38,815 nt of DNA from contig JALWDU010000056.1 of NCBI GenBank assembly GCA_027036735.1, forward strand, positions 1-38,815, given 5' to 3'. Numbering within the stretch: the first letter of the stretch is position 1; every line of letters starts with the position of its first letter. The stretch comes from Aquificales bacterium (GTDB taxonomy: Bacteria > Aquificota > Aquificia > Aquificales > QOAS01). Both the position numbers and the translations under genes were made by a program. This document shows positions 1 to 38,815 of this stretch, in pieces. The notes beneath the pieces are model-generated. The model searched no databases. It saw nothing but the letters and a program-made list of their open reading frames with translations, and was not told where the DNA came from.

Positions 1-55
1 AATCGAAGTTTTCCATTTTTCCAGTCCTCCGAAAGTAGTTAATGGAAAAAGACTA

Positions 56-745
56 TTAAACGAAGAGGGCGGAAGAGCTTCTGAAAATCGACAGAATACG
101 GTCGAGGAGACCCCTTTTCTCCTCCTTAGGTTTTTCCTCCCTTTTCTCCTCGGGAGGTTTTTCCTCCTTATTCTCCTCTTTGGGTTTCGGTTTTTCGAGG
201 ATTATCTCCTCTATGTGGTCGTCGAGGATAATAACCTCATCGCAGACAGCCCTAAGGAGCGGGGAGCTGTTTCTCTTAAAGGTTGCGTTTATAACCCTCT
301 TTCCCAAATCCTGAATGGTCTCGACGGTGTAGCAAAAGTCGCTGTCACCGCTCACAAGTATGGCGGTGTCGTAGGCGTCCCTAAAGGCGAGCGCCAGCAT
401 ATCGGTGGCGAGCATTATATCGACCTCTTTCTCCAGCCACTCGCCGGTGGCGAGCTTGCGCAGATTTGCCATACGGGGTTTAATCCCCATATTCTTAAGC
501 TCGCCTATAAACTTCCTTTGGCGCATCAAACTGTCCCACTCGGGGGTATCCTTTTCGACATCCTCCACGCGGGGCATCGACGAGTAGTAATAAGCCCTCA
601 CCAGGTATTTACCCTCCGAGAGGAAGGAAACCAACTTCGAGTAGTCTATCTTTATGTTTAAAGCCCTAATGGCGTGAAAGACGTTCGAACCGTCGATGAA
701 GATAACAACCCGCTCCTTTACCAGCATATCTTTATCTCCGTCCAT
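56..745 (-). CDS. NYN/LabA-like (DUF88, PIN-like) domain protein with Lys/Glu/Pro-rich tail
   Basis: VVIFIDGSNVFHAI at N-terminus, EVDIMLATDMLALA and AILVSGDSDFCYTVE acidic motifs typical of NYN domains; tail EKPKPKEENKEEKPPEEKREEKPKEEKR. Confidence 0.85.
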   Translation of the reverse strand: MDGDKDMLVKERVVIFIDGSNVFHAIRALNIKIDYSKLVSFLSEGKYLVRAYYYSSMPRVEDVEKDTPEWDSLMRQRKFIGELKNMGIKPRMANLRKLATGEWLEKEVDIMLATDMLALAFRDAYDTAILVSGDSDFCYTVETIQDLGKRVINATFKRNSSPLLRAVCDEVIILDDHIEEIILEKPKPKEENKEEKPPEEKREEKPKEEKRGLLDRILSIFRSSSALFV

Positions 746-784
746 TTGGTGTTTAGAAAGATAAACAGGATAACAGGAAGGGGA

Positions 785-1579
785 TTAAAGCAGTTCTCCC
801 TCGCCGATACCCTCCTCCCCTATCTCCTCGAGGGCTTTCTTCACCTTTTCCAGAGCGGTGTAAAAGTCGTCCTCTATCTTCCTAACCCTCTTGCCGTAAA
901 CCCTTTGGACTGCCTTTCGGAGCAGTTCGGTCTTCATAAGGGCGTTTGTCATGCCGAGCTTTTCGTAAACCGCGTTTAGCACCTCGCCAACCTCATAGAC
1001 CTTTTTAGCCCTCCGCCTACGCTCCTCTGCGGCTTCCGAAAGGGGCAGGCTCAAAAATTCGTCAATCTTTTTAAGCAAGTTTTCAAAAGCCCCTGCGGGG
1101 AATTTTTTGTTAATCTCCTCGAGGACAAAACCGAGCGTGATGTAGGAAGGCTCTTCGATGTAGAAGGCGAGTTCGAGCTCCTCCATCTCGGGGTTTAGCT
1201 CCAAAAACTGTTTGTAGAGCCTGTAGGCTTGGGAAGCCTTTTCCCTTATGTTGGGCGGCTTTTCGGTGTTGAACTCCATAATGTTGAGGGCTAAATCTTT
1301 GGGGATAACGATGGCGGGGAGCTCCTTTGCCCCGAGCATTTTAGCCGCCTCGAGGCGGTGCTGTCCGTCTATTACGTAAAAACCCTCCTCCCCCTCCTCT
1401 TGATAGACGATTATCGGGTGGAGGAAGCCGAGCTTCTCCATCGAGATGAAGAGCCTCTTTACGAGCAACTCCGACAAATCCCTCTGAAAGGGTGGAACTT
1501 TGAGTTCCCCCACCGGTATGAGGGCGAATTTAAGGGGTATCCCCTTAATGGGGTCGTTGTATTCCGCCAATACCTTCAT
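785..1579 (-). CDS. ParB/sulfiredoxin-like (ParB N-terminal domain) protein
   Basis: IPVGELKVPPFQRDLS...GFLHPIIVYQ...FYVIDGQHRLEAAKMLGAKELPAIVI is a ParB-N type motif. ORF track starts at 1678; the internal Met at 1579 avoids overlap with divergent hypF. Confidence 0.8.
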   Translation of the reverse strand: MKVLAEYNDPIKGIPLKFALIPVGELKVPPFQRDLSELLVKRLFISMEKLGFLHPIIVYQEEGEEGFYVIDGQHRLEAAKMLGAKELPAIVIPKDLALNIMEFNTEKPPNIREKASQAYRLYKQFLELNPEMEELELAFYIEEPSYITLGFVLEEINKKFPAGAFENLLKKIDEFLSLPLSEAAEERRRRAKKVYEVGEVLNAVYEKLGMTNALMKTELLRKAVQRVYGKRVRKIEDDFYTALEKVKKALEEIGEEGIGEGELL

Positions 1580-1633
1580 AGGTTTTAAATTGTTTTCCTC
1601 TACCCCGACGGGGTTATCTTTAAACCCAAACCG

Positions 1634-3877
1634 ATGTCGGTAAAGAGGGCAAAAATCTCCCTTAAGGGTTTGGTTCAAGGGGTCGGTTTTAGACCCTTTG
1701 TGTATAGATTGGCAAAGGAGCTAAACCTAAAGGGTTACGTTCTAAACGACGGAAGGGGCGTCCTCATAGAGGTCGAGGGCGATGCGGAGAATATCGCAAC
1801 CTTTTTAAAGCGCCTCCACACAGACAAGCCCCCCGCCGCCCGGATACTGTCGCAGGAGCTCAAATTTCTATCCCCGAAGGGCTATAAAGATTTTGAGATA
1901 AGAAAATCGCAAAAAACCGCCGAAACGGAGGTTTTGGTTCTCCCCGATTTGGCTACCTGCGAGGACTGTTTAAGGGAATTGTTCGACCCCGCCGATAGGC
2001 GGTATATGTATCCCTTTATAAACTGCACCAACTGCGGACCCCGCTTTACCATTATCGAGCGCCTCCCCTACGACCGCCCGAATACCACGATGAAGAAATT
2101 TCAAATGTGTGAGGAGTGTTATAGGGAATACACCGACCCCAAAAATAGGCGCTTCCACGCCCAGCCAAACGCCTGTCCCAAGTGCGGACCAAAGCTCTAC
2201 TATTGGGAAAGGGGTGAGATAACCGCCGAGGGGAACGAAGCATTCGAAAAACTCGTGGGGGAACTAAAAAAGGGAAAAATCCTTGCGGTGAAGGGTATAG
2301 GCGGATTTCACCTAATGTGCGACGCGACAAACGAGAAGGCGGTCTCCCTTTTGAGGGAGAGAAAGAGGAGAAAGGAAAAACCCTTTGCGGTTATGTTTAG
2401 GGACTTAACCCAACTGGAGGAATACACAAGTCCGACCGAACTTGAAAAGGCTCTCTTAATCTCTCCCGAAAGACCTATAGTGTTGGTCGAAAAGAGGAGG
2501 GAGCTCGCCCCTTCGGTGGCGCCGGGTCTAAAGAGGGTCGGGGCGTTTTTACCCTACTCACCCCTTCACCACATGATACTGGAGGCGGTGGACTTTCCGG
2601 TCGTAGCCACCTCGGGGAACCTGTCGGAGGAGCCCATCGTCAAGGATAACGACGAGGCTACTAAGCGCCTATCGGAGTTAGCGGACGCAATAGTTTTACA
2701 CGACAGGGATATAGCCCGTCGTTGCGACGACGGGGTTGTCAAGGTGGTGGGAGGTGTGCCCATCTACATAAGGCGCTCGCGGGGTGCAACGCCCTTACCC
2801 ATTTTGCTCCCCTTTGGGTTGAAGAGAAAGGTTTTAGCCGTCGGGGGGATGCTTAAAAACACCTTCGCCCTCGGTTGGGGAAATAGGGTTATTCCGAGTC
2901 AACACATAGGGGATATAGAAAACCTTTCCACCTTGAGGAGTTTCGACGAGTCCGTTAGAGACCTTTTAAGGCTTTTCGAATTCGAGCCGGAGGCAATTGT
3001 TTGCGACCTGCACCCGCGCTACGAGACCACCCGCTGGGCTGAAGAGTTCGCTAAGAAGCGGGGTATCCCTCTTATAAAGGTTCAACACCACTACGCACAC
3101 ATTTTGTCGGTTATGGCGGATAGCGGTCTCCCCTTCGGGGAAGAGGTTTTGGGCGTAGCGTGGGACGGCACCGGCTACGGGCTCGACGGCACCGTCTGGG
3201 GCGGGGAGTTTTTGAGGGCTAATTACCAAACCTTTGAGCGGCTCTTTTACTTCAAACCCTTCCGCCTCATAGGGGGTGAAAGGGCTGTTAAAGAACCCTC
3301 AAGGGTTGCCATATCAATCCTTTTCGACCTCTTTGGGGAGGAGGCTCTAAAGCTCGACCTCCCGACGGTCGAATACTTCAAACCCTTTGAGAGGGAACTT
3401 TTATTCAAAGTCCACCAAAAGGGGATAAACTCACCCCTGACCTCCTCCGTAGGGAGACTCTTCGATGCGGTAGCCTCCCTTTTGGGTATAAGGCAAAAAC
3501 TCTCCTTCGAAGGTCAGGCGGCTATGATGGTGGAGGACTTATTCGACCCCTCGGTGGGGGACGCCTATCCCTTTACCATTAAAGGGAGGGAAATAGACCT
3601 ATCGGAAACCTTTTTGGGAGTTATCGAAGATAGGAACAACCCTTCTTTGGCGGCGAGCCGTTTTATAAACACCCTCGCAAGGGTCGTTTTGGAAATAGCA
3701 AAAAGGGTTGGAATGGAAAAGGTCGCCCTCTCCGGTGGGGTATTTCAAAACGACCCCCTTGTGGGGAGGATAAAGGAATACCTAAAAGGGGAGGGTTTCG
3801 AGGTTTTGACCCACTCGCAGGTCTCCCCCAACGACAGTGGTCTATCCCTCGGGCAGGCGGTCTACGGCGGGCTATAA
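1634..3877 (+). CDS. hypF: Carbamoyltransferase HypF ([NiFe] hydrogenase maturation)
   Basis: Acylphosphatase domain (GLVQGVGFRPFVYRLA), zinc fingers (CEDC..., CTNCGPRFTI, CPKCGPKL), YrdC-like domain (AVKGIGGFHLMCDA) and Kae1-like domain (HHYAHILSVMAD, VAWDGTGYGLDGTVWGGE). Confidence 0.97.
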   Translation: MSVKRAKISLKGLVQGVGFRPFVYRLAKELNLKGYVLNDGRGVLIEVEGDAENIATFLKRLHTDKPPAARILSQELKFLSPKGYKDFEIRKSQKTAETEVLVLPDLATCEDCLRELFDPADRRYMYPFINCTNCGPRFTIIERLPYDRPNTTMKKFQMCEECYREYTDPKNRRFHAQPNACPKCGPKLYYWERGEITAEGNEAFEKLVGELKKGKILAVKGIGGFHLMCDATNEKAVSLLRERKRRKEKPFAVMFRDLTQLEEYTSPTELEKALLISPERPIVLVEKRRELAPSVAPGLKRVGAFLPYSPLHHMILEAVDFPVVATSGNLSEEPIVKDNDEATKRLSELADAIVLHDRDIARRCDDGVVKVVGGVPIYIRRSRGATPLPILLPFGLKRKVLAVGGMLKNTFALGWGNRVIPSQHIGDIENLSTLRSFDESVRDLLRLFEFEPEAIVCDLHPRYETTRWAEEFAKKRGIPLIKVQHHYAHILSVMADSGLPFGEEVLGVAWDGTGYGLDGTVWGGEFLRANYQTFERLFYFKPFRLIGGERAVKEPSRVAISILFDLFGEEALKLDLPTVEYFKPFERELLFKVHQKGINSPLTSSVGRLFDAVASLLGIRQKLSFEGQAAMMVEDLFDPSVGDAYPFTIKGREIDLSETFLGVIEDRNNPSLAASRFINTLARVVLEIAKRVGMEKVALSGGVFQNDPLVGRIKEYLKGEGFEVLTHSQVSPNDSGLSLGQAVYGGL

Positions 3878-3932
3878 AATTTCACTTACCATTACTTCTT
3901 ATAAACTTTTCTGTAAAGGAGGTTGTGGAGAA

Positions 3933-5297
3933 ATGAAAATATTACTAATCACATTTGACAAAGAGATGGAAAAAAAGATTAAAAATCTTCTCAAAGACTA
4001 CGAAATTATTACAGCGAAAAACGGAGAAGAAGCCTTACTTCTCAATATAGCAAAGGATGTCGATGTTGTTATATACGATGCCTTAGCCGGAGGTATTGCG
4101 GAGGATGATATAAATAAACTTTACGAAAGAGGTTTTCAAAACGTTCCCTTTATTATCCTAATGGACGACCTCTTTCCTATAGACCCCAACAATCTAAAGG
4201 TGGAAGTAAAGAAAATAATTTCTCGCGAGGTAGATTTAAATCAAATTCCGAAATTGGTTAAAGAATTGGCGAAGAAAAAAGGCGTTTCCGCAGGAGCCTC
4301 AAAAGCGGAGACTTCGACAGAAACCGAAAAAGCGATGTCATGGGAAACCCTTGCAGCCGCAACCGAAGAAAAAAAGGAAGAGGTTATTCCCAACGTGGGG
4401 AAGACAAAGGAAACCCTTCCGGAGGATTATCAAACTTATTTAAAAAAGCAATGCTTACTTGTATCTTTCGATATACCCTTCGTAGAGAAAATTCAACAGC
4501 TTTTGGGTGATAGGTGCGACCTCTACGTTGCAAAAAGCGCCAAACAGGCTTTACAAAAGTATGCGGGAAAACCCTTTGACGTAATAATCTTCGACACCAT
4601 TTCCGGTGTTTTCGCCGAAAAGGGTATCAAAGACCTCTACGACAAGGGCGGATACAAGGATAGCCTATACGTGCTACTACTCGACGAATTCCTACCTATA
4701 GATATCGACAAACTCCCCGTTAAAAATTTAACCTCCATTAAAAGGGAATCAGAAATAGAGCTTTTACCGGAAATAGTAGAGGACGCACCTCATATAACTC
4801 TGGGTAAACTTGCGGAAGAGGCGGTCGAGGAGGAGAAAAGGGAAGAGGTTCCCGCCGCCGAAAGTTACGGGGAACTTTTCGCCCCCCAAGGGGAGGAAAC
4901 CGTTGCAACCGCCGAAAGGGAAGAGGTTCAACCCCAACCCGAAGAGGTGCAACCGCAGGAAATGCCGCAACCGGCGCAGGTCGCCCAACCCGCACCGCAG
5001 GAGGTTCAACCCGCCCAACCCGTTCAACAGCCCCAACCGGTTACCGCCGCTACCGCACCCCAGCCCGCGGTAGCGGTATCGGAGGAGCTTATAGAGCGCC
5101 TCGTCGAACAGAAGATAAACGAAAAGATAATTCCTCTAATAGAGGAGTTGGTGAAAACCCGTTTGACCGAAACCTACATAAAGGCTATAGCAAGGGAGAT
5201 TATAGAGCCGGAAATCGACGAGGCTTTCATAAAGGAGATTGTCCGGGAAATCGCGGAACCCCTCGTGAGGGAAGTTATAGACAAAATGCTCGCCTAA
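3933..5297 (+). CDS. Tandem divergent response-regulator-receiver-like protein with P/Q/E-rich linker and helical C-terminus
   Basis: ATG at 3933 follows AAAGGAGG. Two receiver-like units (MKILLITFD...VVIYDALAG...FIILMDDLFPID; CLLVSFD...VIIFDTISG...LYVLLLDEFLPID), then a QPQPEEVQPQ-type linker and a charged C-terminal helix. Confidence 0.75.
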   Translation: MKILLITFDKEMEKKIKNLLKDYEIITAKNGEEALLLNIAKDVDVVIYDALAGGIAEDDINKLYERGFQNVPFIILMDDLFPIDPNNLKVEVKKIISREVDLNQIPKLVKELAKKKGVSAGASKAETSTETEKAMSWETLAAATEEKKEEVIPNVGKTKETLPEDYQTYLKKQCLLVSFDIPFVEKIQQLLGDRCDLYVAKSAKQALQKYAGKPFDVIIFDTISGVFAEKGIKDLYDKGGYKDSLYVLLLDEFLPIDIDKLPVKNLTSIKRESEIELLPEIVEDAPHITLGKLAEEAVEEEKREEVPAAESYGELFAPQGEETVATAEREEVQPQPEEVQPQEMPQPAQVAQPAPQEVQPAQPVQQPQPVTAATAPQPAVAVSEELIERLVEQKINEKIIPLIEELVKTRLTETYIKAIAREIIEPEIDEAFIKEIVREIAEPLVREVIDKMLA

Positions 5298-5351
5298 TCG
5301 GGTTAAAGGACATACCCCTTCCCTCCGCCGTTTCTATCCTTATTCCACTTA

Positions 5352-6386
5352 ATGGCTAAGAAAAGGGCGGTAGCCCTCTTCTCGGGCGGATTGGACAGTA
5401 TCCTCGCCGCCAAACTGGTAAAAGACCAGGGTGTAGACGTCGTAGGTTTGCACATAAAGACCGGTTTCCACTCGGAGGACGTTAAGGAGAGGCTTGGACT
5501 TCTAAAGGAAGAAGAAAATCCCATCCGCAAAGCGGCAAGGCAGATAGACCTCCCCCTTGTGGAACTCGATATTTCAAGCTCCTACTGCGGGGTTATAGAA
5601 AATCCCAAATACGGGTATGGGAAGAACGCAAACCCCTGTATAGACTGCAAGATAGCCTTTTTAAAGGCGGCAAAGGAGTATATGGAACGGGAGGGTTTCG
5701 ACTTTATAATCACCGGTGAGGTTGTCAACCAAAGACCGATGAGCCAAAATCTCCCAACCCTCCGCCTCATAGAGAAGGAGGCGGGCGTCGAGGATTTGGT
5801 TTTGAGACCGCTATCGGCGAAACTCCTCCCCCCCACCATTCCCGAAAGGGAGGGCTGGGTCGACAGGGAAAAACTGCTCGACATCTCCGGGAGGGGGAGG
5901 GATAGACAGCTACAACTGGCGAAAGAATTGGGGTTGGAATACGTCCCCCAACCTTCGGGCGGATGTCTGCTAACCATGGAGGAGGTCAGCAGGAGGGTCT
6001 TCGACCAACTCTCCCACAAGGAGTGGGATTGCGATATAGCAAAGCTCGTTCCGATTGGAAGGCACTTCCGCCTCCCCTCGGGGGTGAAGGTTATAGTGGC
6101 AAGAAACCGCGACGAGGTGAACTATTTGAAAAAGTTCCAAAATAGGTGGTATCTATTCAAACCGACCACAAAGGGAACGGTTGCACTGCTCCTAAAGGAG
6201 GAACCCCCCACCGATGAGGAAACCCAATTGGTGGCGGGTTTGGTTGCACGCTACTCCAAGAGGGAACCGAAAGAGGTTGAGGTAATCCGCAAAGGGGAGG
6301 TCTTGAGAAAAATCATTGGAACCCCTCTGGAGGAAGGGTTAATTAGGCAATTAAGGTTAAAGGCTACCCAAAAAGGGGAGACCTAA
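5352..6386 (+). CDS. PP-loop ATPase of the MnmA/ThiI-like tRNA sulfur-modification group with C-terminal NFACT-R/DUF814-like segment
   Basis: VALFSGGLDSILAAKL PP-loop; NPCIDCKIAFLKAA and PSGGCLLT cysteine motifs; C-terminal FRLPSGVKVIVARNRDEVNYL resembles NFACT-R. Confidence 0.8.
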   Translation: MAKKRAVALFSGGLDSILAAKLVKDQGVDVVGLHIKTGFHSEDVKERLGLLKEEENPIRKAARQIDLPLVELDISSSYCGVIENPKYGYGKNANPCIDCKIAFLKAAKEYMEREGFDFIITGEVVNQRPMSQNLPTLRLIEKEAGVEDLVLRPLSAKLLPPTIPEREGWVDREKLLDISGRGRDRQLQLAKELGLEYVPQPSGGCLLTMEEVSRRVFDQLSHKEWDCDIAKLVPIGRHFRLPSGVKVIVARNRDEVNYLKKFQNRWYLFKPTTKGTVALLLKEEPPTDEETQLVAGLVARYSKREPKEVEVIRKGEVLRKIIGTPLEEGLIRQLRLKATQKGET

Positions 6387-6387
6387 A

Positions 6388-6648
6388 ATGGGAATAGAGA
6401 TGAAACCCAAGCTAACCCATAATACCCTACTTCAGGAACTTTTGGAAAAATATGAGGAAACTTTCGATATTCTTTTCCCCTACGGGCTTAACAAGTTAAT
6501 CGAGGACGATATTCTCGAGATAGTGGCGCCCCGTCTGACCCTCGAAGGTTTCTTCCGACTTTTTAACCTCCCCGATGAGGAACGGGATAAGGTTTGGAAG
6601 GAGATAAATAAGGTTGTCAAAAAATACGCAAGTATGTATGAAATTTAA
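6388..6648 (+). CDS. Small DUF1858-like protein lacking the usual cysteine motif
   Basis: LTHNTLLQELLEKYEETFDILFPYGLNKL resembles DUF1858 sequence; gene tightly coupled to upstream ORF. Confidence 0.5.
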   Translation: MGIEMKPKLTHNTLLQELLEKYEETFDILFPYGLNKLIEDDILEIVAPRLTLEGFFRLFNLPDEERDKVWKEINKVVKKYASMYEI

Positions 6649-6666
6649 TTAAGCGGAGGTTTAAAA

Positions 6667-6909
6667 ATGGGAGAGGTTCTATCCAAAGAAAAACTTATAA
6701 GGGAGTTTTTGGAGAGCGTTAAGCCCGCCCTGTTGAGGCACGAAGGGGACGTAGAACTCCACAAAATAGAGGACAACATCGTCTATTTGAAATTCAATGG
6801 GGCTTGCGTGGACTGCAACGTCAGACCGGAATCGATGTTCCCGATGCTAAAGATGATGTTAATGAATAAGTTCCCGTGGGTGAAGGATGTTATAGATTTA
6901 ACCGTCTAA
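6667..6909 (+). CDS. NifU C-terminal-domain-like protein
   Basis: LLRHEGDVELHKIEDNIVYLKFNGACVDCNV...PWVKDVIDL matches the NifU-C pattern with CxxC; RBS AAGCGGAGG upstream. Confidence 0.85.
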   Translation: MGEVLSKEKLIREFLESVKPALLRHEGDVELHKIEDNIVYLKFNGACVDCNVRPESMFPMLKMMLMNKFPWVKDVIDLTV

Positions 6910-7568
6910 TGGACGAAATTAAGGACAAATTCCTCGAGGTGTTGGAATTTTACCCCCATGACTACGTGGTGAAGATAAAAGAGACCCCCTACGAGGATTT
7001 GGATAACATAATAATCACCAACCCTTCCGATTCCGTTCACCACATCTTTTTACCCCGTAGGGAGGATTTATTCCGTTTCGAACTCCTTTCGGCGTTAGCC
7101 GTATTGGGCGAAAAGCACCACCTGCTGTCGACCGATTATTTCGATACCTTTACAAGGGAAAATATGTTCGAATTCATCGAAGGGTTTTCCAAGCTTATAA
7201 AACCGATTCGCTTCGCGTGGGCGGGTCGTATCGCCGCCGAAAATTCTCCCGACCCCGACAAGCTGATGGGCGAAACGCTCCGCAGGATAGAAATCGAATA
7301 TCTGAACGCCCTTTACAGGGATAACAAGAGGGCGGCGATAGAGGTTTTGCCTTACATAGCGTTTGCCAAGGGTCTCGACACCGATTGGGATTTCTTCAAC
7401 GACGATAGGCTCAACAGAATAATGAACGAACTCATAAAGAGCGAAATAAGTCTTTCCAACCTCATTAAGTATGCGAAGAAATTGCAGAAGTATATACCCT
7501 GTTTCTGCTCCTTTGGGGTGAAGGAAGACCCCGAAAGGGGATTTGAAGTTTTTTCCCTCGACCTTTAA
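6909..7568 (+). CDS. Hypothetical protein in tRNA-modification-like operon
   Basis: ATG at 6909 overlaps the preceding stop (TAATG); intact ORF; no family recognised. Confidence 0.7.
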   Translation: MDEIKDKFLEVLEFYPHDYVVKIKETPYEDLDNIIITNPSDSVHHIFLPRREDLFRFELLSALAVLGEKHHLLSTDYFDTFTRENMFEFIEGFSKLIKPIRFAWAGRIAAENSPDPDKLMGETLRRIEIEYLNALYRDNKRAAIEVLPYIAFAKGLDTDWDFFNDDRLNRIMNELIKSEISLSNLIKYAKKLQKYIPCFCSFGVKEDPERGFEVFSLDL

Positions 7569-7580
7569 AGTTTTCGATTT

Positions 7581-8390
7581 ATGTCCCGTTCCCCCTTGAG
7601 GTTTTTCATAGCGACGATATTTCCCCAAATAGTGGAGTGTTATACCTCCTACGGGGTAGTCCACCAGGCGATAAAGAGGGGGTTGGCGGAGGTTCACCCC
7701 CTAAATTTGAGAAACTTCGCCGACAACCCGCGGGAGGTGGACGACGAACCCTTCGGCGGCGTTCCCGGAATGGTTCTAAAACCGGAACCCATTTTTAGGG
7801 CTTACGACTTTGTGGTGGAAAACTTTGGGAAACCTTACGTCGTCATCACCGAACCCTGGGGGGAGCGGATAACCCAAAAGACCTTTGAGGAACTGAAGGA
7901 AAAGGAAAACATCTTCGTTATCTGCGGTAGATACGAAGGCGTCGACGAGAGGGTTAAATCGATAGTAGACAAGGAGGTTTCCCTCGGGGATTTCGTCCTC
8001 TCCGGTGGGGAACTTCCCGCCCTCGTTTTGGTCGACGGAACAATCCGACTTTTGGAGGGGGTTTTATCCGAACCCCAAAGTTTGGAGGAGGATAGTTTTT
8101 CCAAAAAGTGGTTGGGTTATCCCGTCTATACCCGCCCGAGGGAGTATCGGGGAATGAAGGTTCCCGACCTCCTCCTCTCGGGAGACCACAAACTTATCGA
8201 ACTCTGGAAGTTATACAAAAAGATAGAGCAAACCTTTAGGAGGAGACCCGACCTAATTCCCCCCGAAGGGGAGCTTTCGGAAATGGAAAAACTCATTTTG
8301 GAGAGTGTAAAAAGGGGTGAAACTTTTGAGGAATTTGTTAAAAAACACCCAAAGGTGGTTAGAAGGTTTAAGTTCAAACCCAATAATTGA
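7581..8390 (+). CDS. trmD: tRNA (guanine-N1)-methyltransferase TrmD
   Basis: FFIATIFPQIV, VDDEPFGGVPGMVLKPEPIF, ICGRYEGVDERV, SLGDFVLSGGELPALVLVD. Confidence 0.97.
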   Translation: MSRSPLRFFIATIFPQIVECYTSYGVVHQAIKRGLAEVHPLNLRNFADNPREVDDEPFGGVPGMVLKPEPIFRAYDFVVENFGKPYVVITEPWGERITQKTFEELKEKENIFVICGRYEGVDERVKSIVDKEVSLGDFVLSGGELPALVLVDGTIRLLEGVLSEPQSLEEDSFSKKWLGYPVYTRPREYRGMKVPDLLLSGDHKLIELWKLYKKIEQTFRRRPDLIPPEGELSEMEKLILESVKRGETFEEFVKKHPKVVRRFKFKPNN

Positions 8391-8420
8391 GGTTTTAATC
8401 CTAACCTATCAATTGTGTTG

Positions 8421-8452
8421 GGTTTTCAATTCCACTAAGTGGAGATAAAACC
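8421..8452. repeat. CRISPR-repeat-like palindromic unit (solo)
   Basis: GGTTTTCAATTCCACTAAGTGGAGATAAAACC: GGTTTT/AAAACC outer pairs and TCCAC-taa-GTGGA inner stem. Confidence 0.55.
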
Positions 8453-8656
8453 GAGCAATTTGCAAACCATTTTCAGTTGCCAAGGAGCCTACTCCCTCAA
8501 AGGTTAGGTTTTCATTCTACACAAAATCCCAAACTCGTCAAGTGAAGTTAATTTTCACTAACCCATAAGCTGTGCAAATACCAAACTCTAATTGGTAACT
8601 CCCAACCTACTCCCCCAAAGGTTTCAAATTGCGCCGTCCAAACGTCGGGAAATACA

Positions 8657-8680
8657 GACGTTTAGACGTCACGACGTCAA
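8657..8680. repeat. Three tandem 8-mers GACGTTTA-GACGTCAC-GACGTCAA
   Basis: Read directly; preceded by inverted AACGTC at 8641-8646. Confidence 0.7.
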
Positions 8681-8812
8681 AATGCGCTTCTCTAAACACC
8701 TTGAGAGTAAGACGAAACAAACGGGTAAACCAAAAAGGGTTTAAAAGGGTTTGCCTTCCCTTCAAGGGGGTGAAGTTCAAATTCCCAAAAGTGAGATTGA
8801 AAGCTTAAACCA

Positions 8813-8927
8813 CCTTCGGCGGGGCTTATTGCGGAAATTCCGTAAAGTGGAAATTAAATATCCTTTACCTTAGAAGTGGAGGGATTTAATTTCCCACCCT
8901 CCAAAGGTTGCTTTTCCCCGCCGAAGG
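8813..8927 (+). ncRNA. Candidate multibranched RNA element / recG leader
   Basis: Perfect 12-bp closing stem CCTTCGGCGGGG (8813-8824) / CCCCGCCGAAGG (8916-8927) enclosing hairpins CGGA/TCCG, GTAAAG/CTTTAC, TGGAGGG/CCCTCCA. Confidence 0.45.
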
Positions 8928-8969
8928 CGGGCTTTGGGTTTGGCTGTTAATTTATCCTTTGTCTCGAAA

Positions 8970-11381
8970 ATGGGTTTGGGAAGTAAGGAGGAGAGGCTTC
9001 AAAAGGCGTTTAGGGCTATCGAAAAGCTGTCGGAAAACGACTACGAAAAGCTTAGGAAACTGATAGGGGTAGGCAATTACCTCTACCGACTTTTGGCGGA
9101 TGTTTTGAACGACCCCGTAAAGGAGGATTTGAAGGTTTTCGATAAATACTCCCTCGAAAAGAGGATTGCTATTTTGAACTACCTAAGGGAACTTTTGGAG
9201 AGGAAACTCCAAAAGCCGAAGATTAATAGAAACCGACCCGTTAAAGGTTTCGAATACTTCCTAACACCCGTAGACAAGGTCGACTTTTTGACCCCCAAAG
9301 AGGTCAAGGTTTTGAAGGGTCTGGGTATCAACACCGTTTTGGACGCCCTCTACTACTTCCCGCAGAAGTATAAAGACCGTAGGCTTAACAAAAGTATCCG
9401 CTACGCGAAACCAAACACCTATATATGCGTCCGCGTTAGGGTTTTGGAAACGAGAAAACTCCCCGAAGGGGATTTATACAACTACGAGGTTATAACCACC
9501 GACGGGACGGAGAAATTGCATTTGAAGTTCCGCTACAAGGACTTTAGGGCGCTCCTAAGGTTCAAAAAGGGGAGCGAGTGGGTCGTTTGCGGGAAACTGA
9601 AGCAGTTTGCGGGTGAGAAGTATATCGTCCATCCGGAGGTTTACACCACTTCCTCCCAAGAGGTGGGGAGGATTGTCCCCATTTACTACGCAAAGGCTGA
9701 CGGGGAGCTTAAGGAGATACCGTCAGCCCAGAAGCGCCGGGCGGTGGCAAAGGCGATTGGCAATATCGTCCGAAAGTTTGCGCCCTACTTTCCTGAAATA
9801 CTCCCCTACAAGGTTTTGGAGAAATACGGTTTCCCCTCGGTGGACGAGGCTTTTTTAAACACCCATTTGCCGCCCTCGGTCGAAAACTTCCACGATTTGG
9901 AGGAGAGAAAAACACCCTACCAAAGGAGGTTTGTTTACGAAGACCTTCTGGTGTTCTCACTCGCTATGCTCCTCCAAAGGAGAAGGGTTAAAAGCCTAAA
10001 GGCTCCCCGTATAGGGGTCAATCCCGACGAATTTATAGAGACCTTCGAGGGGAAACTGCCCTTCAAACTGACAAACGCCCAGAGGAGGGTTTTAAAGGAA
10101 ATTCTCACCGATATGGGGAAAGATGAACCGATGAACCGCCTCGTTCAGGGAGATGTGGGGAGCGGGAAGACTATTGTCGCGATAGGGGCGGCTCTTGCGG
10201 CGGTAAAGGCGGGCTATCAGGTCGCGGTTTTAGCCCCCACCGAGATACTCGCACAGCAACACTTTAAGAACTTTCAAAAGTTTTTGGTCGACACCGGTTT
10301 TTTGACCGCCGATAGGATAGCGCTTTTGACCGGTAGTCTGACGCAGTCGGTGAAGCGGAAGCTCAAAAATCTTATAAAACTCGGGGCGGTCGACATCGTT
10401 ATTGGAACCCACGCGCTGCTCCAGGAGGATGTGGAGTTTAAAAGGCTCGGTTTGGCGGTGATTGACGAGCAACACCGCTTCGGGGTTCTCCAGCGGAAGG
10501 CTTTGGTGGAAAAGGGCAAGGGGCTTCACCCCCACGTTTTGGTTATGACCGCCACCCCCATACCGAGGACTTTGGCGCTCACCGTTTACGGCGACTTGGA
10601 CGTTTCGGTTATAGACGAGATGCCGGCGGGGAGGAAACCGGTCTTGACCCGTCTCCTTTTCGACAGCGAGCGCCCCCGCCTCTACGCCCACATAAGGAGG
10701 GAACTCGAAAGGGGAAACAAGGTTTATGTAATTTACCCCCTCATAGAGGAGAGCGAAAAGACTAACTTAAAGGCGGCGACCGAGGAGTGGAAGCGGTGGA
10801 AGGAGCTCTTTCCCGACAAGAAGGTGTTGCTCCTCCACGGACGGATGAAGGATAGCGAAAAGCAGAGGGTTATGGAGGAGTTTAAGGAGGACGGGGATAT
10901 CCTCGTTTCGACGACCGTCGTCGAGGTTGGGGTCGATGTGCCGGACGCCACCGTTATGGTTATAGAGGACGCCCACCGCTTCGGTTTGGCGCAGCTCCAC
11001 CAACTTAGGGGAAGGGTTGGAAGGAGCGATAAACAGGCTTATTGCTACCTCGTTGTCCCCGACGAATTGCAGGATAGGAAAAACGAGGAGACAAAAAGGC
11101 GGCTCGATGTGTTTGTGAGAACCCTCGACGGGTTTAGGATAGCGGAGGAGGATATGAGGATAAGGGGGAGCGGTAATATCCTCGGAACGGAGCAGAGCGG
11201 TTATTTCGCCTTCCCTATGGCGGATTTAAACAGGGAGGAAGACCGCGCCGTGCTACTGAAGGCGCGCGAGGACGCAAAGCGCATTCTGGAGGTTACCCCC
11301 GACCTGGAGAAGCTCCCCAATTTGAAAAAGCTCCTCTTTTACAGGTATGGGGATAAACTCGACCTCGGTTCGGTAAGTTAA
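8970..11381 (+). CDS. recG: ATP-dependent DNA helicase RecG
   Basis: RLVQGDVGSGKTIVAIGAAL, VIDEQHRFGVLQR, TATPIPRTLALT, LRGRVGRSDKQAYCYL. ORF track starts at TTG 8934; first ATG is 8970. Confidence 0.95.
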   Translation: MGLGSKEERLQKAFRAIEKLSENDYEKLRKLIGVGNYLYRLLADVLNDPVKEDLKVFDKYSLEKRIAILNYLRELLERKLQKPKINRNRPVKGFEYFLTPVDKVDFLTPKEVKVLKGLGINTVLDALYYFPQKYKDRRLNKSIRYAKPNTYICVRVRVLETRKLPEGDLYNYEVITTDGTEKLHLKFRYKDFRALLRFKKGSEWVVCGKLKQFAGEKYIVHPEVYTTSSQEVGRIVPIYYAKADGELKEIPSAQKRRAVAKAIGNIVRKFAPYFPEILPYKVLEKYGFPSVDEAFLNTHLPPSVENFHDLEERKTPYQRRFVYEDLLVFSLAMLLQRRRVKSLKAPRIGVNPDEFIETFEGKLPFKLTNAQRRVLKEILTDMGKDEPMNRLVQGDVGSGKTIVAIGAALAAVKAGYQVAVLAPTEILAQQHFKNFQKFLVDTGFLTADRIALLTGSLTQSVKRKLKNLIKLGAVDIVIGTHALLQEDVEFKRLGLAVIDEQHRFGVLQRKALVEKGKGLHPHVLVMTATPIPRTLALTVYGDLDVSVIDEMPAGRKPVLTRLLFDSERPRLYAHIRRELERGNKVYVIYPLIEESEKTNLKAATEEWKRWKELFPDKKVLLLHGRMKDSEKQRVMEEFKEDGDILVSTTVVEVGVDVPDATVMVIEDAHRFGLAQLHQLRGRVGRSDKQAYCYLVVPDELQDRKNEETKRRLDVFVRTLDGFRIAEEDMRIRGSGNILGTEQSGYFAFPMADLNREEDRAVLLKAREDAKRILEVTPDLEKLPNLKKLLFYRYGDKLDLGSVS

Positions 11382-11392
11382 AATTCCCATCG

Positions 11393-14002
11393 ATGAAAGG
11401 TTGGAGAGGTTTTTATCTCCTTTTGGTGTTGGGTTTTTCCCTTTCCCCCCTTTGGGGTTTGGAAAACGTCAATCCGCCTAAAAAGGTCTTTCAGATACCC
11501 GTCGAGGTGAAACAGAAAACCTTTATTCCCAAACCGGTGGAGGTGGTTCCCAAACAACTCCCTTTAAAGGTAGGTGTGGGTATTAACACCCAAAAGGTGG
11601 GTTTGGTATATCCGAAGGAGATTTTTATCCCCCACGAGAGGGTAAAACCGCAGGGGGGCGGCTTCTTCTCCTGCGGTGCCCCGAGCGATAAGGCGCTTTA
11701 CTCCCAAGCTGTGGAGCTTTTCAACAGGGGAGACCTCCGCGGAGCGGAGGCTAAATTCCTCGAACTCCTCTACAAATATCCCAACAGTCCTTATGTCCTC
11801 AAGGCTAAGTATTACCTGGGCGTTATCGCCTTCAAGGAGGGGGATTACGCCAAAGCCTACCGGATTTTTAAGGAACTGTGCAATTCGCCCTATAGGTGCG
11901 CGTGGAAGCGTTTCGCCTGCTACAACGCCGTCATAAGCGGTCTCTATATAGGCAAACACGACTTTGAAGCCGCCCGCTCCAACCCCTTTTGGGAACACTT
12001 CCTCCTCTGGTTGGAGGGTAAGGAGAACGACCAAACCTTTTTGGGACACCTAAACTGTCAATCCCTCGAATTGCCCTACAGAAATTACTGCCTCTACTTG
12101 AGGGCGTTTTTAAATCCCAACCTCCAAACGGTTCGCCTACCCGAATATTACCTCCGCAGTTTGGAACTGCGAAAAACCCTGCTAACCCTTTCGGGGGGTG
12201 AAGGGATAAATATCCACCAATTGGAGAGATTTATAAATGACCCCCGTTACGGGAGTTATGTGGAGTTTCTATATACCTATTATTTGATAGAAAGAGGGGA
12301 CTACACCCGCGCGGTAGAATTTTTGAAGGATTTGGCTCTCAAGGATAGGGCTAAGGCGGTGGAGCTTGCCCGCCTTTTGGTGGCGAAAAATCCCTCGGTG
12401 GGATACCCCTTAGTGGTTTCCCTCAACGACAAAACCCTTTGGGAGGTCTATTTAACAAGCCTCTACAACGCCGGCGACTATCGGGCGGTCTTGAGGTTTG
12501 CACCCCGTTTCGGTCTTTACCGCCTAGCCGCCTATGCCGCCTACGCCCTCGGTGATTACGCCGATGCGGTTAAATACCTATCCGAGGTAGAAAACAGAAA
12601 TCCGACCGACGAGAGGATACTCCTCGACTCCCTGCTCCGTTTGAGGGAGTGGGATAAATTCCTTTCCGAACTCCAAAGGGTTAAGGGAAAATATCCCGAC
12701 CTTTATAGGGAATACCTCGGTTGGTATTACTACTATCGGGGGGATTGGACTAAAGCGGCGGCGCTCTTAAAGGAACCCTTATATAAGGCGGTGGTTTACT
12801 TCAACCTGGGGGCTTACCAAAAGGCTCTAAAGCTACTGGAAGGCATAGAAACACCGCAGGCGGAAATCCTCAAAGCCAAGGCTCTTCTCGCCGAAGGTTG
12901 CTTTTCCGGTGCCGAACAGATTTTGAGAGACCTAAACACCCCCGAAGCCCTCTATCTGAGGGGCTTGGCACTCTTTGCCGAAGAGAAATACCGCGAAGCG
13001 GCTTCCCTCTTTAAAAAACTTATGCCCTATCGGGAGAAATACCCGCAGGCGGTCGTTAGACTCGCCGACTGCTACTACAACATGGGCGATTACGGGGAGG
13101 CTAAACGTTATTACCTCCTCTATTTGAGGGAAAACCCAAAGGGGAGGGAGGCGGTCGACGCCTACATAGGTCTTATAAACGTATACCTCGCGACGGGAGA
13201 CCCCTCCTTAGCAGACTACGTTTACAGGGCTGTCGAGAAATACCCCGACCTGGTTGGGGAAGGGGTTAAACTCAAACTCACCGAGGCTTTCGTCCAAAAC
13301 GGGGAAACCCAAAAGGCTAAAAAACTCCTGGAGGAGCTGATAAATTCGAAAGACCCCTATGTGAGCGGTAAAGCCTACCTCCTATTGGCGGAAATAGAAC
13401 CCCAACACAGGGAGGAATACCTCAAAAAAGCCCTTAAGGTGGGAACCCCCCAAATAAAATCCCAAGCGGTGGTAGAGCTTGCGGAGTATTACCTATCGAA
13501 GGGAGAGAAGAGAAAGGCAGAGTTCCTATTGGAGGAGTACGGGAAGTATGTGACCGACATGGGGAAACTTATAGACCTCTATACCCGTTTGGGGGACTTT
13601 AGAAAACTCTACTACCTCTTGCAGGAACTGATAGCGGCGGATAACTCCTACACCAAGGTCGCCTACGATATAGCGAAGCGCTACCACCACCCCGAGTTTT
13701 ACCGCTTGGCGGTCTATTCCCTCGACCCCAAGGTGGCTTCGGAATCTTTATATAACCTCGAAAGGTTGGAATTCAAAAGGGGACACCTAAGGGAGGGATT
13801 AAAATACGCACTCCTCCTAAAGGTGAGAAAGTTAAAGGTCGAACCCACCTACTCGAGGGCTATGTTTGAGGCTGTAGAGACCCTATATAGGGAGGGTTAT
13901 AAAAGGGATGCCTGCCAATTGGTGGAGGAGGTAAACCCCAAATACCTATCGCCGGAGGAAAAACTAAAGCTGGAGACTATTAAAGTTAATTGCTCCCAAT
14001 AA
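11393..14002 (+). CDS. Large secreted/periplasmic TPR-repeat protein
   Basis: N-terminal hydrophobic signal (YLLLVLGFSLSPLWG) and many TPR-like units (e.g. YKYPNSPYVLKAKYYLGVIAFKEGDYAKAYRIF). Confidence 0.8.
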   Translation: MKGWRGFYLLLVLGFSLSPLWGLENVNPPKKVFQIPVEVKQKTFIPKPVEVVPKQLPLKVGVGINTQKVGLVYPKEIFIPHERVKPQGGGFFSCGAPSDKALYSQAVELFNRGDLRGAEAKFLELLYKYPNSPYVLKAKYYLGVIAFKEGDYAKAYRIFKELCNSPYRCAWKRFACYNAVISGLYIGKHDFEAARSNPFWEHFLLWLEGKENDQTFLGHLNCQSLELPYRNYCLYLRAFLNPNLQTVRLPEYYLRSLELRKTLLTLSGGEGINIHQLERFINDPRYGSYVEFLYTYYLIERGDYTRAVEFLKDLALKDRAKAVELARLLVAKNPSVGYPLVVSLNDKTLWEVYLTSLYNAGDYRAVLRFAPRFGLYRLAAYAAYALGDYADAVKYLSEVENRNPTDERILLDSLLRLREWDKFLSELQRVKGKYPDLYREYLGWYYYYRGDWTKAAALLKEPLYKAVVYFNLGAYQKALKLLEGIETPQAEILKAKALLAEGCFSGAEQILRDLNTPEALYLRGLALFAEEKYREAASLFKKLMPYREKYPQAVVRLADCYYNMGDYGEAKRYYLLYLRENPKGREAVDAYIGLINVYLATGDPSLADYVYRAVEKYPDLVGEGVKLKLTEAFVQNGETQKAKKLLEELINSKDPYVSGKAYLLLAEIEPQHREEYLKKALKVGTPQIKSQAVVELAEYYLSKGEKRKAEFLLEEYGKYVTDMGKLIDLYTRLGDFRKLYYLLQELIAADNSYTKVAYDIAKRYHHPEFYRLAVYSLDPKVASESLYNLERLEFKRGHLREGLKYALLLKVRKLKVEPTYSRAMFEAVETLYREGYKRDACQLVEEVNPKYLSPEEKLKLETIKVNCSQ

Positions 14003-14015
14003 AGGAGGTTTTGAA

Positions 14016-15368
14016 ATGAAAAAGGCTTACGAAAAACCGGTTATCAACCCGGTAAGGGTCGGTTTGGCTAACAAAATGAGCGGGAAGGCTTACGCCTATT
14101 CCCGCGTGAGGGATAACATAGACGGCGTTCCCGTTGAGGAGTTGGTCGAAAAATACGGTTCCCCCCTCTTTGTCTTCTCCGAAAGAAAGTTGCGCGAACA
14201 GTTTAGGCGCTTTAGAAGGGCTTTCGAGACCCGCTACCCCAACGTGGAATTTACCTGGTCTTACAAAACCAACTATCTGAAGGCGATATGCGCCATACTC
14301 CACCAAGAGGGCGAGACCGCCGAAGTGGTTTCGGAGTTCGAATACGAAAAGGCTCGCCGCCTAGGTATCCCCGGTAACCAGATAGTTTTTAACGGACCCT
14401 ACAAACCCAAGGAGGCGCTCCGCACCGCCATTTTGGAAGGGGCGCGCATAAACGCCGATACCTTTGAGGAGCTATCCGACATAGAGGAAATCGCCAAAGA
14501 GCTGGGTCAGAAGGTAAAGGTGGGTATCCGCATAAATATGGATACCGGCATCCAACCGCAGTGGAGCAGGTTCGGTTTCAACCTCGAGAGCGGTCAGGCG
14601 GAGGACGCGGTCAAACGGATAGCCGCCAGCGAGTGGCTCGAACTGAACGGTCTCCACTGCCACATGGGGACTTTTATCCTCGAACCGAGGGCTTACGAGG
14701 TGGAAGTCCGCAAAATGGTAAACTTCGCCTACCACATAGAGGACAACTACGGCTTTAAGATAGAGTATCTCGACATAGGGGGAGGACTACCCTCCAAAAA
14801 TAGGCTTAAGGGTATCTACCTACCCCCCGAGGTCGCGGTTCCCGATATAGAGGAATACGCCGAGAGGATTACGACCGCATTGCTCGAGAGCCTGCGCCCC
14901 GGGGACTTCCCCAAACTGATAATAGAGGCGGGTAGGGCTATAGTGGACGAGGCAGGTTATTTGATAACCACCGTCTACGCAACAAAACGCCTCCCCAACG
15001 GGCTGAAGGGCTACATCCTCGATGCGGGAGTGAATATACTCTTCACCGCCTTTTGGTATAACTTCAAGGTGGAAATCGACCGACCGGTTCACGGCGCACC
15101 CGAGCCGAGCGTCCTTTACGGACCCCTCTGCATGAATATAGACGTCATAAACGACCTCGAATACCTGCCCCCGCTCCCGAGGGGAACGCGTCTGATACTA
15201 TCGCCGGTCGGAGCTTACAACGTCACCCAATGGATGCAATTTATCCGCTACAGACCCAATGTGGTGCTAATAGACACCGAGGGTAAGGTTCACCTGATAA
15301 GGGAAGCGGAAAACATAGAGGACATCGAGAGGAGGGAGAGACTTCCCGAACACCTCAAATTGGTTTAA
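14016..15368 (+). CDS. Fold-type III PLP-dependent decarboxylase, diaminopimelate decarboxylase-like (specificity uncertain)
   Basis: SYKTNYLKAI (Lys region), HCHMGTF, LDIGGGLP, EAGRAIVDEAG, YGPLCMNID; RBS AAAGGAGG. Confidence 0.85.
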   Translation: MKKAYEKPVINPVRVGLANKMSGKAYAYSRVRDNIDGVPVEELVEKYGSPLFVFSERKLREQFRRFRRAFETRYPNVEFTWSYKTNYLKAICAILHQEGETAEVVSEFEYEKARRLGIPGNQIVFNGPYKPKEALRTAILEGARINADTFEELSDIEEIAKELGQKVKVGIRINMDTGIQPQWSRFGFNLESGQAEDAVKRIAASEWLELNGLHCHMGTFILEPRAYEVEVRKMVNFAYHIEDNYGFKIEYLDIGGGLPSKNRLKGIYLPPEVAVPDIEEYAERITTALLESLRPGDFPKLIIEAGRAIVDEAGYLITTVYATKRLPNGLKGYILDAGVNILFTAFWYNFKVEIDRPVHGAPEPSVLYGPLCMNIDVINDLEYLPPLPRGTRLILSPVGAYNVTQWMQFIRYRPNVVLIDTEGKVHLIREAENIEDIERRERLPEHLKLV

Positions 15369-16039
15369 CCCTTTTCACCCTTCCCTTCGGTGGAATTTCC
15401 TATTCCTTTCTCCCCGGAAGGTTTTTCCAATTTCTTCAAATACCCTTTTGCGGTCAAATTTTCGGGGTCTAATATCAGAACGTTTTTGAAGACCTCTTCA
15501 GCCCTCTTTAGGTCTCCCAGATGGTAGTAACCCTCACCGAGGACTACCAAAAACGGCACCGAGGTGGGATAGACGGCGAGCATCTTTAACGCAACCGCCA
15601 CCTGTTGTTTGTATTTCTTCTCCTCACCGAGGACTTTCGCAAGCCTCAAATTCCCGTAATAGTTGTAATAATCGATAGCGATTACCTTGTAGAGCACCTG
15701 TTCGGCATCGCCCCACCGCTCTTGAGCCATTAACGGGAGGGATAACCCCAATTTCGATTCGACCGAGGTAGGGATTACCTTGTCGGCTTTCCTATAGTGG
15801 TATTCGGAATTGTCGTATTTTTTCATCAGATAGTAAAGCCACCCGAGGCGGAGGTTTACGGTGTAGCCGTTGGGATAGGCTTTATAGACCGGCATCAAAA
15901 CCCTTATCGCATCCTTGTAATCCCCGATTTTTTCGTAAAAGAAAGACTTTTGGTAGGCTTCCCTTATCTGCTCGTAGGAGAGGGCAAAAAGCACTTGAGT
16001 GAAAAGGATAAAGAGGGAAAAAACTTTAAAAAACCTCAT
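15365..16039 (-). CDS. Secreted TPR-repeat protein
   Basis: Signal-like FKVFSLFILFTQVLFA; TPR units (PNGYTVNLRLGWLYYLMKKYDNSEYHYRKA, LVVLGEGYYHLGDLKRAEEVFKNV). Confidence 0.75.
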   Translation of the reverse strand: MRFFKVFSLFILFTQVLFALSYEQIREAYQKSFFYEKIGDYKDAIRVLMPVYKAYPNGYTVNLRLGWLYYLMKKYDNSEYHYRKADKVIPTSVESKLGLSLPLMAQERWGDAEQVLYKVIAIDYYNYYGNLRLAKVLGEEKKYKQQVAVALKMLAVYPTSVPFLVVLGEGYYHLGDLKRAEEVFKNVLILDPENLTAKGYLKKLEKPSGEKGIGNSTEGKGEKG

Positions 16040-16043
16040 AAGG

Positions 16044-16925
16044 TTAGAAAGAATAGCTCACGCTAACCGTGGTGGTGAGAGTGCCAACGTTGTTTCCATC
16101 GGCAAGCTCTTTATACCGTTCGTAGCCCACTATCCCGCTTAGGGAAACCTTTTTGTTGAGGTAATAGGTGCCGCTCAGGTTTAGACCCCACTTATACTTT
16201 TCCCTTAGGTTATAGACAACAAAGCCGCCGCCGTCGACGGCGAAAACACGCTCTCCAGCCCAGCCGCCGAAGCTTATGCTGTATTTGGGTGTAAAGTAGG
16301 TTGCACTGGCGCCCGCGGAGAAGTAGTTTTGCTTGGTTAGCTTAACGGCGTCATAAATAGTAGTAAGCTTGCTCACCTTATTGACATTTATCCAGGTAAA
16401 GGTGCCGCCGAAGTAGTAACCCCTGTAGTAGTCCAACCAGCGGTAGAAGCCGCCGTGCGCCTGTCCCTGCAGAACGTTAACGCCCTCTTTGTAGTCGCTG
16501 TAGGAAACGAATAGACCGCCGTCCCATGCGTAGCGTTTTATGTAGCCGATATCGGCGAAGTAGATTTTAGCCTTTTCGGATATGTCGGTGTTGGGGGTCG
16601 CTATGTAGTGGAAACCGACCTTTCCGTACCAGGGGAAATATTGGTAGTTGGTGTAGGCGATAACGTAATCGTTTTGGTTCCAGTTGGAGTTGGAGTTCTT
16701 GTAATCCAAATGGTTGTTTCCTATGGCGGCTTCCACTACGTGGGTTCCGTATTTGAGAGAAAGGGCTCCGTATAGGGTTCCGGAAAGTCCCCAACTTTTT
16801 ATCTTGCTACCCGAATAGTTTATATAGGTAATACTGGGCGCTATGGTTAGAGTCCAATCCTTTTTCTGCTGGGCGGCTGCCGCTATCCCCGCGAGGGTTA
16901 GAGATACCAAAACGATTTTTCTCAT
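16044..16925 (-). CDS. Outer-membrane beta-barrel protein (YaiO-like)
   Basis: Signal peptide IVLVSLTLAGIAAAAQ, alternating aromatic strands, C-terminal VSVSYSF; adjacent TPR partner. Confidence 0.65.
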   Translation of the reverse strand: MRKIVLVSLTLAGIAAAAQQKKDWTLTIAPSITYINYSGSKIKSWGLSGTLYGALSLKYGTHVVEAAIGNNHLDYKNSNSNWNQNDYVIAYTNYQYFPWYGKVGFHYIATPNTDISEKAKIYFADIGYIKRYAWDGGLFVSYSDYKEGVNVLQGQAHGGFYRWLDYYRGYYFGGTFTWINVNKVSKLTTIYDAVKLTKQNYFSAGASATYFTPKYSISFGGWAGERVFAVDGGGFVVYNLREKYKWGLNLSGTYYLNKKVSLSGIVGYERYKELADGNNVGTLTTTVSVSYSF

Positions 16926-17014
16926 AAGGTTATAAATAATCTACCCACCACTCAAATTTGACAAAAAATTTTGCCGCTTTTGTCCCAACCGCCGTTGCCC
17001 GATAATGAACCCTT

Positions 17015-17860
17015 ATGCGGGAGATACACGTAGACCGTATTACCCAAGCGGTTAAAGAGCTCTTTATGAAGGCTAATTACGAACTTCCTCCCGACGTTCA
17101 GAAGGCTTTCGAAGAGGCTTTGGAAAAAGAGGAAAGCCCTGCGGGAAAGGAGGTTTTAAACCTAATTCTTCAAAACGCCGAGGTTGCCCGCAAGGAGAGG
17201 GTCGCCTACTGCCAGGATACCGGCGTGGCAGTCGTTTTCGTTCAAATAGGGCAGGATGTCCGCATAGTGGGAGGAGACCTAAATAAAGCGATAGAGGAGG
17301 GGGTCAGACAGGCTTATAAGGAGGGTTACCTGCGCGCCTCCATGGTCTGGGACCCCGTCTTTGAGAGGAAAAACACCGGAGACAACACCCCCCCCGTTAT
17401 CCATTACGAAATAGTTCCCGGCGACAGGATTAAAATAATCGCCGCACCCAAGGGTGGGGGCTCGGAAAACACTTCCCGCCTTGCGATGTTAAAGCCCGCC
17501 GACGGCTGGGAAGGGGTTAAGAACTTCGTTCTGGAAACCGTCAAATTGGCGGGTCCCAACGCATGCCCCCCGTTTATAGTGGGCGTAGGTATCGGTGGAA
17601 ACTTCGAATACTGCGCCTATCTGGCTAAAAAGGCGCTCCTAAGACCGGTAGGGGAAAGGCATAAAAATCCCCTCATAGCGAGGGTGGAGGAGGAACTGCT
17701 CGAAGAGGTTAACAAGATAGGTTGGGGACCTATGGGATTCGGCGGTAGGGTTACCGCAGTCGACGTAAAGGTGGAGATGTATCCCTGTCACATAGCCTCC
17801 CTACCGGTGGCGGTAAACATCCAATGCCATGCCGCAAGACACGCCGAAATAGAAATTTAA
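17015..17860 (+). CDS. Class I fumarate hydratase alpha subunit
   Basis: RVAYCQDTGVAVVFVQIG, PKGGGSENTSRLAML, GPNACPPFIVGVGIGG characteristic of the FumA/TtdA N-terminal subunit. Confidence 0.93.
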   Translation: MREIHVDRITQAVKELFMKANYELPPDVQKAFEEALEKEESPAGKEVLNLILQNAEVARKERVAYCQDTGVAVVFVQIGQDVRIVGGDLNKAIEEGVRQAYKEGYLRASMVWDPVFERKNTGDNTPPVIHYEIVPGDRIKIIAAPKGGGSENTSRLAMLKPADGWEGVKNFVLETVKLAGPNACPPFIVGVGIGGNFEYCAYLAKKALLRPVGERHKNPLIARVEEELLEEVNKIGWGPMGFGGRVTAVDVKVEMYPCHIASLPVAVNIQCHAARHAEIEI

Positions 17861-17930
17861 TGCGGATTTGACGCAAGTTTTTTAAAAAAAATCATATAGC
17901 AATTTTCGCTTTTATATTTATTGTTTCTTT

Positions 17931-18296
17931 ATGCAAGAGTTGGATACGATGGGCATTTACAGGCAAATCGGGGAAAAAATCAGAAAATTGAGACTCACAA
18001 AGGGGTTATCTCAAAAAGATTTGGCAAAATATGTCGGTGTAACCTACCAACAAATCCAAAATTACGAAAAAGGAAAGTCAAAAATCCCCGTTGATAGGCT
18101 GATTAAAATTGCCGAAGCCCTGGAGGTTTCGCTCGATTATTTCCTAAAAGAGTTCGATAACAACCACGATAGGGTTCCCGAAAGCGAGTTAGCCCTCCTA
18201 AATACCTACTACAAGAGCATTCCCTCCGAAAAGGTTAGAAAACAGATACTCTCCCTGTTGCGGACTCTGGCGGAAGAGGCAAACCTTTCGGCGTAA
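17931..18296 (+). CDS. XRE-family HTH transcriptional regulator
   Basis: IGEKIRKLRLTKGLSQKDLAKYVGVTYQQIQNYEKGKSKIPVDRLIKIAEAL. Start could also be ATG 17949. Confidence 0.9.
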   Translation: MQELDTMGIYRQIGEKIRKLRLTKGLSQKDLAKYVGVTYQQIQNYEKGKSKIPVDRLIKIAEALEVSLDYFLKEFDNNHDRVPESELALLNTYYKSIPSEKVRKQILSLLRTLAEEANLSA

Positions 18297-18384
18297 AAGA
18301 AAATATTTCGCCCAATCGTGCCCCTTTTTGTCGACTTTCAACCCGTTTAAGGTTCTTCAAACAAAAACTCAAAGGCGGTCTATC

Positions 18385-20565
18385 TCAAACCAAACTCCTC
18401 GGGTTGGGTATAACTCTAACAAACCTGTATCGGTTTCTAAGGTCTTTCAAAACCCCGGCGGTCTTCCTCAAGGTATCCCTATCCACCTTTAGGGGGAGTT
18501 TTACCAAAACCTGGTAGCGGTATTTTTCCCTAAGCCTAAAGGTGGGGGCTTTGGAATATTCGACCTCCACACCGAGGGGTTTTAAAGCCGTTTTCAATTC
18601 CCTGTAAAGTTTCAAAGCTATTTCTTCGTTCTCCTCTTTTAGGTTTATAGCGACGAGGTAGAGCCTCGCAAAGGGAGGGAGTTCCAAAATTTTCCTAAAC
18701 TCCACCTCTTGGAGGTAAAAAATTTTTTCGTCTCCCTCCAAAAGGGCTTTTACGGCGTGGTGTTCCACCTCTTGGGTGTGGAGGACGAACAAACCACCCT
18801 TCTTGGTTCGGTTTTTCGCCTTTACCAGAAAGCGGAAAAACTCCTCTCCCTTCCTAAAGTCGGGAATCGATAGAATCGAGTCCGCAAAGAGGACATAGAC
18901 GCTATCGAACTCACCATCCAAAGGTGGGTGGGTTGAAAATGTAAACTCCCCTCGGGGGAGATGGGATTTTACAATCTCCTCCATCCGTTCTATACCGTAG
19001 CCGAAGGGTTTGGTCTCCCCGCCGCATCGGGGACATTCGCGGCTCTCGGCTTTGTAACCGCAGACGGGGCATTCCACCCTCCCGTCGGAAAAGAGGGTTA
19101 AAAATACCTCGCAACGGGGACACTCGACCAACTTCCCGCAACGGGGACAAAAGAGGTTCGAATAACCCCTCTTGGGAACGAGGATTAAATGTTTCCCCTC
19201 CCTACGCAGGTACTCGAAAATTATCCCTCCCTCAAAGGGGTCCTTTTCTTCAAATAGCACCTTTTGGGGTTCCCCCTTTTCCTCCTCCACCTCAAAGGTT
19301 TTGGAGATAAGAAACTGCTCCACGCTCGGCGGTTCGGAGGAGACTATCAGCTTTGCCCCCAAAAGGTGGGCGTATTCAAAGGCGAGGCGCTTTAGGTTGA
19401 AATAGGGGCGCCTTGGCATCTTGTAAGCCGGATGACCCTCGTCCTCTATATAGACCGCCTTTAGGTTTTTTAAAGGAACAAATAACCACTGGGGGGTGGT
19501 GATAAAGACCTTTCCAAACCCCTGCGCGGCGAGGAACCAGTTTTTAATCCTCTCCTTTTGGGGTAGGGTTTCGGCATAGACCACCGCTCGGTCTCCGAAA
19601 ATCTCGTAAAACCTGCGGTGGAATTTCTCAATTAGCTCCAATTCGGGTAGGAGGATTAAAAAGTCCCCCCCTTGGGAGATTACCCACTCCGCCACCGATA
19701 GGAGCTTTTCCATTCTCTCCCTTAGGGGTAGGTTTCTAAGCTCCCACCTATCGGGGGGCTCGAAAGGTGTATAAACCGCGCGGGGCTCTTTTAAAACGCT
19801 CTCCCTAAAGGGTTCGAGCGTGTAGCTCACCCTTTGGAGGAGACCCCTATCGAGCATATAGCGAATCGTTTGGGAGCTTATACCGAACTCCTTTAGCTCC
19901 TCCCTCTCGAGGGGTCGCCCCAGCTCCTCGAAGAGCGATATTACCCTCAAAACCTCATCCCGCCGCTTCGCGGCGGCTCTCTTTATTTTTCTCAAAATCT
20001 CTTCCCTGTCGGTCGTGGCGGGTTTGAGGAACTCCTCCTCCACCTTCGGCGCCACCCAGCGGGTTTCTATCTTCAAAAGGTGGTGTTCCTCCAATAAGCG
20101 GATAACCCTGTGGTCGAACTCCTTCTTTAGTTTTTCGTATTCGATTTTTCCCCTCTTTCGGAGCTTTTCGAAAATCCGAACCACCGCCTTGGGGAGACCT
20201 ATAGGTTTCTTGTCCACCGCGAGGACGTAGGTCTCCTGATACCAATCCGCCCAAGTGGGGATTAGTTTAAAAACGCTCTCACCCAAAGTGGTGAGATACT
20301 CGACGAGGTTATTCCTCAAAACCTCCAAGGCGGGAGGGTTTATGACCGGATACCTGTCGGGGAAGGAGTCTATTAGAGGAGTTCCCTCCGAGGGTTTGGC
20401 GAGAAACTTTTTAACCACAACGGCGGTCGCACCCTTTCCGCTCCTCTTAAGGGGAACGAGAACCCTATACCCCATGGGGTCGAAATCTATCTCCTCCTCC
20501 AATAGGTATATTTCACTCCTGCCGTTCGGAAATACCACCTTTAGGTGGGGTAAAAGGGGGGACAT
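18385..20565 (-). CDS. priA: PriA (primosomal protein N')-like protein lacking recognisable helicase ATPase motifs
   Basis: Retained zinc-binding region FCPRCGKLVECPRCEVFLTLFSDGRVECPVCGYKAESRECPRCGG and relics of the PriA core (VYIEDEGHPAYKM, ADSILSIPDFRKGEEFFRFL). Confidence 0.85.
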   Translation of the reverse strand: MSPLLPHLKVVFPNGRSEIYLLEEEIDFDPMGYRVLVPLKRSGKGATAVVVKKFLAKPSEGTPLIDSFPDRYPVINPPALEVLRNNLVEYLTTLGESVFKLIPTWADWYQETYVLAVDKKPIGLPKAVVRIFEKLRKRGKIEYEKLKKEFDHRVIRLLEEHHLLKIETRWVAPKVEEEFLKPATTDREEILRKIKRAAAKRRDEVLRVISLFEELGRPLEREELKEFGISSQTIRYMLDRGLLQRVSYTLEPFRESVLKEPRAVYTPFEPPDRWELRNLPLRERMEKLLSVAEWVISQGGDFLILLPELELIEKFHRRFYEIFGDRAVVYAETLPQKERIKNWFLAAQGFGKVFITTPQWLFVPLKNLKAVYIEDEGHPAYKMPRRPYFNLKRLAFEYAHLLGAKLIVSSEPPSVEQFLISKTFEVEEEKGEPQKVLFEEKDPFEGGIIFEYLRREGKHLILVPKRGYSNLFCPRCGKLVECPRCEVFLTLFSDGRVECPVCGYKAESRECPRCGGETKPFGYGIERMEEIVKSHLPRGEFTFSTHPPLDGEFDSVYVLFADSILSIPDFRKGEEFFRFLVKAKNRTKKGGLFVLHTQEVEHHAVKALLEGDEKIFYLQEVEFRKILELPPFARLYLVAINLKEENEEIALKLYRELKTALKPLGVEVEYSKAPTFRLREKYRYQVLVKLPLKVDRDTLRKTAGVLKDLRNRYRFVRVIPNPRSLV

Positions 20566-20668
20566 TAGAAGTTTAATGTTGGTTTTCTATTCCCCCTAAG
20601 GGTGGGATTTGTTTACCATCTTTTGGGAAGTTGGAGACCTACCGAAGGAGAAAAGAATAGTTGATGGG

Positions 20669-21826
20669 TTATTGATTTGATTTTTCCAAAAATTGTTTGT
20701 TTGCGACATCCAATTCGTAAATTATGTTATTGGTTTTATCCTCAATATAGGCTTCTTTAGCTCCGAGAATATCCACCAGTAATTTGGCTAGGTATCTTAA
20801 TTGTAATTCTTTATTAGTTCCTCCCCGATATACATACCACGTTTCACCATTAATTTTTACTTCTCCGGGTCTAGTGCCTGCCTCTTCCGATTTTTTTGCT
20901 ATAACGTAATAGTTTGCTATTTTAGGTATACTTTTTAAATTGATAATGTTGTGCTTAACTAAGTGAACAACTAATGCATCTATCAATTTAGTAAATTGAG
21001 AAGCTTGAATGTTAATAAAATCTCCATTCTCCAATTTTATGCGCATAAAAATATGTTTTTTTCCATATATTTTCTTCTTTCTAATAGAATTTAATTTGTT
21101 ATTACTTTTCCCAAGACTTTGAGTGCCCTTATCAAAAGGTTTTTGTGATTTTTGCGACTTTATAAGTTTAAGGGTTGCTACTTTTGTTTCGACATCACTT
21201 CTTTCGGCTGAAGCTAATTTATTCCAAATCCTTCTAATTTCCTCTTTCTTTTCTTCTGGAGTAGTTGCAACTTCATCAATCATATAAAAGCAACTTTGTA
21301 AACATTTATCGAATGTACTAACAGCTTTCTTAGGTTGCAAACAGCAGAGTAAACAAAAAAATTTGAAAATTTCCTCTTGATTATCTAAGTTAAAAGTAAT
21401 TTTTATAAATTTATCTATTTTTTGTTCTAAAAATAGAAACCAATTAACACCATCGGTCAAACCATAAAAGGTCTTTCCAACTACTTGAGACATGTATTTC
21501 CCTAATTGTTTTTTAGCCTTTACCAACTCCGATTGGGAGTCCAATTTATTAAGAGCTTTTACCTCCCATACGAAAATGGGTCTATTACTCCCTTCTTTTA
21601 ACACTACATCGATTTTATCCCCTTCGGGAGTTTGATACTCAAGTTCTACATTAAGAGGGTCGCTAAAGTCCCAACCTATAAGCTCTAACAGTTTGACAAA
21701 AAAACTAACCCTTATAGCCTCTTCATTACTTTCGTATATTCGTCTTCTCTGAGGTTCATTAATATATTGGTGGAATTTCTTTAAAAATCCTTCAATCATA
21801 TCCCAATTTCTTTCAGAAATTTGCAT
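20669..21826 (-). CDS. Orphan HsdR_N-like (type I restriction R-subunit N-terminal nuclease-like) protein
   Basis: FFVKLLELIGWDFSDPLNVELEYQTPEGDKIDVVLKEGSNRPIFVWEVKALNK resembles an HSDR_N nuclease core; visibly AT-richer than neighbours. Confidence 0.7.
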   Translation of the reverse strand: MQISERNWDMIEGFLKKFHQYINEPQRRRIYESNEEAIRVSFFVKLLELIGWDFSDPLNVELEYQTPEGDKIDVVLKEGSNRPIFVWEVKALNKLDSQSELVKAKKQLGKYMSQVVGKTFYGLTDGVNWFLFLEQKIDKFIKITFNLDNQEEIFKFFCLLCCLQPKKAVSTFDKCLQSCFYMIDEVATTPEEKKEEIRRIWNKLASAERSDVETKVATLKLIKSQKSQKPFDKGTQSLGKSNNKLNSIRKKKIYGKKHIFMRIKLENGDFINIQASQFTKLIDALVVHLVKHNIINLKSIPKIANYYVIAKKSEEAGTRPGEVKINGETWYVYRGGTNKELQLRYLAKLLVDILGAKEAYIEDKTNNIIYELDVANKQFLEKSNQ

Positions 21827-21839
21827 AGTAATTATGCAA
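21821..21839. promoter_or_regulatory. Inverted repeat over start codon of the HsdR_N-like gene
   Basis: TTGCATA-gtaat-TATGCAA, perfect 7-bp arms overlapping the ATG at 21826. Confidence 0.4.
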
Positions 21840-22089
21840 TTTTACACAAGCAAATAAAAGCATTCTTTTAAAAGCAAATATGCTTGCGTAGACCCCACTT
21901 TAACCTAATAGTGGAACATAAGGGAAGATTTACCATCTAGAGTTGCAATCAACCAACAGAGGTTAAACCTTTCACCCGAAAAAATAGCAAAGGTTTTAAA
22001 GGTTTCCCCGAAAAGGTTAAAAAGTGGCTCAAAGGGGAGGGACTTTTAAAGGAAAAAAATTCCTAAGTAAACGCTAAATTTAACACCTA

Positions 22090-22467
22090 ATGAAGGTCGC
22101 AATTCCTATAAACAGACCTCGGGAGGAGGGAGATTTAAGGGTATCCTCCCACTTCGGGAAGGCTTACGCCTTCGCCATAGCCGACACCGAGAGCGGGAAG
22201 GTTGAGGTTGTGGAAAACCCCCGCATGGCGCTCGGACTCCAACACGGCGCCGGTAGGTATATAGCCGAAATGTTCGCCCAAAAGGGCGTGAAAGCCGTTC
22301 TCCTGAGGGAGATAGGTCAGGGGGCTTTTAGACATTTAACCGCTTTGGGTATAAAAATCTACCTCGTTCCCAAAGAGGTTAAGACGGTTGAGGAAGCCCT
22401 AAAACTCTTCAAGGAGGGAAAGTTAAACCTACTTTTGGAGCCTAACGAACCACCCCACGAACATTAA
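22090..22467 (+). CDS. NifB/NifX (dinitrogenase Fe-Mo cofactor biosynthesis) domain protein
   Basis: MKVAIPINRP...VSSHFGKAYAFAIADTESGKVEVVEN... typical Nitro_FeMo-Co domain. Confidence 0.85.
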   Translation: MKVAIPINRPREEGDLRVSSHFGKAYAFAIADTESGKVEVVENPRMALGLQHGAGRYIAEMFAQKGVKAVLLREIGQGAFRHLTALGIKIYLVPKEVKTVEEALKLFKEGKLNLLLEPNEPPHEH

Positions 22468-22517
22468 CAGTATTTCTCCTTTTCTTCAAACCCTTTGGAG
22501 TCCGAAATTAAAACCTA

Positions 22518-23477
22518 ATGCAACAGACGGAGACAAAAAAACTCTACTACTCCCTAAAGGACTACTTTTTGGACAAATACGGAACGAGGGTTCAAAAAAT
22601 CACGGTAGCCCTACCCTTTACCTGTCCCAATATAGACGGCACCAAGGGAAGGGGTGGGTGCATCTACTGCTATGCCGGTAGCATTCCCCCCAACCTCTCG
22701 CCGACCGTTCCCCTACGGAAGCAGATAGAAAACGCCATAATGCGCTACAAGAGGAGGTTTAAGAATAAAAAAGTCCTCTTTACGGTTTACTATCAGAGCT
22801 ACTCAAACACCTACGGGGATTTGGATTACCTAAAGAGCGTTTACGACGTGGCGCTCGAGTTCGACGAGGTTGTCGGCATAGACGTGGGAACGCGCCCCGA
22901 CTGCGCCCCGGAGGAGGTTCTCGACCTTCTCGCGTCCTACACCGATAAGGGTTTGGAGGTATGGGTCGAATACGGACTCCAATCGGCGAACTTCGAAAGT
23001 CTGAAGAGGATAAACCGCCAACACGGGGTTAGCGACTTCGTGGACGCTGTATTGAGAACAAAGAGAAGACCTTTAAAGGTTGCCGCCCACATTATAGTCG
23101 GTCTGCCTTGGGAGACGGAGGAGGACGTTTACGAGACGGCGAAGATGGTAGCCGCCCTCCCGATAGACGGCTTAAAGATTCATCCCCTTTATATCATGGA
23201 TTACACCCCCTTGGGGGAGATGTATAAGAGGGGGGAATTCCAACCGATGCCCCTCGAAAAATACGTGAAGCTCGCCGCCGACATCATAGAGATGATGCCC
23301 CCGCAAATGGTGATAATGCGCTTTACAGCCGAAGGTCACGACGACAAGCTCCTAGCCCCCGAATACTGCCGCCCCTCGTGGAAAAATAGAGTCCGCCAAA
23401 TGGTTGAGGAAGAACTTTTGAGGAGGGGAACCAAACAGGGGAGTAGGAACCCCTTTTTCCACCATTACGGGGTATAA
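22518..23477 (+). CDS. Radical SAM protein (TIGR01212/YhcC family)
   Basis: ALPFTCPNIDGTKGRGGCIYCYAGS, FTVYYQSYSNTY, VEYGLQSANFESLKRINRQHG, AHIIVGLPWET. Confidence 0.92.
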   Translation: MQQTETKKLYYSLKDYFLDKYGTRVQKITVALPFTCPNIDGTKGRGGCIYCYAGSIPPNLSPTVPLRKQIENAIMRYKRRFKNKKVLFTVYYQSYSNTYGDLDYLKSVYDVALEFDEVVGIDVGTRPDCAPEEVLDLLASYTDKGLEVWVEYGLQSANFESLKRINRQHGVSDFVDAVLRTKRRPLKVAAHIIVGLPWETEEDVYETAKMVAALPIDGLKIHPLYIMDYTPLGEMYKRGEFQPMPLEKYVKLAADIIEMMPPQMVIMRFTAEGHDDKLLAPEYCRPSWKNRVRQMVEEELLRRGTKQGSRNPFFHHYGV

Positions 23478-23508
23478 CGGCAATCGAAAACAACCAAAGC
23501 GGAAATTT

Positions 23509-24071
23509 TCACCACCTCCCCCTCCTTTTTGGGACTATAACGTTCCCAACCCTTAAGGGGTAGGGATTAAACCAATCCCTAAAGGAGAGGGTTTTCACGG
23601 AACATCTCCTTTTGAGGAGTTTACCGTAATCCTCCGCCCGTTGGATTGCCCTCTTTAAAAGTTCCCTTTTGAGGTGTTCCTTCGCCCTTTCCAACCTCTT
23701 GTAGGAGACAACCCAACCAACCCACCTAACGGAGTATTCAATCGGGTAGTTCTTCCCCTTAAGGTTATCGAGAAGCCCGAAAATTCCTCAAATCGGTAAC
23801 GGCGATTTTCTCTATCCCAAACCTTGCGGGGTAAAACCTTGTATCTACCACCCTTATAGGGAAGGTTTAAAGTCCTTATTCCGTTATCGACCGTCGAAAG
23901 GGTGTTTAAAACCTCTCCTTCACTCCTACCGGTGGTAGCAATCTCTACCGATACCTCCAAAAGGTCGGGTTGCAAATATTCTTCCACCGAAAGGGTATCC
24001 CTTATCTCCGTTCCAAATAGTGGAAAAAGCACCGACAAAAACAGCACGCAGAGGGAAGAGACAGCACCCAT
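23509..24071 (-). pseudogene. Frameshifted SIMPL-domain (DUF541) periplasmic protein
   Basis: Minus-strand ORF 23655..24071 encodes a signal peptide plus SVEEYLQPDLLEVSVEIATTGRSEGEVLNTLST...; the matching C-terminal part (LLDNLKGKNYPIEYSVRWVGWVVSYKRLERAKEHLKRELLKRAIQRAEDYGKLL) is in another frame. Confidence 0.6.
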
Positions 24072-24138
24072 TAGCGGGTATTATCCTATTGGTATAACCG
24101 AAACGGAAGATTGAGGCAGAAATCCGGGAAGGATTTTA

Positions 24139-24834
24139 TCAATACCCCGCTAGCTCTTCGAGGTAGTCCAAATCCTTGAGAACTATCCTTCCTCTTTGGG
24201 CATCGATAATCCCCTCCTTCTTCCACTTGCTCATAATTCTTATGGCGGTTTCAACGGTCGTTCCGGTCATCTCGGCGATATCCTGACGGGTTATGGGAGC
24301 CTCTATAACGAGGTATCCCTCCGGTGTTTCCTGACCTATCTTGTCGCCCAACTCTATGAGCAGTTTTGCTATTCTCTCTTCGACCTTACCGGAGGCTATG
24401 CTCTTTAGTACCTCGTAGGTTTCGAGCAGTTTTTCCGATAGGTCGCAGGTAATCATCAGTGCCAACTGCGGGTATTTCATCGATAGGTTTACAAAGTCCT
24501 GGTTGGACATGTAGAGCACCGTTGAGGGCAAAACCGCCTGGGCGGTATAGGTGTAGCGGGGCTTTCTGCCGCCGAACTCAACCCACCCGAAGAGCTCTTT
24601 GGGAAAGACCAACCTAACGATTATGGTCTTCCCGTCGGGGGTCTCCTTTAGGAGCTTTACCAACCCGTCGACGAGGATGTATATTCCCGGTTCCGCCTCC
24701 TCCTCGAAAAAGAGGTAGTCGCCTTTATTGTAATGTTTTTCGTGAAAATATTTCGCAATCTCTTCCAGCTCTTTATCGCTGAAATTCTTAAATAGTTCCA
24801 ATTTTTTCAGAAATTCAACCTTGTTGATTGCCAT
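24139..24834 (-). CDS. Crp/Fnr-family transcriptional regulator
   Basis: cNMP-like fold (KGDYLFFEEEAEPGIYILVDGLVKLLKET) and HTH ITRQDIAEMTGTTVETAIRIMSKWKKEGII; RBS AAGGAGGAGG. Confidence 0.93.
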   Translation of the reverse strand: MAINKVEFLKKLELFKNFSDKELEEIAKYFHEKHYNKGDYLFFEEEAEPGIYILVDGLVKLLKETPDGKTIIVRLVFPKELFGWVEFGGRKPRYTYTAQAVLPSTVLYMSNQDFVNLSMKYPQLALMITCDLSEKLLETYEVLKSIASGKVEERIAKLLIELGDKIGQETPEGYLVIEAPITRQDIAEMTGTTVETAIRIMSKWKKEGIIDAQRGRIVLKDLDYLEELAGY

Positions 24835-24993
24835 AATAAACCTCCTCCTTCTTAAAATTAATTTCTATTGCCTTATCAAGCCACAATTTCTTGTATATTC
24901 TTATTATCCAATCCGACGCCAAAGCAAACCCTAACTTTAAACCGATTTTGCAAATTTTTTGCCGATTTAAACCATTCCGAATAATTTAAGCGC

Positions 24994-25842
24994 TCAAATG
25001 TCAATTTTCCAGTTGTCGATAAGCCTCGCCGAGGGGGTTCGGACGGCGACGAGAATCCTCTCCCCACCCCTAATCTCCTTTACCGGTTCGAGCGTTTCGG
25101 GGTCAACTATTGCCACGTAATCGATTTGTTTTATTAAGGGAAACCCTTTTAGGAAGTTAACGATTTCCTCTCTCAACCTTTCGGCGTCGCGAACACCCTC
25201 TTTAACCAATTTTTGGGCTAACAGAAAACTCCTGTATATGGCGGTAGCCTGCTCCCTCTCTTCGGGAGAAAGGTAAACGTTTCTCGAGCTCATGGCGAGT
25301 CCATCGCTTTCCCTCACGATGGGACAGCCCACTATCTCCACATCCATGTTTAGGTCTCCGACCATTTTTTTGATAACCTGAAGCTGTTGGTAATCCTTCT
25401 CCCCGAAATAGGCGCGGTCGGGCTTTACGATGTTCAGGAGCTTGGTTACAACGGTGCAAACACCCCTAAAGTGACTCGGTCTAAACTCACCCTCCCACCT
25501 TTTGGAGAGTTCGGTTTCCTCAACATAGGTGGAAAAACCCTTCGGATACATATCTCCCACTTCGGGGGCAAAAACTACGTCGACACCCTCCCTTTGGAGG
25601 AGTTTCAAATCCCTTTCCAAATCCCTCGGATAGCGGTCGTAATCCTCTCCCTTCCCGAACTGGGTGGGGTTTACGAATATGGAAACCACCGTTATGTCGT
25701 TTTCCCTTTTGGAACACCTCACGAGGGAGAGATGCCCTTCGTGGAGGTAACCCATTGTGGGGACGAAACCGACCGTTTTCCCCTCCCTTTTGAGTTGCTT
25801 TATGTATTTTTGAACCTCCGAGGGTTTTCGGAACACTTTCAT
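24994..25842 (-). CDS. panC: Pantothenate synthetase
   Basis: [71 protein letters not shown]. Confidence 0.97.
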
Positions 25843-25918
25843 AAAAACCTATTGTGGGTTTTCCTTTGAATACTTCCAAAATTGGGATTAATAATTAACA
25901 AAGAAGACCAAAAGGGGG

Positions 25919-27136
25919 TTATTCGGCACTTTTCCCGAAGATTGTAATGAAAGCCAACACCGGTATTAAGAGCAAAAATAGGAGGAAATAAGCCCACTTT
26001 CTCTTGTGAAGGGCGACGGCGGTGGCTATAACCGTTTGCAGGAGGTAGTAAAAGGCGAAAGCCTTGGAGGCGTAGGCGATTATTTCGAAAATATTCAAAC
26101 TCCAAATGAGGACTACATCTATTAAAGTAACCAGCAGATAGCCCGTTCGGGAGGATATTTTCCCGTGGGTTTCGACGTTGATAAGCCCTCCCGAGCCTAT
26201 GGTGTCGGCAACCGCCGCGCTGAACTGACTCATCAGGGGACCCGTTTTGATTAGAAAACCCATAACCACCGATATGGCGGCGGCGAGCATGATAACGGCA
26301 GTCTCGTCCAATTTGGTTTTATCGAGTAGGTAGAGGAGCGGCGTTACAAGGAAGATAAAGCTGATGTATATAAATCCCGATATCAATTGCGCCAATTTCA
26401 TCGATTTAACCCGCTCCGCGGGGGTATATTTTTCTCCCAAATACTTTGATGTTTCAAAACCCTGAACGATGAGGAAAATACCGGCGAGTATTTGAAGGGT
26501 TTCCAGAGTTATCGGCTTGTATTCCCACCTAACTTGGTAATGGGTTTGTATATCGTAAATCGCCAAAGTGGTTAAGAATGTAAAAATCACCGAAAGTTTT
26601 ATAGCAACCGCATACTTTTCGAGGAATTCCAAAAAATCCAACCCCCTTATAAAGCCGGAAATACCTATAAAAAGCAAAATAGCCGTCGTTAGGAGGTTTT
26701 CTAAAAGCCAATCCCTGTGAAAAAAGCCGGAAAAAATAAAGGAAGACAGCAATCGGAGGTAAAAGGCTACCGAAATTATATAGGCAAATGAAAGGGTTAG
26801 GTTTGAAAATCTTTCCACCTCAAAGAGAAATTTGTGTAAACCGCTTTGGGGATTGTAAATTATGGGTTCCGAATAGAGGATATTAAACCGTATAGCCTCC
26901 CCCACAAGGTAAGCCAAAATTACTATTCCAGCCATTGCGAGAAAGGCGTAATCTTTTACCGCAAAGTAGAGGAGGGGCGCCGAAACGAGGTAGCCGCTCC
27001 CTATAATGGAGGCGAGGGGGGTAACCGTTGCCGTCCAAAGTCTGTTCCTTTCCAACTTTGGATTTAGGAAGAACACCAAAAGCGCTAAGAAGGTAAAAAG
27101 AACTACCCAATCGAGAGGTGTAAAGGAGAGGTGCAT
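25919..27136 (-). CDS. Multi-pass membrane protein, possibly APC/LeuT-fold transporter
   Basis: ~10 hydrophobic segments; ATVTPLASIIGSGYLVSAPLL and LIVQGFETSKYLGEKYTPAERVKSMKLAQLISG. Confidence 0.65.
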   Translation of the reverse strand: MHLSFTPLDWVVLFTFLALLVFFLNPKLERNRLWTATVTPLASIIGSGYLVSAPLLYFAVKDYAFLAMAGIVILAYLVGEAIRFNILYSEPIIYNPQSGLHKFLFEVERFSNLTLSFAYIISVAFYLRLLSSFIFSGFFHRDWLLENLLTTAILLFIGISGFIRGLDFLEFLEKYAVAIKLSVIFTFLTTLAIYDIQTHYQVRWEYKPITLETLQILAGIFLIVQGFETSKYLGEKYTPAERVKSMKLAQLISGFIYISFIFLVTPLLYLLDKTKLDETAVIMLAAAISVVMGFLIKTGPLMSQFSAAVADTIGSGGLINVETHGKISSRTGYLLVTLIDVVLIWSLNIFEIIAYASKAFAFYYLLQTVIATAVALHKRKWAYFLLFLLLIPVLAFITIFGKSAE

Positions 27137-27222
27137 AAGGTTTAAATTAGTTTTTACTAATCGTTTTCAAAACTTTTGAGGGTGTTAAAAACTTTTTCCG
27201 TCAAAGGGTAAGATAAAAGGAA

Positions 27223-27984
27223 ATGCTTGCCAAAAGGATTATTCCCTGTCTCGACGTCGATAAGGGGAGGGTTGTCAAGGGTATCCGATTTCGGGAACTA
27301 AGGGACGCCGGTGACCCGGTCGAGGTGGCTAAGGCTTACGAAAAGCAGGGTGCGGACGAGCTTGTCTTTTTGGACATAACCGCATCGGCGGAGGATAGGG
27401 GGATAATCCTCGATGTGGTTAAAAGGGTTGCCGAAACGGTATTTATGCCCTTTACTGTCGGCGGGGGAGTCCGAACCCTTAAGGATATCCGGAGACTGCT
27501 CGAGAGCGGCGCCGACAAGGTTTCGATAAACACCGCCGCCGTTAAAAACCCGCAAATCGTCTACGAGGGAGCAAAGAGGTTTGGCAGTCAGTGTATAGTG
27601 GTCGCCATAGACGCCAAGCGCCGACCCAAAGGCGGGTGGGAGGTATATATCCACGGGGGAAGAACCCCCACCGGGATAGATGCGGTCGAGTGGGCTAAGC
27701 GGGTTCAGGAGTTGGGGGCTGGCGAGATACTGCTGACCTCTATGGATAGGGATGGAACTAAAGAGGGTTACGACGTGGAGCTGACCCGTGCGGTGGCGGA
27801 GGCGGTGAATATCCCCGTAATAGCGAGCGGGGGAGCCGGCAAAAAGGAGCATTTCTACGAGGCTTTTACCGAGGGAAAGGCTGACGCCTGCCTCGCCGCC
27901 TCGCTCTTCCACTTCAAGGAATTATCCATTCCCGACCTCAAGGAGTTTCTCAAGGAAAAAGGTATCCACGTGAGGTTGGATTAA
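27223..27984 (+). CDS. hisF: Imidazole glycerol phosphate synthase subunit HisF
   Basis: [63 protein letters not shown]. Confidence 0.98.
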
Positions 27985-28038
27985 TTTCTGAGCTTTTCCC
28001 TTACCCCTTTTGGGACACCTCTTAAACTTTTTCTCTCC

Positions 28039-28386
28039 ATGTTCGGCGAAAACGAACTCTCCCACGTGCTGGTGGTAGCCCTACTCACCTTTTTGGTAAA
28101 TATCCCTTTCGGCTATTGGAGGGCTAAGGTTGAAAAGTTTTCCAAAGAGTGGTTTCTCGCCATACACCTACCCGTGCCTTTGATAGTCGCTTTTAGACTC
28201 CTAATGGGGGTTCACCTGAATATACCCACCGTGGTGGTTTTTGTGATTTCCTTCTTCCTCGGTCAGAGGGCGGGAATAGTTCTAAACCGCCTACTGGAGA
28301 GAAAATTGGGGGAGACATCCAAAAACCTCTTCGCCGATTTGGTTAGACTCTTTCAAAAGTCCCGCGTAGAGGGGATAAACCGCTAA
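28039..28386 (+). CDS. Small membrane protein of unknown function
   Basis: Intact ORF with hydrophobic segments (VLVVALLTFLVNIPFGYW; VVVFVISFFLGQRAGIVL). Confidence 0.6.
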   Translation: MFGENELSHVLVVALLTFLVNIPFGYWRAKVEKFSKEWFLAIHLPVPLIVAFRLLMGVHLNIPTVVVFVISFFLGQRAGIVLNRLLERKLGETSKNLFADLVRLFQKSRVEGINR

Positions 28387-28405
28387 TCCCTTCCGTTAAT
28401 TTGTT

Positions 28406-28430
28406 AAAGGTAGCCCCTTCGGGGGACTTT
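28406..28430 (+). promoter_or_regulatory. UUCG-tetraloop hairpin in 5' leader
   Basis: AAAG-gtag-CCCC-TTCG-GGGG-ga-CTTT. Confidence 0.45.
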
Positions 28431-28448
28431 CAAACCTTTGGAGGAGAT

Positions 28449-28700
28449 ATGCCGAAAAAGCAACCCGACAAGGGGGAAACAAGGATAAGGAAATACATCA
28501 AAGGTCTCATAAGGAACAAGAAGTACCTAACGGTGGAGGATATTTGCCTCTACCTGGAGAGGTATTACAAGGTTCCCATTCATATCCCTTCGGTGTTTTA
28601 CAAATACAAGAGGATTATCAACGAGTGTAGGAAAGAGGTTTACAGGGAACGCCAAAGGGAGAGGAAAAAAAGGAAACGTAAAGGGGAAAGGGAAGGTTAG
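28449..28700 (+). CDS. Small highly basic protein of unknown function
   Basis: ATG at 28449 preceded by [48 protein letters not shown]...[14 protein letters not shown]. Confidence 0.65.
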
Positions 28701-30442
28701 AAGTTTTCGAGGAAGTCCTTCAGATATTTCGCCCTCATGGGGTGGCGCAATTTCTTTATAGCCTTGTTCTCTATCTGCCTTATACGCTCGCGGGTTACGT
28801 TGAACATCTTTCCGACCTGCTCGAGGGTATACTCCACCCCGTCGTCGTTCAGACCGAAGCGGTAAATGATAACCTCCTTCTCCTTGGGGGAGAGGGTATC
28901 CAATACCTCCAAAATTTTCTGACGGAGCATACGGCGGGCGATAACCTCCTCCGGATTGGGAACGGTGGTATCCTCGATAAAGTCCTTGAGGTGGGTGTCG
29001 TCGTCGTCCCCTATCGGGGTTTCGAGGGATATCGGTTCGAGCGCCGCCCTCATAACGCGGCGAACCTTTTCAACCGGCATATTGAGCTCGCGGGCGATAT
29101 CTTCGGGGGTGGCGTTTCTCCCCTCCTCCTGGAAAATCCTCTTGGAGGTGCGGATTATCTTGTTTATCGTCTCTATCATGTGGACGGGTATCCTTATCGT
29201 CCTCGCCTGGTCGGCAATCGCGCGGGTGATAGCCTGTCTAATCCACCAGGTGGCGTAGGTGGAGAATTTGAACCCCTTGCGGTAGTCGAACTTATCGACC
29301 GCCTTCATGAGACCGATATTTCCCTCCTGAATGAGGTCGAGAAAGTGGAGTCCCCTGTTTACGTATCTCTTGGCTATCGAGACCACCAGACGGAGGTTCG
29401 ATTTAACCATCACCTGTTTGGCGTCTATAACCCTCTTCCTACCCCTTTGGATAATCTGCATTACCTTTTCGAGCTCGCCGGGGAGGACACCCATTTTGTC
29501 CTCGAGCTGCCTTATCTCCCTTCTGAGTTTGTAGTATTCGGTTCTCAACGTCTCAAACTTGGGTAGGGAGTAACCCGCCTCCTTAATCTTTTTCTGAAGT
29601 TCGGGGTCGGTCATATAGTTGGCGAGCAGTTCGTCGATATCTTCGTGTATCGCCTTAAGTTTTTTCTCCTTAGCCTTCAATTCTTTGAGCTTTCTCCTGT
29701 AGAGTTTGTAGAGTTTGATAAGCTCGTCGGCTACCCTTTCGAATTTGGAGTATTTGACCTTCATCTTTTTGAGAATCCGGTTCATTTCGGCATGCTTGAG
29801 TAGGTATTCCCTTTTAGTCTCCTCGCTGGGAAAGGCGAAATACTTTTCCCTAGCCTCGAGCACCTCCTTATAAGCCTTCGCCAGCTCCAGCCCCAAATCC
29901 ATAAAGAGGCGCTCGTATTCCTTCAGTTTTTTGTTGGCTTCCTTCTCGCCCAGCTCGTCCAGCTCGATTAAGTCCATTACCTCGTTTATCTTTTTCTTCT
30001 TGTTGCAGACCGCCGCCCAATCGTCGAGTATCTGGTCGACCAAAAAGGCGGTTCTCAGCAGACCCCTCCGGAGGGTTTTCCTACCGAGCTCTATCTGACG
30101 GGCGTAATAGACCTCCTGCTCCCTGGTGAGGAGGGGAATTTTTCCCATCTCGCGGAGGTAGAGCTTTACCGGGTCTTCCTGCTCGTCACCCGAATAGGAG
30201 GTGGAGGAGACCACTATCTCGTCGCGCTCCTCATCCTCGTCGGCGAGTTCCTTTTCAATCTCCTCGCTGACCTCGTCAACCACTTTGATGTTGTGCTCCT
30301 GAAGTATATCGAGAACCTCTTCGAAGTGCTCCGATTCGAGAAAATCCTCCCCGAGAAGCTCGTTTATCTCGTCGTAGGTTACGTAACCCTTCTCCTTACC
30401 GAGTTCTATAAGTTTTTCGACATCCTCGTGATGGAAGCTCAT
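28697..30442 (-). CDS. rpoD: RNA polymerase primary sigma factor RpoD (sigma-70)
   Basis: [75 protein letters not shown]-terminal [33 protein letters not shown]. Confidence 0.99.
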
Positions 30443-30683
30443 ACAATCACCTCCCCCTCTCCGAGTTTTTGGGGTGAAATAAAAATCTCTCCCTTTTTGG
30501 GCAAAAATCGGTGAGGTTTGATGTTAATATAGGAATTTTTGTATTCCATAAAGAGGATTTACTATTTTACAAAACTTCCGCTAGAAATCCCTTATATGTA
30601 AAATATTCCCCAAGCACCTCAGAGCGTATTCTACCCACCTTAACCACTGCCTTAGCGGGGAAAGTGTCATAAATTCATACCAA

Positions 30684-31790
30684 ATGATGGAAGAGAAGGA
30701 GAAGAATAACCTCCAAGAGGAGCAAAAGGAAAATGGGGAAACCCCCAAAGGGGAAGAGGCAAATAACATCCCCCAAGAGGTCGGGGAACAAAAGGAAACC
30801 CAAAGAGGTGAAGACACCCAAAACTCACCCCAAGGGGGTGAAAACCTCCTCGAATACTACCGACAGAAGTTTGCCGAGGAGGAAAAGAAACCCAAAAAGA
30901 AGGTCGGATACGTTACTATTGTGGGAAAACCCAACGTGGGTAAGTCCACCCTCATAAACGCCCTAATAGGGACTAAGGTTTCAATAGTCACCGACAAACC
31001 GGGGACAACCAGGATAAGACTTCTCGGGATAAGGAACGACGAGGATTCCCAAATAGTGTTTTTGGACACACCCGGCATTTACCGCGAGCAGGACGCCATG
31101 GAAAAGGCGATGATAGAGATGGCTACAACCTCCCTGCAGGACGCCGACGTGGTGCTCTTTATGATAGAGGCTCACCGTCCTTGGACGAAACAGGACAGGG
31201 AGATTTTTGAAAAGTATGTCAAACCCCTCAACAAGCCGGTCATACTGGTTATAAACAAGATAGACAAACTCAAAAAAGCCGACGAAGTTTTACCCCTAAT
31301 AGAGGAGAGTGCCAAATATTACCCCTTTGCGGAGATAGTTCCCATATCCGCCAAAAAGGGGACTAACGTAAAGAGACTCTTAGAGGTCATTAAAAAATAC
31401 CTCCCCGAAGGGGAACCGCTCTTTCCCGAGGATATGACCGTCGATTTACCCCTCAGACTCTATGTGGCGGAAATCGTCAGGGAGAAGATACTCCAGCTGA
31501 CCCACGACGAGGTGCCCCAAGAGGTGGCGGTCGTTATAAACGAGATAAAGCCGGGTGATAAAAACCCCGACATGCTGGTGATAAACGGCGAGATTATAGT
31601 CAGCCGTGAGAGCCTAAAACCGATTATTATCGGGAAGAAGGGTCAGCGCCTCCGCGAGATAGGAAAGCGCGCCCGCGAGGAGCTCCAGCTCATTTTGGGT
31701 AAGCCGGTTTACCTCCAACTGTGGGTTAGGGTGAAGGAGGATTGGAGGGATAGACCCGAATTGGTCAAGATGTTCGGATATACCCTCTAA
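30684..31790 (+). CDS. era: GTPase Era with ~70-aa low-complexity N-terminal extension
   Basis: GYVTIVGKPNVGKSTLINALIG, FLDTPGIYR, VINKIDKL, C-terminal KH (IVSRESLKPIIIGKKGQRLREIGKRAREELQLILGKPVYLQLWVRVKEDWR). Confidence 0.97.
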   Translation: MMEEKEKNNLQEEQKENGETPKGEEANNIPQEVGEQKETQRGEDTQNSPQGGENLLEYYRQKFAEEEKKPKKKVGYVTIVGKPNVGKSTLINALIGTKVSIVTDKPGTTRIRLLGIRNDEDSQIVFLDTPGIYREQDAMEKAMIEMATTSLQDADVVLFMIEAHRPWTKQDREIFEKYVKPLNKPVILVINKIDKLKKADEVLPLIEESAKYYPFAEIVPISAKKGTNVKRLLEVIKKYLPEGEPLFPEDMTVDLPLRLYVAEIVREKILQLTHDEVPQEVAVVINEIKPGDKNPDMLVINGEIIVSRESLKPIIIGKKGQRLREIGKRAREELQLILGKPVYLQLWVRVKEDWRDRPELVKMFGYTL

Positions 31791-31831
31791 GGGTTTTCCT
31801 CCCCTTTCTCCCACCTTAAAGGGTTTTTCTC

Positions 31832-32239
31832 TCACCCCTCACCCAAAAGGGTGACTATTACCTTCCTACTGCGGGGACCGTCGAACTCCGCTAAGAATAC
31901 AGCCTCCCAGGTGCCGAGCGCCAAATCTCCGTTTACGACGGGAATAACGCGGGAATTTCCTATAAGGGCGCTTTTGATATGGGCGGCGGAATTGCCTTCG
32001 GCGTGGCGGTAATTGGGGTCGTCCCACTCGACGAGACTTGACAACTTGTAGGCTATATCCCTAACCACATCGGGGTCTGCGCCTTCGTTAACGAAAACAG
32101 CCGCCGTGGTGTGGGGGACGTAAACCACGCATATACCCTCTCTTATCCCGCTCTCGCGGACGAATTCCCTAATGGGGGCGGTTATATTGACAAAATCGGT
32201 GTGGGAAGAGGTGGAAACGCGAAAAACCTTTGTAGGCAT
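31832..32239 (-). CDS. yjbQ: YjbQ/UPF0047 family protein
   Basis: CVVYVPHTTAAVFVNEGADPDVVRDI, NSAAHIKSALIGNSRVIPVVNGDLALGTWEAVFLAEFDGPRSRKVIV. Confidence 0.93.
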   Translation of the reverse strand: MPTKVFRVSTSSHTDFVNITAPIREFVRESGIREGICVVYVPHTTAAVFVNEGADPDVVRDIAYKLSSLVEWDDPNYRHAEGNSAAHIKSALIGNSRVIPVVNGDLALGTWEAVFLAEFDGPRSRKVIVTLLGEG

Positions 32240-32259
32240 AGGTTTATAAGACTACCCAA

Positions 32260-33438
32260 TTAGGGGATATTGGGAAGATAGGAGATGGTAAGGTCCACAA
32301 CATGCCACCTGTAATGTCTCCAATTGGCATCCGAAGGGTGCTTTAAACAAACATAAAGGGGGTTTCCACTTCCATCCCTTAGGGTATCCACCAAAACATA
32401 CCCGTTCCCACAGGTATTGGGGTCATCGCAATCAACATTTCTAATAGAACAAAAATCGTAAGTTTTATCGGGAACATAGGAGGCTTGAACCAACATATAG
32501 ACCTTAACCAGTTTTACCTCCTGTTTAATATCGTCGTTTGTAAGCGGGTAGACACTATAGGGAAGGCTGTTTACCCAATAATCCACATTTTCATCTCCAT
32601 CGGTATCCAACCCGAACCACACATCCCAATCCGCTACGCAGTTGAGAACCGGAACGGGAGTCTGAAAACCCGACGAAGAGCTGGGGGAAGTTGTCTGCCT
32701 ATACAAAGTGTAGGTTTCGGAAAGGCAATAGTCCACCGGTGTAGAGGGTTGTTTCAAATACCAGAGAATACCGGTGCAATATTGGTCTTTACAGCAAGCC
32801 CTTAGAGGTGTCGAATTCCAGCAAGGACATGTTGTAGGAGGTTGCTTACAGGCGCTATCGGTATCTTTGGGAAAACCAAAGGCTATCGAGCTGTATCCAC
32901 GGGCGACCTGACAACAGGTGCTATTCCCGAGATAATGCCCCTGTCCGTCCATCCAAGCGCATTCTTCCCGAAGATAGGTTGAACTCGTTCCGCAAACTCT
33001 ATATCCGTTTGTGGCGTTGTAAACTACCCCCGTTCCATTCCACATTACAAAACCGAAACCGAAATCGGGGTCGGTATAGGAGTAGTCGATATCCGCAATA
33101 TTTGTCGTTTCCCTAAGCAGGAGAGTTTTATTCCCGACGGCTCCTGTATAGTTTGCTATAAAACAAGCATCGTTGTGTGGGCAAAAAGAACCGTTGCAGT
33201 AGTTCATTACCAAAGCGTTTTCATCCACGCTTATACCGTATCCCGCGTGTTTTATATCGAAGATTAAATCGTCGAGACTGATAGCCTCCGCCGACCGCTG
33301 TTTAGTATCCCCCACGGTGTTGGAAAACTTTTGAAGAACATGGGACATAGCGACCACTATTAGCGTCCCAACAAGAATAAATAAAGCCGAAGCGACCAGA
33401 AGTTCGGTTACAGTAAAACCTTTCCTCTTAAAGGACAT
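32260..33438 (-). CDS. Prepilin-type N-methylation protein (PilW-like), cysteine-rich
   Basis: KRKGFTVTELLVASALFILVGTLIVVAM prepilin leader; cysteine-rich globular region. Confidence 0.8.
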   Translation of the reverse strand: MSFKRKGFTVTELLVASALFILVGTLIVVAMSHVLQKFSNTVGDTKQRSAEAISLDDLIFDIKHAGYGISVDENALVMNYCNGSFCPHNDACFIANYTGAVGNKTLLLRETTNIADIDYSYTDPDFGFGFVMWNGTGVVYNATNGYRVCGTSSTYLREECAWMDGQGHYLGNSTCCQVARGYSSIAFGFPKDTDSACKQPPTTCPCWNSTPLRACCKDQYCTGILWYLKQPSTPVDYCLSETYTLYRQTTSPSSSSGFQTPVPVLNCVADWDVWFGLDTDGDENVDYWVNSLPYSVYPLTNDDIKQEVKLVKVYMLVQASYVPDKTYDFCSIRNVDCDDPNTCGNGYVLVDTLRDGSGNPLYVCLKHPSDANWRHYRWHVVDLTISYLPNIP

Positions 33439-33457
33439 TAAGAAAAATGCTAAACCA

Positions 33458-34009
33458 TTATTCGTAACCCTTCTCCTTCATAACCTCCGCAAGGTATTTC
33501 CTGTATATAAAATTCCAGTCGTCGCTTCCTATAAGTATGCCCCTCTTTTCCGCCTCCTCCTCGGCGCGCCTTTGGGCTTCCCTCTCTATCGCCTTCTGCT
33601 CCCCAACCGCGTCGCGGAGGATATGGGCTATCTTCTTCCTTATGTTGTAGGGTTCGTCGTAAATCTCTATCTCGTCGTCCTCCATAATCCAGTCCATGAT
33701 GCGTTTGGCTATTTGGTTCATCCTCTCGAAGGGGTTGAGGTTTATATTCCTCTCCTCCGCGAGTTTCCTCCTTATCAGGGAAACCGCACGGGTACTGTCG
33801 AGACCGGTCTCCTCCAAAAGGTGGAGGTTTTCCTTCAAAACCTTTTTGGCGTCCTCTATAAGTTGGAGCTCCTCCCTTTGGGCTTCCTCTATTATCGATT
33901 TCACCCGAAGGACAAACTTATCCCTATCAACCTCGACTATATTTGTTTCGACCAGTTCCGCCACCAAGCGGTTTATAGCCTTCTCCAAAATCTTTGGGTG
34001 GATTTTCAT
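33458..34009 (-). CDS. DUF507 family protein
   Basis: MKIHPKILEKAINRLVAELVETNIVEVDR...NPFERMNQIAKRIMDWIMEDDEIEIYDEPYNIRKKIAHILRD. Confidence 0.75.
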   Translation of the reverse strand: MKIHPKILEKAINRLVAELVETNIVEVDRDKFVLRVKSIIEEAQREELQLIEDAKKVLKENLHLLEETGLDSTRAVSLIRRKLAEERNINLNPFERMNQIAKRIMDWIMEDDEIEIYDEPYNIRKKIAHILRDAVGEQKAIEREAQRRAEEEAEKRGILIGSDDWNFIYRKYLAEVMKEKGYE

Positions 34010-34031
34010 CCCTTTAAAACTCCGTTAGGAA

Positions 34032-34424
34032 TTATTTTCTAACCACCAAAGCGAGGAGGGTTTCGTATATCTCTCTCTCCTTCTCTATCTCCCTTAGCTC
34101 CTCCATGCTCTTGGCGGCGGCGAGTTTCTTAACAATCTCCTCGTATTTTTTCTTAACCTCGCCGGGGTCTATCTCCCCTATGGGGGTAGCCTCTTCGGCG
34201 AGGATATTTACCTTTTTGGGGGTTACCTCTACGAAACCTTCGGTGACGAAAAAGCCCTCTTCCTTATTTCCGTTGAAATAGACCAAACCCGGTTTTAGGG
34301 AGGACATTACCGGCATGTGGTTTTCGAGAACACCCATTTCACCCTCTTCGGTGGGAATGTTTACGAGTTCGACCTCTCCGGAGTATGCGTATCCCTTGGG
34401 GGTGACAATCTCAACCTTTATCAT
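34032..34424 (-). CDS. atpC: F1Fo ATP synthase epsilon subunit
   Basis: IKVEIVTPKGYAYSGEVELVNIPTEEGEMGVLENHMPVMSSLKPGLVYF; C-terminal helical hairpin. Confidence 0.95.
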   Translation of the reverse strand: MIKVEIVTPKGYAYSGEVELVNIPTEEGEMGVLENHMPVMSSLKPGLVYFNGNKEEGFFVTEGFVEVTPKKVNILAEEATPIGEIDPGEVKKKYEEIVKKLAAAKSMEELREIEKEREIYETLLALVVRK

Positions 34425-34508
34425 AAGGAGAACAATTATAAACCCCCGTTAGGTTGTCATAACAAACCATTCCCAACGGTAGGAATTAACCTTTATTTCT
34501 TCCAATAA

Positions 34509-36584
34509 ATGGCTAAAAAGTATAGGGAAGAGCTTTACAGCGAGAGAAACGCCTGTCCCGAACACGGGATAAGCCTTCCCGAACTGTCGCCGAGACTTTT
34601 TTCCTTTAACTCCCCTTACGGGGCTTGTCCCGACTGCAAAGGTTTGGGGGTAAAGTGGGAGATAGACCCCGATAGTCTGGTCGAGGAGGACAAACCGGTA
34701 GAGGAGGCAATAAAACCACTCCAATCGATGTTATTCAACTATCTGAAGTTCCCCCTTAGGAGGTTGGTAAGGCTCTTAGGATACTCCACGAGGACAAAGT
34801 GGAGAGACCTACCGGAGGAGGTAAGAAATTTAATCCTCTACGGGAGTAGGAAATTCGATTCACCCGTCGAGTGGGAGGGGGTAATTCCCCACCTCGAGAG
34901 GAGATATATAGAGAGCGACAACGAGAGGGTGAGGGAGGAACTCGAAGACTACATAAGGGAAAAAACCTGTCCCACCTGCGGCGGTTCGAGGCTTAGACCC
35001 GAGGCGCTGAGCGTCCTAATAGACGGAAAGAGCATCTGGGATATCGTCCAAATGCCGGTAGGGGAGGCTAAAAAATTTTTCGAAAACCTCCGCGAAAAAT
35101 TGACCGAAAGGGAAAAACAGATAGCAGATAGACTTTTGGAGGAAATAATCAACCGCCTCGGCTTTCTGGTGGACGTCGGTTTGGAATACCTAACCCTATC
35201 GAGGACGGCGACCACTTTGAGCGGCGGCGAGGCGCAGAGGATTAGGCTCGCCACCCAATTGGGTAGCAAACTAACCGGAGTCCTCTACGTGTTGGATGAA
35301 CCCTCCATAGGACTCCACCCGAGGGACACGACAAAACTCATAAACACCCTTAGGGGTTTGAGGGATTTGGGAAACACCGTTGTGGTTGTGGAACACGACC
35401 CCGAGACCATCGAGAGCGCCGACTATATTGTGGAGCTGGGACCCGGCGCCGGTTATAGGGGTGGCGAGGTGGTCGCAACGGGAACGGTCGAGGAGATAAA
35501 GAAAAACCCCAAATCGTTAACGGGGGCGTATTTGAGCGGTCGCCTAAAAATCGAAGTTCCCAAAAAGAGGAGACCCCCTTCGGGGAAATTCCTGAGGATA
35601 GTGGGCGCGAGGGAGCACAACCTAAAGAATATCGACGTCGAAATACCCTTAGGGTGCTTTGTGGCGGTTACCGGCGTCAGCGGTAGCGGAAAATCGACCT
35701 TAATCTACGACATCCTTTGGAAAGCCGCAAAGAAGCGCTTTTACAAATCGGCGGAAGAGCCGGGCGAGCACGACCGCATAGAGGGGTGGGAACACATCGA
35801 CAAGGTGATAAATGTCGACCAATCGCCGATAGGCAGAACGCCCCGCTCCAATCCGGCAACCTACACCAAAATATTCGACACGATTAGGCAGCTCTTTGCC
35901 TCCACCCCCGCGGCTAAGGCACGCGGATGGAAGCCGGGAAGGTTTTCCTTCAATGTCAAAGGTGGTAGATGCGAAGCCTGTCAAGGGGAAGGAGTTGTAA
36001 AAGTTGAAATGCATTTTTTACCGCCGGTATATGTAACCTGCGAGGTCTGTAAGGGCACCCGCTACAACGCCGAAACCCTCGAGGTTAAATACAAAGGCAA
36101 AAACATCGCCGAAGTGCTCGATATGACTATAGAGGAAGCCTACGAATTTTTCAAAAACGTTCCCACCCTCGAGAGGAAATTAAAACTGCTCCTCGATGTG
36201 GGATTGGGTTATCTGAAGTTGGGGCAGCCCGCCCCCACCCTAAGCGGAGGTGAGGCACAGAGAATAAAACTCGCCCGCGAGCTGTCCAAAAAGGACACCG
36301 GCAGAACCCTCTATCTTCTCGACGAACCGACGACCGGTCTCCATACCGACGACGTGAAGAAATTAATAAACGTCCTCCAGAGGTTGGTCGATAAGGGAAA
36401 CACTGTAGTTGTTATAGAACACAACCTCGACGTGATTAAGAGTGCCGACTGGATTATAGACCTGGGTCCCGAGGGGGGAGACAGAGGGGGACAAATTGTC
36501 GCCGCTGGCACTCCCGAAGAAGTCGCAAACAACCCCAAAAGCTGGACGGGGAGATACCTAAAGCGGGTTTTGGAAATCGATTAA
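34509..36584 (+). CDS. uvrA: UvrA excinuclease ABC subunit A, N-terminally truncated
   Basis: [40 protein letters not shown], two [10 protein letters not shown] signatures, one C-terminal Walker A ([16 protein letters not shown]), zinc motif [29 protein letters not shown]. The first ~245 residues normally preceding this point are missing. Confidence 0.93.
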
Positions 36585-36691
36585 TTCCTCTTTGCGGTTT
36601 TGATACTTTTCTTCCTCGAGGGAAATCTTCTCCGTTTACACCTATGAGGTGGAATTTAAAAAATCGAACCTAAAAGGGAAAAGGGTAAGTG

Positions 36692-38815
36692 TTATCCCTT
36701 AAGGGTTCCCAAAGGTTTCAACCTCAAAATGGGTTTGGCTATACCCACACCGGCGACCGCCTTTATAACCTCCGCAACGTCCTTATACGCCTCGGGGATT
36801 TCCTCCATTATCGTCCCCTTACCGCGGGCTACAACCTTTAACCCCTTCTGTTTCACGTATTTGTCAACCCCTCCGAGGGATTTGACGTATTTTTTAGCCT
36901 TTGCGCGGGACATCACCCTTCCCGCCCCGTGGCAGGAGGTTCCAAAGCTCTTTTCCATAGATGCCGGTTGTCCCACCAATAGGTAGGAGTACCTACCCAT
37001 ATCGCCGGGAATTATCACCGGTTGTCCGTAGGGGCGGTAGGCAGGCGGCACCTCCGGGTGGTTGGGCGGAAAGGCGCGGGTTGCACCCTTTCGGTGAACC
37101 AGAACGGTTTTCTCCTCACCACCCACCTTGTGGGCTTCCAGTTTTCCGATATTGTGGGCGTGGTCGTAAACGACTCGGTAACCTATGCCCTCTATGTCGG
37201 TTCCCAAAACCTTGGCTATCGAAGAGGCGCTTATCCAGCCCAATATCTGACGGTTGGCAAAGGCGTAATTTGCCGCCGCATTCATAGCCCCCCAATACCT
37301 CTGCCCTTCGGGGGAGTTTAGGGGCATGCAAGCCAACTCGGGGTCGGGTAGGTTTATCCGATACTTTTGGGAAGCCCGAAGGGCGACCTTTATGTAGTCG
37401 GTGGCAACTTGATGTCCCAATCCCCTCGAACCGCTGTGAACCATTATTGCAACCTGACCCCTGAAAAAGCCGAGCGCCTTTGCGATTTCCGGCTCGTAAA
37501 TCTCCTCCACCTCTTGGACTTCAACAAAGTGGTTTCCGCTTCCCACCGTTCCCAGTTCGTCGCTACCCCTCTCGTAAGCTTCGTTTAAAACCGCATCGGG
37601 GTCGGCGAAGGGCAGCTGTCCGAAACTCTCTATGTGTTCCAAATCCTCCTTTTTACCATACCCGCGGGAGATAGCCCATTTTGCACCCAATCGGAGGACT
37701 TCCTTCATTTTGGACTTTGAGAGTTTTATCTTCGAAGTGGAGCCCACACCCGCGGGAACATTTAATAAAAGAGCCCTCATTACAGAATCGAGATGTTTCT
37801 TTACGTCCTTACTTTGGAGGTTTGTCGCTATTAGTCTGACCCCGCAGTTGGAGACGACAAAATTACCCGCAACGAAATTGTGTTCCTCCTCCCTCACCGT
37901 AAAGTCGTAAACCCAACCGTCGTAGGGAACTTCTTCGATTTCCTCAATAGTGTCCCAAACGATATCACCCTCGCAGTGGGAATTTATAAACTCCTCAAAG
38001 GTAGGGAAGTTCTTGGGAAGTCTAACACCTTTAGGGGACTCATATATACTCCTCTCCACAAAACGGCGGTTTATTCCAAGCTTTTCGGAAATACTTTCCA
38101 CATCCCACCCGGCGGCTTTCGGCAGAACCGCCTCCTCCCGAAGGGCTTCTCTCTTTTCCAATACAACACCCTTTAAACGCAGATAAGCCGCTCCGTAGAG
38201 GGCAAGCCTTTGCCTTTTGGGTGCGTACTCGTAGCCTATCGTCTCGAAAAACCTCAATAGATTTTCCCTTTCGGTGGATATATGCAGTCTAAACCTCAAA
38301 GAGTTTCTATCCCTCCTAACCTCCACCTTTTGGGTCTCAATTCCGAACTCACCCAAAAGGGTTTTTATATCTTCGACAAACTCCTCACCGCTTTTGGCAA
38401 AATTTTCCCTTTTATTCACGCTAAAGGTGAGGTTTAAGAAATTCTTGCCGTTTTTACCCACCTGGGGTTTATTCATTTCCGCCCCAAAGAGGGATGCGAG
38501 ATAGAGCCTCTTTAACCACTTCGGCAGTTTGAAGACCCATTCGGGAACCCTATAGGGGGTTTCCACCTTTTTACCCCTGGGAACACCGAGGGCGGCGAGC
38601 AGGTCGGCGAAAGATTTGGACGCCACATAGAGGAAGTTCTCCTCCGTCCGGTAGGTTTTTCCGTCAACCTTTACGGTTTTCTTCCTCTTGTAGATACCGC
38701 AGGGGGTAAAACCGAGTTTTTCGATATCCTCCGCAAGGAGCTTCAGCCCCTCTTCACTCCCGTAGAAGGAAACCTTTTCCTTACCCAAATGTCCGTCGCC
38801 GGTGAGATAACCGAT
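36692..38815 (-). CDS. rtcB: RNA ligase RtcB with LAGLIDADG intein (5' end beyond right edge of window)
   Basis: C-extein CGVRLIATNL...HFVEVQEVEEIYEPEI...MVHSGSRGLGHQV...SFGTSCHGAGRVMSR...LKPLGTLKG (36692-37846). Intein 37847 to beyond the edge: IGYLTGDGHL, YLASLFGAEMN, and terminal DGWVYDFTVREEEHNFVAGNFVVSN|C. Confidence 0.95.
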   Translation of the reverse strand: MGYLTGDGHLGKEKVSFYGSEEGLKLLAEDIEKLGFTPCGIYKRKKTVKVDGKTYRTEENFLYVASKSFADLLAALGVPRGKKVETPYRVPEWVFKLPKWLKRLYLASLFGAEMNKPQVGKNGKNFLNLTFSVNKRENFAKSGEEFVEDIKTLLGEFGIETQKVEVRRDRNSLRFRLHISTERENLLRFFETIGYEYAPKRQRLALYGAAYLRLKGVVLEKREALREEAVLPKAAGWDVESISEKLGINRRFVERSIYESPKGVRLPKNFPTFEEFINSHCEGDIVWDTIEEIEEVPYDGWVYDFTVREEEHNFVAGNFVVSNCGVRLIATNLQSKDVKKHLDSVMRALLLNVPAGVGSTSKIKLSKSKMKEVLRLGAKWAISRGYGKKEDLEHIESFGQLPFADPDAVLNEAYERGSDELGTVGSGNHFVEVQEVEEIYEPEIAKALGFFRGQVAIMVHSGSRGLGHQVATDYIKVALRASQKYRINLPDPELACMPLNSPEGQRYWGAMNAAANYAFANRQILGWISASSIAKVLGTDIEGIGYRVVYDHAHNIGKLEAHKVGGEEKTVLVHRKGATRAFPPNHPEVPPAYRPYGQPVIIPGDMGRYSYLLVGQPASMEKSFGTSCHGAGRVMSRAKAKKYVKSLGGVDKYVKQKGLKVVARGKGTIMEEIPEAYKDVAEVIKAVAGVGIAKPILRLKPLGTLKG

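What the first reader, a model, noticed from the sequence alone, without database searches (positions are those of the whole stretch)
20581..21965. Low-GC orphan nuclease-like gene bracketed by related repeat segments
Left: GGTTTTCTATTCCCCCTAAGGGTGGGATTTGTTTACCATCT... (from 20581). Right: CCCCACTTTAACCTAATAGTGGAACATAAGGGAAGATTTACCATCTAGAGTTGC (from ~21894). They share an exact TTTACCATCT (20612-20621 and 21929-21938). By eye both resemble the trmD-recG element (GGTTTTCAATTCCACTAAGTGGAGATAAAACC...ACCATTTTCAGTTGCC). The HsdR_N-like gene between them is clearly AT-richer than its neighbours. This suggests a cassette inserted at, or moved by recombination between, a dispersed repeat family.
Basis: partly seen in the sequence, partly recalled or inferred. 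Interest (0 to 1): 0.62.

Follow-up and report, generated by a model that had tools for sequence, protein, structure and literature searches.

The report
Accessory nuclease gene at inversion breakpoint
A foreign-looking, AT-rich gene for a probable DNA-cutting enzyme sits next to the broken half of another nuclease gene that a roughly 94,000-base chromosomal inversion cut in two; the suspected flanking repeats are not repeats of each other, and each part is of a known kind.

Summary
The AT-rich gene is real. ORF 20669-21826(-) encodes 385 aa at 31% GC, against 49 ± 3.4% for 34 window genes. It is absent from all six congeners and is a divergent HSDR_N-type PD-(D/E)XK protein. The "related repeats" are not repeats of each other. 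The shared TTTACCATCT is a chance match. The right segment (21903-22056) is the 3' half of a dead Rpn-family nuclease gene, which has four intact paralogs and one decayed paralog in this genome. Its missing 5' half lies on the same contig at C56:115693-115763. The halves tile one gene (nt 1-147 | 149-790, each with an internal deletion), with one base lost at the break.

Sister genomes keep the two undisturbed neighbourhoods, suox→priA and PEBP→nifX. One ~93.8-kb inversion, with one end inside rpn and the other at the suox stop codon, gives the window's arrangement. The priA-suox gap is itself variable: 18 bp in one congener, a different AT-rich HEC-02-like ATPase pair in the nearest sister, and the HSDR_N-like gene here. 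The trmD-recG "element" carries an orphan CRISPR repeat. Verdict: accessory gene and variable site confirmed; movement between dispersed repeats not supported. A clean but ordinary genome-evolution case.

The parts
18385..20565 (-). priA (726 aa), left core neighbour; in sisters G002 and G006 its upstream neighbour on the same strand is a molybdopterin oxidoreductase gene (suox)
   Evidence: Pfam PriA domains, just under cut-offs; synteny
20669..21826 (-). AT-rich accessory gene, 385 aa: N-terminal HSDR_N-like PD-(D/E)XK nuclease domain (about residues 20-140; D73, E88-V-K90, Q107), C-terminal region of unknown kind
21827..21902 (.). right AT-rich spacer (30% GC) ending at the inversion junction J1
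21903..22056 (+). 3' half of a decayed Rpn-family gene: paralog nt 149-201 joined to about 709-790, with a frameshift; contains the right TTTACCATCT (codons IYHLE). Its 5' half is outside the window at C56:115693-115763(-)
22090..22467 (+). NifX-type gene (Nitro_FeMo-Co domain), right core neighbour; directly downstream of PEBP in sisters G001 and G002

Best explanation
The interval is two things side by side. (1) 20583-21902 is an accessory insert in the gap upstream of priA. It carries one gene for a solo HSDR_N-type PD-(D/E)XK nuclease. Inferred function: a DNA endonuclease of the host-defence kind. (2) 21903-22056 is the 3' half of a dead Rpn-family nuclease gene. An inversion of about 93.8 kb cut that gene in two: one end fell inside rpn (order PEBP-rpn-nifX), the other at the stop codon of suox (order suox-[gap]-priA). 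The result is priA-[nuclease]-rpn3'-nifX here and PEBP-rpn5'-suox at 115.7 kb. Shown: composition, absence in congeners, a variable site, the two complementary rpn halves, ancestral adjacencies and strands in sisters. Inferred: that one inversion did it, joined through 2-3 nt of microhomology; that the insert reached the gap before the inversion; and that the protein cuts DNA.
For: Rpn identity: the right segment matches five other genomic places as a pair of ends (E down to 4e-30 and 2e-16). ORFs of about 260 aa there match Rpn family TIGR01784 at E=2e-5. Two halves of one gene: the 5' relic is rpn nt 1-50 + 129-147 and the window relic is nt 149-201 + 709-790, so only base 148 is lost. nhmmer gives 4.7e-11 for the 5' relic and 1.6e-20 and 7.7e-10 for the window pieces. 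Ancestral neighbours: PEBP and nifX adjacent on one strand in G001 and G002; suox next to priA on one strand in G002 and G006. Re-inverting 21.9-115.7 kb restores both adjacencies with the right strands. Insert: absent from six congeners and nearly all of 136 phylum genomes; GC outlier. In G006 the same gap holds a HEC-02-like ATPase (PADLOC E=1.4e-26) plus a small gene, 29-30% GC. In G002 it is 18 bp.
Against: Genome drafts in many contigs: junctions are not checked with reads, though neither junction shares sequence with the other, which argues against a repeat-induced misjoin. PEBP, nifX and the neighbouring radical-SAM orthologue were not found in the nearest sister G006, so the pre-inversion order there is taken from G001/G002. 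The G006 spacer between its cassette and suox resembles the window's relic region weakly (0 of 2000 shuffles in one test, but not found by nhmmer), which could mean an older rpn relic on the priA side. The nuclease's Pfam score is below the gathering cut-off (16.4 vs 25.1) and its C-terminal region matches nothing.
Confidence: 0.83

Rival explanations
1. One reading: a cassette inserted at, or moved by recombination between, members of one dispersed repeat family that bracket the gene.
For: The right segment does have dispersed relatives; the left and trmD-recG segments share a short similar stretch.
Against: Left has no other genomic copy; left and right share only a chance 10-mer; right is Rpn coding sequence; trmD-recG is a CRISPR repeat.
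Confidence: 0.03
2. Homologous recombination between two inverted rpn copies, one at PEBP-nifX and one at priA-suox, made the inversion; both hybrid copies then decayed.
For: rpn is multi-copy and dispersed; the G006 cassette-suox spacer weakly resembles the window relic.
Against: The two relics do not overlap and abut to within one base, which independent decay would give only about 1% of the time (estimate). The suox junction falls exactly at its stop codon with no rpn 3' sequence left.
Confidence: 0.1
3. Assembly misjoin in a draft genome rather than a real inversion.
For: 110 contigs; rpn is a repeated gene.
Against: Both junctions lie inside one 120-kb contig, join non-repeated partners, share no sequence, and their rpn pieces are complementary halves carrying further decay.
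Confidence: 0.05
4. The insert is a mobile element of its own (insertion sequence, integron-like cassette or prophage fragment).
For: Sharp composition boundaries and presence in one genome only.
Against: No terminal repeats or target duplication seen at its ends, no recombinase or transposase recognised among the ORFs beside it, no phage record and only a distant plasmid match.
Confidence: 0.08

Closest known systems
HSDR_N (PF04313) / HSDR_N_2 (PF13588) solo nucleases, e.g. Thermomicrobium roseum WP_012642919 and the ORFs in L081, L083, L084
   Same: N-terminal PD-(D/E)XK domain with invariant D73, E88 and K90 in a one-gene, non-type-I setting
   Different: 20-26% identity overall; below the Pfam cut-off; C-terminal region not demonstrably related
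Rpn family (TIGR01784 / COG5464)
   Same: the right-flank relic is about 85-90% identical to Rpn-family paralogs in this genome; these are dispersed, with homology running from the start codon to about the stop codon and no shared flanks, as described for rpn genes (PMC10327210)
   Different: dead, split by an inversion and internally deleted; the paralog itself scores below the TIGR01784 cut-off
Variable defence-gene sites between core genes (core defence hotspots; compare PMC10250203)
   Same: different AT-rich cassettes, one clearly defence-like, in the same gap between conserved genes in sister genomes
   Different: only two occupied and one empty example seen; no known integration mechanism
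HEC-02 candidate defence system (PADLOC), in sister G006
   Same: 341-aa ATPase matches HEC-02A at E=1.4e-26, with a small second gene behind it
   Different: second gene matches HEC-02B only at 0.003; not present in the window

Membership tests
HSDR_N solo nuclease | profile match above the curated cut-off | tested here: not met
   PF04313 16.4 bits vs 25.1; relatives L083 and L084 pass
HSDR_N solo nuclease | catalytic D ... E-x-K in the N-terminal domain | tested here: met
   D73, E88, K90 invariant with relatives
HSDR_N solo nuclease | restriction-endonuclease-like fold | tested here: inconclusive
   models at pLDDT 41-42; order of secondary structure compatible, confidence too low for a fold search
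HSDR_N solo nuclease | DNA cleavage | not testable with these tools
   needs biochemistry
Rpn family (right-flank relic) | homology to Rpn-family genes | tested here: met
   the paralog matches TIGR01784 at 2.2e-5 but under its cut-off (24.5 vs 52.1 bits)
Rpn family (right-flank relic) | intact reading frame | tested here: not met
   one internal deletion in each half and a 1-nt frameshift
Insertion sequence / MITE | terminal inverted repeats and target-site duplication | tested here: not met
   rpn homology runs from start codon to about the stop codon with no shared flanks; none seen by eye at the ends of the insert
CRISPR repeat (trmD-recG element) | same repeat in regularly spaced arrays in relatives | tested here: met
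   arrays with about 65-68 bp period in G001, G003, G004 and G005
CRISPR repeat (trmD-recG element) | an array at this site | tested here: not met
   a single copy at 8423-8451
Chromosomal inversion | both ancestral adjacencies present in relatives and restored, with strands, by one inversion | tested here: met

The most novel reading that the evidence does not exclude
The gap upstream of priA in this lineage is a real exchange site for small defence cassettes, and Rpn-family nucleases (or breaks made by them in their own genes) help to cause the rearrangements seen at such sites.
Probability: 0.08. Interest if true: 0.55.

Novelty: new member of a known kind. Interest (0 to 1): 0.3.

Why it matters
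It gives a nucleotide-level example of an inversion breakpoint that splits a nuclease gene in a small-genome Aquificota lineage, next to a site where sister species carry different AT-rich, defence-like genes. It also warns that apparent dispersed repeats can be halves of broken paralogous genes.

Tried and rejected
Dispersed repeat or MITE family: rejected. TTTACCATCT as a repeat or target duplication: rejected. tRNA or known RNA at the locus: none. Mobile phage or plasmid origin of the nuclease gene: no phage record and only a distant N-terminal match in one plasmid record. Close relatives in public genomes and viral contigs with the single sequence: none; with a three-sequence alignment: four distant loci, one of them the N-terminus of a 915-aa protein that looks like a fused restriction-modification enzyme (reading by eye). 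C-terminal region against relatives: no score above shuffles. Structure: two models, both too poor for a fold search. G006 cassette-suox spacer as an orthologous rpn relic: inconclusive.

Full report
Observation. The gene 20669-21826(-) is the composition outlier of the window: 31.3% GC and 26% GC3 against 49.0 ± 3.4% and 60 ± 5.9% for 34 other genes. The low-GC stretch stands out in the sliding profile over about 20.5-22 kb. Pfam gives only a sub-threshold HSDR_N match (E=0.0083); a PHROG endonuclease family matches residues 20-132 at 1.5e-5.

The flanks. Left and right share nothing beyond the 10-mer, a score that 96 of 500 shuffles reach. A genome-wide search with the left flank finds only itself. 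The right flank finds five other places, always as two pieces: window about 21903-21957 and 21964-22056. In those places the pieces are the two ends of an open reading frame of about 260 codons. Its product matches the Rpn family (TIGR01784, E=2.2e-5, under the curated cut-off). Four copies are intact and one is decayed in this genome, with more in G001, G005 and G006. So TTTACCATCT on the right is coding sequence of a dead gene (Ile-Tyr-His-Leu). The window copy lacks nt 1-148 and about 202-708 and has a one-base frameshift.

The missing half. The first 17 codons of the same gene, then nt 129-147, occur at C56:115693-115763(-), on the window's own 120-kb contig but outside the window. They abut the stop codon of a molybdopterin-oxidoreductase gene (suox) and follow a PEBP-family gene (named from its sequence and context, not from a family search). 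Against the intact paralog in contig C106 the two relics cover nt 1-50 + 129-147 and nt 149-201 + 709-790: one gene, cut in two, with one base lost.

Neighbourhoods in sisters. In G002 suox precedes priA on the same strand with an 18-bp gap, and in G006 with a two-gene insert between them. PEBP precedes nifX on the same strand in G001 and G002. In the window's genome the partners are exchanged: priA ... rpn3'-nifX and PEBP-rpn5'-suox. Turning round the segment between 21,902 and about 115,692 restores suox→priA and PEBP→rpn→nifX with all strands correct. One inversion of about 93.8 kb is therefore the simplest account. Junction sequences (TTTAACC|TAATAG and GAAGCC|TCACCC, ancestral rpn GAAGCCGACCTAATAG) suggest joining through two or three matching bases (inference).

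The insert. Sequence shared with G006 upstream of priA ends at about 20583. From there to 21902 the window has the HSDR_N-like gene, while G006 has a 341-aa ATPase similar to HEC-02A (E=1.4e-26) and a 139-aa gene, also 29-30% GC. The nuclease gene is absent from six congeners, and among 136 phylum genomes only one distant relative was found. Distant relatives elsewhere share the N-terminal domain; D73, E88 and K90 are invariant in the two alignments made. Its C-terminal region has no detectable relative. I infer an accessory endonuclease, probably defensive; nothing here tests activity.

The trmD-recG sequence. GTTTCAATTCCACTAAGTGGAGATAAAAC forms regular arrays in G001, G003, G004 and G005 and survives as three solitary copies in the window's genome, one at 8423-8451 with one mismatch. 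It is a CRISPR repeat leftover, not a relative of the right flank.

Place in the tree. The genome very probably belongs to Aquificota: the distant relative found in another family of the same order (G054) has the same protein as a public contig titled uncultured Aquificaceae.

Known or new. Rpn genes are known to be dispersed, horizontally moving and without inverted repeats, and to act in phage defence (PMC10327210). Defence genes in shared sites between core genes are known too (PMC10250203, title and abstract). The case is a new example of known kinds.

Noticed in passing
window 36692-38788(-): RtcB gene seems to carry an intein: Intein_splicing (just under its cut-off) and LAGLIDADG_3 matches precede the main RtcB domain.
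   Followed up: partly
window 34509-36584(+): uvrA-like ORF of 691 aa appears to lack the usual N-terminal ATPase part; the sequence just upstream is occupied by a gene on the other strand. Possibly another split gene or rearrangement.
   Followed up: no
L031 920-1141 (G000:C46:22419-22640): ORF made of repeated VAVMPAKCGIAT units looks like a CRISPR array of a second repeat type, near an intact Rpn-family gene.
   Followed up: no
L055 3270-3320 (G006:C152): Another Rpn-family 5' relic that also stops being homologous after about codon 17, like the one at C56:115.7 kb.
   Followed up: partly
L037 (G000:C13:4450-4800): Eroded CRISPR-like array with diverged repeats at roughly 55-65 bp spacing.
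   Followed up: no
L017 5754-5906 (G006:C89): Spacer between the sister's cassette and suox resembles the window's relic region more than shuffles do but is not found by the rpn profile; unexplained.
   Followed up: partly
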